Shown: positions 1-64,000 of the stretch, one piece after another
How the letters are laid out: the number at the start of each line of letters is the position of its first letter
Numbering within the stretch: position 1 is the stretch's first letter
Source: Leucobacter insecticola
GTDB lineage: Bacteria > Actinomycetota > Actinomycetes > Actinomycetales > Microbacteriaceae
Direction of reading: 5' to 3'
DNA length: 64,000 nucleotides
Assembly (NCBI RefSeq): GCF_011382965.1
Contig: NZ_CP049934.1
Location: 1,736,001-1,800,000 of the forward strand
Position numbers and translations under genes: made by a program
Notes under the pieces: generated by a model
The model's database searches: none
What the model saw: the letters and a program-made list of their open reading frames with translations, nothing else
Told to the model about the DNA's origin: nothing

Positions 1-1400
1 CCGAAGTTGCGATGTCGTACACCGGGAACCTGTTGTCGCCTGCAGAGGACAAGTACACGCTCGACTACTACTTGCAGCTCGCAGACCGCATTGTCGAATC
101 AGGGGCGCATGTGCTCGCGATTAAGGACATGGCGGGTCTGCTGCGTCCAGCGGCCGCGACGAAGCTGGTTACGGCGCTCAGGGAACGCTTTGACGTGCCG
201 GTGCATCTCCACACGCATGACACACCGGGCGGGCAGCTTGCGACGCTGCTGGCAGCCTCCGCGGCGGGGGTTGACGCGGTGGATGTTGCTTCAGCCCCGA
301 TGTCGGGCACCACGAGCCAGCCGTCACTGTCCTCGCTCGTGGCTGCGCTTGCAGACACGGAGCGTGACACTGGCTTAGATGCCGACTCGGTGTACGCGCT
401 TGAGCCCTACTGGGATTCGGTGCGATCGCTGTACAAGCCGTTCGAATCGGGGATCCCGTCACCGACGGGGCGCGTGTACACGCACGAGATCCCCGGCGGC
501 CAGCTCTCCAACCTGCGCCAGCAGGCCATTGCGTTGGGGCTCGCAAACGACTTCGAGAAGATTGAAGACATGTATGCGGCGGCCGACCGGATCCTGGGCC
601 GGATCCCGAAGGTGACCCCTTCTTCGAAGGTGGTCGGTGACCTGGCGCTGCACCTCGCTGCGGTAGACGCCGATCCTGCCGATTTTGAGGCGAACCCCGG
701 CGCATACGACATTCCAGATTCTGTTGTCGGATTCCTTGCTGGGGAGCTGGGGGAGATCCCGGGCGGCTGGCCCGAGCCGTTCCGCACGAAGGTGCTCGCC
801 GGGAAAGACATCAAGATCGAGGTCGCCCCGGTGGCAGACACCGATCAGGCTTTGTTGGACGGCACGAGCGCGGAGCGTCGCCAGACGCTAAACCGCCTGC
901 TGTTCCCGGCCCCCACGGCCCAGTATGAGGCGGCGAAGGAACAGTACGGGGATCTTTCCGTGCTCGATACGAGTGACTACCTCTACGGGCTTGACGCGGG
1001 CGGTGAGCACGCGATCGATCTGTCGAAGGGTGTGCGCCTGTATGTCGGGCTCGAAGCGATCGGTGAGGCCGACGATAAGGGCGTGCGGACGGTGATGGTG
1101 CGCGTGAACGGGCAGTTGCGGCAGGTCTTCGTGAAGGACGAGAGTGTCGCGGTGTCTGTCCAGGTAGCGGAGAAGGCTGATCGTACGGTGCCGGGGCATG
1201 TTGCGGCCCCGTTCTCTGGCACGGTGACGGTGAAGGTCGCGGTGGGAGACACGGTTGAGGCGGGGCAGCCCATCGCGACGATCGAGGCGATGAAGATGGA
1301 GGCAGCGATCACGGCTCCCGTGACCGGTACTATCGAACGCGTCGCGTTTACAGGTGCTCGCCCGGTCGAGGCCAGCGACCTCATCGCCGTTATCGTTTAG
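1..1400 (+). CDS. pyc: Pyruvate carboxylase, C-terminal part (5' truncated by window edge)
   Basis: Anaplerotic enzyme that carboxylates pyruvate to oxaloacetate using ATP, bicarbonate and biotin. The frame is already open at base 3, so the gene begins before the window and only about 465 of the usual 1,130 or so residues are visible. What is seen is the end of the carboxyltransferase domain (an SYTGN motif at the first codons, then VHLHTHDTPGGQ, typical of the metal-binding TIM barrel), the conserved linker, and a C-terminal biotinyl domain with the EAMKMEA motif, whose second Lys is the biotin attachment site (about base 1294). It ends 17 bases before def. Identification is firm from the CT domain plus biotinyl domain order; an oxaloacetate decarboxylase alpha subunit is the main alternative, but actinobacterial context favours Pyc. 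Confidence 0.93.
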   Translation, partial: EVAMSYTGNLLSPAEDKYTLDYYLQLADRIVESGAHVLAIKDMAGLLRPAAATKLVTALRERFDVPVHLHTHDTPGGQLATLLAASAAGVDAVDVASAPMSGTTSQPSLSSLVAALADTERDTGLDADSVYALEPYWDSVRSLYKPFESGIPSPTGRVYTHEIPGGQLSNLRQQAIALGLANDFEKIEDMYAAADRILGRIPKVTPSSKVVGDLALHLAAVDADPADFEANPGAYDIPDSVVGFLAGELGEIPGGWPEPFRTKVLAGKDIKIEVAPVADTDQALLDGTSAERRQTLNRLLFPAPTAQYEAAKEQYGDLSVLDTSDYLYGLDAGGEHAIDLSKGVRLYVGLEAIGEADDKGVRTVMVRVNGQLRQVFVKDESVAVSVQVAEKADRTVPGHVAAPFSGTVTVKVAVGDTVEAGQPIATIEAMKMEAAITAPVTGTIERVAFTGARPVEASDLIAVIV

Positions 1401-1417
1401 TCGTCAGAGGAGTAAGC

Positions 1418-1908
1418 ATGGCCGTCCGTGACATTCGCCTGTTTGGAGATCCCGTGCTGCGCACAGTCTGTGACCCGATTGGGGTCGTTGATGACGGGGT
1501 GCGCGCGCTGGTCGAAGACCTCTGCGAGACAGTCGACATGGATGGCCGTGCTGGCCTCGCCTCGACGCAAATCGGACACACCCAGCGTGCGTTTAGCCTG
1601 AATATCGACGGCGAGATCAGCTATGTGCTGAACCCGGAGATCGTCTCTCTTGAGGGCGAGCCGCAGCCAACCGGCGAAGGCTGCCTGTCAGTGCCGGATC
1701 TATGGTTCGAGGTGATGCGCTACCCGCGTGCCACCGTGCGCGGTATCGACCTCGATGGAAAAGTGATCGAGATTTCGGGGAGGGGCTGCTCGCCCAGGCG
1801 CTGCAGCACGAGTGCGATCATCTCGATGGCAAGCTCTACATTTCGCGCCTCGACCGCGAACAGCGCGGTGAGGCAATGCGCCAGATCCGCAGTGCCACTT
1901 GGTTCTAG
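1418..1908 (+). CDS. def: Peptide deformylase (apparent frameshift at 1777-1780)
   Basis: Removes the formyl group from the N-terminal Met of new proteins. The ATG at 1418 follows an AGAGGAG ribosome site. Motif 1 appears as GRAGLASTQIG (GxGLAAxQ in the family), motif 2 as EGCLS (residues 87-91, metal-binding Cys) and motif 3 as HECDH (two His ligands and the catalytic Glu). Motifs 1-2 and motif 3 are in different frames. Adding one G to the GGGG at 1777-1780 restores the expected join ISGEGLLAQALQHECDH and gives a 163-residue protein, normal for the family. The lesion type matches the other broken genes here, so a sequencing error is more likely than a pseudogene. Its stop codon lies inside the inverted repeat at 1905. 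Confidence 0.9.
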
Positions 1909-2093
1909 TGTCCCGTGTCGCAAATTCGCTTCACATATCCCGGCACTCCGGCGGCGCATCACGTCGTTGTCGTCACTCGACGATGCAACGGCATCGCCTC
2001 ACTCCTCCGCCTCGCGCTGCATCCACCGGAGCACCGGTATCTGCAAAGCAACTTGCGACACAGGACACTAGTGTCCCGTCTCCCGTGTCGCGG
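1905..2093. repeat. Inverted and direct 19-bp repeat unit between convergent genes
   Basis: CTAGTGTCCCGTGTCGCAA at 1905-1923 is matched in inverse orientation by TTGCGACACAGGACACTAG at 2053-2071 (one mismatch). A third, interrupted direct copy follows from 2068 (CTAGTGTCCCGT, then CCCGTGTCGCGG). The element fills the whole gap between def and the convergent gene that ends at 2100, and includes the def stop codon. It could be a bidirectional terminator or a MITE-like element (15-bp inverted ends with CTAG on both sides). No ORF of note lies inside. Confidence 0.6.
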
Positions 2094-2099
2094 GCTGAG

Positions 2100-2648
2100 C
2101 TACTTGATCGTGCGGTACTTGCCATCTGATTCGTAGACCGTGCCGTCCTCACGCACGAGTCGCACGGAGCTTCCCAGATCCTCGCCCGCGAGAAAGCGGC
2201 GTTCGAGTTCGTCGGCTTCATCGCTCAGCTCTTCGATGCTGGCGAGATCGCTGCCGCCCATAAAGACGGTGGCACTCTTCAAATCAGTGAACAAGAACAT
2301 GAAGTCGCGAATATAGTTGGGGTCGACCTTATCCCCGTCGGGCAGCCGATCATAGATGGTGCCATCCTTGATGGCTTCGAGGTACTCCTCGCGACTCACC
2401 GAGAGTCGATCCCGCAGCTGTTCAAGCGCACGCTCGGAAGACTCCTGGGACGGGGTTGAGGGGGTGGAGGGAGCTGAAGGCGTAGGCGCGGGCTCCGGGC
2501 GAGGCATCGCCGCAGACATGGTCATTACGACGCGGAACGTGCCGACGGTGAGGATCGTCGTGGCGCCGAACACAATGACCGCGCCGATGATGATCAGGGC
2601 AATGGCCCAGCCCGGGATCCAGTGCTTTCGGTTCTCCTGAATATTCAC
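2100..2648 (-). CDS. Small membrane protein of unknown function
   Basis: A 182-residue protein that I do not recognise. It has a short cytoplasmic N-terminus, one strong transmembrane segment at about residues 13-38, a Pro/Ser/Thr-rich linker (PEPAPTPSAPSTPSTPS), then an acidic globular domain of about 120 residues. The start is a GTG at 2648 that shares one base with the stop of the upstream acyl-CoA synthetase gene (TAGTG), so the two are almost certainly co-transcribed and translationally coupled. The likely topology is N-in with the C-terminal domain outside. No Cys, lipobox or catalytic motif is apparent. Confidence 0.7.
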   Translation of the reverse strand: MNIQENRKHWIPGWAIALIIIGAVIVFGATTILTVGTFRVVMTMSAAMPRPEPAPTPSAPSTPSTPSQESSERALEQLRDRLSVSREEYLEAIKDGTIYDRLPDGDKVDPNYIRDFMFLFTDLKSATVFMGGSDLASIEELSDEADELERRFLAGEDLGSSVRLVREDGTVYESDGKYRTIK

Positions 2649-4480
2649 TACTTCCTCTGCATGTCGACGTTCTCTGTCTGCGGGTTATCGCCGTAGAGTT
2701 CGCCGATCTCGCGCGAGAAATCGCGCAGGATGTTGTCGCGCTTGATGCTCATCTTGGGAGTGAGATGCCCATTTGCCTCAATGAAGTCCGTGGGCAGGAT
2801 CACAAACTTACGAATTGACTCGGCCCGTGAGACGAAACGGTTGCCGCGGTCGATCGCGACTTGCACCTCGGCGAGTACCTTGGGATTCTTAGCTGCAACC
2901 TCCCTCGACATCTTCGGATCTTCCCCATTGTTCTTCAGCCAAGTGGGCAACATTTCCATGTCGAGGGTCACGAGCGCCGCGATAAACGGCTTCTGGTCGC
3001 CGACCGCCACGACCTGGCTGATGATCGTATTCGAGCGAATCGGATCCTCGAGCGCGGCGGGTGAGACATTCTTGCCGCCGGCGGTGACGATGATCTCTTT
3101 CTTGCGCCCGGTGATGGTGAGATAGCCCTCGCTGTCGAGTGAACCGAGATCACCTGTGCGGAAGAAACCGTCGTCGGTGAAGGCAGCCGCTGTGGCCTCC
3201 GGGTTGTTCCAGTACTCCTTGAAAACGTCGATGCCCTTGACCTCGATTTCGCCGTCTGCAGCGACACGCACCGTGTGGCCGGGGAGCGGCGGACCGACGG
3301 TGCCGATCTTGAAGTGATCGGGCAGATTGACGGTCACCGGGGCGGTTGTCTCAGTTAGGCCGTAGCCCTCCAAGATCTTCACACCGAGGCTGCGGTAGAA
3401 GTGGCCGAGATAGTGGCTGAGGGGCGCCGATCCCGAAACCGCGAATTGCACACGGCCGCCGAGCCGCTGACGCAACTTGGCGTACACGAGCTTGTCGTAG
3501 AGCTTAAATTGGAGGCCAAGCATGAACGGTACCTTGCCGGCATCAAGGGCTTCGGAGTGCCGCACGGCAACCGCCGCTGCGGTGCGGAAGATCTTGCCCT
3601 TGCCGTCGGCTTCGGTGTTCTGCTCAGCGGAGTTGTAGACCTTCTCGAATACTCGCGGCACCGCAAGCAGGAACGTCGGTTTGAACGAGCCGAGCGACGG
3701 CAACAATTGTGAAGTGTCGGGCTGGTGGCCGACCCGCACGCCGCCGTGCACACACAGCACCGAGATGAAGCGGGCAAAGACGTGCGCGAGGGTGACGAAC
3801 AGCAGCGTCGAGGAGCCCTCCTGCTGCACGACCTGATACAGCGCGGCTCCCGCGTTCCGCGACAGATCGACGAAGTTCGAGTGGGTCAGCACACACCCCT
3901 TCGGGCGGCCGGTGGAGCCGGAGGTGTAAATCAGCGTTGCGATGTCGCTGCCAACCGCAAGGTTCCGGCGGCGTTCGATCTCCTCGTCGTCCACGGAAGC
4001 GCCGGCGAGGGAGAGTGACGCGATGGCGTCCTCGTCCATGCGCCAGAGGAGCTCGGTGTGGGGGACATCGCTTCTGATCTCATTGAAGTGTTCGGCGTGT
4101 GCGGCTGTTTCCGTGAGGAGGCCGCGTGCGCCCGAGTCTTCCAGGATCCAATGCAACTGCAGTGCAGAGGAGGTCTCGTAGACCGGCACCATGATCGCGC
4201 CGGCGTAGTGCAGCGCAAAGTCTACGAGCGTCCACTCGTAGCTTGTTTTGCACATGAACGCGATTCGGTCGCCCGGCTGCACACCCGCCGCGGCGAAGCC
4301 CTTTGCGAGAGCGATGACCTGGGCACGGAACTGCGTAGCCGTGATATCGCGCCAGCCCCCGCCATCGGGAACGGCGAAAAGAATACGGTCGGGCGTGGCT
4401 TCAACCCGCTGTTCAAGCAGATCGGTGATGTTGTCTTCCGGGATCGGTGGAACCTGGATGGGCATTTCGGACAGATTCAT
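2648..4480 (-). CDS. AMP-forming long-chain acyl-CoA synthetase (FadD15-like)
   Basis: Activates fatty acids to acyl-CoA through an acyl-adenylate. The ANL-superfamily motifs are clear: P-loop-like YTSGSTGRPKG, the EGYGLTETTAP motif, the FRTGDLG motif, and GRKKEIIVTAGGKNVSP near the C-terminus. ATG at 4480 is chosen because AAAGGAG lies 8 bases upstream; the frame is open further upstream but without a good ribosome site. About 610 residues, normal for the FadD15/long-chain group. It is divergent from the acyltransferase gene at 4620, which would use the acyl-CoA product for phospholipid synthesis. Chain-length preference cannot be read from the sequence. Confidence 0.9.
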   Translation of the reverse strand: MNLSEMPIQVPPIPEDNITDLLEQRVEATPDRILFAVPDGGGWRDITATQFRAQVIALAKGFAAAGVQPGDRIAFMCKTSYEWTLVDFALHYAGAIMVPVYETSSALQLHWILEDSGARGLLTETAAHAEHFNEIRSDVPHTELLWRMDEDAIASLSLAGASVDDEEIERRRNLAVGSDIATLIYTSGSTGRPKGCVLTHSNFVDLSRNAGAALYQVVQQEGSSTLLFVTLAHVFARFISVLCVHGGVRVGHQPDTSQLLPSLGSFKPTFLLAVPRVFEKVYNSAEQNTEADGKGKIFRTAAAVAVRHSEALDAGKVPFMLGLQFKLYDKLVYAKLRQRLGGRVQFAVSGSAPLSHYLGHFYRSLGVKILEGYGLTETTAPVTVNLPDHFKIGTVGPPLPGHTVRVAADGEIEVKGIDVFKEYWNNPEATAAAFTDDGFFRTGDLGSLDSEGYLTITGRKKEIIVTAGGKNVSPAALEDPIRSNTIISQVVAVGDQKPFIAALVTLDMEMLPTWLKNNGEDPKMSREVAAKNPKVLAEVQVAIDRGNRFVSRAESIRKFVILPTDFIEANGHLTPKMSIKRDNILRDFSREIGELYGDNPQTENVDMQRK

Positions 4481-4619
4481 GGCAGCTCCTTTGACACCTC
4501 GTATCGGCCTCCGACGCGGCAGGGTTCTCGCCGCGCTATGTTGTTGCAAACAGCCTATATGCATAGCCCGTGGAACTCGGGCCTCGGCTATTCTGTGTTG
4601 AGTCGAGAGGACACCTACT

Positions 4620-5300
4620 GTGTTGTACTGGTTTTTTAAGCACCTAGTTTTTGGGCCGTTGTTGAAAACGATTTATCGGCCCTGGGTGGAGGGTGCCGAA
4701 AATCTTCCGGGCTCCGGGCCGGTGATTATTGTGGGAAACCACCTATCTGTCATTGACTCTTTTTTTATGCCATTGATGATCGATCGGCGTGTCTACTTCC
4801 TCGCAAAAAGTGATTACTTCACAGGAAAAGGACTGAAAGGGCGGATCGTTGCGAGCTTCATGCTCGCAGTCGGGCAACTGCCGATTGACCGTTCGGGTGG
4901 CAAGGCTTCGGAGGCGTCGCTGAACACCGGGCTCAGCGTGCTTGACCGTGGCGAGGTGCTGGGGATCTACCCCGAGGGCACCCGCAGCCCCGATGGTCGG
5001 CTCTACCGGGGCCGCACGGGCGTCGCCCGGCTCGTACTCGAATCCGGTGCGCTGGTAGTGCCTGCGGTGATGATCGACACCGAAAAGGCGATGCCCAAGG
5101 GTGTGAAGATCCCAAAGATTCGCCGAATCGGCACCGTGATTGGAAAGCCCATGGACTTCAGTCGATTTTCCGGCATGAGCGCCGATCGTTTCGTGCTCCG
5201 CAGCGTTACCGACGAGATCATGATCGAGATCCAGAAGCTCAGCGGGCAGCAATACATCGACGTGTACGCCACGAGCGTGCGCAATCAAGCTGCCGCATAG
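4620..5300 (+). CDS. 1-acylglycerol-3-phosphate acyltransferase family (PlsC-like)
   Basis: Membrane-associated acyltransferase that probably adds the second acyl chain to lysophosphatidic acid. The NHxxxxD motif is NHLSVID, and the substrate-binding block reads YPEGTRSPDG. The length (226 residues) and the hydrophobic N-terminus (YWFFKHLVFGPLLK) fit PlsC. The GTG start at 4620 follows GAGAGG. It is transcribed away from the fadD-like gene, which supports a shared role in membrane lipid supply. The family also includes acyltransferases for other lipids, so the exact acceptor is inference. Confidence 0.88.
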   Translation: MLYWFFKHLVFGPLLKTIYRPWVEGAENLPGSGPVIIVGNHLSVIDSFFMPLMIDRRVYFLAKSDYFTGKGLKGRIVASFMLAVGQLPIDRSGGKASEASLNTGLSVLDRGEVLGIYPEGTRSPDGRLYRGRTGVARLVLESGALVVPAVMIDTEKAMPKGVKIPKIRRIGTVIGKPMDFSRFSGMSADRFVLRSVTDEIMIEIQKLSGQQYIDVYATSVRNQAAA

Positions 5301-5379
5301 TATTCCTTTCGGTAGGCTTAAGAGGTTGCGGTGGCACATGCGCCGCGCAATCACAGTCGAGAACAGCTAAAGGACCACG

Positions 5380-6750
5380 GTGGCCAAGGTGAGCCAGACA
5401 CACGGAATCGATACCAGCAGCGTGCTTGCAGGACTCGACGCGTACCGCGCGCTCGAGGCGAAGCAGCAGCCGGTCTGGCCGGATCCCGCAGCTGTTGCTT
5501 CTGCATCTGACACACTCTCTAAGCAGCCGCCGCTGGTGTTTGCCGGCGAAGCGGATCAGCTGCGTGCCCGGCTCGCCGCTGCAGCGCGTGGCGAGGCGTT
5601 CCTGCTGCAGGGGGGCGACTGCGCTGAGACCTTTGAGGCCGCGACGGCTGACAAGATCCGTGATCGCGTGAAGACGCTGCTGCAGATGGCGGTCGTATTG
5701 ACCTACGGTGCATCCATGCCCGTGATCAAGGTCGGGCGCATGGCCGGCCAGTTCGCAAAGCCCCGCTCGAGCAACACTGAGACCCGCGACGGTGTGACAC
5801 TTCCCGCGTACCGCGGCGACCTGGTGAACGGCTACGACTTCACTGAAGAATCGCGCGCCGTGAACCCAGAACGACTGATCGAGGGATACCATGTCTCTGC
5901 CTCGACACTCAACTTGATCCGTGCCTTCACGCAGGGCGGATTTGCGGACCTGCGTCAGGTGCACGAGTGGAACAAAGGTTTTGTCGGCACCCCGGCAAAC
6001 CATCGCTATGAGTCTCTCGCGGCGGAGATTGACCGCGCCTTGAAGTTCATGGACGCGTGTGGTGTGGATCACACAGCCCTGACGCAGACCGAGTTCTACG
6101 TCAGCCACGAGGCGCTGCTTCTCGATTACGAACGTCCGCTGATCCGTATCGATTCACGCACGGGGCTGCCCTACGGAACCTCAGGCCACATGCTTTGGAT
6201 CGGTGAGCGCACGCGCGATCTCGACGGCGCGCATGTCGATCTGCTGTCACGCCTGCGCAACCCGATTGCTGTAAAGCTCGGGCCCACCGCCACGACCGAC
6301 GACGCTCTGCGCCTCATCGACAAGCTCGACCCCGACCGCGAGCCGGGTCGCCTCACCTTCATCACGCGCATGGGAGCAGACAAGATCCGCGACGTGTTGC
6401 CCGGTTTGCTCGCGGGGGTGCGTGATTCAGGTGCACAGCCGCTCTGGATCACGGATCCGATGCACGGCAACGGCATCACGACCGAGACCGGGTTCAAGAC
6501 GCGCCGCTTCGACGATGTCATGGACGAACTGCGTGGTTTCTTCGAGGCGCACCGCGAGGTCGGCACTTTCCCTGGTGGCATCCACGTGGAGCTCACCGGC
6601 GATGACGTTACCGAATGCCTCGGTGGCTCGGACAACATTGACGAGCTGGGGCTAGCGTCTCGCTACGAGTCTTTGTGCGACCCGCGGCTCAATCACCGCC
6701 AGTCGCTGGAACTCGCGTTCCAGGTAGCGGAGGAACTGAAGAAGCTGTAG
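5380..6750 (+). CDS. aroG: 3-deoxy-7-phosphoheptulonate synthase, class II
   Basis: First step of the shikimate pathway: condenses phosphoenolpyruvate and erythrose 4-phosphate to DAHP. The protein (456 residues) is a class II (plant/actinobacterial) enzyme, with LLQGGDCAETF near residue 80, VGRMAGQFAKPRS, the ITRMGADKI segment, the WITDPMHGNG motif, and GGIHVELTGDDVTECLGG near the C-terminus. GTG at 5380 follows AAAGGA. It probably supplies the tryptophan genes found later in the window. It stands alone, with a convergent kinase gene ending 3 bases after its stop. Confidence 0.95.
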   Translation: MAKVSQTHGIDTSSVLAGLDAYRALEAKQQPVWPDPAAVASASDTLSKQPPLVFAGEADQLRARLAAAARGEAFLLQGGDCAETFEAATADKIRDRVKTLLQMAVVLTYGASMPVIKVGRMAGQFAKPRSSNTETRDGVTLPAYRGDLVNGYDFTEESRAVNPERLIEGYHVSASTLNLIRAFTQGGFADLRQVHEWNKGFVGTPANHRYESLAAEIDRALKFMDACGVDHTALTQTEFYVSHEALLLDYERPLIRIDSRTGLPYGTSGHMLWIGERTRDLDGAHVDLLSRLRNPIAVKLGPTATTDDALRLIDKLDPDREPGRLTFITRMGADKIRDVLPGLLAGVRDSGAQPLWITDPMHGNGITTETGFKTRRFDDVMDELRGFFEAHREVGTFPGGIHVELTGDDVTECLGGSDNIDELGLASRYESLCDPRLNHRQSLELAFQVAEELKKL

Positions 6751-6752
6751 AG

Positions 6753-8693
6753 CTACAGCGAGAGCGTGCTCTTCACACGGATCTCAGTGCCTGCTGCGAC
6801 TCGCTGGCCGACGGCGGGATCGGTGCCCGTTGCCGTGGCGAGGCCACGCAGCGCGTCCGGTACGAGTGTTGAGGGTGCGAAACCTGCGGCCGTGAGGGTA
6901 TCCATCGCCTGTTGCAAGCCCATGCCCGCAACATCGGGTATCTCGAAGAGTTCGGGGCCAAGCGAAACCTGCAGGCCGACGGAGTCGCCCGGGCGCACCG
7001 GATCGGTGTGCAACGTGAGGGCCAAAACCTTACCCTCGGCAATGTCAGTGCTGTACGACTCGCTGATGAGCGAAGTGTCAACGGTAAGTTTCAGTGCCGC
7101 AAGCTTGGAGGTGGCTTCGCTGACGGTCATTCCGTTGACGTCGGGGAGGGGACCTGCGGAGACCACCAGGTCAATGCGCGCCTGCTCGGGGTACGTATCT
7201 TCGAGTGGTTCACCGTCGGTATTGAGGGCAGCGAGCACCGTCTGAGCGGCCTCCTCGGAGAATCGCTCTTCGATGACCTCACCAAAGACAAAACCCGCGT
7301 CCTTAATCGTGCGCTTGGCCTCTTCGAGGGAGATGCCGACAATTGTGGGGACCGGCTTAAGCTCCGGACCTGTTGATCGGCATAGCTGCACGCTGCTACC
7401 CCGGTCGAGCCGGGTGCCAGCCTTCGGCTCAGTGACGGAGGCGAATCCCTCTGGGATCTCCAGGCTCGAGCAGTCGACTACGTCGACGATAAGCGTGCGC
7501 TCAGTGAGACTCGCATTTGCGGTCTCCATATCGAGCCCTGCGACGTTTGGAACGGTGACGCGGGATCCCGGCCCTTGCCCGAACCACCAACCAGTGCCGC
7601 CGGCGACGACGACAAGCAGCACAAGCACCGCGGTGATCACCTTGCCCCGCGCTCCGCGTCGCTTCGCCGAATCTGCCGCTCGCTCGATGGCAGAAACCGG
7701 GGCGTCGTTCTGTGATCCCGTGTCCTCCCCGTCGGACGTACTGCCGGCTGCGAGGAGATCCCGCTGTTCATTGCCAAGGACTGTGGTTGATGGTGTGAGC
7801 ATCGAGGTCTGCTGATCCTGCAAATCGAGTACGCGAGTGGATCCCGGCACCGCGGAGCCGTTGCGAAGTGCAGAAAGGAACTCGAGGGCTTCGCCCGCGT
7901 CTCGTGGACGCTGATCCGGCTCCCGCTGAGTGGTCCAGCGCACAAGCTCATCGAGCTCGGGGGTCGCTTCACTGCTCACGAGTGACGGTACCGGTACTTC
8001 GGAGTGTGCGTGTTGATACGCGATCTGCATGGGCTGCTCGCCGGTGAAGGGCTGCGCCCCCGTGAACATCTCGTACATCATGATGCCGAAGGCGTAGAGG
8101 TCGCTGCGGGCGTCCGCGATGCCGCGCGTGACGAGTTCGGGGGAGAGGTATGCGATCGTGCCGAGAAGGGCCTGGCCGGTTGTGGTGTTGGCGCTCACCG
8201 CGCGTGCGAGTCCGAAGTCACCGAGTTTGATACGGCCGTCGTCGGCGAGCATCACGTTTTCGGGCTTCAAGTCACGGTGCACGATCCCCGCTCGATGCGC
8301 CGCCGCAAGTCCCGCGAGCACGGCTTCGCCGATTTCTAGGGCTTGATCGATCGTGAGCCGTTTCTGTTTTTTGAGAAGATCGCGCAGCGTGATACTGGGA
8401 AGGTACTCCATCACGAGGTACGTGCGTCCCGCGTCGTGCCCCTGGTCAAAGATGTTCACGAGGTTTGGGTGGGCCAGCCGGGCGGCGCTTCGTGCTTCCT
8501 GTTCGAAGCGTCTCGTAAAGTTTTCGTCCTCTGCGAGATGCTCGTGCATCACCTTCACGGCGACTCTTCGTTCTAAGCGCAGGTCGTTTGCGAGGTACAC
8601 CATCGCCATGCCGCCGCGTGCGATCCGGGAACGAATCACGTAGCGCTCATCGAGCGTTTTCCCGATCAGCGGGTCGGTAGGCACAGAAGTCAC
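6753..8693 (-). CDS. Ser/Thr protein kinase with PASTA domains (PknL/PknB family)
   Basis: Membrane receptor-type kinase of 646 residues. The kinase domain covers about residues 17-280, with a glycine loop (RIARGGMAMVY), catalytic Lys47 (AVKV), HRDLKPEN at 139-146 and DFG at 159-161. A basic stretch and one transmembrane helix (about 360-385) lead to an extracellular part with four PASTA repeats, which in this class bind peptidoglycan or lipid II fragments. The Rv2175c-like gene on the opposite strand 94 bases away matches the PknL/Rv2175c pairing known from mycobacteria, where PknL phosphorylates that DNA-binding protein. The start is GTG at 8693. PASTA count is by eye. Confidence 0.9.
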   Translation of the reverse strand: MTSVPTDPLIGKTLDERYVIRSRIARGGMAMVYLANDLRLERRVAVKVMHEHLAEDENFTRRFEQEARSAARLAHPNLVNIFDQGHDAGRTYLVMEYLPSITLRDLLKKQKRLTIDQALEIGEAVLAGLAAAHRAGIVHRDLKPENVMLADDGRIKLGDFGLARAVSANTTTGQALLGTIAYLSPELVTRGIADARSDLYAFGIMMYEMFTGAQPFTGEQPMQIAYQHAHSEVPVPSLVSSEATPELDELVRWTTQREPDQRPRDAGEALEFLSALRNGSAVPGSTRVLDLQDQQTSMLTPSTTVLGNEQRDLLAAGSTSDGEDTGSQNDAPVSAIERAADSAKRRGARGKVITAVLVLLVVVAGGTGWWFGQGPGSRVTVPNVAGLDMETANASLTERTLIVDVVDCSSLEIPEGFASVTEPKAGTRLDRGSSVQLCRSTGPELKPVPTIVGISLEEAKRTIKDAGFVFGEVIEERFSEEAAQTVLAALNTDGEPLEDTYPEQARIDLVVSAGPLPDVNGMTVSEATSKLAALKLTVDTSLISESYSTDIAEGKVLALTLHTDPVRPGDSVGLQVSLGPELFEIPDVAGMGLQQAMDTLTAAGFAPSTLVPDALRGLATATGTDPAVGQRVAAGTEIRVKSTLSL

Positions 8694-8787
8694 GACGAGA
8701 GTCTACGGAACAATCCCGGATCGAAGGGGTATGCGCGCCGGACGCACACACATTGCGATCTGGCGGCTGCGCTGGCAGAGTAAAGGT

Positions 8788-9135
8788 GTGTCTGAGAATC
8801 TCACCCCCGAAACCGTATACCTGACGATCCCTGACCTGGTCGAACGCTTTAATCTCGCTCCCGGGAAGATCCACCGCCTCATCGAAGACAACTACCTTGC
8901 AGCGGTACGCGTCGATGGAGTGTGGAAGGTGCCTGCGGAGTTTGTGCAGGGAAACCAGCCACTGCCGCCGCTGCGGGGCACACTGCTTGCGCTACTGGAC
9001 GCCGGGTACTCGACCGAGCAGGCCGTGACGTGGCTGCTTCAGCACAATGATGAGCTTGGTGAACGCCCCATCGATTCCCTGAATGACGGGCGCAAGAGCG
9101 CCGTCAGGCGCGCAACACAGGGACTTGCCTTCTAG
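8788..9135 (+). CDS. Rv2175c-like DNA-binding protein
   Basis: A protein of about 115 residues, similar in organisation to the mycobacterial DNA-binding protein Rv2175c: an N-terminal winged-helix segment (YLTIPDLVERFNLAPGKIHRLIEDNYLAAVRVDG) and a C-terminal helical region ending VRRATQGLAF. GTG at 8788 is preferred because Rv2175c-type homology starts just after it; an in-frame ATG at 8731 would add 19 residues of poor character. It is divergent from the PASTA kinase, a likely partner. A Thr-rich N-terminus (LTPETVYLT) could hold the phosphosites; that is inference. Confidence 0.78.
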   Translation: MSENLTPETVYLTIPDLVERFNLAPGKIHRLIEDNYLAAVRVDGVWKVPAEFVQGNQPLPPLRGTLLALLDAGYSTEQAVTWLLQHNDELGERPIDSLNDGRKSAVRRATQGLAF

Positions 9136-9171
9136 CTGGCATAGATCCTGCGATGCGCTGCGGGGTGGCCA

Positions 9172-10271
9172 CTAAGAGGTGCGCCGCGCCGCGCGCTCCG
9201 CGAGCTTCCGCAGTGAAGCTACTGCGTCTTCGCGCAGTAGGGCATCGTTCAGAGTCGAGGCCGCACGGTCGATGTTTCGAGTGATCATCTCCTCAACCTG
9301 GTCGACCGCACCACTTTCGCGAATGGTGCCCTGCATGACGGCGATCTGGTCCATACCGAGTTCGCTGCCAATGAGATCGTCAAAGATTCTGCGCTGCGTG
9401 GTGGGCAGATTGTTCCGCGCGAGGGCGACGAGCACGGTGCGCTTGCCTTCTATGAGGTCGTCTCCGCTGGGTTTCCCGGTGACTTCGGTGTCACCAAACA
9501 CGCCGAGCAGATCATCGCGCAGCTGGAACGCGACTCCCACCGGCAGACCGAATCCCGCCAGGGCGAGTTCTTGGGCCTCGTTTGCGCCCGCGAGGGCTGC
9601 TCCGATGAGTAGGGGAGCTTCGACGCTGTACTTCGCTGATTTGTAGACCAGCACGCGGGTCGAACGTTCGAGTTGTTCGTCGTGCTCGGCAAAGCCGTCC
9701 TGCTGTTCTTCAAGCACATCGAGGTACTGGCCGATTGCCACTTCGCTGCGCATCCGGTTGAAGTGGGCTCGTGCTCGGCGCACCGCCTGGCGATCCGGGA
9801 TCGCGTCGCAAGCGGCCTGCATGAGTTCGTCCGCCCATGACTGGAGCAGGTCGCCGAGCAGAATTGCACCGGACAGTCCGAAATGCTCGGAGGAACCTTG
9901 CCACCCGCTGAGATTGTGCAGCGTTGTGAACAGTCGATGGGTGGCTGGGCGGCCGCGCCGAGTGTCGGACCGGTCGATGACGTCGTCGTGGATGAGCGCT
10001 GCGGCATGGAAGAGCTCGAGTGCGCATGCGGCGTCGAGCATCGCGCCGAATTCCGCGTCAACCGGGCCATCGAGGTCGAGGGGGCGGATCGCACGGTACC
10101 CAAGCGTCGCGAATTGGGCGCGGAACCGCTTTCCTCCCGTAAGAAATCCGACGGCTTCGTCGAGGATCGGCGCGGCGTCGGGGCCCAGAGGGCAAGTTCG
10201 CGACGATGCTCGGCGAGGGTGTCGGAGATTCGCTCCTGTATAAGGCCTGCGAGTCGTATCGTTTCGTCCAC
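9172..10271 (-). CDS. Polyprenyl (geranylgeranyl-type) diphosphate synthase (apparent frameshift at 10180-10183)
   Basis: Prenyltransferase that elongates allylic diphosphates with isopentenyl diphosphate, for menaquinone, carotenoid or carrier-lipid synthesis. The N-terminal 33 or so residues from GTG 10271 and the rest are in different frames. Adding one C on the minus strand (GGGG at 10180-10183 on plus) restores LWAPDAAPILDEAVGFLTGG followed by KRFRAQF, i.e. the GGKRxR substrate motif, and a 366-residue protein. The first Asp-rich motif is HDDVID followed by DTRRGRPATH; the second is FQLRDDLLGVFGD. Small-chain versus long-chain specificity cannot be assigned safely from the residues before the first motif. 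The gene is convergent with the Rv2175c-like gene. Confidence 0.88.
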
Positions 10272-10344
10272 CCAGCTAGCTTAGCTGTGGCTGAGGCGCG
10301 TAGACTGGGCGCAAACAGTTTCTATCATCTCTCGGGAGGGTGCC

Positions 10345-10722
10345 ATGGCTCTGTCAGAGCATGAACAGCGGCTGCTGGACGAGATGGAACGCGGCTTTTA
10401 TCGCAGCGAAGCTGACGTGTTACAGACCACCTCCTCCAGCCGTCGCAGGGTGAATTACCGCACGCTGGTTCTGGGCATTATCGTCGCGGTCGTCGGTGTC
10501 GGCGTGTTGATCGGTGGTGTGGCTGCGCAGCTACTGTGGCTTGGCCTGATCGGATTCGCTGTGATGCTCGGAGGGGTCATGCTGATGATGGCCCGCGGCT
10601 CTGAGCCCGAGCTCACCGCTGAACACATCGCTGAGGGCGGCAAGAGCCCCCGCAAAGAAACTCGCGAGACTTTGAGCGAGCGCGCGGAGCGTCGCTGGGA
10701 CGAGCGAATGGGCGACCGCTAG
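10345..10722 (+). CDS. DUF3040 family membrane protein
   Basis: A 125-residue actinobacterial protein with the typical DUF3040 opening MALSEHEQRLLDEMERGFY, two transmembrane helices (about residues 43-82) and a charged, Arg/Glu-rich tail. It lies upstream of mraZ, a usual place for this family, but a strong terminator separates it from the division cluster. A GGGAGG ribosome site precedes ATG 10345. The function of the family is unknown. The last codon and stop belong to the first copy of a 30-bp direct repeat. Confidence 0.85.
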   Translation: MALSEHEQRLLDEMERGFYRSEADVLQTTSSSRRRVNYRTLVLGIIVAVVGVGVLIGGVAAQLLWLGLIGFAVMLGGVMLMMARGSEPELTAEHIAEGGKSPRKETRETLSERAERRWDERMGDR

Positions 10723-10828
10723 CGAAAACGCATCGCGTTTGCGCTCGCGGTCGGTGCCGCACACGGCGGCAGCCTACGGAGCGGAGCGAGAGGTGGGGCG
10801 CTAGCGAAAACGCATCGCGTTTGCGCTC
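10717..10828. repeat. Two 30-bp direct repeats, each a hairpin
   Basis: The same 30 bases occur at 10717-10746 and 10799-10828, 82 bases apart, without mismatch (they start CGCTAGCGAAAACGC and end GCGTTTGCGCTC). Each copy can fold: AGCGAAAACGC pairs with GCGTTTGCGCT around ATC, with one mismatch. The first copy contains the DUF3040 stop codon. They sit directly before the strong terminator at 10838 and may form a multi-hairpin 3' end. Confidence 0.75.
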
Positions 10829-10837
10829 TGCTTGAGA

Positions 10838-10867
10838 GGGCCCTGGTTTCGACCAGGGCCCCTTTTG
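10838..10867 (+). terminator. Strong intrinsic terminator after DUF3040 gene
   Basis: GGGCCCTGGT (10838-10847), tetraloop TTCG, then ACCAGGGCCC (10852-10861): a perfect 10-bp GC-rich stem with a stable UUCG loop, followed by CTTTTGTG. It insulates the mraZ cluster from upstream transcription. Confidence 0.88.
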
Positions 10868-11257
10868 TGTCTTCGTAACGAGGGTGTAGTTGCGGGTTTT
10901 CAGCGAACTTGCCTTTCACCGCCGAAGCTGCTGTCAGGAACCGCAGTTTGGGCAGTGGAAGGCAATCTCGGCAACGAACCGCACTCTCGCCGGCGAACCG
11001 CACGCTCATGCCCGAGAACCTCTGCAGAGAATCATCGTTCGCGCGCAATCCAGGCGACTCCACTTTGCTCCACGATTTTGCCGAAACTGGCAAAAATGGG
11101 GTGGTGTGGGCGCAAATTGGGTGGTCTTGGAGGGTAAAGCTGTCGGCTTGAGGAGTGTGGCGTGATGTGGCCATGCGGGTCGGCGCTGCGCGAGCCCGGC
11201 GAGTTTTCCGCATGTTTTCAATGATTTTTCAATGGCTGTTTGCGGTGCAGAAATTTA
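10868..11257. other. Non-coding stretch between terminator and mraZ operator, with a degenerate 19-bp periodic array
   Basis: No gene is supported here; the small ORFs on both strands lack coding character. At 10890-11003 the sequence can be laid out in six 19-base rows. The last two, TCTCGGCAACGAACCGCAC (10966-10984) and TCTCGCCGGCGAACCGCAC (10985-11003), differ at three positions, and CTGCTGTCAGGAACCGCAG (10928) is a weaker copy. The rest (11004-11257) becomes AT-richer toward mraZ and probably holds the cluster promoter, but I cannot point to a convincing -35/-10 pair. Confidence 0.5.
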
Positions 11258-11315
11258 GTGGGAATAAAGTGGAGCAAAAAGTTCAATTGGTGGAGGAAAG
11301 TGGAGTAGTCTGGGG
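11258..11315 (+). promoter_or_regulatory. Predicted MraZ operator: TGGRG repeats at helical spacing
   Basis: TGGGA or TGGAG/TGGGG cores start at 11259, 11270, 11291, 11301 and 11311, so the spacings are 11, 21, 10 and 10 bases, about one or two helix turns. MraZ proteins are known to bind tandem TGGGN-type repeats spaced by 10 bases upstream of their own gene and repress the dcw operon. The array ends about 30 bases before the mraZ start. Binding is inference from pattern and position. Confidence 0.7.
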
Positions 11316-11347
11316 ACCTAGCTTGCGTGTGAAAGGGAAGGGGTGCC

Positions 11348-11779
11348 ATGTTTCTTGGAACGTTCACCCCCAGGCTCGACGACAAGGGACGCCTGATCCT
11401 CCCCGCGAAGTTCCGCGACGAACTTGCCAACGGCCTCGTCATTACCCGGGGTCAGGAGCGTTGCCTGTACGTGTTCAGCGAGCAAGAGTTCGCTTCAATG
11501 CACGAACGGATTCGGCAGGCACCCGTCACCTCTAAGCAGGCCCGCGACTACCTGCGCGTGTTTCTCTCCGGTGCACACCCGGAGAACCCGGACAAACAGC
11601 ACCGCGTCACGATCCCCCTGGGGCTTCGGGAGTATGCGGGTCTTGACCGCGAGCTCGCCGTCATTGGAGCGGGCTCACGGGCAGAGATCTGGGATGCCGA
11701 GGCCTGGCAGACCTACCTGACCGCTCAGGAATCAGCGTTCTCGGATATCGAGGAGGAGGTGATTCCGGGCATGTTCTAG
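11348..11779 (+). CDS. mraZ: Transcriptional regulator MraZ
   Basis: A 143-residue protein with two AbrB-like (SpoVT-type) domains: the N-terminal one opens [26 protein letters not shown], and the second has the matching [21 protein letters not shown]. The duplicated DKGR/DKQHR motif is the family signature. MraZ forms a ring that binds direct repeats and represses the dcw operon; a suitable operator lies just upstream. It is the first gene of the division/cell-wall cluster, 11 bases before rsmH. The ATG follows GAAAGGGAAGGGG. Confidence 0.96.
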
Positions 11780-11790
11780 CCCGGAAACAC

Positions 11791-12762
11791 ATGATCCCAA
11801 ACGATTCACGGAACCCCGCCGACCTGCACACCCCGGTGCTGCTCGAGCGCTGCCTGGAACTGCTCGCCCCCGTTGCCTCCCGAGAGGGAGCCGTCGTGGT
11901 CGACGTGACCCTCGGCATGGGTGGACACAGCGAAGCGCTGTTGGAAGCCCACCCCGGCCTCACCCTGATCGGTCTCGATCGCGATACCGAAGCTCTGCAG
12001 CTCGCGGGATCGCGGCTTGCTCGCTTCGGCGACCGCGCGCGCCTGGTGCACACCGTGTATGACGGCATCGCCGGCGCGATCAAACACTGCGGATTCACCC
12101 GCATCGATGGCGTGCTTTTCGACCTGGGGGTGTCATCCCTGCAACTCGACGACGCTGACCGCGGCTTCGCCTACGCGCAGGATGCCCCACTCGACATGCG
12201 AATGGACCAGGACCGTGGCGAAACTGCGGCGGAGATTCTTGCGACAGCAGCAGAGGGGCGCCTGCGCGCGATCTTCGAACGCTATGGCGAAGAACCCCTC
12301 GCGGGCCGCTACGCGCGCGCGATCATCGCGGCCAGGCAGGAAGCACCGATCGAGCGCAGCGGTCAGCTCGTCGATATTCTGCAAGCGGCAACCCCGGCCG
12401 CCGTGCGGGATCAGCGGCACCCCGCAAAACGTGTCTTCCAGGCGCTGCGCATTGAGGTCAACAGCGAGTTGGCGGTGTTGGAGCGGGCGGTCCCTGCGGC
12501 GCTCGACGCGCTGAACCTCGGAGGCCGCGCCGTGATCATGGCCTATCAGTCACTCGAAGATCGCCTCGTGAAGCGCGAGCTCGCCGAGCGCGTGAAGTCC
12601 ACAGCCCCCGCGGGCCTCCCGGTCGAGCTGCCCGAGCATCGACCCGAGTTCAGACTCCTCACCCGGGGAGCAGAACTCGCCTCAGAAGAAGAACGTGGCA
12701 AAAACCCCCGAGCGATCCCGGTGCGATTGCGGGCCGCAGAACGAGTAAGGAATGTGCGATGA
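11791..12762 (+). CDS. rsmH: 16S rRNA (cytosine(1402)-N(4))-methyltransferase
   Basis: Methylates N4 of C1402 in the ribosomal P site using S-adenosylmethionine. The 323-residue protein starts with [13 protein letters not shown], then the SAM motif [14 protein letters not shown] (about residues 38-52), [31 protein letters not shown], and ends with the [18 protein letters not shown] and [12 protein letters not shown] blocks typical of RsmH/MraW. It overlaps the start of the next gene by 4 bases. It is the standard second gene of the dcw cluster. Confidence 0.96.
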
Positions 12763-13370
12763 ACAACACGGTTCCGCTCGAATTTGAAGGTGTCGAACTT
12801 GACGGGGAGCTCTTTCCGGGCGCGACTACAGGTTCTTTAGCACCGCTTTCGCAGCCGAAAGAACGACACCTGCGGCTTGCTTCACCGCGACGTCGCGCGG
12901 GGCGCAGTCCACTGCTCGGCGGACTCGTCGCGGTGGGTCTGGTGCTCGTGATCCTCGCGACGCAGCTTGGACTGAGTATCGCCATATCCGAGGGTGCGTA
13001 CGAAGTGCGCGCGCTTGAGATCGAACAGCGGGATCTGGCTCGCGTAGAGCGTCTGCTCTCACAAAACGTCGAGAAATTGGCCTCCCCGCAGAATCTCGCG
13101 GAAAACGCCGCCCAGCTTGGCATGGTGCAAAACGTTCGCCCGGCGACACTCAGATTGAGCGACGGAGTCGTGCTGGGATCCCTCGAATCGGTCACAACAG
13201 AGGCGCGAGGCAACCTTGTTCCCAACTCAACCCTTGACGCGATTCCGGTCATCGATTCGGCTGGATCGCTCGTCGCGCGAAACACCGGACTAGCCGGGCA
13301 GGCTGCGGCTGAGCCGGTCAAAGCGCCGGTACAGTGGGAAGGCAAACTTCCGGCGCCAAGAACTCACTAG
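12759..13370 (+). CDS. FtsL-like septum protein
   Basis: A bitopic 203-residue protein in the usual ftsL slot between rsmH and ftsI. It has a cytoplasmic N-terminus of about 45 residues, a transmembrane helix at about 49-72 ([20 protein letters not shown]) and a periplasmic coiled-coil ([31 protein letters not shown]), the features by which divergent FtsL proteins are recognised. FtsL binds FtsQ/DivIC and helps activate FtsWI. It starts in the overlap ATGA with rsmH. The assignment rests on position and architecture, as FtsL sequence is poorly conserved. Confidence 0.75.
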
Positions 13371-13391
13371 GCCAGAGACAAGGGATGTGGG

Positions 13392-15188
13392 ATGCTGACA
13401 CAGCGCGGCTCACGGCTTCGCCGGGTTCTCGCCTTCGCACTTATCGTGATCGTAGCGATCGTATTTTTTATACGGTTGATCGATGTGCAGCTGGTATCAG
13501 CGGCGGCCCTCAATGAGGACGCCGCCAACAAGCGAGCTGTTCCCGTAGTGATCCCGAGCCTGCGAGGCGACATTGTCGATCGCAACGGCGAGATCCTGGC
13601 GACCACGGACGTGCGCTATGACGTTCAGCTCTCTCCGAAGAACACCAAGCTGAACAAGGGGAGCTTCTGGCGAGCCGACCCGGAAGGCGGCATCGGCAAC
13701 GTGGAGGTCACCGCCGAGGAAGCATTCGTTGAGATCGCTGCGATCACGGGGCAGACCCCGGAAGAGCTGCAAAAGATCGTTGACGATGCCCTCGCGGTCA
13801 ATGAGAAGTCCGACTTTGCGTACGTGATTCGCTCGGTCGACCTCACCGTGTTGAACCGTCTCAAGGCGCTGGGTATCCCGTGGCTCACCTTCGAGAGTCA
13901 CCACACACGTACTTACCCGAACGGCGCGGTCGCGGGCAACATTATTGGTTTCTCGGGGTTCGAAGACGTGCCGCAATCGGGCGTTGAAGTGTCTCAGGAC
14001 AAGTGTTTGACTGGCGTTGACGGCTCTGAGAACTACGAGCGGAGTGCTGACGGCGTGCCGCTTCCCGGCAGCGTCGTTGTGACGCAGAAGGCCGTTGACG
14101 GCGGCACCGTCGAACTCACCATCGACCGTGACCTGCAATGGCAGGCGCAGCAGGCGATCAACGCGCAGACCCAGCGGGTTGCCGCCGAGTGGGGTCTCCT
14201 CGTTATCCTGAATGTGAAGACGGGTGAGCTGGTCGCGGTCGCAGAAGACGGTTCGGTGGACCCGAACGACGTTGATGCCTCCGATCCGGCGAAGCGCGAA
14301 GCGCGCTCGTTTGTTTACCCTTACGAACCGGGATCGACCTTCAAATCGATTACCGCAGCCGCCTTGATCGATCAGGGCCTCGCCACCCCGCTGACGCAGA
14401 ACGCGACTCCCGACTACCTTGAGCCTGAGCCCGGGGTGCGTTTCGGCGACTCCTTTTCGCACCCGGTCAAGCAGTGGACGCTCGCCGGGATATTGACTCA
14501 GTCATCGAATGTCGGCACGGCGATGCTCGGTACGCAGATGTCCGCTGAGACCCGCTATGACTACCTGCACAAGTTCGGCATCGGCATTGCGACGAATGCG
14601 GGGCTCCCCGTCGAGGACTCCGGCATGCTCGCAGCGCCCGAAGACTGGGATCGCCAGACCTCCTACAACACGACCTTTGGGCAGGGGCTGTCGTCAACGA
14701 TCGTGCAAACCGCCGGGGTATTCCAGGCCCTCGCGAACGGTGGCGAGCGTGTGCCCCCGAGTGTCGTGCGAGCGTGCATCGGCGCTGATGGGTCTGAGAA
14801 GATCCTGAAGCACGGGGATCCGGTACAGGCGGTTACTCCCGAAACCGCGGCCCAGGTCATGCAGATGTTGGAAACCGTTGTGGATCAGGGCTGGTACAAA
14901 GAGTATGTTTCAATTCCTGGGTACCGCATCGCCGGCAAAACCGGCACCGCCGAGCAGGTGGACCCGGAGACCGGAACGTACCGCAGCGACTATGTTCACA
15001 CCTTCGCTGGCATTTTCCCTGCCGAGGACCCGCAGTACGTAGCGGTAGCATCTATTGCGTTCCCCGCAAACGGCGAGGGGAGCATCGCAGCAATCACGGC
15101 CTTCCGCGATGCGGCCGAGGCTACGATCCGAACCTTCCATATCCCACCGTCGACTGGGGAGTTCGTGCCACTCCCGACGGAATACTGA
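13392..15188 (+). CDS. ftsI: Peptidoglycan transpeptidase FtsI (class B PBP)
   Basis: Septal cross-linking enzyme of 598 residues. A single N-terminal transmembrane helix (about 12-33) is followed by the PBP dimerisation domain (RGDIVDRNGEILATT) and the transpeptidase domain. The catalytic motifs are STFK (Ser near residue 314), SSN (near 371) and KTG (near 516, in IAGKTGTAEQ). It partners the glycosyltransferase FtsW encoded further down the cluster. Short spacing on both sides places it in the operon. Beta-lactam target. Confidence 0.95.
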   Translation: MLTQRGSRLRRVLAFALIVIVAIVFFIRLIDVQLVSAAALNEDAANKRAVPVVIPSLRGDIVDRNGEILATTDVRYDVQLSPKNTKLNKGSFWRADPEGGIGNVEVTAEEAFVEIAAITGQTPEELQKIVDDALAVNEKSDFAYVIRSVDLTVLNRLKALGIPWLTFESHHTRTYPNGAVAGNIIGFSGFEDVPQSGVEVSQDKCLTGVDGSENYERSADGVPLPGSVVVTQKAVDGGTVELTIDRDLQWQAQQAINAQTQRVAAEWGLLVILNVKTGELVAVAEDGSVDPNDVDASDPAKREARSFVYPYEPGSTFKSITAAALIDQGLATPLTQNATPDYLEPEPGVRFGDSFSHPVKQWTLAGILTQSSNVGTAMLGTQMSAETRYDYLHKFGIGIATNAGLPVEDSGMLAAPEDWDRQTSYNTTFGQGLSSTIVQTAGVFQALANGGERVPPSVVRACIGADGSEKILKHGDPVQAVTPETAAQVMQMLETVVDQGWYKEYVSIPGYRIAGKTGTAEQVDPETGTYRSDYVHTFAGIFPAEDPQYVAVASIAFPANGEGSIAAITAFRDAAEATIRTFHIPPSTGEFVPLPTEY

Positions 15189-15216
15189 TTTCGATGCCCG
15201 CAGGAGGCAGACACAC

Positions 15217-16764
15217 GTGAGTAACGGAGATGCGCTCAGCATTCGCCCGAGAACCCCTCTCCCCGTTTCGCTTGAAGCGGTGGCTGAGCGTTTTGCGCTC
15301 AGTATCCGCGGCGAGCTGGAGGGTGCCCGGGTAACCGGAGTGTCGCTCGACTCGCGCGACGTGCGGGTGGGAGATCTCTACATCGGGATGCCCGGTGCGA
15401 AGCGCCACGGCGCTGACTTCGCGGAGCAGGCGAAGAAGCGCGGTGCCGTCGCGATCTTGAGTGACGAAGCGGGTGCGGTACTCGGGGGCGGCTCCGGGCT
15501 ACCCGTGCTGGTGGCTTCGCAGCACCCGCGCGAGATATTGGGTGCCGTTGCAGCGATGATCTACGGCACCGAGAATATTGCGGCCAAGCTCTTTGGTGTG
15601 ACCGGCACGAACGGCAAGACGAGCGTGGTGTACCTGCTCGCCGAACTGATGCGCGCCGCGGGGCTCACTCCGGGGCTCAGCTCGACGGCGGAGCGCCGGG
15701 TTGGCGATGAGGTGATCCCGGCGAACCTCACGAGCCCCGAGGCCTCCGAACTGCACGGGCTGCTCGCTCGCATGAGCGAGACCGGTGTCGATGGGGTGGC
15801 GATTGAAGTGTCGGCCCAGGCTGTCGTTCGCCACCGCCTCGATGGCGTGCACTTCGACATTGTCGCCTTCAATAACTTCTCGCAGGATCACCTCGATGAG
15901 TTCGGTGATCTCGAGAGCTATTTCGCCGCGAAGCGCGCGCTCTTCACGCCCGAGCACGCTGCCCGAGGTGTGGTGGTGGTCGATTCCGAGTATGGACGGC
16001 GGATCGTCGCAGAATCGCGGATCCCGGTCACTCGTCTCGCGACCGAATACGGGCAGGAGGCCGAGTGGCACCTTGCCGTCACCAGGCAGACGCTCGATGG
16101 TGTGTCTTTTGTATTGCAGGGACCAGCCGGCGCGAGCTTCAGGGGTCGCGTGCCGGTGCTGGGGCGATTCATGGCCGAAAACGCGGCGCTCGCGCTGATC
16201 ATGCTGCACGAGGCGGGGATCCCGCTCGCGCGCGTTGAGGCTGGCCTCAGCGGCGGCCTGATCCCGGTCTATATTCCGGGCCGGCTTGAAGAGATCACCG
16301 CGGGCGGTGAGGGGCCGCGTTTTTTTGTTGACTACGGTCACACTCCCGGCAGCTTCGAGGCGATGCTTGAGGCGCTCGGGGAGGTCACCCCGGGGCGAAT
16401 CATCTTCATGTTTGGTGCGGATGGCGACCGTGACACCACGAAACGCGAGGAGATGGGCAGGATCGCAGGCGCGGGCGCAGACACCGTGATCATTTGCGAC
16501 TATCACCCCCGATCTGAACCACCGGAGGCGATCAGGGCGCAATTGCTCAAGGGGGCGCGGTCCGCGAACCGCGCGACCGTCATCGAAGAGGGCGACCCCA
16601 GGCTTGCGGTGCGCCTCGCCATTTCGCTTGCCGAGCCGGGGGACGTTATTCTGTATGCCGGTCCCGGTCACGAGGATCATCAGGAAGTCGCCGGGAAGTT
16701 TCTTCCCTACTCGGCGCGTGAGGAAGTACGCGGGGCTCTCCGCGAGGCAGGATTGCTGCATTGA
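15217..16764 (+). CDS. murE: UDP-N-acetylmuramyl-tripeptide synthetase MurE, unusual specificity motif
   Basis: Adds the third stem-peptide residue to UDP-MurNAc-L-Ala-D-Glu. GTG 15217 is chosen because CAGGAGG lies 10 bases upstream. The 515-residue protein has the Mur-ligase ATP loop GTNGKTS and other family blocks. The selectivity motif that reads DNPR in diaminopimelate-adding enzymes is here YHPR (residues 429-432, in CDYHPRSEPP), and the active-site segment reads EVSAQAVVRHR where meso-DAP enzymes have EVSSHGLVQHR. This argues for a non-DAP third residue, such as the diaminobutyrate, ornithine, lysine or homoserine of B-type walls; which one is not readable. It overlaps murF by 4 bases. 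Confidence 0.92.
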   Translation: MSNGDALSIRPRTPLPVSLEAVAERFALSIRGELEGARVTGVSLDSRDVRVGDLYIGMPGAKRHGADFAEQAKKRGAVAILSDEAGAVLGGGSGLPVLVASQHPREILGAVAAMIYGTENIAAKLFGVTGTNGKTSVVYLLAELMRAAGLTPGLSSTAERRVGDEVIPANLTSPEASELHGLLARMSETGVDGVAIEVSAQAVVRHRLDGVHFDIVAFNNFSQDHLDEFGDLESYFAAKRALFTPEHAARGVVVVDSEYGRRIVAESRIPVTRLATEYGQEAEWHLAVTRQTLDGVSFVLQGPAGASFRGRVPVLGRFMAENAALALIMLHEAGIPLARVEAGLSGGLIPVYIPGRLEEITAGGEGPRFFVDYGHTPGSFEAMLEALGEVTPGRIIFMFGADGDRDTTKREEMGRIAGAGADTVIICDYHPRSEPPEAIRAQLLKGARSANRATVIEEGDPRLAVRLAISLAEPGDVILYAGPGHEDHQEVAGKFLPYSAREEVRGALREAGLLH

Positions 16765-18170
16765 TTAGACTGACGCTCGCTGAGATTGCGGCGGCCACGG
16801 CGGGACGCCTGGTCATCGGACAAAGCGGGGCAACCCCGGAAACGGTTGTTGACGGCGAATCCCAGACCGATTCGCGCGAGGTGGGTCCCGGACAGATCTT
16901 TTTTGCCCGTGTTGGCGAGGAAACTGACGGCCATCTTTTTGCCAACTCAGCGGTTGACGCGGGCGCTGCGTTGCTCGTTGTTGAGCGCGAGACGGATGAC
17001 CGTGTGCCGCAGATTGTGGTGGACGATGCCACGCTGGCACTTGGCAGGCTTGCGACCGAAGTTGTTGCCCGCGTGCTCGCCGGAGGCGATCTCACGATCG
17101 TCGGGATCACCGGCTCGAACGGGAAAACGACAACTAAGAACCTCGTGGCAGCGATGGCCGAGCAGTGCGGAGCATTCGTGGCCTCTGCCAAGTCGTTCAA
17201 CAATGAGGTCGGCGGCCCCCTCACCATGCTGCGCGTGACAGATCGCACGCGCACACTCGTCGCTGAGATGGGGGCAAGCAAAGAGGGGGAGATTCGGCGC
17301 CTCACGGCGATGGCGCCCCCCGCGATTGGCGTCGTGCTCACGGTGGGGCTCGCGCACGCCGGAGAATTTGGCGGCATCGAAACGACGTTCCGCACGAAGA
17401 GTGAGATGGTGCGGGATCTCCCCGAGGGCGCGGTTGCGGTCCTGAACCGCGACGATCCGCACGTCACCCGCATGAAAGATTTGACGCGCGCGCGTGTGCT
17501 CTGGTTTGGGCAGCACCCCGAAGCGCACATTCGGGCAAGCGACATAGATTCCGACGCTTCGGGCACCCGGTTTACGCTGCACATCGGCGATGAATCGCGC
17601 CGGGTGGTGTTTCGAGTGCTCGGTGAACACCACGTCACCAACGCGCTTGCGGCGGCGGCGGTAGGTTCAGAGCTCGGGCTCCCGATTGGCAAGATCGTGA
17701 CCGCGCTGCAGGGCGCCACTCGTGCGGCCCGCTGGCGCATGGAAGTGATGGGTGGACGTGATGGCGTCACGATCATCAACGATGCCTACAACGCCAGCCC
17801 GGACTCGATGGCTGCGGGACTTCGCACCCTCGCTCAGATCGCAAACCCGGGATCCCGCACCGTTGCCGTGCTCGGTGCGATGAGCGAGCTCGGCGAATAC
17901 TCGATCGAGGAGCACATTCGTATTGGGCTGCAGGCCGTTCGTCTCGGCATCTCCGAGCTCGTGGTGGTGGGCAAAGAAGCGCGGCATTTGCACATTAGCG
18001 CGATCAACGAAGGATCCTGGGATGGAGAGAGCGTTTTCTTTGAAAACCAGGATGAGGCCTACGATTACCTGGTGCAGACTTTGCAGACAAACGACACCGT
18101 GCTGGTGAAATCTTCGAACGCCGCGGGACTTCGCATCTTGGGCGACCGCTTGGGAGAGGCCTTCGCATGA
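16761..18170 (+). CDS. murF: UDP-MurNAc-tripeptide:D-Ala-D-Ala ligase
   Basis: Completes the cytoplasmic pentapeptide by adding D-Ala-D-Ala. A 469-residue protein that starts at TTG 16761, overlapping the murE stop (TTGA). The ATP-binding loop is [13 protein letters not shown]; a [12 protein letters not shown] block and the C-terminal [11 protein letters not shown] motif identify MurF rather than another Mur ligase. It overlaps mraY by 4 bases (ATGA), so translation is coupled through the cluster. Confidence 0.95.
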
Positions 18171-19252
18171 TCGCGCTGCTCATTGCCGGCGGATTTTCGC
18201 TGCTCTACTCGCTTCTCCTCACCCCGCTGTTCGTGCGGGGATTCAACCGCCTGCGCTGGGGCCAGCCGATTCGGGTCGACGGGCCAAAAGAGCACGAGGT
18301 CAAGCGCGGTACGCCCACGATGGGCGGGATCATCTTCCTCTCTGGATCGGTGATTGCCTACTTTGTGGGCAAGCTGGTGATGGGGGAGCAGCCGACTCCG
18401 ACGGCGATGCTCGTGATTCTGATGGCGGTGGGAGCCGGCCTGGTCGGTTTCATCGACGACTTCATGAAGACGCGCATGCAGCAATCGGCCGGACTCAGCG
18501 GCTGGGCCAAAATCGGTGGCCAGGTGGTCATCGCAGTGTCGTTCGCGCTGCTGGGGCTGCGCTTCGCAAACGATGCGGGGGTCACCCCGATTTCGACCCG
18601 CATCTCGATGTTCCGTGATCTTCCCTTTGACTTTATGACGTTCGGTCCCTACCTGGGGATCGGCCTGATTGTGATCTGGGTGATGGTGATTGTTACCGCC
18701 ACCACGAACGCGGTCAACGTCACCGACGGTCTCGATGGCCTCGCCTCGGGGGCCGCCATTTTCGCCTTTGGTGCGTATCTGATCATTGGCTTCTGGCAGA
18801 CGGCGCAAAACTGCGCGACCACAGCCTATGAGACCGGGTGCTACGTCACGCGAGATCCGATGGATCTCGCCGTCATTGCCGCCGCTTTCCTCGGCGGCGT
18901 CGCCGGGTTTCTGTGGTGGAACACCAACCCCGCTCAGGTGTTTATGGGCGACACCGGGTCGATGGCAATCGGCGGGGCGATCGCCGCGCTCGCGATCCTG
19001 AGCCGCACTGAGATACTGCTCGTGCTCATTGGCGGTCTTTTTCTCATCGAGACCGGCTCTGTGATTGTGCAGCGCATTTACTTCAAGGTGACCCGCGGTA
19101 AACGGATCTTCCTGATGAGTCCAATCCACCATCACTTCGAGCTCAAAGGATGGGCTGAGGTGACGGTGGTGGTCAGGTTCTGGATCGTCGCCGCGCTGTT
19201 TGTGATCGCGGGAGTGGGCATGTTCTATGCGGAATGGTTGCTGAAGCAGTGA
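18167..19252 (+). CDS. mraY: Phospho-MurNAc-pentapeptide transferase
   Basis: Integral membrane enzyme (361 residues, about ten helices) that transfers phospho-MurNAc-pentapeptide to undecaprenyl phosphate, giving lipid I. Signature blocks: [17 protein letters not shown] (Asp pair), [24 protein letters not shown] [18 protein letters not shown], and the C-terminal [12 protein letters not shown] with the HHH triad. ATGA overlap with murF; the murD start overlaps its end. Confidence 0.96.
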
Positions 19253-20762
19253 CGGGCGGAGAGATGGCACCCGTTCAGCAGCGTGTGCGGACCCTATCGA
19301 GTTGGCACGACGATTGGTCGGGTCTTCGAGTTGCGGTGCTGGGACTCGGCGTAACCGGGTTCTCCGTGGCCGACACCCTCGTTGAGCTGGGATCGCGCGT
19401 ACGGGTCATCTACGGTGCGCAGGATCCGGATCGCGAGCGACTCCTCGACGTGATCGGCGCGGAACGCTATTGCGACGAAGAGATCGAGGGGCAGCTCACC
19501 GACCTGAGGGTGTTCGAACCCGATCTGGTTGTTGTGTCGCCGGGATATCGACCTGACCATCCGCTGACCAGCTGGGCTGCAGACAACGGCATCACGGTGT
19601 GGGGCGATATCGAACTCGGTTGGCGGCTGCGCGACAAGACCGCGCGCATTGCTGATTGGATCTGCGTTACCGGGACCAACGGCAAAACCACCACTTCCCA
19701 GCTCACCGCCCACATGCTGCTTGAGGGGGCCTCCGCGCGATCCCCGCAGGCAACATCGGGGTTCCGATCCTTGACGCACTCCGCGATCCGCAGGGCTATG
19801 ACGTGATCGTGGTCGAGCTTTCCAGCTTTCAACTCGAGCGTCTCGGGGAGATTTCTCCCTACGCGAGCGTATGCCTGAATATTGCCGACGATCACCTTGA
19901 CTGGCACGGCAGCGCTTCGGCCTATCTTGCGGCCAAGGCCAAAGTCTATGAACACACTCAGGTGGCGTGCGTCTACAACCGGGCCGATCCCGCCACTGAG
20001 CGCATGGTTGAGAACGCCGACGTTATTGAGGGTGCCCGTGCGATCAGCTTCGGGCTCGATGCGCCGCCCCCCAGCGGTTTTGGGGTGATCGAGGGGATCC
20101 TCGTGGACCGCGGCTTCCACGCCGAGCGCAGGAATGAAGCTTACGAGCTTGTGACGGTCACGGAGCTCGCGGAGCGGGCAGTCGCGGCGCCGCATATGGT
20201 GCAGAACATTCTCGCGGCGAGCGCACTTGCTCGTTCTCGCGGGGTTGAACCCGCCGCGATCGCAGCGGCGATCCTGAGTTTCACCCCGGATCCGCATCGC
20301 GCTGAGCGCGTCGGTGAGGTTGGCGGCGTGCTGTGGATCGACGATTCCAAGGCCACGAACGCCCATGCGGCGAATGCTTCGCTCAGCGCGATGCGGGATG
20401 TCGTGTGGATCCTGGGCGGGCTCCTCAAGGGCGTCGATATTGACGAACTGGTGCGCGCTCACGCCTCACGGCTGCGCGGTGCGGTCGTGATTGGTGCAGA
20501 CCGCATCGAAGTGATGGCGGCGCTCAAGCGGCATCTCGGCGACGTTCCGAGGGTTGAAATTGACGGGGCCTCCTCTGCGGACGTGATGGCCGACGCCGTA
20601 GCCGCCGCCGCGGCGATTGCCGAGCCGGGGGACACTGTGCTGCTCTCGCCAGCTGCAGCCTCGATGGATCAGTTCACCGACTACGCGGATCGCGGCCGGC
20701 AGTTTCAGGCGGCGGTGGCGAAGCTCGCTGCGCGCGAGGTGGACGATGGCACACAAGCCTGA
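19249..20762 (+). CDS. murD: UDP-MurNAc-L-Ala:D-Glu ligase (apparent frameshift at 19725-19729)
   Basis: Adds D-glutamate to UDP-MurNAc-L-Ala. The GTG at 19249 overlaps the mraY stop; ATG 19264 is an alternative. The N-terminal part has [14 protein letters not shown] and the ATP loop TGTNGKTTT; the C-terminal part, in another frame, begins with VELSSFQLE and includes [12 protein letters not shown] and WIDDSKATN. Adding one G to GGGGG at 19725-19729 restores [20 protein letters not shown] across the break and a 504-residue protein. murD is essential and normally single-copy, so a real knock-out is improbable; the lesion fits homopolymer undercalling. It overlaps ftsW by 17 bases. Confidence 0.93.
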
Positions 20763-21948
20763 GCCGAAGGCCCGCGGGCTTGCCAGGATCAGCCTCGGCG
20801 CGGCGCTCAGGGCGGGGTCTGATAAATCGGTCGCTGCGCTCTATGCGCTCACCCTGTTGCTTGTGGGGTTCGGGCTCATTATGGTGCTTTCGTCCTCGTC
20901 CATCACCTCCTACGTCGCAGACCAAGGATTCTTCGGTGGCTTTTGGCGCCAGGCGACCTTCGCGCTCATCGGTTTGCCGCTGATGCTGCTCGCGGCGGCG
21001 ATGCCGATCTCGTTCTGGAAGAAGTGGGCATGGGTGCTGCTCGGTTTCGGGATGCTGTTGCAGCTGCTCGTGTTTACCCCGCTCGGCGTCGAGGTCTACG
21101 GCAACCGCAACTGGATTCAGATTGGCAGCTTCGGGGCTCAACCGTCTGAGGCGCTGAAACTCGCTCTGGTGGTGTGGATCGGGGCGGTGCTGCTCAAGAA
21201 GGAGCCACTGCTCGGGCAGATGCGTCACGAGATCATTCCGGTGGTGGTGCCCGGGGCCGTATTCGTGCTTGGTCTCGTGTTGCTCGGTGATGATCTCGGA
21301 ACCGTGATGATCATGGCTGCGCTGGTGATCGGAGCCATGTACTTCGGCGGAGTGAGCTGGAAAACGCTCGGGGTTATTGTCGGCGGTGGCCTCTTCGCGG
21401 TTGCGTTCTTCTTGGTGACGAGCCCAAACCGGATGGCCCGCCTCTTCGATCACGCCGGTGGCAATGACGACTACAGTGGGCTTGGCTGGCAGCCGCTGCA
21501 CGGGCTTTGGGCGCTTGCGGGCGGTGGTCTCTTCGGCGTCGGGCTTGGCGGTTCAAAGGCGAAGTGGTCGTGGCTTCCCGCGGCCGACAATGATTACATC
21601 TTCGCGATTATTGGCGAAGAACTCGGACTTATCGGTGCGCTCCTTGTGGTTGTGTTGTTCATTGCGCTCGCTGCGGTGATGTTGCGGGTGATTTCTCGTG
21701 CTCGTGATCGCTTCGGCAAGGCGGTCGTCGGTGGAATTCTCGTGTGGATCGTTGGCCAGGCCTTCGTGAATATCGGGGTGGTGATTCGGGTGTTCCCGGT
21801 GCTGGGAGTGCCACTTCCGTTGATCAGTGCTGGCGGTACGGCACTGATCGCGTGTCTTGTGGCAATGGGTGTGGTGATATCAATTGCTCGCGACGGCGCG
21901 GAGTATCAGGCTGAGCTCGCGGCCGAACATGGAAGGACACTGCGATGA
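20746..21948 (+). CDS. ftsW: Septal peptidoglycan glycosyltransferase FtsW (SEDS family)
   Basis: Polymerises lipid II at the septum together with FtsI. ATG 20746 gives a 400-residue protein with about ten membrane helices. Family marks are VLSSSSI near the first helix, GNRNWIQIG, QPSEALKLALVVWIG, the GGSKAKWSWLPAADNDYIFAIIGEELG loop and the C-terminal GVPLPLISAGGTA. The start lies inside the end of murD, and the stop overlaps the murG ATG (ATGA). The order murD-ftsW-murG is the standard one. Confidence 0.95.
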   Translation: MAHKPEPKARGLARISLGAALRAGSDKSVAALYALTLLLVGFGLIMVLSSSSITSYVADQGFFGGFWRQATFALIGLPLMLLAAAMPISFWKKWAWVLLGFGMLLQLLVFTPLGVEVYGNRNWIQIGSFGAQPSEALKLALVVWIGAVLLKKEPLLGQMRHEIIPVVVPGAVFVLGLVLLGDDLGTVMIMAALVIGAMYFGGVSWKTLGVIVGGGLFAVAFFLVTSPNRMARLFDHAGGNDDYSGLGWQPLHGLWALAGGGLFGVGLGGSKAKWSWLPAADNDYIFAIIGEELGLIGALLVVVLFIALAAVMLRVISRARDRFGKAVVGGILVWIVGQAFVNIGVVIRVFPVLGVPLPLISAGGTALIACLVAMGVVISIARDGAEYQAELAAEHGRTLR

Positions 21949-23035
21949 CTCGCTATCTGCTTGCTGGGGGAGGCACCGCTGGCCACGTCAACCCGTTGCT
22001 CGCGCTCGCCGATCACATCAGGGCGGAGGAGCCGGGAGCGGAGATCGTCGTGCTGGGTACTCGTGAGGGGCTGGAAGCGCGGCTCGTTCCCGACCGTGGC
22101 TATGAGCTTGTGACGATCGCGCGGCTGCCGTTCCCGAGACGCCCCAACGTTGCGGCCCTCAAGTTTCCCGCGCGCTTTGCCCGTGCGGTGCGGCAGACGC
22201 GTGAGCTGATCCGTGACCGCGGAATCGACGTGGTTGTGGGTGTCGGCGGCTACGCCTCGGCGCCCGCCTATCGTGCAGCGAATGCCGAAGGGATCCCGAT
22301 CGTGATCCACGAGGCGAACGCGAAGCCGGGGCTTGCCAATAGGCTCGGCGCGCGCAGCACCTCCTACGTCGCGGTGACCTTTCCGGGCACACCGATTCGA
22401 AACGCGCGGGTTACGGGCATGCCGCTGCGGCCGGAGATTACGGGGCTCTTTGCCCCCGGCGTTGATCCTGTCGCTCTCCGCGCCTCGGCGCGGCAACACT
22501 TCGGGCTGGATCCTGAGCGCACGACGCTGCTCGTTACGGGAGGCTCGCTCGGAGCGCGGGCTATTAACCGGGCGATTTCTGGTGCCGCGGCCGAGATCGT
22601 CGCCTCCGGGGTCCAGGTGCTGCATGTTTGGGGTGGCCTCACCGAGCTCGAGGATCCGGGGGTCGACGGATATCAGGTGATCCCGTACTGTGATCGCATG
22701 GATCTCGCCTTTGCGGCTACCGATCTTGCTGTGTCGCGGGCGGGATCAACCACCGTGAGTGAGCTCTCGGGCTCGGGATCCCCGCTGTGTTTGTGCCCTA
22801 CGGTCACGGCAACGGCGAGCAGCGCTTCAACGCCGCGAGTGTGGTGGATGCCGGTGGCGCCCTGCTCGTCACCGATGACGAGCTGACCCCCGCATGGGTG
22901 CGCGCCACGCTCCTGCCCCTCCTCGGTGACGGAACGAGACTTTCTGAGATGTCTGCGCGCGCCCGCGAGGTCGGTTCCCTTGACGGCACCGCCCGCCTCT
23001 ATGCGCTGGTGCGGGAGGCGCTACGGGATTCTTAG
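21945..23035 (+). CDS. murG: Lipid II synthase MurG (apparent frameshift at 22769-22771)
   Basis: Transfers GlcNAc from UDP-GlcNAc to lipid I on the inner face of the membrane. GT28 family: N-terminal [53 protein letters not shown] and the donor-site segment [11 protein letters not shown]. Directly after it the frame breaks. Adding one G to GGG at 22769-22771 restores [22 protein letters not shown] (the expected glycine-rich donor-binding loop and HxxGEQ) and the C-terminus to 23035, 363 residues in all. ATGA overlap with ftsW. Essential, so the break is probably technical. Confidence 0.93.
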
Positions 23036-23081
23036 CTCCAAGGCAGTAGTCTTGACGAGCAATGATCCAGGAGGAAACCAG

Positions 23082-24518
23082 ATGATTTATCCCGATCTCG
23101 ACCTAGAGATTCCGGAGCAGCTTGGGCGAGTGCACTTCGTCGGTATCGGTGGATCAGGCATGAGCGGAATCGCGCGGATGATGCACCAGGCGGGGGTCAC
23201 GGTGACGGGGTCCGACCGCAGCGCGAACTACTCCACGCGCGCGCTCGAGGAGATCGGTATTCCGGTTTGTATCGGGCACGACGCAGCGAATATTGGCAAT
23301 GCAGACACGCTCGTGGTGACTGGGGCACTCTGGCCCGATAACCCCGAGTATCAGCGGGCGCTTGAACAGGGCTTGCCCGTGCTGCACCGCTCACAGGCGC
23401 TCGCCTGGCTCGCTCGTGGCAAGCGGGTCGTGTCGGTCGCTGGCGCCCACGGCAAAACCACCTCGACCGGCATGGTCGTGACGGGTCTGCTTGGCGTAGA
23501 CGCCGACCCCTCGTTCGTCAACGGTGGGATCATCGAGTCCCTCGGTGTGAGCTCGGCGCCGGGCAACAGTGATCTGTTCGTGATCGAAGCCGACGAGTCC
23601 GACAAGTCTTTCCTTCTCTACGACACGGCCATCGCGCTCATCACCAACGTCGATCCCGAGCACCTGGATTTCTACGGTTCGCGCGAGGCGTTCATGCAGG
23701 CCTTCGTTGATTTTGCGCGTGCGGCGCGCGAGCAGGTTGTGATCTCGGCGGATGATCCGGGTGCGCTTGAAGTGCTTGCAGCGCTGCGCGAGGCGGGCAC
23801 GGGTGAAACCGGAACCAGCGCCGTGATCCGCACCTTCGGCGAATCCCCGGAAGCCGACTTGCGCCTGGTCGACGTTGACGATTCGGGTCCGGTGCGCTTT
23901 GGCGTGGAGATTGACGGCAGACGGCTTGACGCCCAGCTCTCGGTCTACGGACGCCACAACGCGCTGAATGCCGTCGGCGCACTCGCCGTGCTCACTGGAC
24001 TCGGGATCGAGGCTGAGCGTGCGCTCGCCGCGGTCGCTGGTTTCGGGGGCACCAAGCGCCGTTTCGAGTTTCACGCCGATGTTGCCGGCGTGCGCGTGTA
24101 CGACGACTATGCGCACCACCCCACCGAGGTTGAGGCGCTGCTGCAATCAGCACGCGCCGTTGTCGGGGAAGGGCGCCTAATCGCCATTCACCAGCCACAC
24201 CTCTTTAGTCGGACGCGGCTGTTTCATCGTGAGTTCGCACGGGCTCTCGAACACGGGGCGGATCATACCGTCGTGCTCGCAGTTGACGGTGCCCGCGAGG
24301 ATCCGGTGCCCGGTGTGACCGGTGAGCTTGTCTCAGCCGACTTCGAAGATGCAAGCCGGGTCGAGTACCTCGATGATTGGCAGCGGGCAGCCGACTATCT
24401 TGCAGCGTATGCGCAGCCTGGGGACGTCATGGTGACGATGAGCTGCGGCACGGTCTACCAGATTATCCCGCAGGTGGTCGAGGCTCTGCGTGATCGCTTC
24501 GAGTCAGCGGGCAAGTGA
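23082..24518 (+). CDS. murC: UDP-MurNAc:L-alanine ligase
   Basis: First amino-acid addition of the stem peptide. ATG 23082 follows CCAGGAGG; the protein is 478 residues. It starts [18 protein letters not shown] (Rossmann-like UDP-binding domain), has the ATP loop [21 protein letters not shown], and the C-terminal [10 protein letters not shown] block characteristic of MurC. It overlaps ftsQ by 4 bases (GTGA). A further in-frame extension upstream to 22926 has no ribosome site and lies in murG. Confidence 0.95.
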
Positions 24519-25716
24519 AACGACCAGGCGGTTTCGACCGAGCCCCCCAGCAGCCGGATCGGCCGAAGGCAGAACTCCCGGAGGTGCCCGAGTCTCACGA
24601 GCCTCGGAGCTTACCCAGGCTGCGCAGTACGCTCTTTAGGCGGCGCGGTGCGGCCGAGCAGCCGGCTCCTGGGCTCGAAGCTACTGAGGCGTCGGAGGCC
24701 GCGGGGATTGAGGCCTTTGAAACTCTCGAAGTTGAGACAAACGACGGGTTTGAAGACGAGGCCTCGCTCCTTGGATTAGAGGCGGCAGAGCTTGAAAGCG
24801 TCAGCTCGGAGATTCGCTCAGGCGAGGCAGAGACGATCGATCTGGGTGAAGTGCGGCGGGCGCGCGATCTCGTCCTGGCTGACAGCGCGGAGGGCGGCGG
24901 GGTGCGAGGTGCGCTCGCGAGATTCCGCTCGGAACGCGACGAGGACCCGGTGCGCCAGGCCGAGCAGCGAGTTCGCGAGGCAAAGAAAGAGCGTCGCCAG
25001 CAGGAGAAGCGCGAGAGTAGGCGATTTTCGGCGGATGCGCGCCGCCGCCGTCGGCACTGGTTGATCGCGCTCGGTACGGTCTGCCTGCTCGCTCTGTTCG
25101 TGGCGGTCGGCGTCTTTACCCCGTTGATGTCGGTGCGGCAGGTGCAACTTGTGGGTGCGAACAGCGTGAATGCCGCGGAGGTTGAGAAGGCTCTCTCCCG
25201 CTTCGACGGGGTGCCGCTGGCGCTGGTGCAGGAATCTGAAATTCACGATGCGTTGCAGCCGTTTCCCTTTGTGCAGCGTTACGCGTTCGAATTGATCCCC
25301 CGGACACGCTCATGGTGCGCATCGTCGAGCGGGTGCCGGTGATCACGATTGAGCGGGATGGTGTATTCAACTCTTACGATGCCGCTGGAGTGTTGCTCGC
25401 GAGTGCAGAGGTGCCGATGGAGGGCGTACCGCTCGCCACGGGTGCGGTGACCGATCTGGATTCTGATGCGTTCTCAGCAGCCTCCCGAGTGTTGCGGGAC
25501 ATGCCGGCCGACATGCGCGTTCAGGTGGCGTCGGTTGAAGCGTCGAGTGGGCAGGATGTGAGCATCGTGTTCAACACCGGGCTTGAAGTGTTTTGGGGTG
25601 ACGCCGAGGAGACGCAGCGAAAGGTAGCGGTGCTCACGGCGATGATTTCTTCGCTTGCAGATCGCGCGATCTCTAGCATCGACGTTTCGTCTCCCCGTGC
25701 ACCCGTCTTTCGTTAG
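24515..25716 (+). CDS. ftsQ: Divisome protein FtsQ/DivIB (apparent frameshift at 25297-25301)
   Basis: Bitopic scaffold linking early and late divisome proteins. GTG 24515 overlaps the murC stop. A long acidic cytoplasmic N-terminus of about 180 residues, rich in Glu and Ala, precedes one membrane helix (about 181-205) and a POTRA domain ([22 protein letters not shown]). The frame breaks within the beta domain; adding one C to CCCCC at 25297-25301 restores [20 protein letters not shown] and a 400-residue protein. The unusually long cytoplasmic part is common in actinobacterial FtsQ. The lesion matches the other homopolymer breaks. Confidence 0.9.
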
Positions 25717-25800
25717 TTTCCGGCGCAGCTTTCGGCGTGTCTGCGGGGGAGAAGGTGTTCTGGCGCATAGCTTTGTGTCCAGGAAATGTATACGGCAATA

Positions 25801-25835
25801 CTAACTTTTAACTTCAGGTAGAGGTTGAAAGTTAG
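25801..25835 (+). promoter_or_regulatory. Hairpin directly upstream of the ftsZ ribosome-binding site
   Basis: CTAACTTTTAAC (25801-25812) and GTTGAAAGTTAG (25824-25835) form a 12-bp stem with one U-G-type pair, around an 11-base loop. It ends right before GGGGCGGAGG, the ftsZ ribosome site. The AT-rich stem stands out in this high-GC sequence. It could be an operator or an mRNA structure controlling ftsZ translation. The 134-base gap 25717-25850 must also hold the ftsZ promoter. Confidence 0.6.
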
Positions 25836-25850
25836 GGGCGGAGGATCCAG

Positions 25851-27080
25851 GTGTCAACAAACCAGAACTACCTCGCGGTGATCAAGGTCGTAGGTGTGGG
25901 TGGCGGCGGCGTGAACGCCGTCAACCGCATGATCGAACTCGGCCTTCGCGGAGTCGAGTTCATTGCCGTGAACACTGATGCGCAGGCGCTGTTGCTCAGC
26001 GATGCCGACGTCAAGCTTGATGTTGGCCGTGAGCTGACGCGCGGTCTCGGGGCAGGTGCCGATCCCGAAGTGGGTCGCCGTGCAGCAGAAGATCACGCAG
26101 AAGAGATCGAAGAAGCGCTCGCCGGAGCAGACATGGTCTTCGTGACCGCGGGCGAGGGTGGTGGCACGGGAACCGGTGCAGCCCCGGTCGTCGCGCGGAT
26201 CTCGAAGTCGATTGGTGCCCTCACCATTGGTGTGGTCACCCGCCCCTTCAGCTTTGAGGGGAAGCGTCGTGCGGCACAGGCGGACGCGGGTGTGAGTACC
26301 CTTCGTGAGGCCGTGGACACCCTCATCGTGGTGCCGAACGATCGTCTGCTTGACATTAGCGAGCCAGGCATTAGCATGATCGAAGCATTCGCCGCGGCTG
26401 ACCAGGTGCTGCTCGCGGGCGTCTCCGGTATCACCGATCTCATTACCACTCCGGGTCTCATTAACCTCGACTTCGCAGACGTGAAGTCCGTGATGCAGGG
26501 GGCCGGCGCCGCGCTCATGGGTATCGGCTCCGCCCGCGGTGCAGACCGCGCGATCAAGGCCGCGGAGCTCGCGGTGGCCTCGCCGCTGCTCGAAGCCTCA
26601 GTAGAAGGAGCCCACGGCGTGCTGCTGTCGATTCAGGGATCCTCGAACCTCGCGCTCAGCGAGATCTACGAAGCCTCGACGCTTGTGCAAGACGTCGTCC
26701 ACCCCGAAGCCAACATCATCTTCGGTACCGTTATCGACGACACCCTCGGTGATGAAGTGCGCGTTACGGTGATTGCCGCTGGTTTCGATGAAGAGCCGCA
26801 GCCGCAGACCGTTCCCGTGGAGCGCGGACGGCGCGGGAGCCACATCGAGGGCATTGCTGAGCTCGCCACCGCGCGCGTGGGCGTCGCCGCCGGAATCGCC
26901 GGAAGCTTGGGTGGTGACCCGCTCGACTCGGGCGCCGATAGCTCGCAGGGCGGACAGAACCCGCCCACCGGGCAGTTCGGCGAAGTGCTGTCAAACCCCC
27001 CGGTTGAGGCCCAGCTGCCGGATCCGGCCTTTGATGGCGATGACGATGAAGATCTCGACATCCCCGAATTTTTGAAGTAG
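25851..27080 (+). CDS. ftsZ: Cell division GTPase FtsZ
   Basis: Tubulin homologue that forms the Z ring. A 409-residue protein with [23 protein letters not shown], the GTP signature [13 protein letters not shown] (about residues 103-115), the T7-loop region [11 protein letters not shown], and an unstructured tail that ends in the conserved acidic peptide [13 protein letters not shown], the docking site for SepF and other partners. GTG 25851 follows GGGGCGGAGG. It is separated from ftsQ by a 134-base gap, so it likely has its own promoter in addition to read-through. Confidence 0.97.
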
Positions 27081-27106
27081 CAATAGGCCGCACGTTGGGA
27101 TCCACA

Positions 27107-27793
27107 ATGGGGCTGAGAGAGCGACTTCTTGCGGTGCAGGGCGACATTGCTGCGGCCTGCACCGCAGTCGCCAGAGAACCCGAAGATGTCACCCTTATCG
27201 TGGTGACCAAGTTTCATCCGGCATCGCTCGTGCAAGAGCTCGCGGGGCTCGGCGTGCGTGACGTTGGCGAGAATCGACACCAGGAGGCGCAGGCGAAAGC
27301 TGAAGCGCTCGCGGCCCTCGACCTCAACTGGCATTTCATCGGTCAGCTGCAGACCAAGAAGGCGCGGCAAGCGGCTCGTTACGCGAGCGCGATTCACTCG
27401 ATCGACCGCGAGCGTCTCATTGATGCGCTCGCCGATTCTCGAGACATTGCTGCAGGAGAGCGGCCAATCGACGCATTCCTGCAGATCAACCTCACCGATG
27501 ACCCAGGCCGAGGCGGTGTCGTTCCCGCTGACCTCGAATCTCTAGCCGAAAAGGCTCTGCAGACGCCCTCGCTGCGGCTGCGCGGCGTGATGGCGGTCGC
27601 ACCACTTGAAGAGCCTGCTGCGGCTTCCTTCGCACGTCTCGCATCCTATTCAGAACGCCTACGTGCACTCGCTCCAGACGCCTCGGCGATCTCGGCGGGC
27701 ATGACTCACGACTTTGCCGAGGCAATCGCGGCTGGCGCGACACACCTGCGCATTGGTAGCGCAATCACGGGTAATCGGCCCGAGCACGGGTAG
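27107..27793 (+). CDS. YggS-family pyridoxal phosphate homeostasis protein
   Basis: PLP-binding protein with a TIM-barrel fold and no known catalysis; it buffers free PLP. Marks: [13 protein letters not shown] with the PLP Lys, [26 protein letters not shown], and the C-terminal [14 protein letters not shown] (SMGMSxDxxxAI in the family) and [14 protein letters not shown] 27107 is preferred over the in-frame TTG 27095. It follows ftsZ by 26 bases. The laccase-domain gene (pgeF/ylmD) that often lies between ftsZ and yggS in Gram-positive bacteria is absent here. Confidence 0.9.
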
Positions 27794-27824
27794 TCTCGAA
27801 ACACCGCACCGTTGGGAGAGAAAT

Positions 27825-28331
27825 ATGAGCAATCCGCTGAAGAAGACCATGGTGTTCCTCGGTCTCGCTGAAGAAGACCTCGAGGATCACAACGCCACGG
27901 CTCAGGAGCAGCCCGTCCAGGCCGCGAGCCAGAGCACTTCTGCGCAGCCTCAGCCCAAAGCAGCAGCAAGTCGACCTTCTTCGCAGCGTGCCGCGGTGAC
28001 CCCGCTACGCCGGGTTACGCCAACGAAGCAGCCCGCCGCCCAGGCCATGAACGAGATCCTCACGGTGCATCCAGCGGAGTACCGCGACGCCAAGGTGATC
28101 GCCGAGAGCTTCCGTGATGGTGTCCCCGTGATCATTAACCTGTCGCGCATGAACGAGACCGAGGCAAAGCGCCTCATTGATTTCGCGAGCGGCCTCAGCA
28201 TGGGCCTGCACGGCCGAATTGAGCGGGTCACGAGCAAAGTCTTCCTGCTGTCACCTGAGCACATCGAAAGTGCCAGCGACGAGGTTCGTCCGAATGACAG
28301 CGGCTCCTTCTTCGTCACTCCCTCTGCGTAG
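27825..28331 (+). CDS. sepF: Cell division protein SepF
   Basis: Membrane tether for FtsZ in bacteria without FtsA. ATG 27825 gives 168 residues: an N-terminal amphipathic membrane-binding helix ([18 protein letters not shown]), a low-complexity Gln/Ala/Ser linker (about residues 25-75), and the SepF core ([55 protein letters not shown]). The FtsZ tail encoded 1 kb upstream is its expected ligand. Confidence 0.95.
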
Positions 28332-28334
28332 CCC

Positions 28335-28631
28335 GTGGAAATTCTCGCTGCGATCGGCACGATTGTCAGTGTCGTTCTCCGAATCTATGTTTTTGTTCTG
28401 TGGGCAAGGTTCGTGCTCGACTGGGTGATGGTGCTGAACCGCAATTTCCGCCCGCGAGGAATCATCGCAGTGCTCGTTGATTTCGTGTACACAGTCACGG
28501 ATCCTCCCATTCGGATGTTTCGGAGGATCCTGCCGCCGATCAGACTCGGTCAAATTTCCCTTGATCTCGGTTGGATGCTGACCCTTATTTCCTGCTGGAT
28601 ATTGCTCGCGATTATCCCCACCTGGTGGTGA
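28335..28631 (+). CDS. YggT family membrane protein
   Basis: A 98-residue protein with two membrane helices and the YggT spacing: a first helix (ILAAIGTIVSVVLRIYVFVLWARFVLDWV), a central loop with DFVYTVTDPPIRMFRRILPPIRLG, and a second helix (LDLGWMLTLISCWILLAII). The GTG start lies 3 bases after the sepF stop, so the two are probably coupled. YggT proteins are implicated in ion homeostasis and in division-linked membrane organisation; the exact role is unknown. Confidence 0.88.
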   Translation: MEILAAIGTIVSVVLRIYVFVLWARFVLDWVMVLNRNFRPRGIIAVLVDFVYTVTDPPIRMFRRILPPIRLGQISLDLGWMLTLISCWILLAIIPTWW

Positions 28632-28743
28632 ATTTTCTGCAAGAGTCACGCGCCCGGGCGAGCGCGACATGCGAGAATGCGGCATTCTTTGCTAGCGTTG
28701 AGTTTGACCACGTCAGTGGTCCCGAATCGAAAGAGACGTAACG
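28632..28743 (+). promoter_or_regulatory. wag31 leader with two short palindromes
   Basis: AGAATGC-G-GCATTCT (28674-28688) is a perfect 7-bp inverted repeat with a single central base, shaped like a dimeric operator. GACCAC-GTCA-GTGGTC lies about 20 bases further on, next to a TTGACC that could be a -35 element. The wag31 ribosome site is GAAAGAGACG. The palindromes are seen; their roles are inference. Confidence 0.4.
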
Positions 28744-29409
28744 ATGGCCCTGACTCCCGAAGACGTCGTGAATCAGAAGTTCACGATCACCAAGTTCCGC
28801 GACGGTTACGATCTGGATCAGGTCGACGATTTTCTCGACTCAATCGTCGAAGAGTTGCGCCAGTTTGAGGAAGAGAAGGCCGCTCTGCACGCCCAGATCG
28901 AGGACCTCACCGCAAAGCTTGCCGCCTGCGAAGCCCGTGGATCAGGCGGTGACGAGACCGCTGTTTCAGAGCAGACCATTGTTGTCGAGGCGCCGTCGGT
29001 GCCGGCGGCTCCAGCTGCCGCTCCTGCGGTCGCAGAGCACCATTCACCCGAGCCCGATGCCGTCAAGTCGAGCGCCATGCTACAGCTCGCACTCGAGCTC
29101 CATGACAAGCACGTGCACGAGGGTGAAGCCACGCGAGACAAGCTCATTCGCGATGCCGAGGCCAAGCGTGACCAGATGGTTGAAGACGCAGAACTCACCG
29201 CTAGGCAGCTGATTGAAGATGCGCAGAAGCAGCGCAGCGACGAACTGCGGCTGCTCGGCGAAGAACGAAGTGATCTACAGTTCAAGATCAAGGATCTGCG
29301 CCAGTTCGAGAGCGAGTACCGCGGCACCCTGCGTTCTTACATCCAGTCGCAGCTGCGCGGACTTGACGGCTCACCCGAGCCGGCCGGCGCGCCTGACGGC
29401 CTGCAGTAG
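28744..29409 (+). CDS. wag31: DivIVA/Wag31 polar growth protein
   Basis: Coiled-coil protein that marks negatively curved membrane at poles and septa and recruits the elongation machinery. The N-terminal DivIVA lipid-binding domain is clear (MALTPEDVVNQKFTITKFRD, then DLDQVDDFLD), followed by coiled-coil 1 (about 35-65), an Ala/Pro/Ser linker (about 70-105) and a long Glu/Arg/Gln-rich coiled-coil 2 up to about residue 200. 221 residues. Last gene of the division block. In mycobacteria Wag31 is a PASTA-kinase substrate, so the kinase at 6753 may be relevant. Confidence 0.93.
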   Translation: MALTPEDVVNQKFTITKFRDGYDLDQVDDFLDSIVEELRQFEEEKAALHAQIEDLTAKLAACEARGSGGDETAVSEQTIVVEAPSVPAAPAAAPAVAEHHSPEPDAVKSSAMLQLALELHDKHVHEGEATRDKLIRDAEAKRDQMVEDAELTARQLIEDAQKQRSDELRLLGEERSDLQFKIKDLRQFESEYRGTLRSYIQSQLRGLDGSPEPAGAPDGLQ

Positions 29410-29417
29410 CCCGGGGC

Positions 29418-30050
29418 GTGAACGACACTTCCGAGATTACGAACCCGGGTGGCGTGAAGTCTAAGCGTCGATTCATCCCGCTGCTACTCCTCGGGGTAGC
29501 AGCGGTGGTGTTTATCTCTGATCAGCAGATCAAGAACTGGGTCGTCACCCACCTGCCCGAGGGTGATACGGTGCCGGTGATCGGTGACTTCCTGCAGTGG
29601 CACTTTGTTCGCAATCCGGGGGCCGCTTTTTCACTAGCCAGTGGCTCGACCTGGATTTTCACGATCCTCGCCGTGATCGTGGTGGTGGTGATCCTGTGGC
29701 AGATTCGCAGGCTGCGATCTCTCTCCTGGGCGCTGTTTCTCGGGCTGCTGCTCGGCGGGGTACTCGGTAACCTCACGGATCGCCTGACCCGAGAGCCGGG
29801 CTTCCCGGTGGGGCATGTCGTCGATTTCATCTACACACCGTGGATGATGCCGGCGATCTACAACATCGCCGACATTGGCATCGTCACTGGCATGCTGCTG
29901 TTCGTCGGGATCACGCTGTTGGGGATCCCGATCGACGGCTCCCCGCGCCAGACTCGCAAAGCGCGCGCGCTGGCGGCTGCTGAGACTGAGACTGAGACTG
30001 AGACTCTAGGGTCTCCCGAGGCTGAAAACTCCGGCAATGGAACACCGTAG
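29418..30050 (+). CDS. lspA: Lipoprotein signal peptidase (signal peptidase II)
   Basis: Aspartic protease of the inner membrane that cleaves lipoprotein signal peptides before the lipidated Cys. 210 residues, four membrane helices, catalytic Asp motifs [12 protein letters not shown] and [11 protein letters not shown], plus [16 protein letters not shown] 29418. The tail beyond about residue 175 is charged and carries a run of ETETETET encoded by four GAGACT hexamers (about 29981-30005), a slippage-prone repeat at the end of the gene. It overlaps the following synthase gene by 14 bases. At least one lipoprotein substrate (38514) lies in the window. Confidence 0.93.
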
Positions 30051-30954
30051 TCTGACTGTGCCCGACGGCCTCGCCGGGGAACGGGCTGATGCCGCGCTTG
30101 CCAAGCTGCTGGGCTTCTCGCGCAGCTACGCCGCGGAGGTCGTGCAGACCGGGGGCGTCAGCCTTGACGGACGCGTACTCGTAAAATCTGACAGGCTCTC
30201 CGCTGGGTCCTGGCTCGAGGTGAACTGGGAAGAAAAAGCCGGGCCGGAGATTGTGCCGGTGGATCTTCCCGAACTCGGCATCGTGTACGACGACGACGAC
30301 ATCGTTGTGGTTGACAAGCCGGCTGGCGTTGCGGCGCATCCCTCGCTCGGCTGGACCGGTCCCACCGTGCTCGGCGCACTCGCAGGCGCGGGTTATCGGA
30401 TCGCAACTTCCGGCCCGCCAGAGCGTCAAGGCATCGTTCACCGCCTCGACGCGGGTACGAGCGGCCTCATGGCCGTCGCGAAGAGCGAGCGCGCCTACAG
30501 CAGGCTCAAACGGGCGTTTAAGCAGCGCGAGGTCGACAAGATCTATCACACGGTGGTTCAAGGGCATCCGGATCCGTTCTCGGGCACAATCGAGGGCCCT
30601 ATTGGGCGACACCCAGGCCACGAATGGAAGTTTGCGGTCACGCGCGACGGCAAACACTCGGTGACCCACTACGAAACGCTTGAGGCTTTTCCCTACGCGA
30701 CGCTGCTCGAGGTTGAACTTGAGACGGGGCGGACCCACCAGATCCGTGTGCACATGTCTGCGCAGCGCCACCCCTGCCTCGGCGATACGATGTATGGCGC
30801 GGATCCAAAGCTCTCCGAACGACTCGGCCTCACCCGGCAGTGGCTGCACGCGATGCGGCTTGGATTCAGACACCCGGGAAACGGCGAACCTGTGCTGTTT
30901 GAGAGTGTCTATCCCGCGGATCTGCAGCACGTCATTGACGTGCTTTCGTCCTAG
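30037..30954 (+). CDS. RluA/RluD-family RNA pseudouridine synthase
   Basis: Isomerises uridines, probably in 23S rRNA helix 69. The N-terminal S4 domain ([28 protein letters not shown], residues 10-40) is followed by the catalytic domain with [13 protein letters not shown], the [11 protein letters not shown] motif holding the catalytic Asp, a KIYHTVVQG block and the [10 protein letters not shown] motif. 305 residues, start ATG 30037 within the end of lspA. The lspA-rluD order is widely conserved. RluD-type specificity is inferred from the S4 domain and neighbours. Confidence 0.93.
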
Positions 30955-30961
30955 CCCTCGC

Positions 30962-31069
30962 CGAAACCCCTGGTTTCGACTCCTCACTGCGTTCGTCGCT
31001 CAACCGGCGGAGGGTGGGGAGCGCACACCACCTACCCGCCGGTTGAGCGAACCCACTGAGTCGAAACCA
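30962..31069. repeat. Large imperfect palindrome between convergent genes
   Basis: The left arm (30971-31010, TGGTTTCGACTC ... GCTCAACCGGCGG) pairs with the right arm (31036-31069, CCGCCGGTTGAGC ... GAGTCGAAACCA) around about 25 bases. Inside the left arm CGAAACC-CCT-GGTTTCG (30962-30978) is a perfect small hairpin. It lies between two convergent genes and is probably a bidirectional terminator. A related sequence occurs at 36291. Confidence 0.7.
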
Positions 31070-31082
31070 AGGACCCTGCCAT

Positions 31083-32612
31083 TTACAGTTTGAGCAGGTT
31101 GAGGCTCAGGTTGCCCTGGTTCGTTCGGTAGACGAGGCCGCCGAGTGACTTTGGTTTGGGAGCTGCGGCGACGCGGCGCTGCGGGCCGCTCATGCCCGAA
31201 ACGGTCTGCGCGACCGTCCACGCGTCAACACGGTCTCCCGCGAAGCGCTGCAGCAGCGGGCGGGGGAGTACGAAGCTAAAAATGAGCTCCGTGCTGGCTG
31301 CGCCGTTTGCGCCCGGCGTCATACCAACGAGGCGGCCGGGGATCCCCGTTGTGCGCCTGGCCTTGCGGCCAGCGAGCATCAGCGTGGCGCCGGGAGCCTC
31401 CCCGAGCATCAGATTCGCGGTGCGCCGGCTGGCTCCCCGCACCGCGCGCAGCCGAAACAATGGTCGCGCGAGGCGATTGATGGCGCGAGATAGCCAGACT
31501 TTTCGTTCTGCTGGCAGCGACTCAAGCAATAGTGTCGCCGTCGGATCGGGGAGGACGGCGATCCGCAGTTCGATGGTGTCGGGGGTCGCCCGTCCGCCAA
31601 CATATCGACTCGTGTGTGTAAGGCTGAGCTCAGCGCCGATGAGTGTGTCGATCTGCGCGACGGAACCCGCGCGAATGAGCTCGATCTTGCGGCGGTCGGT
31701 GGGGTTCTGCACGCTCGCATCAAGCTCTTGCGGCACCAGATCCCGCAGGAACTCCCGGTGCAGCTTCACCCAGTTACTCTTCCGCTCCGCATCGAATTTC
31801 TGCCAGCGCTTCGGAGCGTAGAACCGCAGGCCCTTGCGAGTGAAAAACTGCATCACGAGTTTCTCTGCGCGGGCCCGGTCAGGCACCCCCGCAAGCAACG
31901 TTTCAGCGATCTTTCGACAGGAATCGACATAGTTGAACGGGTCGATGGGACGAGTCGAGATGTTCTGGCCGTCGCCGCGGAGGGCGATGAAGTAGAGCGG
32001 ATCCTTCCCGCAAAAAATGATGCGTCTGGCGAGTACATACGTTTGAGTGACGAAGATCCCGTCTTCAAGTCGGACCTCCCCCTCGGGGAATCGCAGTCCG
32101 TGCTTCTCGATCATTTCGCGGCGAAACAGCTTTTGCGGCGAAATTGTCTCCATTGCGCGCTCGTAGCTGATATCGCCCTCGGGGTAGAGCAGAAAGAGCG
32201 TCTGGATCCCGCGGCCGCCAGTGCCCTCAAAACGCGGGATCGCGACGTCCGCGCCCTTCTCCTCGGACTGTTCAACGAGGGTTCGCAGCGCGTGCGGCGC
32301 GAGCGTGTCGTCGGCGTCCATGAACATCACGAAGGTGCCACGGGCGAGATTCAAGCCGCGGTTTCTCGGCATCCCCGGCCAGCCGCTGTTGGGTTGGTGG
32401 TACACCGAAATGCGCGCATCGAGTGCCGCGAAACGATCGAGCTCTTCGCCCGAGCCGTCTGTGGAACCATCGTTGACCGCGATGATCTCGATGTTCTGAA
32501 GATCCTGCGCGATGATGGATTCCATCGTCTCAGTGAGATACGGCATCGAATTGTAGACGGGAAGAATGATACTGACGGTGGGGACGGCACCGGGACCTGC
32601 GGATTGGCTCAC
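31083..32612 (-). CDS. Family 2 glycosyltransferase
   Basis: A 509-residue protein with an N-terminal GT-A domain of family GT2: VSIILPVYNSMPYLTETMESI, AVNDGSTDGSGE, GMPRNRGLNLARG and the metal-binding FMDADD (DxD). After about residue 300 comes a region without a recognised domain that includes a basic segment and a C-terminal beta-rich stretch; proteins of this build occur in cell-wall polymer or capsule synthesis. The start is GTG 32612, divergent from dnaE 86 bases away. Sugar and acceptor are unknown; it stands alone without other wall-polymer genes. Confidence 0.85.
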   Translation of the reverse strand: MSQSAGPGAVPTVSIILPVYNSMPYLTETMESIIAQDLQNIEIIAVNDGSTDGSGEELDRFAALDARISVYHQPNSGWPGMPRNRGLNLARGTFVMFMDADDTLAPHALRTLVEQSEEKGADVAIPRFEGTGGRGIQTLFLLYPEGDISYERAMETISPQKLFRREMIEKHGLRFPEGEVRLEDGIFVTQTYVLARRIIFCGKDPLYFIALRGDGQNISTRPIDPFNYVDSCRKIAETLLAGVPDRARAEKLVMQFFTRKGLRFYAPKRWQKFDAERKSNWVKLHREFLRDLVPQELDASVQNPTDRRKIELIRAGSVAQIDTLIGAELSLTHTSRYVGGRATPDTIELRIAVLPDPTATLLLESLPAERKVWLSRAINRLARPLFRLRAVRGASRRTANLMLGEAPGATLMLAGRKARRTTGIPGRLVGMTPGANGAASTELIFSFVLPRPLLQRFAGDRVDAWTVAQTVSGMSGPQRRVAAAPKPKSLGGLVYRTNQGNLSLNLLKL

Positions 32613-32697
32613 CTGCGCAACTGTATCGTAGCTACCGGCGTAATCTCTTTAGGCGAATCAGGGTACCCTTGGAAGGTCCGTGAAGGGGGCGTCATCT

Positions 32698-35600
32698 GTG
32701 GCTGAAAAAGACGGTTTTGTTCATCTCCACGTGCACAGCGAGTACTCGATGCTCGATGGCGCGGCTCGTGTGAAGCCGCTGATTCAGGCGGCCGTTGAAC
32801 AAAAGATGCCGGCGATCGCGGTCACCGACCACGGCAATACCTTTGGTGCCTTCGACTTCTGGAAAACGGCACGGGATCACGGCGTGAAACCGATCATCGG
32901 CATCGAGGCCTACCTCACCCCGGGTACCCATCGCAGCGACCGCACGCGGGTGCGCTGGGGCGACGGCGTGGGCGACGACGTGTCGGGCGCTGGCGCATAC
33001 ACGCACATGACGCTGCTCTCTGAGTCCACGGAGGGCATGCACAATCTGTTTCGGCTCTCCAGCCTCGCCTCAATCGAGGGCTACTACTTCAAACCGCGTA
33101 TGGACCGCGAGCTGCTGCAGAAGTATTCCCAGGGCCTGATCGGCACGACCGGCTGCCCTTCGGGCGAGATCCACACTCGCATCCGCCTGGGTCAGTTGAA
33201 GGAAGCTCGCGAGGCGGCAGCGGAGTTCCAAGATCTCTTCGGCAAGGAAAACTTCTTCTGTGAGCTGATGGATCACGGCCTGGACATCGAACGCCGCGTG
33301 AAGACCGATCTGCTTGACATTGCCCGAGACCTGAAGATTCCCCTTGTTGCCACAAACGACCTGCACTACGTGCACGAAAGCGACGCCGAGGCGCACTCCG
33401 CGCTCCTGTGTGTGCAATCGGGGTCGCGCATGGATGACCCCAACCGCTTCCAGTTCTCAGGCAGTGGCTACTACCTGAAGTCGGCCGCCGAGATGCGCCA
33501 CATTTTTCGGGAGTTGCCCGAGGCCTGTGACAACACGCTGCTGATCGCGGAGCGCTGCGCCTCCGAATTCAACACGAGCGCCAACTACATGCCCCGCTAT
33601 CCGGTGCCTGACGGCGAAACCGAGGAGAGCTGGTTCATCAAAGAGGTCGAGCGCGGCCTGCACTACCGCTACCCGGGAGGAATCCCCGACGCCGTGCGCA
33701 AGCAGGCCGAGTACGAGACCGGCGTTATCGTCCAGATGGGCTTCCCCGGCTACTTCCTCGTTGTCGCCGACTTCATCAACTGGTCCAAGGACAACGGGAT
33801 CCGGGTGGGTCCCGGCCGTGGCTCCGGCGCGGGGTCAATGGCGGCGTACGCAATGCGGATCACGGATCTCGATCCGCTGCAGCATGGGCTCATCTTCGAG
33901 CGCTTCCTGAACCCCGACCGCGTCTCCATGCCCGACTTCGACGTCGACTTCGATGATCGCCGCCGCGGCGAAGTTATTAAGTATGTCACCGAGAAGTACG
34001 GCGATGAGCGGGTGGCCCAGATCGTCACCTATGGCACGATCAAATCGAAGCAGGCATTGAAGGATGCCTCGCGGGTGCTTGGATTCCCATTTGGGATGGG
34101 TGAGAAGCTGACGAAGGCGATGCCTCCTGCCGTGATGGCGAAGGACATCCCGCTGTCGGGAATCACCGATCCCTCCCACGCCAGATACAAGGAGGCAGCG
34201 GAGTTTCGGGCTGTACTCGCCGAGGATCCTGATGCCAAAAGGGTCTACGACACCGCATTGGGGCTCGAAGGCCTGAAACGGCAGTGGGGTGTGCACGCGG
34301 CCGGTGTGATCATGTCGAGCGATCCGCTCATTGACATCATTCCGATTATGAAGCGCGAGCAGGACGGCCAGATCGTCACGCAGTTCGATTATCCGACCTG
34401 CGAGGGGCTCGGACTGATCAAGATGGACTTCCTCGGGCTTCGAAACCTCACGATCATTTCTGATGCGCTCGAAAACATTCGCCTCAACCGTGGCGAGGTG
34501 CTTGACCTTGAGCGGCTGGCGCTTGACGACACCGCCTCTTATGAGCTTCTTGCCCGCGGTGACACCCTCGGCGTGTTCCAGCTTGACGGTGGCCCGATGC
34601 GCGGTTTGTTGCGCCTCATGAAACCCGACAACTTTGAAGATATCTCGGCGGTGCTCGCGCTCTATCGGCCGGGTCCCATGGGGGCGGATTCGCACACGAA
34701 CTACGCGCTGCGAAAGAACGGCCTGCAACCCATCACACCCATTCACCCGCAGCTCGAGGAGCCGTTGCGGGAGATTCTCGACACGACCTACGGCCTGATT
34801 ATCTATCAGGAGCAGGTGATGTCGATTGCGCAGAAGGTCGCCGGCTTCTCGCTGGGGCAGGCTGACATCTTGCGGCGCGCGATGGGCAAAAAGAAGAAGG
34901 AAGAGCTCGATAAACAATACGAGGGCTTCTCCGGTGGTATGAAGGCGAATGGCTTCGGGGAGGAGGCGATTAAGGCGCTGTGGGACATCCTGCTGCCTTT
35001 CTCCGACTACGCCTTCAACAAGGCCCATTCGGCCGCCTACGGGGTGATTAGTTACTGGACCGCCTATCTGAAAGCACACTACCCGGCAGAGTACATGGCG
35101 GCGCTGCTCACCAGCGTGGGGGATTCAAAAGACAAGCTCGCGATCTACCTGAACGAGTGCCGTCGTATGGGTATCAATGTGCTGCCACCAGCAGTGAACG
35201 AGTCGTTTGCCGACTTTGCCGCCGTCGGGGAAGACATTCGTTTTGGGCTCGGCGCGATCCGCAACGTCGGGGCCAACGTCGTGGAAGCGGTGCGAGGTGC
35301 GCGCGAGGAGAAGGGCAACTTCGAAAGCTTCCATGATTTCCTGAAGAAGGTGCCGCTCGTTGCACTCAACAAGCGCACGATCGAGTCGCTCGTGAAGGCC
35401 GGAGCCTTTGACGGACTCGGCGGCACCCGTCGCGCCCTCGTTGAGATCCATGAGAGCGCCATTGAGAGCGCGGTGAAAGACAAACGTGACGCAGAGAACG
35501 GCAACGTCGGCTTCGACTTCGACAGCCTGTTCGCCGAAGCCGCCGAGAGTGGTGGTGACGCTGAGCAGGTCGCGCAGGTGCCGGATCGGCCCGAGTGGAC

Positions 35601-36246
35601 CAAGAAAGACAAGCTCGCTTTTGAGCGCGAGATGCTGGGCTTGTATGTGTCGGATCACCCGCTTCGCGGGCTCGAAAATGCCCTCGCGAAAGAGGCATCT
35701 GCCACCGTGCAGCAGGTGACGAACCCCGACGCGAGCCCGAGCTTTGACGGCGAGATCGTAACCTTTGCCGGGCTGCTCACGAACGTGCAACACCGCACCG
35801 CAAAGTCGGGCAACCTCTACGGCATGGTGACGATCGAAGATTTCACCGGTGAGGTACAGGCGCTGTTCATGGGCAAGTCGTATCAGGAATTCGGGCACTT
35901 ACTGCAACCAGACAGTATCGTCGCGCTGCGCGGCAAGATGAACGCTCGCGACGACGGCATGACGATGCACGCCTACGGCGTGCGTCCGATCGACACCGGT
36001 GTACAGGACGACGTCGCCCTGCTCAACCTCTCGCTCTCTGACACTCGGGCGACAGAGGAGCTCATGGACGAGCTGAAATCGACGCTCGAGCGACACCGCG
36101 GCGAAAGCGAAGTGCGGTTGCACCTGCTCACCTCCAACGCGGTGCGCGTGTTCGAGCTGCGGCAGCAAGTGCGCATCACTGCCGATCTTTACGGCGAGCT
36201 GAAGGGGCTTCTTGGGCCGCGCTGTCTCACCGCGGTTGATGAGTAG
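32698..36246 (+). CDS. dnaE: DNA polymerase III alpha subunit
   Basis: Replicative polymerase of 1,182 residues. The N-terminal PHP domain opens VHLHVHSEYSMLDG and has TDHGN, with metal-binding His/Asp positions preserved, so it may have proofreading activity as in other actinobacteria. The polymerase active site includes GPGRGSGAGSM and MPDFDVDFDDRRR (about residues 411-422); HAAGVIMS and YQEQVM follow, and an OB domain lies near 1,010-1,090. GTG 32698 follows AAGGGGG; a GTG at 32680 in frame is the alternative. It is the DnaE1 type by length. Confidence 0.95.
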   Translation: MAEKDGFVHLHVHSEYSMLDGAARVKPLIQAAVEQKMPAIAVTDHGNTFGAFDFWKTARDHGVKPIIGIEAYLTPGTHRSDRTRVRWGDGVGDDVSGAGAYTHMTLLSESTEGMHNLFRLSSLASIEGYYFKPRMDRELLQKYSQGLIGTTGCPSGEIHTRIRLGQLKEAREAAAEFQDLFGKENFFCELMDHGLDIERRVKTDLLDIARDLKIPLVATNDLHYVHESDAEAHSALLCVQSGSRMDDPNRFQFSGSGYYLKSAAEMRHIFRELPEACDNTLLIAERCASEFNTSANYMPRYPVPDGETEESWFIKEVERGLHYRYPGGIPDAVRKQAEYETGVIVQMGFPGYFLVVADFINWSKDNGIRVGPGRGSGAGSMAAYAMRITDLDPLQHGLIFERFLNPDRVSMPDFDVDFDDRRRGEVIKYVTEKYGDERVAQIVTYGTIKSKQALKDASRVLGFPFGMGEKLTKAMPPAVMAKDIPLSGITDPSHARYKEAAEFRAVLAEDPDAKRVYDTALGLEGLKRQWGVHAAGVIMSSDPLIDIIPIMKREQDGQIVTQFDYPTCEGLGLIKMDFLGLRNLTIISDALENIRLNRGEVLDLERLALDDTASYELLARGDTLGVFQLDGGPMRGLLRLMKPDNFEDISAVLALYRPGPMGADSHTNYALRKNGLQPITPIHPQLEEPLREILDTTYGLIIYQEQVMSIAQKVAGFSLGQADILRRAMGKKKKEELDKQYEGFSGGMKANGFGEEAIKALWDILLPFSDYAFNKAHSAAYGVISYWTAYLKAHYPAEYMAALLTSVGDSKDKLAIYLNECRRMGINVLPPAVNESFADFAAVGEDIRFGLGAIRNVGANVVEAVRGAREEKGNFESFHDFLKKVPLVALNKRTIESLVKAGAFDGLGGTRRALVEIHESAIESAVKDKRDAENGNVGFDFDSLFAEAAESGGDAEQVAQVPDRPEWTKKDKLAFEREMLGLYVSDHPLRGLENALAKEASATVQQVTNPDASPSFDGEIVTFAGLLTNVQHRTAKSGNLYGMVTIEDFTGEVQALFMGKSYQEFGHLLQPDSIVALRGKMNARDDGMTMHAYGVRPIDTGVQDDVALLNLSLSDTRATEELMDELKSTLERHRGESEVRLHLLTSNAVRVFELRQQVRITADLYGELKGLLGPRCLTAVDE

Positions 36247-36290
36247 GCTCCCCATCCGCCCGCAGATTGCGCGAGCGTAGCGAGCGCTGT

Positions 36291-36330
36291 GCTGAGCGAA
36301 CGCAGCGAGTCGAAGCATCGAAATCAAGGG
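36291..36330. repeat. Copy of the intergenic repeat also seen at 31036
   Basis: This 40-base segment (GCTGAGCGAACGCAGCGAGT, then CGAAGC ... ATCAAGGG) resembles the right arm of the element at 31036-31074 (GGTTGAGCGAACCCACTGAG, then TCGAAACCAAGG). It lies in the 137-base gap between dnaE and nadE, with further GCGAGCG repeats just upstream. It probably belongs to a dispersed intergenic repeat family. Confidence 0.5.
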
Positions 36331-36383
36331 ACATGTGTGGCGCGGTGTCTCTTTCTGCGGCATTGCAGAGTAGCCTGGTCGCT

Positions 36384-37215
36384 ATGACGGAGTTGCAGCA
36401 GAGCATCATCGGGGCGTTGGGAAGCGCGGCCAGTATCGATCCCGCGTCGGAGATCTCGCGGCGCGTGTCGTTCCTCGCAGATTACGCGCGGGCAACCCCG
36501 GGGTGCGTGGCTTTGTGCTCGGTATCTCCGGGGGACAGGACTCTTCGCTTGCCGGGCGGCTCGCGCAGCTCGCGGTCGAGCAACTGCGCGAGAGCGGTGA
36601 GACGGCTGAGTTCGTGGCAGTCCGGCTGCCCTATGCTGCTCAGCACGACGAGGATGATGCGCAGCTCGCGCTGTCGTTTATTTCTCCGGACCGTTCGGTG
36701 ACCGTTGACATTGCACCCGGCGTGGATGCGCTCGCTGCAAGTGTGAGCGGTGCGCTCGGGCAACCCATCAGCGACTTCAACAAGGGCAATGTGAAGGCGA
36801 GGCTGCGCATGGTCGCCCAGTACGCTATTGCGGGGGACAATGGCCTGCTCGTGATCGGCACCGACCACGCGGCTGAGGCAATCACGGGGTTCTACACAAA
36901 ATTTGGTGACGGCGCGGCAGACGTGTTGCCACTCGCGGGGCTGACGAAGAGTCAGGGGGCGGCGATGCTGCAGCACCTCGGTGCCCTGAACGCCTCTGGC
37001 TGAAAGTTCCGACCGCCGATCTCTTGGACGGTGAGCCTGGCCAAAGTGATGAGTCAAGCCTCGGTGTCACTTACCCCGAGATCGACGCGTATCTGAGCGG
37101 TAAGCGCGTTTCCGAGGGCGCGGCCGAACGGCTGGAACATCGGTATCGCACGAGCGAGCACAAACGTAGACTTCCGGTGACCCCTTCAGACACCTGGTGG
37201 AAGGAAACACAATGA
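36384..37215 (+). CDS. nadE: Ammonia-dependent NAD+ synthetase (two apparent frameshifts)
   Basis: Last step of NAD synthesis: amidates nicotinate adenine dinucleotide using ATP and ammonia. ATG 36384. Three reading frames are needed. Adding one G to GGGG at 36500-36503 restores [21 protein letters not shown] (the SGGxDS PP-loop); adding one C to CCC at 36984-36986 restores [19 protein letters not shown] and the C-terminus [13 protein letters not shown]. The repaired protein has 277 residues, like E. coli NadE, with no glutaminase domain. Other marks: [16 protein letters not shown] and [19 protein letters not shown]. Its stop overlaps the msrA ATG (ATGA). Confidence 0.92.
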
Positions 37216-37736
37216 CAACCACATATGTGATCGCGGGCGGCTGCTTCTGGTGCCTCGACGCGGCATATCGCCAGCTGAACGGCGTGACCGAGGTCCTTTC
37301 TTGCTACACCGGAGGGCATACTCCGAACCCCAGCTACGAGCAGGTCTGCACCGGGGCGACGGGGCATGCGGAGGCTGTTGCCGTGACCTTTGACCCGAGT
37401 GTGATCCCCTCAGAGGTGATTCTTGATGCCTTTTTCACCATGCACGACCCGACCCAATTGAATCGGCAAGGCGCAGATGTCGGCACCCAGTATCGTTCCG
37501 CGATGTTCCCGGCAGATCCGGAGCAGCGCGAGGTGTTCCAGGCCGCAATTGAGCGAGCCGGGGAATGGTGGCCCGGAACGATCGTCACCACCGTTGAACC
37601 GCTTGGAGAAGTATTCCCGGCGGAGGAATATCACCAGGACTTCTTCGCAAAGAACCCCACGCAGGGCTACTGCCTCGCGGTTGCCGTTCCCAAGGTGAAC
37701 AAGGTACGTGCCGCGTTCACCAAATACCTGCGCTGA
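37212..37736 (+). CDS. msrA: Peptide-methionine (S)-S-oxide reductase
   Basis: Repairs oxidised methionine in proteins. ATG 37212 follows AAGGAA. 174 residues, with the catalytic Cys11 in [56 protein letters not shown] and the C-terminal [17 protein letters not shown] with a resolving-type Cys. All family blocks are intact. It is coupled to nadE by an ATGA overlap and convergent with the ssb paralogue. Confidence 0.95.
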
Positions 37737-37755
37737 GCCCGAAGCTCTCCTGCGA

Positions 37756-38289
37756 CTATGCGGCGGCTTCCGCTTCGGGGGTCGGCATCAGCCAACCCTG
37801 TGGGGCGGAGCTCTCCTCTGCCGGAATGAACGAGCTGGCACCGCTTTGCTCCGCGCCATGATGCGGCGTGCTGGGCTGGGCGTCCTCGCCTGGTGGGACG
37901 CTCTCAGGATTCTGTTCTGGCGCAGAGCTCGGCACCGAACGTTTGGTGAAGCTACTGACGCCCCAGCGCAGATCGTGACCGAGCGCGTCTGCATCGACCT
38001 CAACCGAGGTTCCCGACTTACTCCCGTTGTCCCAATCTCGCATGCGTAAGCGGCCGCTTAAGACGATTCGATCTCCCTTTGCGAATGACTCGTGAGCGTG
38101 CTCTGCGAGCGTGCGAAACGCGTTGATAGTGAGCCAATTGGTGTCACCGTCAACCCAACGACCCTTCTCGCGATCGTAGCGGCGGTCATTGCAAGCGACG
38201 CGAAAGGTGCAGAAGGCAGCTCGGTTTTCGGCATTCAATAGCCTGGGGGATGTTGCGATCGTGCCGACCGCGCTGATCTGAATAGTCAT
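37756..38289 (-). CDS. Single-stranded DNA-binding protein paralogue without the usual acidic tip
   Basis: A 177-residue protein whose first 115 or so residues form an SSB OB-fold (VGTIATSPRLL, FRVACNDRRYDREKGRWVDGDTNWL, AFAKGDRIVLSGRLRMRDW). The rest is a Pro/Glu/Ser-rich tail ending PTPEAEAAA, lacking the DDDIPF tip by which housekeeping SSB recruits repair and replication partners. It is not beside rpsF/rpsR either. It is therefore more likely a second, SsbB-type protein involved in uptake, recombination or stress than the replicative SSB. Confidence 0.85.
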   Translation of the reverse strand: MTIQISAVGTIATSPRLLNAENRAAFCTFRVACNDRRYDREKGRWVDGDTNWLTINAFRTLAEHAHESFAKGDRIVLSGRLRMRDWDNGSKSGTSVEVDADALGHDLRWGVSSFTKRSVPSSAPEQNPESVPPGEDAQPSTPHHGAEQSGASSFIPAEESSAPQGWLMPTPEAEAAA

Positions 38290-38324
38290 GTGTATTCCTG
38301 CTCTCGTAGACGGGGACTGTTGGC

Positions 38325-38366
38325 GAGCGGGCGATCCGCGCCGTGCCGGTTTCGGATCACCCGCTC
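38325..38366 (-). promoter_or_regulatory. Long hairpin in the ssb-paralogue leader
   Basis: GAGCGGGCGATCCG (38325-38338) and CGGATCACCCGCTC (38353-38366) form a 14-bp stem with one mismatch, in the gap between the ssb paralogue and the divergent lipoprotein gene. No T run follows on either strand, so a terminator is unlikely. It may be an operator or an mRNA leader structure. Confidence 0.45.
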
Positions 38367-38513
38367 GTCTCCATCATTCATGCGTTGTAGGGACAAAAGC
38401 CGGTATCGCGAAATCTGTGGATAAGTCGTCTGCGAACCGACCAAAAGCTCGGCTGTGAGCGGATAATGCTCCTTCCTCAGCGAGCGCCGGGTCCTGCTGC
38501 GTAAACTGTTCGA

Positions 38514-39014
38514 GTGATCGAAATTGCATCGAATCGTAAAGCCCGAGCCATCCGGGCAGCCCGGGTAGCGCTCGCCCTTGCCGCGACCCTGCCACTGCTC
38601 GCAGGCTGCGCCCTGATTGAGGGACCCACCCCGGAAACGCCTACCCGCACAGAACCGCCGGTCCCTGAGGTGGAGCCGGAGTTTGTGCCGGGCGGCTCCG
38701 CAGCTGACAACCTGCCCTACTTCACCGAGGTACTGCGAAAATACGCTGCGGGAGACTCCGTGATCAAGGGAGAACCCGTCGCGCAGCGCGTTGTCGACGC
38801 GGGCTTCGATCCCGCAGCGATCCAGTTCAGTTTCGACCAGAGCAAGACCGGGCTTCCCGCCGACAACATATTTGTCTCGGTGCTGATCGGACCCGACTGC
38901 CTGATCGGGCAGCTTGTGACGGGGGATCGGAGCTTCGTGGTGGCGAACGAGCCGGCCGTCGGGCCCGAGGGGAATATCTGTCTGATCGGCAATACGCGCT
39001 CGGTTGATTGGTGA
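38514..39014 (+). CDS. Putative lipoprotein (DUF6993-like)
   Basis: A 166-residue exported protein. The N-terminus has Arg/Lys residues, a hydrophobic run and the lipobox LLAGCAL, so Cys32 should be lipidated after cleavage by the signal peptidase encoded at 29418. A Pro/Thr/Glu-rich linker follows, then a compact domain of about 110 residues with two Cys (DCLIGQLV and NICLIG) that could form a disulphide. Resembles small Microbacteriaceae lipoproteins of unknown function. GTG 38514. Confidence 0.8.
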   Translation: MIEIASNRKARAIRAARVALALAATLPLLAGCALIEGPTPETPTRTEPPVPEVEPEFVPGGSAADNLPYFTEVLRKYAAGDSVIKGEPVAQRVVDAGFDPAAIQFSFDQSKTGLPADNIFVSVLIGPDCLIGQLVTGDRSFVVANEPAVGPEGNICLIGNTRSVDW

Positions 39015-39109
39015 GCGTGAGGGCACGCACCCCCAACCCGCCTACAATGGTGGGGATCCGTTTCAAGTTTTCTTTACGCTGAGGAGTTCGGGGCGATCCC
39101 GGAAAGCAT

Positions 39110-40792
<1,683 letters not shown>

Positions 40793-40810
40793 GCTCGGGA
40801 TCTCGCAGGC

Positions 40811-41281
40811 ATGGCACGCACCACCGTTGATATCGAGCTCCGCTGGGGCGATCAAGACGCCTACGGCCACGTCAACAACGTTGCGTACGCGCGCTACCTT
40901 GAGGAAGCGCGCGTACGCGTGTTTTGGCGCGGCACCGGGCGCGAGAGTACCGGCATGGAAGGCTACTTCCGCGGGGACACCCCTGACGGGCTGAAGATGC
41001 TGGTTGCGAGCCAGCACATCGAGTTCTTGGACGTGCTCGAGTACGGGGACGCGGCGGTCGCGGTCGAGCTGTGGATCGGCAAGCTCGGCGGATCCAGCCT
41101 CGAAGTCCACTACGAGGTGCTGGATGGCGCGTCGTCGCCCGAGCGTCGCGTCGTGGCCCGTGCGATCACCACGGTGGTCATCGTTGACGGGGTGACGCTG
41201 CGTCCGATGCGCCTTTCTGAGGACGGTCGCGCCGCGGTCGAGCCCTGGATGGACGCCCCGCTCCAGCTCCGTCGGGGCTAG
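40811..41281 (+). CDS. Hotdog-fold acyl-CoA thioesterase (4HBT family)
   Basis: A 156-residue protein with the 4-hydroxybenzoyl-CoA thioesterase signature RWGDQDAYGHVNNVAYARYLEEAR, whose first Asp/His region holds the catalytic residues. Hydrolyses acyl-CoA or similar thioesters; the substrate is unknown. The same ettA-thioesterase order is common in actinobacteria. ATG 40811. A 12-bp perfect palindrome (GCGTACGCGCGC and its inverse, about 40884-40919) within the coding sequence follows from codon use. Confidence 0.9.
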   Translation: MARTTVDIELRWGDQDAYGHVNNVAYARYLEEARVRVFWRGTGRESTGMEGYFRGDTPDGLKMLVASQHIEFLDVLEYGDAAVAVELWIGKLGGSSLEVHYEVLDGASSPERRVVARAITTVVIVDGVTLRPMRLSEDGRAAVEPWMDAPLQLRRG

Positions 41282-41327
41282 CGCTCCGAGAGCTTCTTCG
41301 CGGCCTCTTCGCGGCCTCTTCGCGTTG

Positions 41328-41406
41328 AGAAGCTAGTATCTCGACGAGAAGCCATCCCCGTGCGTCGAGATAGTGCTTTCTCGTCGAGATAGTGCTTTCT
41401 CGTCGA
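41328..41406. repeat. 19-bp tandem and inverted repeats between convergent genes
   Basis: CGTCGAGATAGTGCTTTCT occurs twice in direct tandem (41363-41381 and 41382-41400), then restarts (CGTCGA at 41401). An inverted partner, AGAAGCTAGTATCTCGACG, lies at 41328-41346 (15 of 19 positions). The group sits between the convergent thioesterase and sigma factor genes. Shorter repeats (TTCGCGGCCTC twice) lie just upstream. Same unit length as the arrays at 48384 and 10890, with unrelated sequence. Confidence 0.7.
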
Positions 41407-41424
41407 AAAATCGGCCAGTCAACG

Positions 41425-41958
41425 CTAGCCGAGCTCGGTGCGCAGCCGCGCGCGGGTGCGGGAATAGCGCTGGCGGGCCGCGGCTGGTTTGAGGTGCAGG
41501 ATCGAGCCTGCCTCGGCGACTGATAAGCCTTCCCACGCGACAAGCAGGAGGAGCTCGCGATCAGGCTCGGAAAGTCTGCTGAGTGCACTCATGAGCTCGG
41601 GGTGAGGATCCTGATCCGCTGGCGCAGCCACAACCATTTCGCGCCGCAGGCGTTCCGACAGCTCAGTGTGTCGTACGCGACCGCGCCGGGCCTTGAGGAG
41701 CACCTTGCGGGCAACTCCAAAGCTGTATTGGCGGAGTGCTTCAGCTTCCCGCGGCAGCTGATTCCGTTTGCCCAGCAACACAACGAGCACATCGGCGGCT
41801 GCGTCGGCAGCGTCGTCCAGGTTCCCGAGTCTGCGCAGGAAATAGCCGGTGAGCTGTGGGAGTAGATTGGCGAGGGTGGTGTTGATGTGCGTCGCATTTC
41901 GATGTGCACTGGGCAAGGCGCCGTCCACAGAGACATCGTCCGTTGTGAAGGTGCTCAT
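41425..41958 (-). CDS. ECF-type RNA polymerase sigma factor
   Basis: A 177-residue sigma-70 family protein. Region 2 lies at about residues 30-95 (LLPQLTGYFLRRLGNLDDAADAAADVLVVL, then YSFGVARKVLLKARRG) and region 4 at about 125-175, with LSEPDRELLLLVAWEGLSVAEAGSILHLKPAAARQRYSRTRARLR, a helix-turn-helix for the -35 element. No extra domains. It overlaps the upstream membrane-protein gene by 4 bases, so the pair is coupled. That partner comes first, the reverse of the common sigma/anti-sigma order. Confidence 0.9.
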   Translation of the reverse strand: MSTFTTDDVSVDGALPSAHRNATHINTTLANLLPQLTGYFLRRLGNLDDAADAAADVLVVLLGKRNQLPREAEALRQYSFGVARKVLLKARRGRVRHTELSERLRREMVVAAPADQDPHPELMSALSRLSEPDRELLLLVAWEGLSVAEAGSILHLKPAAARQRYSRTRARLRTELG

Positions 41959-42845
41959 CGTGCATCACCCAACGCGGCGCGCGTCTCGGCTTCGAGGCGC
42001 ACAAGCTCACGTTCGTAGGCTTCCCACACGGGTGACTCCTGGTCGAGTACCCCATAAGGTTCGATGAACCCTTCCCATTCATTCAGGGTGTCATTGATAA
42101 GGTCTTGGCGATCAACGCCGTCCCAGTAGAGTAGGAATTCGGGCTCGGGTGCTTCGCCAATTTTGGCGGGTCCCCTCTCTTGCTGCCAGAGGGTCTGTAT
42201 GACCTCAGTACGTTCTCGTGCGTCACCCTGCGCGTAGCGCAAAAGGGAAACCCAGATAAGCATGCGGATCCCGCCCCCGTCGGATTCCGTGAATCCTTCC
42301 CACGCGGGTGCCCCAAGCATCGCCTCGAACGCAGTCGTGCGCCGCACCTCATCATTTGCGCGATCAGCGTCGAGCCACTCCGCAATCCACGCGATCCAGA
42401 TCAGGCGCTCGTAGTCTGACTCGATGTGGATCCGCTGTAATTGGCTCGGCTCGACGTAGCGAGAAACGATTTCTGCGCTGGCGGCATCCCAATCGAAGCT
42501 TTCCGGTACTGGGAGGTTGCGAGGTGCTTGGGATGCAACGTAGGCAGGAAAGTCTGAGGCCTCGTTCGTGATCCACTCGTCACCGAGCATCTCTTCAGAG
42601 TAGTTGCCGCCAAACGTTCGGGTTTGGGCCGCAAAGAAGCGTTCGGCAACGGCCGCGGTCGGGATCGCGAGGGTACCCGCAGTGATGATTGCGGTCGGCA
42701 CGAGCCAGTTTCTGCGGCGCTTGCGTTTGCCCGCGAGACGTGCGGCTTCTCGGATGATGATGGAAGCGGCTGCCTGATCGATGCCGGGAGTCGGACTCGT
42801 GACCGCACGTAAGCGTGAGTCAAGTTCCTCGTCAGTGATTGTCAT
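41955..42845 (-). CDS. Membrane protein paired with the ECF sigma factor, possible anti-sigma factor
   Basis: ATG 42845 is preferred because TGGAGG lies just upstream. A 296-residue protein: a cytoplasmic N-terminus of about 45 residues (MTITDEELDSRLRAV), a strongly basic KRKRRR stretch, one membrane helix (about 50-70) and a large outer domain of about 225 residues rich in Trp, Glu and Asp. Its coupling to the sigma gene and its topology suggest an anti-sigma factor, but I see no HxxxCxxC zinc motif and the family is not recognised. Confidence 0.7.
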   Translation of the reverse strand: MTITDEELDSRLRAVTSPTPGIDQAAASIIIREAARLAGKRKRRRNWLVPTAIITAGTLAIPTAAVAERFFAAQTRTFGGNYSEEMLGDEWITNEASDFPAYVASQAPRNLPVPESFDWDAASAEIVSRYVEPSQLQRIHIESDYERLIWIAWIAEWLDADRANDEVRRTTAFEAMLGAPAWEGFTESDGGGIRMLIWVSLLRYAQGDARERTEVIQTLWQQERGPAKIGEAPEPEFLLYWDGVDRQDLINDTLNEWEGFIEPYGVLDQESPVWEAYERELVRLEAETRAALGDAR

Positions 42846-42941
42846 GGTGACCTCCAATGTCTGTCGTTCACCATGTACCTGTCAGTTCCCGCCCAAACGT
42901 GACAAACTAGGTTGGGATCGGCGATGATCCCGAACCGTCGC

Positions 42942-43810
42942 TTACTCCGCCCGCGGCAGGCGCAGCATGCTCTCCTGCGCGACGCTCGCCACGAGGTCGC
43001 CGGCGGTGTCGTAAAAGCGGCCGTGCGCAAGGCCTCGGCCGCCCTGCGAGGTAGGGGAGTCGAGCTCGTAGAGCAGCCACTCGTCGGCGCGGAACGGGCG
43101 GTGGAACCACATGGAGTGGTCGAGGCTCGCGGTGCTGAGCCCCGGCGTCGCCCACGGCACCCCGTGGCGGCGCAGCACCGGCTCCATCAGCACGTAGTCG
43201 CTTGCGAACGCGAGGGCTGCAGCGTGCAGCAGCGGGGTGTCGGGCAGTGTGTCGCGGGCGCGCAGCCACAGCCGCTGCGTGCTCGTTTGCTCCTCAACCC
43301 GCAGCACAATGTCTGATTCGACGTAGCGCAGGTCGAAGGGGCGATTCAGCACCCAGGATGCGCGGCCCCATCGGCCAGATGCCCGTACTTCTCCCACACC
43401 GTCGGCAGGCTTTCAGGATCCGGCACCCGCGAAAGGTCGATTCGCTCCTGGTGGTCGACCCCCTCTTCCAAACCCTGGAACGACGCGATCATCGACATCA
43501 GCACGGCGCCGTCTTGATACGCCTGCACGCGTCGCGTCGAAAAGGAACGGCCGTCGTGCAGCCTCGCAACCTCGAACGTCATCCGCTCGGAACTTGATCC
43601 GGGCCGCAAAAAATAGCCGTGCATGGAGTGGATCTGGCGATCCTCGGGAACGGTGGTGCCCGCCGCAGCGATGGCCTGCCCCACGACCTGACCGCCGAAG
43701 GAACGGCCGTGCGGAGTGGGGTGGGCAGGGCCGGTGAGGATGTCCTCGCGGGTGCGGGCACCCGAGTCAAGCACCGAGAGGAGGGCAACGAGGTCGGAAG
43801 AGGCGTGCAT
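42942..43810 (-). CDS. tesB: TesB-type acyl-CoA thioesterase II (apparent frameshift at 43366-43369)
   Basis: Double-hotdog thioesterase that hydrolyses medium and long-chain acyl-CoAs. Start: ATG 43810, the second of two adjacent ATGs, 6 bases after AGGAGA. The first half includes FGGQVVGQAIAAAGTTVPEDR and HSMHGYFLRPG; the second has HAAALAFASDYVLMEP, SLDHSMWFHRPFRADEWLLYE and GRFYDTAGDLVASVAQESMLR. The halves are in different frames. One extra C at CCCC 43366-43369 (G on the gene strand) restores HLADGGRASWVLNRPFDL and a 289-residue protein of normal length. Confidence 0.92.
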
Positions 43811-43889
43811 CATTTCTCCTGGCAGGATCGTCGCGAGCTTTATGGAACCCAGTCTAGAGGTCGTGTAGCGTGCCGCTAGGCTTGGTTGG

Positions 43890-44536
43890 ATGGCTGCCAC
43901 GTTACCGCTTCTTGACGCCGCGACCCGCGATGACCTCCGAATTTTTCTCGAACGGTTATTGAAGGCGGGGCGTGAAGAGGTGCGCCTGGTGACGCGCGGG
44001 GCGACTGCTGCCGTTTACGGCTGCACGCAGGCGCCGAAGGGGATCACCGATCCCGTGCCCGTGGTGCTCGTGATGCGCGCCTTCGAGCTCGCAGAAGCCC
44101 CCGAGGTCGAAGTCGACACGACAGTGCAGGCGAGGGCACTGCTCGACCGGATAGCGAGGCTCGGCTTCATCGGCAGAGAGCTCAGTCTGCCGGATGTTAC
44201 TGCGCTCGCCGCGTGGTCGGGGTGCTGCCGCCGATGTCGGGCTGGGAATCAGTCGGTGTGGTCGACGCAGCGTCGCTCCGCCAGGTGGCTGCCGACGGCA
44301 TCGCGAGGGTAGCCGAAGCCCTGCCTGAGAATCCAGGTGAGCTGGTGGTGCAGCAGGTGCGCGGCGCGGTGTGGGGTGCTGAGATTGCGCCGGGGCTCCC
44401 GGCGGCCGCTGCGTTTGCCGGTGAAACGCTCGGCTTCTTCAGCGGTGACGATCCCGCACGGCTCTCAAAATCTCTCACTTGGACCCGGCTCAGCACGGGC
44501 CGTGGCCACGTTCTCGTCAGGTCATTGCTCGGATAG
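43890..44536 (+). CDS. Conserved hypothetical protein (apparent frameshift at 44219-44222)
   Basis: I do not recognise a family. Adding one G to GGGG at 44219-44222 joins ALAAWSG to VLPPMSGWESVG and gives a 215-residue, Ala/Leu-rich soluble protein with no membrane segment or obvious motif; the C-terminal half has a Trp-containing patch (QVRGAVWGAEIAPGLPAAAAF). It is divergent from the tesB gene and upstream of rpoZ. The restored frame has uniform codon use, so it is very likely a real gene. Confidence 0.75.
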
Positions 44537-44603
44537 TCGCTCCGGTCAGCAGGATCCAGGATCCTTGAGCTAAGATAGTGAGGTCAACCAGAGGAGTGTT
44601 TTC

Positions 44604-44858
44604 ATGGCAAATGTCAACGGGATCATCGATCCGCCCATCGACGAGCTACTCGCGAAGGTGGATTCGAAGTACGCTCTGGTGATCTTCGCATCCCAGCGCG
44701 CGCGTCAGATCAACGATTACTACACGGATCTGCACGACGGCAACCTGTTCGACAACGTTGGCCCGCTTGTGGATTCATCGGTCGACGATAAGCCGCTGTC
44801 GATCGCGCTGCACGAGGTCGTCGAGGGCAAGCTCACGATGACGAAGCGCGCCGAGTAG
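44604..44858 (+). CDS. rpoZ: DNA-directed RNA polymerase omega subunit
   Basis: Smallest core polymerase subunit, a folding chaperone of beta-prime. 84 residues: [30 protein letters not shown] is the conserved omega core, and [15 protein letters not shown] the C-terminal helix. AGAGGAG ribosome site 9 bases before ATG 44604; a TAAGAT about 35 bases upstream is a candidate -10. The gmk gene is not upstream, and the coaBC gene that often lies between rpoZ and metK is missing. Confidence 0.95.
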
Positions 44859-44894
44859 TACTCTCGCGTAACTTTTGACTGCAACCGCAGTTTT

Positions 44895-44944
44895 GTCGGT
44901 GGCGTCGGATACCCTGGAAAGGGCCCGGCGCCACCGGCGTTTTT
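44895..44944 (+). terminator. Two-level hairpin terminator between rpoZ and metK
   Basis: GTCGGTGGCG (44895-44904) pairs with CGCCACCGGC (44929-44938) with one G-U-type pair, and the loop contains a second hairpin CCCT-GGAA-AGGG. A GTTTTT run follows directly (44939-44944). This looks like an intrinsic terminator for rpoZ. I see no SAM-riboswitch core in the metK leader. Confidence 0.65.
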
Positions 44945-45013
44945 AGGCCTCAATGGCTCTGGATCATTCGATCCAGGATCGTCCCCACCTGTTTCCAATG
45001 TGCGAGGAGCACC

Positions 45014-46204
45014 GTGTCACTGCGCCAGTTCACTTCCGAGTCCGTGACCGAGGGTCACCCGGATAAGATCTGTGATCGAATCTCAGACTCCATCCTTGAT
45101 GCGATGCTGAAGCAGGATCCGGGAGCGCGCGTCGCGGTTGAAACGCTCGTCACGACCGGCCTCGTGCATGTTGCGGGCGAGGTCACCACCTCGGGCTATG
45201 TTGAGATCCCGCAGATCGTGCGCGAGGCCGTGCGCGAGATCGGCTACACCAGCTCAGACATGGGCTTTGACGGATCATCCTGCGGGGTCTCGGTGTCGAT
45301 CGGGCAGCAATCTCCGGACATCGCGAACGGAGTCGATGCCTCGCTTGAGCAGCGCACCGGCGAAACGGATGACGGGCTGAGCCGTCAGGGCGCGGGCGAC
45401 CAGGGGATCATGTTCGGCTTCGCCACCGATGAGACTCCCGAACTGCATCCGCTGCCCAGCTGGATCGCGCATCGCCTTGCCGAACGGCTCGCTGATGTCC
45501 GCAAGAGCGGTCAGATCCCCGAGCTCCGGCCAGACGGTAAGACCCAGGTTACGATCGGCTACGACGGCGACCGTGCAGCGACCGTTGAAGCGGTAGTCGT
45601 CTCGACCCAGCACCACCCGAGCATTTCGCAGCCGGCGCTGCATGATGTTATCGCCCGCGAGGTCATCCGGCCGGTACTCGACCGCGTCGAACTCGCGAGC
45701 GACAACGCCAACTTCTTCATTAATCCGGCAGGGCCGTTTGTGGTCGGTGGTCCGATGGGTGACGCCGGGCTCACCGGGCGAAAGATTATCATCGATACCT
45801 ACGGCGGGGTCAGCCGTCACGGCGGCGGCGCGTTCAGCGGCAAGGATCCGTCGAAGGTCGACCGTTCCGCGGCGTACGCGATGCGCTGGGTCGCGAAGCA
45901 CGTTGTTCGTGCCGGGCTCGCCAAGCGCGCCGAACTGCAGGTGGCCTATGCGATCGGCCGCGCACACCCTGTCGGGCTCTACATCGAGACCTTTGGCACC
46001 GAGACCGTGCCCCGCGAGCGCATCGAGGCCGCCGTTCGTGAGATCTTCGATCTGCGCCCGCTCGCGATCATTCGTGACCTGCAGTTGCTGCGGCCCATTT
46101 ACGCGAAGACGAGCGCCTACGGTCACTTCGGCCGCGAGCTGCCAGAGTTCACCTGGGAGGCCACGCCGCGCGTCGCGGAACTGCGCGCCGCCGCAGGTGT
46201 GTAG
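45014..46204 (+). CDS. metK: S-adenosylmethionine synthase
   Basis: Makes S-adenosylmethionine from methionine and ATP. 396 residues with all signature blocks: [75 protein letters not shown], the [17 protein letters not shown]-loop-like motif and [14 protein letters not shown] 45014 follows GTGCGAGGAGC. It supplies RsmH and other methylases. priA starts 20 bases later. Confidence 0.96.
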
Positions 46205-46224
46205 CTGATAGTGGGGGTTCCAGC

Positions 46225-48360
46225 TTGTCTGCGGAAGTCGGCGTAGCCGGGGAGAATGCGGTCCCCGAGGCACACTGGGGTGGGTACACCTGGGCAGAAG
46301 CCGCTGGGGGTCGAGCGGTTGCGCAGGTGTTGCTCGACTCTGCGCTGCCACAGCTCGACCACCTGTTCGATTACGCGGTGCCCGCAGAGTTCGCGGAGAC
46401 GATTCGGGTTGGACAGCGGGTGCGTGTGCCGTTTCGCTCGCAGAGCCGCAAGACCTTCGGCTACGTCATTGGCTTCGTGGAGCGTAGCGAGTTCGGTGGG
46501 GAGCTCTCGCCCATCGCCGACATCGTCACCGAGGTGCCGCAGCTCACTCCAGACGTGTGGCGGCTCGCACGGGCTGTAGCGGATCGGGCCGGGGGATCCG
46601 CCGGTGACATATTGCGGCTCGCGATCCCGACCCGGCAGGTGCGCGTCGAAAAGAAACACCTGGCCGCGCTTGCGGAGGCCGCTGCGGCAGAGACGCCTGT
46701 TGCCAACCGGCCCGCGCAGGCGCCGGATCCTGAGCCCGCCGCTGCAACATCAGCACCCCCGGAAACCAAGATCGCTGCCGAGCTCGTGAAGGGCGCGCGA
46801 CTGTCGCACACGGCGTCTCACTCGCCGGAACGCCTGCACACGGGCGAGTGGGTGGGTGGCTGGGCGGCGCAGCTCGCGCGGGTGGCTCTTGGCGTGTTCG
46901 AGCTTGGCCGCAGCGTAATCCTCGTCACCCCCGACTACCGAGATCTGGATCAGCTGCGCGATGCGCTCACGGCGCTTGGCCATCCAGATTTCGTGCGGGT
47001 CGATTCCCGCCAGTCGAACTCTGAGCGCTACGCGAGCTTCCTACGCGCGCTTGATCCCGAGCCTCGGGTCATTCTCGGCAACCGCTCCGCGGTGTACGCG
47101 CCCGCATTCAATTTGGGGGCGGTGGTGACCTGGGACGACGGGGATCCCGTGCTCGCCGAACCGCTTGCCCCTTATGTGCACGCGCGTGATTCGGCGCTGA
47201 TTCGCGCGGAGCAATCGGGTGCCGGGCTGTTGTTTGCTGGGCACGTGCGCAGTGCCGAGGTGCAGCGGCTCGTGGATCTCGGCTATGTGCTCGCGCAGGT
47301 GCACCCGCCGCGCCGCACGCGGGTGTTTCACGCTGATGCGGCCCGTGCGCCCGACGCGTTTGCTGGGCGGGTACCCGAGTTTGCCGCGCAGACGATTCGT
47401 GAGGGGCTGAAGACTGGCCCCGTGCTCGTGCAGGTAGCGACCCCCGGTTATGCACCGGTGGCGGTGTGCGGCGACTGCGGCGACCTTGCCCGCTGCGGCA
47501 GCTGTGCCGGGCCGATTGGGTTCCGGGTGGTTGGGCGCGCGTCGTGCCGCTGGTGCGGCGAGTACGCGAATGCGTGGCGCTGTGGCAGCTGCGACAGTGC
47601 CCGGTTACAAGAGCGCGGCATGGGGTCGGCGCGCACCGTGGAGCAGTTCGAACGGCAATTTGCCGGGGTGCGGGTGCTGCTGAGTGACGGCGAACACCCG
47701 CGAGAGCGCGTCGATGCGCGCCCTGCTCTCGTTGTGGCGACCCGCGGCGCCGAACCGCTGGCCGCCGGGGGATACCGCGCCGTGGTGCTGCTCGACGCGG
47801 AGCGCCTGCTCGGCATCGAGACACTGCGGGCGGGTGAAGACTGCATGCGCTGGTGGGAGAATGCTGCGGCGCTTGCTGCGCCCGACGGCATGTGCCTGAT
47901 GGCGTCGGGCGGCGGGCCTGTGGTCACCGCGTTTGTGACGGGTCGCAGCGACGAATGGCTGCGGGGCGAATTACGGGATCGCCACGCGCTGCGTTACCCG
48001 CCGGCCGTGCGAGTGGCGAGCGTGAGTGGCGGATCCGAAGAGGTCGCGCGGGCGTTGGAGACGATCGCGGAGATCCCGGGCGTTGACTACCTGGGGCCGG
48101 CACCCGTGCCCCAGCAGATTGGCGGGAATGCGGGACCCGGCGGCGGATCGCGGCAGGCTGGCGGGCTCTCGGCTCACCTCGTGCGAGCGATCGTCCGCTT
48201 CGACTACGGACATGGCGCTGAGGTCGCGAAGCGTCTGCGCGGCGCCCTCGTAGCTGACGCTGCGGGATCCAACTCCCGGACCCGCGGCCGCACCCCCGGT
48301 CGCGCCCGCCCCGAGGCTCTCCGCCTCCGCTTCGACGACCGCGGTGTGTTCGACGGCTAA
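46225..48360 (+). CDS. priA: PriA-like primosomal protein N', ATPase motifs lost
   Basis: Replication-restart protein of 711 residues. The N-terminal DNA-binding domain (VAQVLLDSALPQLDHLFDYAVPAEF) and the zinc-binding region with eight Cys (CGDCGDLARCGSC, then CRWCG and CGSC, about residues 415-460) are conserved. Where helicase-type PriA has GVTGSGKT and DEEH there is WVGGWAAQLARVALG and TWDDGDP, so it cannot be a working helicase. Loss of these motifs is usual for actinobacterial PriA. Start TTG 46225 is the only candidate in frame close to homology; the ribosome site is weak. Confidence 0.9.
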   Translation: MSAEVGVAGENAVPEAHWGGYTWAEAAGGRAVAQVLLDSALPQLDHLFDYAVPAEFAETIRVGQRVRVPFRSQSRKTFGYVIGFVERSEFGGELSPIADIVTEVPQLTPDVWRLARAVADRAGGSAGDILRLAIPTRQVRVEKKHLAALAEAAAAETPVANRPAQAPDPEPAAATSAPPETKIAAELVKGARLSHTASHSPERLHTGEWVGGWAAQLARVALGVFELGRSVILVTPDYRDLDQLRDALTALGHPDFVRVDSRQSNSERYASFLRALDPEPRVILGNRSAVYAPAFNLGAVVTWDDGDPVLAEPLAPYVHARDSALIRAEQSGAGLLFAGHVRSAEVQRLVDLGYVLAQVHPPRRTRVFHADAARAPDAFAGRVPEFAAQTIREGLKTGPVLVQVATPGYAPVAVCGDCGDLARCGSCAGPIGFRVVGRASCRWCGEYANAWRCGSCDSARLQERGMGSARTVEQFERQFAGVRVLLSDGEHPRERVDARPALVVATRGAEPLAAGGYRAVVLLDAERLLGIETLRAGEDCMRWWENAAALAAPDGMCLMASGGGPVVTAFVTGRSDEWLRGELRDRHALRYPPAVRVASVSGGSEEVARALETIAEIPGVDYLGPAPVPQQIGGNAGPGGGSRQAGGLSAHLVRAIVRFDYGHGAEVAKRLRGALVADAAGSNSRTRGRTPGRARPEALRLRFDDRGVFDG

Positions 48361-48383
48361 CCAGATACTCTCACGCCCGCGGC

Positions 48384-48480
48384 GAGGTCCCACGATAGTT
48401 GCGAGGTCCCATGATAGTTGCGAGGTCCCACATAATTTACGCTTGGTTTTCGTGGGACCTCGCCATAATCGTGGGACCTC
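48384..48480. repeat. Five 19-bp units (three direct, two inverted) between priA and trpB
   Basis: GAGGTCCCAC/T starts at 48384, 48403 and 48422, exactly 19 bases apart (full unit GAGGTCCCACGATAGTTGC). After an 11-base spacer come two inverted copies, GTGGGACCTC at 48452 and 48471, again 19 apart. The halves can form a stem of about 29 bp. The rest of the 267-base convergent gap (48490-48627) shows no further feature. Most probably a bidirectional transcription end or a mobile palindromic repeat. Confidence 0.8.
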
Positions 48481-48627
48481 ACCAGAGTCTCTCGCTCTGC
48501 GCAATAGCTCGAGCTACCAGTTCCACTGGCCCGAGTCCCAAACCCCAAGCCGACTCTAGTCTCGCGGATACTTCGCGACGTATTCCTCAATTACGACACC
48601 TGCTTCGAACGAGCGGGCTGGCGCCCC

Positions 48628-49836
48628 TCAACCCCGCAGTCGCTCGGCGACGAAATCAACGTCCTTGTCGCCGCGCCCCGAGAGATTCGCAATGATGATC
48701 CCGTCACGCGGCATGCTCGGTGCGAGCTTGATCGCTTGGGCGAGCGCGTGCGCGGATTCGAGCGCAGGAATGATCCCTTCCTTGCGGGTGAGAAGCTGAA
48801 AGGCCGCCAGGGCTTCCTCATCGGTGACGGACACGTACTCGGCGCGGCCAATCTGTTCGAGGTGCGCGTGCTGCGGCCCAACTCCCGGGTAGTCGATCCC
48901 GGAGGCGATCGAGTGCACCGATGATGCGTTGCCGTCTGCATCCTGCAGTACCTTCGTTTTCATGCCGTGCAGGGTGCCGGGGGTGCCGAGCGTCATGGTG
49001 GCCGCGTGCCGATCCCCGTCGAGGCCTTCACCCGCGGGCTCGACACCGATGATGCGCACCGACTCGTCTTCAAGGAAGGCGTCGAAGAGTCCCATCGCGT
49101 TGGATCCGCCACCGACCGAGGCAACGAGCACATCGGGTAGGCGGCCCTCGGCTTGCAGGATCTGGGCGCGCGCCTCGCGGCCCACAACTGACTGGAAATC
49201 GCGCACCATCGAGGGGTAGGGGTGGGGACCCACGACCGAGCCGATCGCAAAGAAATACTCGTCGGGTGCGGAAGCGTAGACAGCGAATGCCGAGTCAACC
49301 GCCTCCTTGAGCGAGCGGCCGCCCTCCTCAACCGCGACGACCTTGGCTCCGAGCAGCTCCATCCGCACGACGTTCGGGTGCTGCTTTGCGATATCGATCG
49401 CACCCATGTGGATCTCGCACTCGAGCCCCACCAGCGCCGCCGCGGTGGCGAGGGCGACGCCGTGCTGCCCAGCCCCGGTCTCCGCGATCAGCTTCTTCTT
49501 GCCCATACGCTTTGCGAGCAGCGCCTCGCCAAGACAGTGATTGATCTTGTGGGCGCCGGTGTGGTTCAGATCCTCGCGCTTCAGGTAGATCCTCGCACCG
49601 CCCAGCTCCTCGCTGAGGTTCTCGGCGAAGTAGAGCAGCGAGGGGCGGCCAACGTAGCGGCTGAGCAGTGCCTGGAGCTGATCCTGAAACTCGGGATCCT
49701 GGGCGGCCTCGATATACGCCTCGGCCACTGCGGCGATCGGCTCAGCGAGGAACGGGGGCAAGTCGGCGCCCCCGAATTCGCCGAAGAATCCCGCGGAGTC
49801 TGCGCGGTAGCGAGAGGGAGATAGGGTCTCGGTCAT
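48628..49836 (-). CDS. trpB: Tryptophan synthase beta chain, solitary copy
   Basis: Condenses indole and serine to tryptophan with PLP. 402 residues; PLP Lys97 in [22 protein letters not shown] [15 protein letters not shown], the phosphate-binding GGGSNAMG and the C-terminal SGRGDKD. This is the standard TrpB1 type, but no trpA follows: the next gene downstream is convergent priA 267 bases away. A trp operon beginning with trpE lies 12 kb off at the end of the window, so a second trpB is likely beyond it. Expression should depend on the attenuator directly upstream. Confidence 0.94.
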
Positions 49837-49870
49837 GGTTCAGTGGTCCTTTGCTTCATTGCGCCACTCG

Positions 49871-49903
49871 TAAACAAAAACACCGCCTACGAGTAGACGG
49901 TGT
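49871..49903 (-). terminator. Attenuator terminator of trpB
   Basis: On the minus strand ACACCGTCTAC and GTAGGCGGTGT form an 11-bp stem with one mismatch, followed by TTTTTGTTT. It lies between the leader peptide stop (49936) and the trpB ATG (49836), the right place for transcription attenuation governed by translation of the leader. Confidence 0.88.
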
Positions 49904-49935
49904 CGGGTGTATGCAGATGCGTACGGGGAACCGCC

Positions 49936-49968
49936 CTAGGCGGCCCACCACTGCTGTACGTTGTGCAT
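49936..49968 (-). CDS. trpL: trp leader peptide MHNVQQWWAA
   Basis: A ten-codon ORF with two adjacent Trp codons (TGG TGG) 98 bases before trpB, followed by the terminator at 49871-49903. When charged tRNA-Trp is scarce the ribosome would stall on the Trp pair and let transcription continue. A TACACT lies 7 bases before the ATG (49976-49981), so the transcript may begin at the start codon and be leaderless, as is common in actinobacteria; that detail is inference. I find no such leader ahead of trpE at 61676. Confidence 0.9.
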   Translation of the reverse strand: MHNVQQWWAA

Positions 49969-50046
49969 GACCAGTAGTGTAGCAGCAGCGTGTCGACATC
50001 GCGGGAAAACTGGGAAAGCTACCTCTACTCCGGAGTGTGTGGCGCC

Positions 50047-50134
50047 AACCCGGCACCAGCGAAAGCTGCGAGAATAGCGGGATGCGGATCGTCTTTGCGG
50101 GAACCCCCGAGTTTGCCGTGCCCAGTCTGCGGGC
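50047..50134 (+). repeat. 88-bp direct repeat, upstream copy (fmt 5' end)
   Basis: Identical at 87 of 88 positions to 53177-53264 (A versus C at 50058/53188). It carries 35 bases upstream of fmt, the fmt ATG (50082) and its first 53 coding bases. The sequence upstream of 50047 still shows weak similarity to that upstream of 53177 (about 10 of 13 bases if a short gap is allowed). This is the left boundary of the inserted helicase segment. Confidence 0.92.
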
Positions 50135-50189
50135 TCGCGCTGAGACACTCGGGCTCCGTTTTGAGAACCGAGAGGTCTCTGATGGCTGA
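50082..50189 (+). pseudogene. Truncated fmt start, 35 codons, coupled to the helicase
   Basis: The displaced fmt beginning MRIVFAGTPEFAVPSLRA runs on into insert sequence and stops at TGA 50187-50189. That stop overlaps the helicase start in ATGGCTGA, so ribosomes that begin at the fmt signals would end exactly at the helicase ATG. It is either a dead fragment or a functional coupling leader; the near-perfect conservation with the real fmt start suits recent insertion or a retained role. Confidence 0.75.
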
Positions 50190-53176
50190 TCTCGAAACGG
50201 TGGTTGGTGCACAGCCACTCGCGGAGTGGGAGTTCGCGGGTCAGCTGCGGCACTCCCAAGCTGCGATCCTTGACGCGGTCGATGTTGTTTCCGGATCTCC
50301 GCTTCACATTGTGGCTCCGCCAGGCTCCGGCAAAACGCTGGTGGGGTTGCTCTTGGCGATGCGCGCCGGTGCGCCAGCGCTTGTGCTGTCTCCCACGACA
50401 ACGATCCGCGGTCAGTGGGCAAAAACGGCACGGCAACTCGCGGCCCGCACCTGGGGTGAGGATGAACCACAGGTGCCGTTGGCGGAGGTATCAGAGGACC
50501 CGCGAGCGATCGGGGATCTGACCGCGCTGACCTATCAGATGCTTGGGACAATCGACTCGAGTAGCCCATTCGATCAACTCGCTGAGCGCGCGTGGGTCGC
50601 CGAACTTGTTGAAGGTGGGCGCTCGATTCCTGACGCTGAATCCTGGCTCGAACACCTTGCGCAGGCAAACCCGAAGGCGCATCGCCAGGGGATCCGACGT
50701 CGGGCCGGTCGACTACGCAAAGAAGTTGTGCGTGAGGATCCTTCGCGCCTCGAAGAGGCCTTGCACCCGAATGCCCGCGAACTCATCGAACGTCTCGTCG
50801 AGCGTGGGGTGACCACGCTGATTCTTGATGAGTGTCACCACCTTCTCGACTACTGGGCGATCGTTGTTCATTGTCTCGCTGGCCGGATTCGCGAGCGTGG
50901 AGTTGAGCCGGTCATTGTTGGGTTGACCGCGACGCTGCCGTCTGAAGAAGACCAGGAAGCCTACGAAAACTACACCGGACTTCTCGGAGACGTCGACTAT
51001 GAGGTTCCCACGCCCGCCGTTGTCAAGGAGGGTAATCTTGCGCCCTACCGTGATGCGGTGTGGTTCGTGACGCCGGAGGACGATGAACTGGAGTTCTTGA
51101 GCGCGCAGCAGTCCCGATTCGAGGCGTTAGTGAAGGGCATTCTCGAGACCCCGGAGGGGGTGGAGTTTCTTGCCCAGAAACTGTGTGGTCAGAGATTCCT
51201 TAATTTGAAGTCGACGGAGCGGGATCGACGTCTCGCTGAAGCTTTCAAACTCGATTTCGCGTTTACGGAAGCGGCTGCGGCTGTCTTAGCTGAGGTCTCT
51301 CCAGGGCACCTGCTGCTGCGCACGCTCGGCCATGATGCGCCGCGCGGTGCGACAATGGAACAGCGCATCCGCGTGCTTGCGCGATATGCGCTGGAGCACA
51401 TGCTGCCCGACCCCGCGCGTGAGCAGCTTTGGAAAGACACGCGGGGTCTGCTGTCAGATCTCGGGTATCACCTGACCGACCGGGGGATTCGCCGCGGGCG
51501 AGACCCCGTCGACCAGGTGCTCGCGACATCGCGTTCCAAAGACTTGGCGGTGGGGGAGATCCTGCGCCTTGAGATGAGCCGCGAGGTCAGAGAAGAAATT
51601 CGCGCGGTGGTCATCTTGGATTTTGCCGTGCACGGACACGGTGTCGGTTCTGGCCGCGGTAGGGCCGGAGCGTTACGGTGTTTCGATTCTGTTGTCGAGG
51701 ATCCGACACTTCACGCTTTTCGACCGGTTCTGATGACAGCACAACATCTGCGCATCGCGGCCCGGGACGCGGCAATTCTTGTGCCGAAACTGCGGGAGAA
51801 ACTCAATGCGGAAGTTGCGGTAAGTGCAGAACACAACGGCGTGTTGACCCTCGAAACACCGGGCACCGGCACATCCGCCCTGGTCGAGGCCGTCTCGCAG
51901 ATGATCGCCGAAGGGGTGGTACGGCTCCTCGTAGGTACACGGGGCCTCTTGGGTGAAGGGTGGGACTGCCCCGCTATCAACACGCTGATTGACCTGTCGA
52001 CTTCTTCGACCTCCGCTGCAACACAACAGCTCCGAGGACGCTCGCTGCGCATTGATCCCGGCTGGCCCGCAAAGGTCGCGCACAACTGGACGGTCACCTG
52101 CCTGCCGAAGGCACGAAGCTCAATCGAGGGAGCCAGCGATGTTGCTCGGATGCGCAGAAAACAAAGCAAGTCATGGGGCATTACGGTGACGGAACCGGCC
52201 TCAGTGGTTCGTGGTTTAGGACACACCCTCACGGTTGCCCAGATAGGGCAGCTCGAGCAGATTCTCGACAAAGTTGCGACGGCGCGAGACGTGCGATGGC
52301 TCAACAGTGAAACTGAACGCACGCTGCCTTCACGCCAGCACACCCGCGACCGCTGGGGCATCGGTGAACCCTACCTCGGACAGGAACGCCGACAACTCGT
52401 TGCGCGCGCCGAAACCGCTGGTGTGCTTCGAAGCCCACCGACTCTCGATGTGCTGTTGCTCATGCTGTTGGGGGGTGCGGGCGGAATATTCGTCGAAGCA
52501 TTGCGTGTGGCGCTTCGCGCCTCCCAGGGAGACGCATGGGTCACACTGATTATTGCTGCACTGGGCATAGCACTCTTCACGTATCTGGCACGCGATTCGA
52601 TCCGCTCGCTTTTCCAGGGACTTCGCTCATTTGCGCTTCCGGGGAGTGCCTACCAGGGCGCGGCTCTTGCGCTTGCCCGAACCCTGCACCGCCGGGGTGA
52701 CTCCCGGGCGTTCGGTCGTGCAAACATTGTGGTGGCTCAGGTAATGGCAACACCGCGGGTGGTTGCCCATCACCTTGTCGAGGTGAAAGGCGGCAACATC
52801 GCCGAGCAGCAGGCGATTCTTGGTGGTCTGAGAGAAATATTCGGCCCGATACGCACACCGAGATTCCTTCTTGAGGTCGGACAATCGCAGCTGAAGTGGC
52901 CGACAGCGCTCACCTGGTTTGCCGGCCTGATCACGCGGCTTCTGACCCGGCGCTCCCGTTTTGTCAACGTGCCTCGTGGGGTCGCACGCCGTCGGGAAGA
53001 CGCTATGGTGTTTGCCGAAGAATGGCGGAGAAGTGTTGGCCCGTGTGTGCTGCACGAGATCAACTCGTCGGATCAGCTTTCGCTCCTCACGCGTGCTCGG
53101 CGCAGTAACGGGCCAGCGCTCGACCGTTCCGTCGTTCGGGATGTCTGGGCATAGTCCAGCGTGTCGCCCCCGCCGT
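50135..53176. mobile_element. Inserted segment (about 3.04 kb) bounded by fmt repeats
   Basis: The segment between the two 88-bp repeats holds only the helicase. No transposase, integrase or resolvase is present, and no terminal inverted repeats are seen, so the mechanism is unknown: integration by a recombinase acting from elsewhere, or homologous/duplicative capture. The integration rebuilds an intact fmt at the right junction. The 22 bases between the helicase stop and the right repeat hold no feature. Confidence 0.6.
50182..53154 (+). CDS. Large membrane-anchored SF2 (DEAD/DEAH-type) helicase in an insertion
   Basis: A 990-residue protein with superfamily 2 motifs: Walker A APPGSGKT (45-52), motif II DECH (216-219), motif III TAT (249-251), motif V GTRGLLGEGWD (about 585-595) and motif VI QLRGRSLR (about 616). 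A long insert separates the two RecA lobes. Two membrane helices follow (about 753-775 and 785-803), then a domain of about 185 residues without a recognised fold. Such an anchor is unusual for an SF2 helicase. ATG 50182 is chosen over the longer open frame from 49990, which runs through the repeat. Function unknown; solitary, mobile-looking SF2 genes are often defence genes, but no nuclease or partner is encoded here. Confidence 0.88.
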   Translation: MADLETVVGAQPLAEWEFAGQLRHSQAAILDAVDVVSGSPLHIVAPPGSGKTLVGLLLAMRAGAPALVLSPTTTIRGQWAKTARQLAARTWGEDEPQVPLAEVSEDPRAIGDLTALTYQMLGTIDSSSPFDQLAERAWVAELVEGGRSIPDAESWLEHLAQANPKAHRQGIRRRAGRLRKEVVREDPSRLEEALHPNARELIERLVERGVTTLILDECHHLLDYWAIVVHCLAGRIRERGVEPVIVGLTATLPSEEDQEAYENYTGLLGDVDYEVPTPAVVKEGNLAPYRDAVWFVTPEDDELEFLSAQQSRFEALVKGILETPEGVEFLAQKLCGQRFLNLKSTERDRRLAEAFKLDFAFTEAAAAVLAEVSPGHLLLRTLGHDAPRGATMEQRIRVLARYALEHMLPDPAREQLWKDTRGLLSDLGYHLTDRGIRRGRDPVDQVLATSRSKDLAVGEILRLEMSREVREEIRAVVILDFAVHGHGVGSGRGRAGALRCFDSVVEDPTLHAFRPVLMTAQHLRIAARDAAILVPKLREKLNAEVAVSAEHNGVLTLETPGTGTSALVEAVSQMIAEGVVRLLVGTRGLLGEGWDCPAINTLIDLSTSSTSAATQQLRGRSLRIDPGWPAKVAHNWTVTCLPKARSSIEGASDVARMRRKQSKSWGITVTEPASVVRGLGHTLTVAQIGQLEQILDKVATARDVRWLNSETERTLPSRQHTRDRWGIGEPYLGQERRQLVARAETAGVLRSPPTLDVLLLMLLGGAGGIFVEALRVALRASQGDAWVTLIIAALGIALFTYLARDSIRSLFQGLRSFALPGSAYQGAALALARTLHRRGDSRAFGRANIVVAQVMATPRVVAHHLVEVKGGNIAEQQAILGGLREIFGPIRTPRFLLEVGQSQLKWPTALTWFAGLITRLLTRRSRFVNVPRGVARRREDAMVFAEEWRRSVGPCVLHEINSSDQLSLLTRARRSNGPALDRSVVRDVWA

Positions 53177-53264
53177 AACCCGGCACCCGCGAAAGCTGCG
53201 AGAATAGCGGGATGCGGATCGTCTTTGCGGGAACCCCCGAGTTTGCCGTGCCCAGTCTGCGGGC
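53177..53264 (+). repeat. 88-bp direct repeat, downstream copy (functional fmt start)
   Basis: Partner of 50047-50134. It provides the working fmt start at 53212. GAGAAT six bases before the ATG could be a -10 for a leaderless fmt transcript; this is a weak prediction. After 53264 the sequence continues as fmt, whereas the upstream copy continues as insert sequence. Confidence 0.92.
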
Positions 53265-54129
53265 ACTGCTCAATGCTGGCCACGAGGTTGTCGGGGCGGT
53301 GACCCGCGAGGACGCGCCCCTGGGGCGTAAGCGTGTGCTCACCCCGTCCCCGGTCGCTGTTGTAGCCGCGGAGGCCGGGATCCCGACGCTCAAGGCGAAC
53401 CGGCTCGGCGAAGAGGCCACGGCTTGGGTTCAGGATCTCGCTCCCGATCTTGGCGTGATCGTCGCCTACGGTGGGCTCGTGCGCGAGCCACTGCTCTCGC
53501 TGCCGCGGCTCGGCTGGGTGAATCTGCACTTTTCCGAGCTGCCCAGGTGGCGCGGGGCGGCTCCCGTGCAGCGGGCGCTGCAGGCGGGCGAACAGCGCCT
53601 CGGTGTCACGGTGTTTCGGCTGGTCGCCGCCCTCGACGCTGGCGACGTGCTCACCCGCGACGCGAGTGACTTCCCCGCGGGGACCCCGGCAGGTGAAGCG
53701 CTCGCCGCACTCGCTGAGAGTGGCACGGGCGCGCTGCTCGCGGCGGTTGATGGGCTCGGAAGCGGTGCACTGACGGGTGAGCCGCAGACGGGTGAGCCGA
53801 GTTATGCGCACAAGCTTGAGCGGGAAGACGGACGGCTTGACCTCACGCTGCCTGCCGCCCAAGTGCTCGCCCACTGGGCTGGAGTGACCCCGGAGCCCGG
53901 CGCGTTCGTGATGGTGGATGAGAAACCATTGAAGGTCTTAAGCTTGCGGGCCGTGGAACGTGGCGATGAGATTCAGGATCCTGCCACGGCCTCGATCCGC
54001 GGCGGCAGGGCGATCCTGCAGCTTGCCGACGGTGACCTCGAACTCGAGCGCGTGCAGCCGGCGGGCAAAGCGGCGATGGACGGTGCGGCGTGGCTTCGTG
54101 GCCGCGGCGGGAAAGCGGTGGTGCGATGA
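53212..54129 (+). CDS. fmt: Methionyl-tRNA formyltransferase
   Basis: Formylates initiator Met-tRNA using 10-formyl-tetrahydrofolate. 305 residues: FAGTPEFAVPSLRALL, the VIVAYGGLVREPLLSLPRLGWVNLHFSELPRWRGAAPVQRA catalytic block (Asn/His), LDAGDVL with the Asp, and a C-terminal OB-fold with the SYAHKLEREDGRLD loop. Its first 53 bases lie in the direct repeat, but the gene is intact. The peptide deformylase gene, its functional partner, lies at 1418. It overlaps rsmB by 4 bases. Confidence 0.96.
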   Translation: MRIVFAGTPEFAVPSLRALLNAGHEVVGAVTREDAPLGRKRVLTPSPVAVVAAEAGIPTLKANRLGEEATAWVQDLAPDLGVIVAYGGLVREPLLSLPRLGWVNLHFSELPRWRGAAPVQRALQAGEQRLGVTVFRLVAALDAGDVLTRDASDFPAGTPAGEALAALAESGTGALLAAVDGLGSGALTGEPQTGEPSYAHKLEREDGRLDLTLPAAQVLAHWAGVTPEPGAFVMVDEKPLKVLSLRAVERGDEIQDPATASIRGGRAILQLADGDLELERVQPAGKAAMDGAAWLRGRGGKAVVR

Positions 54130-55579
54130 GTGAGCGCGGTGGCGGACAGAGCCGGCGGCAACGCGAGCCGAATAGGCAGCGGCCGAGGGTGCGGATCTCA
54201 CCGGCGCGTCTCGTCGCATATGACGTGCTCCGCGATGTTGAGGATCGTGACGCCTACGCGAACCTGGCGCTGCCCTCCAGGATCCGCGAGGCGAGGCTCG
54301 ACGGGCGCGACGCGGCGCTTGCAACCGAGCTTGCGGCAGGGGCGCTGCGTGGCCGCGGCAGATACGATCGGATCATTGAGTTGGCTGCGAATCGCCCCGC
54401 GAGCGAGATCGACTCGCGCACCCTGAACGTGCTGCGGCTCGGCGCGCACCAGTTGCTTTCGATGCGCACGGCGGATCACGCCGCGGTGAACGAGAGTGTT
54501 GAGTTGCAGCGCCGCGTTGCGAACCAAGGTGCCGCGGGCTTTGTGAACGGCGTGCTGCGCACGATCGGGCGCGCGTCGAGCGAGGAGTGGGATGCGCGAA
54601 TCGATGAGGCGGCCGAATCGCGTGATGCCGCGCTTGCCGCGCGCACCTCTCACCCGGTGTGGGTGCTGCGGGCGCTCAGGGATGCGCTGCGCGCTGAGGG
54701 CGAGAAGATGAGCTTGAGGATCTGCTCGGGGCAGACAATGTGCCACCGCGCGTCAGCCTGGTCGTCCTTCCCGGTTGGGAGGCCGCCACCGCTGATGACC
54801 TCGCGGCGCAGGGGCCTTCGCCACTCGGCATGGAACTCGCGGGAGGTGATCCGGTCCCCGTGATCGAGGAGCTGGGTCTTCCCGAGGGCGTGGTCCGGGT
54901 TCAGGATCAGGGCTCGCAGCTCGCGGCGCTCGCGCTCACCCGCGCGCGTCCGGTTGTGGCTGGGGAGCGATGGCTCGATCTGTGCGCCGGCCCCGGTGGA
55001 AAGAGCGCGCTGCTGGGCGCTGAGGCGCTGCGCGGTGGCGCAAGGGTACGGGCGAACGAGGTGTCCGCGCACCGCGCGGAACTGGTGCGGCGGTCCGTTA
55101 CTGCGGTCGCAGACGGGGTTGAAGTTGTGAGTCATGATGGCCGCGACGATGACGCGTACAGGGATCGCGGCGCACGAGCCCAAGACGCGCTGTTCGACCG
55201 GATCCTGGTCGATGCACCCTGTTCCGGGCTCGGAGCCCTTCGACGCCGCCCGGAAGCCAGATGGCGCAAGCAACCGAATGATCTTCCGGTGCTGACTGCG
55301 CTGCAGGGTGAGCTGCTGGATGCGGCCACCCAGCACCTCGCCCCGGGAGGTGTGCTCGCCTACGTCACCTGTTCGCCGCACATCGCTGAGACCCGCGTGA
55401 CGGTTGACCGGCTGTTGAAGCGCCACCCCGAGATCCGCGAGCTCGACGCGAAGGCGACGATCCGCGAGATTGCCCGTGGCGACGTGGATCTTGCTGGCGA
55501 TGCCCTGAGCGCGCAACTGTGGCCGCACCGCCACGGCACCGACGCGATGTTTATCGCACTGCTTGAGCGGGCGCGGTAA
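54126..55579 (+). CDS. rsmB: 16S rRNA (cytosine(967)-C(5))-methyltransferase RsmB (apparent frameshift at 54698-54700)
   Basis: SAM-dependent m5C methylase of the NOP2/NSUN class. ATG 54126 overlaps the fmt stop (ATGA). The N-terminal NusB-like domain (VAYDVLRDVEDRDAYANLALP, LAAGALRGRGRYDRIIE) and the methylase domain (WLDLCAGPGGKSALLG, VDAPCSGLGALRRRPEARWR with the first catalytic Cys, VTCSPH with the second) are in different frames. Adding one G to GGG at 54698-54700 restores AEGREDELEDLLGADNVPPR and a 484-residue protein. The fmt-rsmB order is standard. Confidence 0.92.
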
Positions 55580-55636
55580 GGCGTGTCCCCAAAAAAGCTC
55601 TAGGTGAATGTCGGTGGCCAGTTTTACTCTGTTTCT

Positions 55637-57052
55637 ATGACAACCAGCACACTGTCGTCTGGGGAATCTCGCGAGGATCGCCTCGCCGGATCGCCCGCGC
55701 CTATGGGCGGCATGCGCGTGTTCGTTCAGGTGCTGATCAACACCGCGGTTGCCAACCTCACCACCAACTTCCTCTGGTTCGCTGTTGTGTTCTGGGTGTA
55801 TCTGGAGACGCGCAGCATCCTCGCGACGGGAGTGCTCGGCGGTGCCTACATGATTCTGCTCGCCATATTCTCGATGTGGTTTGGATCCCTCGTGGACCGC
55901 TTGCACAAGAAGCGAGTGATGCTGATCTCCGCGTGGTCATCGTTTGTCGCCTTCGGGATCGGCTGCGCGATGTACTTCTCGATGCGGGAAGACACGCTTC
56001 TTAACCTTCAGGGGCCCTGGTTCTGGATCTTCACGCTCGTTCTGCTCGCCGGGTGCGTGGTTGAGATGCTGCGCAATCTTGCGCTCTCCACCACGGTGAC
56101 CCTGCTTGTGCCGCCGGAGCGTCACGCGAACGCGAACGGGCTTGTCGGTACGGTGCAGGGGATCGCCTTCATTGCAACGAGCGTGTTTAGCGGGCTCTCC
56201 GTCGGTTTGCTCGGCATGGGGTGGACCATGGTGATCGCTACCGTGTGCGTCGCGATCCCGATCCTGCATTTGCACCTGCTGAAGATTTCTGAGCCCGAGA
56301 TTGTGCGGGATCCGAATCGGAGCGCCGTCGATTTCAGAGGCGGTATGCAGGCGATGCTCGCGGTTCCCGGGCTCTTCGCGCTCGTACTGTTCACGATGCT
56401 GAACAACCTCTCCGGTGGGATGTTCATGGCGCTGCTCGATCCCTACGGGCTCAACATGTTTCCCGTAGAAATCTGGGGGATCGTGTTTGGCCTGGCCTCG
56501 ACAGGTTTCATTGTGGGTGGCATCGTGGTTGCCAAATGGGGGCTCGGTGCCAACCCGATCCGCACGATGCTGATCCTCGTGGGAGTGCTCGGGGTGCTCG
56601 GCATGGTGTTCACGCTGCGCGAGTGGCCGTGGCTGTTCATCACTGGCATCTGGCTGTTCATGGCGATGATGCCCGCGGTCGAGGCCGCTGAACAGACCGT
56701 GATTCAGCGGGTGGTGCCGTTTGAGAAGCAGGGCCGTGTGTTTGGGCTCGCGATGACCTTTGAAGCGGCCGCAGCCCCGATCACCTCGCTGCTGATCGCA
56801 CCGATCGCAGAGTTCTGGGTGGTGCCCTACATGTCTGGGCAAGCGGGGGAGGCTCGCTGGGCGTGGGCCCTGGGAGAAGGAGAAAGTCGCGGTATCGCGC
56901 TCATTTTCCTGGTGTCCGGGGCGCTGATGCTGCTGCTCGCGGTGGGAGCATCCCTCACCCGCTCCTACCGCAAGCTGTCACAGAGTTTGCACGCCGCGGC
57001 GCCGCCGACTCCCGAGCCCGCGACACCGACCGAGGCCGCTACTCCCAGGTGA
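55637..57052 (+). CDS. MFS transporter
   Basis: A 471-residue protein of about twelve membrane helices in the major facilitator fold. The loop after helix 2 reads GSLVDRLHKKRVML, a variant of the MFS motif A, and the second half has GFIVGGIVVAKWG. It resembles the drug-efflux/exporter branch of the superfamily (MFS_3 type), but the substrate cannot be inferred. ATG 55637 is preferred to an upstream in-frame start at 55604. The tail is Pro/Ala/Thr-rich. It is convergent with, and overlaps by 14 bases, the next gene. Confidence 0.88.
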   Translation: MTTSTLSSGESREDRLAGSPAPMGGMRVFVQVLINTAVANLTTNFLWFAVVFWVYLETRSILATGVLGGAYMILLAIFSMWFGSLVDRLHKKRVMLISAWSSFVAFGIGCAMYFSMREDTLLNLQGPWFWIFTLVLLAGCVVEMLRNLALSTTVTLLVPPERHANANGLVGTVQGIAFIATSVFSGLSVGLLGMGWTMVIATVCVAIPILHLHLLKISEPEIVRDPNRSAVDFRGGMQAMLAVPGLFALVLFTMLNNLSGGMFMALLDPYGLNMFPVEIWGIVFGLASTGFIVGGIVVAKWGLGANPIRTMLILVGVLGVLGMVFTLREWPWLFITGIWLFMAMMPAVEAAEQTVIQRVVPFEKQGRVFGLAMTFEAAAAPITSLLIAPIAEFWVVPYMSGQAGEARWAWALGEGESRGIALIFLVSGALMLLLAVGASLTRSYRKLSQSLHAAAPPTPEPATPTEAATPR

Positions 57053-58405
57053 CCTCCAGTGGTTCTTTTGAGAAGTCCACGTAGGGTGTGAGTAGGGAAA
57101 CAAACATCGTCTGCGCCTTCTCGCGCTTGCCAGCCTTCTCAAATTCGTAGGTCACGTCGATACGGATGACGTCGTAGCTCGAGACGACGCTCGGGGTGGT
57201 ATAGCTTGACTCGGGGGTGAGCGCGTTGAGCGCGGCATCCCCCTCAGTGGTGAGTTTGCGCTGCACGGTGCCATCAATCGGCTTCGCAATGGCCCGCAAA
57301 TCGGAAAGATCGTTGCCGCAGGGAGTCGTCAACGCGGTCGAGGCGAGACATTCCGTCAGAGACGCGCGCACCAAATCGCGGAAGGTTGCGGTCGCTTCCT
57401 CGGTGAGCACCGCCTTGACGCCGTGCAGATCATTTGTGTCGTCGTCACCCAGCACAAAGATGTCACTGTCGCTGGAGACGGTGAAGTTCTTGTTTTCAAA
57501 TGTGACCTGATACGCGCCGATGAACGCCTCTGCGTAGCTTTCTCCGGGCTCAACCCCGTTTATCTTGGTACCCAGCCCCCAAAGCCCGAGAGTGACATAC
57601 CCACAAGGCCGTCAAAAATCACCCAGTCCTCTCCTCCATAGCCCCATACGGTGAAGTCACGGGTGATCGTCTCATCGCCAATATCAAACGTTGCCGGCAC
57701 AATCACCTCGTGGTCGTCGAGCGTGTATGAGTCGTCCACATCGACGGAGATATTCGTGATCGGCGCCAGCTCTTGTGATGCAGCAAGCACCTCGTCGGTG
57801 AGGAGCTTGTTACTCGCGGTAGCGCCGACGAGCGCCTTGGCGGTCTTGGCATCACCCTCGGCGAGTGCGGTGAGATAGTCCTCGACGGCCTGCGTTGCTC
57901 CCGGGGAGGATGCTCCATACGTGGGCTCATCAATGTAAGGGCTAATGCTGCGGTTCGCGAGGGATCCAACGACGGCGATACCGCCGATAAGAATGAGGAG
58001 GAGCGCCACCGCGCCTGCGACGATGCCAATGATCGCACCGGTGGGGAGGCCCTTCCTGGGTGGCATCCCGCTCTGTAGGTACTGAGGCACCTGATGGAAC
58101 TGAGGCACCTGATGGAACTGAGGCACCTGGTGGAACTGTGGTGCCTGATCTTGCGGGGCTTGATCCTGTGGTGGTTGATGGAACTGAGGCGCCTGATACT
58201 GCGGTGCTGGCTGATACACAGGAGGCGCGTACAGCGGTCTTTGCTCAAAAGTCTGGGCCGACTCAAAGTTCTGCGGCGGTTGCATGTCGGCGGGTGGTGC
58301 GAGCCCTGGCGACGGCGCGAGCCCATCTGGGATCTCGGAGGTGGGGTTGGGTTCCTGTGACGGATCCGTTTCACTCGGCTGCTGGGGATCCTGCGTATTG
58401 GTCAT
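57039..58405 (-). CDS. Pro/Gln-rich single-pass membrane protein (apparent frameshift at 57576-57580)
   Basis: ATG 58405 follows AGAGG. A long N-terminal region rich in Pro and Gln has tandem QVPQFH repeats (three near-identical 18-base units around 58085-58135), then one membrane helix (about 125-150) and an outer domain that begins QAVEDYLTALAEGDAKTAKALV, like the DUF4878 or lumazine-binding type of extracytoplasmic domains. One extra C at CCCCC 57576-57580 (G on the gene strand) restores SGFGGLGTKINGVEPGESYA and joins the C-terminal 160 or so residues, giving 455 in all. Function unknown. Confidence 0.78.
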
Positions 58406-58458
58406 GCCTCTACTGTAGGGGGAGCCGAGGAGCGCCCCCATCTGTGTAGTCTTGAAAC

Positions 58459-59121
58459 GTGAGCACACACCGCATTAATCCAAGCATCCTCTCCGCCGAC
58501 TTCGTCAACCTTCAGGCTGAGCTTGAAGCAATCAGGACGGCGGATCTGGTTCACGTCGATGTGATGGATAACCATTTTGTGCCAAACCTCACGATGGGGC
58601 CGCCTGTCGTTGAACGGATCCAGGCCGTGTCACCGATCCCGCTTGACGTGCACCTCATGATCGCGGACGCGGATCGCTGGGCTCCCGGCTATGCGGAGCT
58701 CGGGGCGTACTCGGTGACCTTCCATGCGGAGGCGGCGGCGGAGCCGGTCGCCCTCGCCCGCAAGATCCGCCAGATCGGTGCGCGGGCGGGCATTGCGCTG
58801 AAGCCTGGCACCGATCCTGAACCGTATCTAGAGCTGCTGCCCGAATTCGACCAGGTACTGGTAATGACCGTTGAGCCGGGGTTCGGCGGTCAATCGTTTA
58901 TGCCCGACATGATGCCAAAACTGCGCCGATTTGCTGACGCGAAGGCAAAGCTGGGGCTGGATCTCTGGCTGCAGGTCGACGGTGGGATTACCGTCGACAC
59001 GATCGGGATCGCGGCCGAGGCCGGGGCAGATACCTTCGTTGCAGGATCCGCCGTTTATGGCGGCGTGCCCGAAGACCGGATCGCCAAGCTGCGTGCCGCC
59101 GTGGCAGCTCACGCACACTGA
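58459..59121 (+). CDS. rpe: Ribulose-phosphate 3-epimerase
   Basis: Interconverts ribulose 5-phosphate and xylulose 5-phosphate. 220-residue TIM barrel with [27 protein letters not shown] (metal His and Asp), [13 protein letters not shown], and the phosphate-binding DGGITVDT and [12 protein letters not shown] 58459; its promoter must lie in the 53-base gap to the divergent gene. It heads the his gene cluster, as often in actinobacteria. Confidence 0.96.
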
Positions 59122-59133
59122 TACGCTAGACGG

Positions 59134-59397
59134 GTGAAATCCTTCGATGACCTGTTCGCTGAGCTCAGCGATAAAGCGGCCACCCGCCCCGAGGGAAGCG
59201 ATACTGTCGCAAGGCTCGACGCTGGCGTGCACGCCATCGGGAAGAAAATCGTGGAGGAAGCCGCCGAGGTTTGGATGGCTGCCGAGTACGAGTCCAAAGA
59301 GGCGTGCGCCGAAGAAATTAGCCAGCTGCTGTACCACCTGCAGGTCATGATGCTTGCAAAAGGCCTGAAGCTCGAGGACGTGTACACGCATCTCTAG
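59134..59397 (+). CDS. hisE: Phosphoribosyl-ATP pyrophosphohydrolase
   Basis: Second step of histidine synthesis: hydrolyses PR-ATP to PR-AMP. 87 residues, all-alpha MazG-like fold with [16 protein letters not shown] and [13 protein letters not shown] carrying the metal-binding acidic residues. GTG 59134, 12 bases after rpe. HisI, the next enzyme of the pathway, is a separate gene at 61132. Confidence 0.95.
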
Positions 59398-59493
59398 CGT
59401 TGGTGCCACGGTCTTGACCCGAAGCGCCGACGCTTGCCGCTGATTTCTCACCCTGGCCGCACATCGGCCACCACGGAAGGACCCAACACCACC

Positions 59494-60335
59494 ATGCTGC
59501 GCATTGCCGTACCGAACAAGGGCTCGCTCTCAGAGGTTGCCGCCGAGATGCTCGCCGAGGCCGGCTACTCTGGTCGCCGCGACAGCCGCACACTTGTGCA
59601 CACCGATGCGCACAACGACGTTCAGTTTTTCTACCTCCGCCCCCGCGACATCGCAACCTACGTGAGCTCAGATGCGCTCGACGTTGGCATCACCGGGCGA
59701 GACCTGCTGCTTGACTCGGGATCCGGTGCCACCGAGATTGCGGAGCTCGACTTCGCTGACTCGACCTTCCGTTTTGCCGCGCCGGCTGGGGCGATATTTC
59801 CGAGATTACTGATCTCGCAGGACGCCGGGTCGCGACCAGCTACCCGAGGCTTGTCGATGACTTCCTGCGCGCGCGCGGGGTCGAAGCGACGCTCGTACAG
59901 CTTGACGGTGCCGTGGAGTCTGCGGTTGAGTTGGGCGTCGCCGATGCCGTGGCCGATGTCGTGTCTACGGGGGCGACGCTTCGGGCGGCCGGTCTCAAAA
60001 TCTTTGGGCCAGTGATCCTCGAATCAACCGCGGTTCTGATCCGGGGCGAAAACGAGCACCCGGGGATCGCGCGCCTGCTGCGTCGCCTGCGCGGTGTGCT
60101 CGTCGCCCGCAAGTACGTGCTCATGGACTATGACCTGCCGGTCGAACAGCTGGACGCCGCGATCGCGATCGCGGGCGGCATCGAGTCGCCCACGGTTTCG
60201 CCCCTGCGGGATGAGAACTGGGTTGCCGTGCGCGTGATGGTCTGCGCAGATGAGGCGAATGACGTGATGGATCGTCTCTACGATCTGGGCGCGAAAGCTA
60301 TCCTCGTGACCGCGATCCACGCCGCGCGCCTGTAG
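59494..60335 (+). CDS. hisG: ATP phosphoribosyltransferase, long form (apparent frameshift at 59788-59791)
   Basis: Committed, histidine-inhibited step of the pathway. ATG 59494 follows GGAAGGA. The first part has [20 protein letters not shown] and [10 protein letters not shown]; the C-terminal part, in another frame, has the PRPP loop [14 protein letters not shown] and a C-terminal ACT-like regulatory domain ([10 protein letters not shown]), so this is the long HisG-L form that does not need HisZ. Adding one G to GGGG at 59788-59791 restores [20 protein letters not shown] and 280 residues. Confidence 0.93.
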
Positions 60336-60345
60336 GAGGACGAAG

Positions 60346-61135
60346 ATGTCACTTGCTACCCGAGTCATACCGTGCTTGGACGTCGCCGCGGGCAGAGTCG
60401 TCAAGGGCGTCAACTTCCTCAATCTGCGCGATGCGGGTGATCCGGTCGAGCTGGCCGCTCGCTACGCTGAACAGGGCGCTGACGAGCTGACCTTTCTCGA
60501 TGTCACCGCCACCGTCGATGATCGCGCGACCACCTACGATGTGGTCCAGCGCACCGCGGAACAGGTATTCATTCCGCTGACGGTGGGCGGGGGAGTTCGT
60601 GAGGTTGACGATGTTGCGCGCCTGCTCGGGGTCGGTGCTGACAAAGTCGGGATCAACAGCGGTGCGATCGCCCGCCCCGCGGTGATCGGAGAGATTGCTG
60701 ACCGCTTCGGATCCCAGGTGCTCGTGCTCTCCCTCGATGTGAAGCGGAGTCCGCGCACGCCCTCCGGGTTTGTGGTGACCACGCACGGAGGGAAGCGAGA
60801 GACCGATCTCGACGCGCTTGAATGGTGCAGGGAGGCCGTCGATCGGGGGCGGGCGAGCTGCTCGTGAACTCGATGGATGCCGATGGCACCCTCGCTGGTT
60901 TCGATCTTGAGTTGACGGCAGCGGTGCGTGCCCTCTCAGAAGTGCCGATCATTGCCTCGGGGGAGCCGGAAAGCTTGAACATTTTGCTCCCGCGGTCGAT
61001 GCTGGCGCGGACGCTGTGCTTGCCGCCTCGGTGTTCCACGACGGCACTTTCACGGTGTCGCAGGTAAAGCGGGCGCTTGCCAGCGCGGGGCACACGGTGC
61101 GGTTGGTGCGGAGCGGCCCTGAGGCGTCGGCATGA
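60346..61135 (+). CDS. hisF: Imidazole glycerol phosphate synthase cyclase subunit (two apparent frameshifts)
   Basis: TIM-barrel subunit that uses ammonia from HisH to form IGP and AICAR. ATG 60346 after GGAGGA. The start [18 protein letters not shown] and [10 protein letters not shown] are typical. Adding one G at 60845-60849 restores [19 protein letters not shown]; adding one G at 60959-60963 restores [20 protein letters not shown] and the C-terminus. The repaired protein has 263 residues. It ends in an ATGA overlap with hisI. hisH and hisA are not in this window. Confidence 0.93.
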
Positions 61136-61491
61136 ACGCGCCGAACCCCGTGCCTGACTCGCTCGTTTTTGGCAGCGACGGACTGATCCCCGCGGTGATT
61201 CAGGACGATGCCTCGGGCGAGGTGCTCATGCTCGCCTGGATGGATCGCGAGGCGATCAGACGTACCTTGACAACGGGGCGCGTCACCTTTTGGTCGCGCT
61301 CCCGCCGCGAGTACTGGCGAAAGGGCGACACCTCGGGCCACCGTCAGTACGTGCGAAGTGTTGCTGCCGACTGCGACGGCGACACTCTGCTCGTGCGCGT
61401 GATCCAGATCGGTGCGGCCTGCCACACCGGTACCCGCAGCTGCTTCACCGACCGTGAGATCCCCGCCCTCGTCGGGGATCCTGAACCCTAG
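61132..61491 (+). CDS. hisI: Phosphoribosyl-AMP cyclohydrolase
   Basis: Third step of histidine synthesis: opens the purine ring of PR-AMP. 119 residues with [34 protein letters not shown], the metal-binding DCDGD and the zinc Cys pair CHTGTRSCF. Overlaps hisF by 4 bases. After it a 184-base gap separates the his and trp genes. Confidence 0.96.
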
Positions 61492-61503
61492 ACGCTGCTC
61501 TGT

Positions 61504-61540
61504 GCTGCGCTGCGGAGCTCGGCGCTGCGCTGCAGAGCTC
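61504..61540. repeat. Tandem 20-bp repeat in the hisI-trpE gap
   Basis: GCTGCGCTGCGGAGCTC (61504-61520) recurs as GCTGCGCTGCAGAGCTC (61524-61540), 20 bases apart with one mismatch. The GAGCTC palindromes could pair with each other. The rest of the gap (61541-61675) contains no leader peptide with tandem Trp codons and no clear terminator. Confidence 0.5.
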
Positions 61541-61675
61541 AGCTCTGCCGTGTGCACAAGTTGTCATTATGCGCTGCGTTAAGAACAAGCTGCGCACACA
61601 ACGTCGGATGGCTCCCGCCCAGGATCGACGCGTTCAGCACTCGGCGGACAACATCAGGCCCGGTAAGCTGGTGCG

Positions 61676-63266
61676 GTGACTCTGACCACCACGCGCGCGG
61701 CCTTCGAGAGTGCCCGGGCTTCCCACGCCGTCCTTCCCGTCTGCCGAGAGGTGTTCGCAGATGCTGACACCCCGGTGGGGATTTACCGGAAGGTCGCCGG
61801 CAACCGCCCGGGAACCTTCCTGCTCGAATCAGCGGAGCAGGGCGGAGTGTGGACTCGTTTCAGCTTCGTCGGAGCCGGCAGCTTCGGGGTGCTCGGTGAG
61901 CGACACGGCCGGGCACACTGGCAGGCAAGCTCGAGTGGTCCGACGCTCGATGCCGAAAGGTTACTCCCCGGCGGTGTCGATTCGCTTGCCCCGGTAGCTG
62001 CACTGCGCGAGGTTTATGAGCGGTGGAGATCGCCACAGGTTCCCGGCCTCCCGCCGCTCGCAAGCGGGTTTGTTGGCTATCTTGGCTGGGACACCGTGCG
62101 CCAGTTCGAGCGGCTGGAGCACGGTCCCTCTGTGGGCCCGGGCTTGCCGGTGCAGGGACTCAGTTTTGTGTCCGAACTCGTGGTGATAGACCATCGTGAA
62201 GGTTCGTTGGTTCTGCTCGTGAACGTGTTGAACGACGGTGCGCTTGGGGGTGCTGCCGAGCAGCGCCACGGGGCGCAAACCGCCGACGAGCAGTGGGAGG
62301 ATGCACAGACGCGACTCGATGCACTTCAGGCGGCGCTTGCGGCCCCCGAGGCGTCTCCACTCGGGCAGCTGGATCGCCTGGCCGAGCCGGATCCTGCGCG
62401 CCTCACGAGCACCCCCGAGTTTCTCGAATCGGTGAAAACCGCGAAGCAGTACATCGTTGATGGAGACATCTTTCAGGTCGTGCCATCGCAGCGCTTCGAC
62501 CAAGAGTGCACCGCTGATCCGCTCGACGTCTACCGCGTGCTACGGCATCTGAACCCGAGCCCGTATCTCTATTTGCTGCAGCTTGAGGACGCCCAGGGTG
62601 AGCCTTTCTCGGTCGTCGGTTCGAGTCCCGAGGCCCTCGTGACCGTGCAGGAAGACGGGCACATCATGACGCATCCAATTGCGGGATCGCGGCCTCGCGG
62701 TGCGACGACCGAAGAGGATCAGCAGCACGAGCAGGACCTACTCGCCGACGAAAAGGAACGAGCGGAGCACCTGATGCTCGTAGATCTCGCGCGCAACGAT
62801 CTACTGCGCGCATGTGAGCCCGACTCGGTTGAGGTTACCGAGTTCATGCGGATCGAACGGTTTAGTCACATTATGCACATCGTGTCGACGGTCGAGGGGC
62901 GGGCCCGTCCGGATCAGAATCCCGTCGATGTGTTTAGGGCGACCTTCCCCGCGGGCACACTCTCCGGCGCCCCAAAACCGCGCGCGCTGCAAATCATCGA
63001 CGAGCTTGAGCCGGTGCAGCGGGGGGTCTACGGGGAGTCGTCGGGTATTTTGGACTCGGCGGCGCAGCTGACCTTGCCATCGCGATTCGCACGGCCACGA
63101 TCAAGAACGGCGTGGCAATGGTGCAAGCGGGGCGGGGATCGTTGCCGACTCGCACCCCGAGGCTGAAGACGCGGAGTGCCGCAGCAAGGCCGCGGCTCCC
63201 CTTCGGGCTATCGCGATCGCGAACACCCTTCGCCCTCTCGCGGACACGCCAGCAGAAAGAGCCTAA
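61676..63266 (+). CDS. trpE: Anthranilate synthase component I (two apparent frameshifts)
   Basis: Chorismate to anthranilate, the feedback-inhibited entry to tryptophan synthesis. GTG 61676. N-terminal regulatory segment with FLLESAEQGGVWTRFSF (the LLES tryptophan-binding motif), then the chorismate domain: IVDGDIFQVVPSQRF, THPIAGSRPRG, HLMLVDLARNDL and FPAGTLSGAPKPRALQII. The C-terminus is split over three frames. Adding one G at 63032-63035 restores YGGVVGYFGLGGAADLAIAI; adding one G at 63129-63132 restores VQAGAGIVADSHPEAED. The repaired protein has 530 residues. Confidence 0.94.
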
Positions 63267-63269
63267 GCG

Positions 63270-63890
63270 ATGCGCACAAAACTCTGGACACTTGCAGGCA
63301 TCGCGCTTACGGGCGCAGTCTCCCTGCTTGCCGGGGCGCAGACCTGGGTGTCGTTCATGCTCGACAGCAACCACTCTGTCGAGGTGTCGACAGGGCATGA
63401 AATCAACTCGGCGCTGTCGCCTGTCTCGATCGCGATCGTAGCCGCGGCCCTCGCGCTCACGATCGCCGGGCCCGTTTTTCGAAGGGTGCTGGGAGTGCTC
63501 GTGGCGTTGCTCGGGGCCGGTCTCGTGGCGCTCACATGGGCGGTGCTGGCCTCACCCATCGGCTCCGTTGCTGGCAAGATCACCGAGCTCACGGGGCTGA
63601 CCGGCGGGGGTGGCGGGGACGGCGTGATCGTCACTTGGAGTCAGGTCACTTGGAGTCAGGTCTCGCCTTGGGCCTACACGAGCCTGATTGCGGGCCTTGT
63701 CGCCGTGCTACTGGGCGCCGCCGTCGTGATCTTGGGCGGCAAATGGGGGACCGCCGGCCGAAAGTACGATGCCGAGCGAAAGCTGCGGGCGAACACGGAA
63801 TCCAAGCCGGATCGCATCTCTGACTGGGACTTGCTCTCAGACGGTGATGATCCGAGTGGCGAGGAAGAGCGGGGCGAGAATATCCGCTAG
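63270..63890 (+). CDS. Tryptophan-biosynthesis-associated membrane protein
   Basis: A 206-residue protein with four membrane helices in the slot after trpE, where actinobacteria have a conserved membrane protein of unknown role (TIGR02234 type, Trp-region conserved hypothetical). An outer loop carries a 15-base tandem duplication (GTCACTTGGAGTCAG twice, about 63632-63661) that encodes TWSQVTWSQV. The tail is acidic and charged. It starts 3 bases after the trpE stop. Confidence 0.85.
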   Translation: MRTKLWTLAGIALTGAVSLLAGAQTWVSFMLDSNHSVEVSTGHEINSALSPVSIAIVAAALALTIAGPVFRRVLGVLVALLGAGLVALTWAVLASPIGSVAGKITELTGLTGGGGGDGVIVTWSQVTWSQVSPWAYTSLIAGLVAVLLGAAVVILGGKWGTAGRKYDAERKLRANTESKPDRISDWDLLSDGDDPSGEEERGENIR

Positions 63891-63926
63891 GCTGGAACCG
63901 TACACGTAGGTCTTAAGAGGAGATTC

Positions 63927-64000
63927 ATGACTTCCCAGCACGAAGAACCCGGCCACGGCGATTCGCCCGCCGCATGGACGGCAGTTGTAGTGATGCTGAT
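63927..64000 (+). CDS. HGxxPAAW family membrane protein (3' truncated by window edge)
   Basis: Only the first 24 codons are visible. The motif HGDSPAAWTAV, followed by a hydrophobic run, is the hallmark of a small actinobacterial two-helix protein usually located in the trp operon between trpE and trpC. AAGAGGAG ribosome site before ATG 63927. Function unknown. Confidence 0.85.
   Translation, partial: MTSQHEEPGHGDSPAAWTAVVVML

What the first reader, a model, noticed from the sequence alone, without database searches (positions are those of the whole stretch)
50047..53264. Helicase gene inserted at the fmt start between 88-bp direct repeats that rebuild fmt
Seen: 50047-50134 and 53177-53264 match at 87 of 88 bases, each with the fmt upstream region, ATG and first 53 coding bases. 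Between them lies one large gene for an SF2 helicase with two membrane helices, and no recombinase. The displaced fmt start runs 35 codons and its stop overlaps the helicase ATG (ATGGCTGA). Inference: a single-gene mobile unit that integrates at the fmt 5' end, restores the host gene downstream and takes the fmt promoter and translation signals for its cargo. Targeting the 5' end of an initiation-factor gene without a visible integrase would be new to me. The cargo may be a defence gene.
Basis: partly seen in the sequence, partly recalled or inferred. Interest (0 to 1): 0.82.

Follow-up and report, generated by a model that had tools for sequence, protein, structure and literature searches.

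The report
Helicase insertion scar before fmt
A helicase gene that in some relatives sits right behind the gene priA was carried, together with the last bit of a priA gene, into the start of the neighbouring gene fmt; the most likely cause is ordinary DNA recombination, not a mobile element with its own machinery.

Summary
An 88-bp direct repeat (87/88) holds the fmt upstream region, ATG and 53 coding bases, flanks one intact SF2 helicase gene, and was found at no third place in the genome.

The dedicated mobile-unit reading is not supported. The bases between the left repeat and the helicase ATG encode a degraded PriA C-terminus: 10 of 17 residues, BLOSUM62 score 46; the best other stretch end in the window, priA itself aside, scores 18 (1,665 compared). 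In two same-genus genomes the helicase directly follows priA, and its ATG overlaps the priA stop as it overlaps the stub's stop here. The 35-codon stub is thus an in-frame fmt-priA chimera.

The three nearest relatives have an uninterrupted trpB-fmt site. I found no comparable repeat in 52 other genus loci or at 25 other helicase loci. No recombinase lies between the repeats.

Best model: a donor fragment [priA tail-helicase-fmt start] circularised and entered by one crossover in the fmt start. Open points: the donor order priA-helicase-fmt was not found, and a degraded tail beside a near-perfect repeat needs homogenisation or a two-step history.

The parts
46225..48360 (+). priA (host copy, C-terminus GRARPEALRLRFDDRGVFDG)
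   Evidence: names given to its relatives
48628..49836 (-). trpB; in 23 of 52 genus loci it lies within 300 bp of fmt (uninterrupted site)
50047..50134 (+). left copy of the 88-bp repeat: fmt upstream region, ATG and 53 coding bases
50067..50075 (+). extended -10-like TGCGAGAAT, 6 nt before ATG (left copy); TGnGAGAAT precedes fmt in 47 of 52 genus loci, suggesting a leaderless fmt mRNA
   Evidence: the promoter reading is inference
50082..50189 (+). 35-codon chimeric leader ORF: 18 codons of fmt fused in frame to 17 codons like the PriA C-terminus
50136..50189 (+). degraded priA 3' end (RAETLGLRFENREVSDG and stop), remnant of the helicase's former neighbour
   Evidence: score 46; best other of 1,665 stretch ends, priA aside, 18; 0 of 200,000 shuffles; no other genus locus has a second such tail; one chance-level score of 24
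50170..50175 (+). GAGAGG, Shine-Dalgarno-like, 6 nt before the helicase ATG
   Evidence: sequence printed; reading by eye
50182..53154 (+). SF2 helicase, 990 aa, XPB/Hef-like core, helical insertions, two long hydrophobic helices, C-terminal alpha/beta region
53155..53176 (+). 22-bp helicase-fmt intergenic stretch, outside the 88-bp identity; shares CAGCGTGTCG with 49986-49995
   Evidence: (family D13)
53177..53264 (+). right copy of the 88-bp repeat, at the start of the intact fmt
53212..54129 (+). fmt, intact (305 aa)

Best explanation
This is an insertion scar left by ordinary host recombination. The helicase belongs to an accessory family; in two genus members it sits directly behind priA, with its ATG overlapping the priA stop. 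A piece of donor DNA running from the last priA codons through the helicase to fmt codon 18 had its ends joined (possibly at a shared CGGGC), making a circle. One crossover in the fmt start then put it into a chromosome that had trpB directly before fmt. This leaves an fmt start on each side, keeps native fmt whole, puts the helicase behind a copy of the probably leaderless fmt promoter, and fuses fmt codons 1-18 in frame to a priA tail whose stop still overlaps the helicase ATG. Shown: the repeat, the priA-like tail, the priA-helicase arrangement in two relatives, the uninterrupted sites, no recombinase between the repeats, no recurrence in the loci examined. Inferred: the circle, the single crossover, the microhomology, the promoter, and expression of the helicase by translational coupling.
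For: PriA tail: 10 of 17 residues, score 46; among 1,665 stretch ends of the window only priA itself scores higher and the next is 18; 0 of 200,000 shuffles reach it. Among 12,868 stretch ends of the 52 other loci, apart from the 44 intact priA tails, the best score is 24. Same stop/start overlap in G019 and G035: GATGGGTAG against GATGGCTGA; in the third carrier, G033, the contig starts inside the helicase. In G019 and G035 the helicase lies between priA and trpB, in G033 upstream of trpB. The window's helicase is sister to the group that holds these three (SH-aLRT 92, under the 95 mark, long branch). The three nearest relatives have trpB directly before fmt and no helicase there. No comparable repeat elsewhere in the loci examined. 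In 12 of 52 genus loci priA lies directly before fmt, so a priA-helicase-fmt donor is conceivable. Precedent: in E. coli, duplications of the homologous segment were found in 56 of 60 selected clones, 109-950 bp in the 14 sequenced, and attributed to single crossover of a recircularised molecule (PMC3240628, passages seen).
Against: No genome with the predicted donor order priA-helicase-fmt was found; the three carriers all have trpB between helicase and fmt. The two halves of the stub look different in age: the tail differs from the host priA at 18 of 54 bases, the repeat copies at 1 of 88 (Fisher p 5e-8, a crude test). A single recent transfer needs either a tail already degraded in the donor or homogenisation of the repeats. 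No PriA with this tail was among the 11 hits of a search for it. The CGGGC microhomology is inferred from other priA ends, not seen in the donor. The marker tree has no support values.
Confidence: 0.6

Rival explanations
1. Tandem duplication in an ancestor with order priA-helicase-fmt, joining fmt codon 18 to the priA tail; later the first helicase was replaced by trpB through homologous exchange between priA and the fmt start.
For: Gives the same in-frame junction and the same repeat. The priA-fmt interval is variable in the genus: 23 of 52 loci with trpB next to fmt, 10 with trpB further away, 19 without trpB in the fetched stretch. The abrupt end of identity at 50047/53177 fits an exchange of the upstream part.
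Against: Needs two events and a helicase in the direct ancestor, while the three nearest relatives lack it at this locus and in their genomes only weak helicase matches or none were found. The tail is not closer to the host's own priA (36 of 54 bases) than to other priA genes (best 37).
Confidence: 0.2
2. Homology-facilitated illegitimate recombination of a linear donor fragment: the right end paired with fmt, the left end joined illegitimately inside recipient fmt.
For: Same end product. The process is described for natural transformation and proposed for stepwise gene arrays in Vibrio (PMC5361080, passages seen).
Against: In the E. coli experiment 56 of 60 clones were duplications attributed to circles and only 4 of 60 appeared to be this process (PMC3240628, passages seen). 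The final sequence cannot separate the two.
Confidence: 0.1
3. A dedicated mobile unit that integrates at the 5' end of fmt and is moved by an integrase supplied in trans.
For: Clean repeats with a whole target gene resemble dusA and prfC elements (PMC8409611, passages seen). The genome does have four phage-integrase-family matches elsewhere that could act in trans (some may be housekeeping Xer recombinases, not tested).
Against: No integrase between the repeats (by eye) and no match of that family in the window; no copy of the fmt start found in 52 genus loci; no comparable repeat at 25 other helicase loci; the insert begins with a priA tail, which an integrase unit would not explain.
Confidence: 0.07
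4. Assembly artefact.
For: Only one genome shows the structure.
Against: The genome is one contig of 2.92 Mb, the repeats are short and 3.1 kb apart, and the insert carries an independently recognisable priA tail and an intact gene.
Confidence: 0.03

Closest known systems
Insertion of recircularised linear DNA by single crossover (E. coli, PMC3240628, passages seen)
   Same: Insert flanked by a direct duplication of the homologous host segment; no recombinase in the insert; duplication lengths of the same order (109-950 bp there, 88 bp here).
   Different: Natural event with an unknown donor; the junction happens to make an in-frame leader ORF.
Homology-facilitated illegitimate recombination proposed to build gene arrays (Vibrio type VI immunity arrays, PMC5361080, passages seen)
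   Same: New gene enters beside a conserved anchor and the old gene is kept.
   Different: Here a gene start is duplicated, not an immunity gene displaced.
Integrative elements at gene 5' ends (dusA elements, SXT at prfC; PMC8409611, passages seen)
   Same: Insertion at the start of a translation-related gene, which stays expressible.
   Different: Those are moved by an integrase and recur at the site; neither was seen here.
SF2 helicases of the XPB/Hef type (PDB 5tnu, 1wp9)
   Same: Helicase core by sequence and fold.
   Different: Large helical insertions, a hydrophobic helix pair and an unidentified C-terminal alpha/beta region.

Membership tests
Integrase-driven element at a gene 5' end | Carries an integrase | tested here: not met
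   by eye: no other large gene between the repeats; no phage-integrase-family match in the window (four elsewhere in the genome)
Integrase-driven element at a gene 5' end | Flanking direct repeats with the target gene whole | tested here: met
Integrase-driven element at a gene 5' end | Recurs at the same site in relatives, with other cargo | tested here: not met
   no fmt-start copy found in 52 other loci, some on short contigs
Integrase-driven element at a gene 5' end | Excision as a circle | not testable with these tools
   needs PCR or reads
Homologous-recombination insertion scar | Repeat equals a segment of the host locus | tested here: met
Homologous-recombination insertion scar | One illegitimate joint with donor flanking DNA dragged along | tested here: met
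   priA tail at 50136-50189 joined to fmt codon 18
Homologous-recombination insertion scar | A donor with the matching gene order exists | tested here: inconclusive
   priA-helicase seen in two genomes, priA-helicase-fmt in none
Known anti-phage defence gene | Strong match to a PADLOC family | tested here: not met
   best PbeA, E 4.3e-6, partial
SF2 helicase | DEAD/ResIII domain and helicase fold | tested here: met

The most novel reading that the evidence does not exclude
The 88-bp repeats make the helicase a self-contained 3,130-bp cassette that the host's own recombination can excise as a circle and reinsert at the fmt start of other cells. It would be a gene that moves between relatives at a conserved promoter without any recombinase of its own, with the promoter and leader copy kept alike by repeated exchange, which would also explain why the repeat is near-perfect beside a degraded priA tail.
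Probability: 0.12. Interest if true: 0.6.

Novelty: new member of a known kind. Interest (0 to 1): 0.36.

Why it matters
It shows in readable form how an accessory gene can move from one neighbour to another without a mobile element, take a housekeeping promoter and keep its stop/start overlap through an in-frame chimera of two genes. It also warns that a clean repeat with a whole target gene is not by itself evidence of an integrase. The repeat predicts measurable loss of the helicase by recombination, so its persistence would be a test of selection.

Tried and rejected
Recurrent fmt-start targeting: blastn of each fmt start (-150 to +250) against its own upstream region in 52 genus loci gave only short matches (14 to 50 bp, E up to 0.01), none a copy of promoter plus ATG; upstream lengths vary from about 0.4 to 17 kb with the contig. 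A repeat-flanked helicase elsewhere: 25 other loci, none. In one search some flanks were misplaced (L058 start taken too far upstream, L131 end at an internal TGA), so I repeated it with flanks set from the protein match: best 32.8 bits (L139, 73% over 73 columns) against 155 for the window; L057 has no real left flank, and six short loci have 0.8-1.6 kb. A phage or plasmid carrier: phages 2 partial matches, plasmids 1 partial match, viral contigs 2 short matches; a DNA search of plasmids matched only the fmt part, in one record. Helicase beside fmt or priA outside the genus: 0 of 16 loci have metK, priA, trpB, fmt or rsmB nearby at E 1e-5. A PriA with the stub's tail: none among 11 hits. Whether the repeat reaches further left (CAGCGTGTCG at 49986 and 53157) remains open; the alignment there is poor. 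Literature: one search for elements at fmt gave five papers, listing only, none on this by title; two searches gave nothing useful.

Limits: the cargo ORF listing stopped with an error before its last loci and was not repeated; its ORF calls are mechanical. The marker tree (47 rows, no support values) left out G033, G017, G024, G072, G026 and G013 for too little sequence. G071 had no full fmt match and was not fetched. G060-G076 were searched for the helicase at the fmt locus only, not genome-wide, except those that happened to draw. Searches scored only two candidates per genome, used strict E-values, and their tallies include the window's own genome.

Full report
Observation. The two 88-bp repeats exist as described, match at 87 of 88 bases and flank a single 990-aa SF2 helicase gene. 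A search of the genome found one helicase of this family and two copies of the repeat. The repeat holds TGCGAGAAT 6 nt before the fmt ATG. TGnGAGAAT stands 6 or 7 nt before ATG in 47 of 52 genus loci (43 and 4), and a Shine-Dalgarno-like core is found in 9 of 52. Fmt is therefore probably leaderless, and the repeat probably carries its promoter and start; this is inference. The genus is inferred to be Leucobacter, because the two named PriA relatives are from Leucobacter; the genome itself is unnamed.

What lies between repeat and helicase. The stub ORF reads MRIVFAGTPEFAVPSLRA-RAETLGLRFENREVSDG-stop. Its second half aligns without gaps, up to the stop, with the PriA C-terminus (RPEALRLRFDDRGVFDG in the host), of which 44 of 52 genus loci hold an intact, closely matching copy. 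The score is 46 with 10 of 17 identities; among 1,665 open stretches of at least 17 codons in the six frames of the window the only higher score is priA itself and the next is 18; none of 200,000 shuffles reaches it (best 34). At the DNA level 36 of 54 bases agree with the host priA; the best other of 1,461 + strand stops in the window, priA aside, reaches 28. Among 12,868 stretch ends of the 52 other loci the best score apart from intact priA tails is 24.

Where the helicase comes from. Genome-wide, it was found at full or near-full length in 3 of 36 same-genus relatives (G019, G033, G035; the other same-genus matches are short). The fmt loci of 52 relatives show it in the same three genomes. 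In G019 and G035 it lies between priA and trpB; in G033 it lies upstream of trpB and the contig starts inside it. In G019 and G035 its ATG, by my choice of start, overlaps the priA stop (GATGGGTAG), the same geometry as in the window (GATGGCTGA). In a tree of 60 helicases the window sequence is sister to a seven-row group with these three (SH-aLRT 92; long branch 0.7). Elsewhere the helicase is rare: 16 of 396 genomes of the order at E 1e-40 and 8 of 398 of the family at E 1e-60, own genome included, with only two candidates scored per genome. A protein search nonetheless finds 1,609 relatives in large collections. Outside the genus it lies at unrelated places (16 loci), near genes such as a prolyl-type tRNA synthetase, a class I tRNA synthetase, YchF or BipA.

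Uninterrupted sites. Of 52 genus loci, 23 have trpB within 300 bp of fmt, 10 have trpB further away, 19 have no trpB in the fetched stretch (some contigs are short), and 12 of these 19 have priA within 300 bp of fmt. The three nearest relatives by distance in a four-gene tree, G034, G023 and G032, all have trpB directly before fmt. None of the 52 showed a copy of its fmt start upstream, only short partial matches.

Mechanism. A fragment [priA tail-helicase-fmt start] whose ends join, followed by one crossover in the fmt start, gives the repeat, native fmt kept, the priA tail upstream, the helicase alone inside and no recombinase. This kind of outcome has been seen experimentally: 56 of 60 E. 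coli clones had a duplication of the homologous segment, and 14 sequenced ones measured 109-950 bp, attributed to single crossover of a recircularised molecule (PMC3240628, passages). Tandem duplication and homology-facilitated illegitimate recombination (PMC5361080, passages) give the same product and cannot be separated from it by this sequence. The in-frame fusion keeps the leader's stop over the helicase ATG, with a Shine-Dalgarno-like GAGAGG before it; coupling is inferred. An integrase acting in trans is not excluded: the genome has four phage-integrase-family matches, none in the window.

What does not fit. The tail differs from the host priA at 18 of 54 bases, the repeat copies from each other at 1 of 88 (Fisher p 5e-8, crude), and no PriA with this tail was among 11 hits. 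Either the tail had degraded in the donor, or the repeats have been homogenised. The repeat copies are also closer to each other than to any of the relatives compared (best 76 of 88), so the donor's fmt start must have been very like the host's, or was made alike. The donor order priA-helicase-fmt was not seen.

The helicase. The profile of 64 relatives matches Brr2, Hef, XPB and RadD types weakly over the core. The AlphaFold model (mean pLDDT 83.6) matches XPB, Hef, FANCM and DRH-1 cores with low TM-scores. PADLOC gives partial, weak matches, best PbeA. One distant relative (L137) lies just behind a complete Wadjet operon. A defence role is possible but not shown.

Noticed in passing
L137 6521-17675: A distant relative of the helicase lies directly downstream of a JetABCD (Wadjet) operon, with one 399-aa gene without a Pfam or PADLOC match between.
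   Followed up: partly
48381-48483: Inverted GCGAGGTCCCACGA-type repeats between priA and trpB; with one mismatch allowed, clusters also at 911934-911996 and 2383330-2383373 of the genome contig.
   Followed up: partly
L056, L058, L073, L074, L079, between trpB and fmt: A roughly 5-kb block between trpB and fmt with an ORF of about 1,200-1,400 aa (split in L058) and usually one of about 470-550 aa upstream; shared by several genus members, function not determined.
   Followed up: partly
L131 (G258) about 9339: The helicase gene of this genome has an in-frame TGA and may be a pseudogene.
   Followed up: no
L104 (G067), upstream of fmt: trpB lies on the + strand, unlike in the other 32 genus loci that have it.
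   Followed up: no
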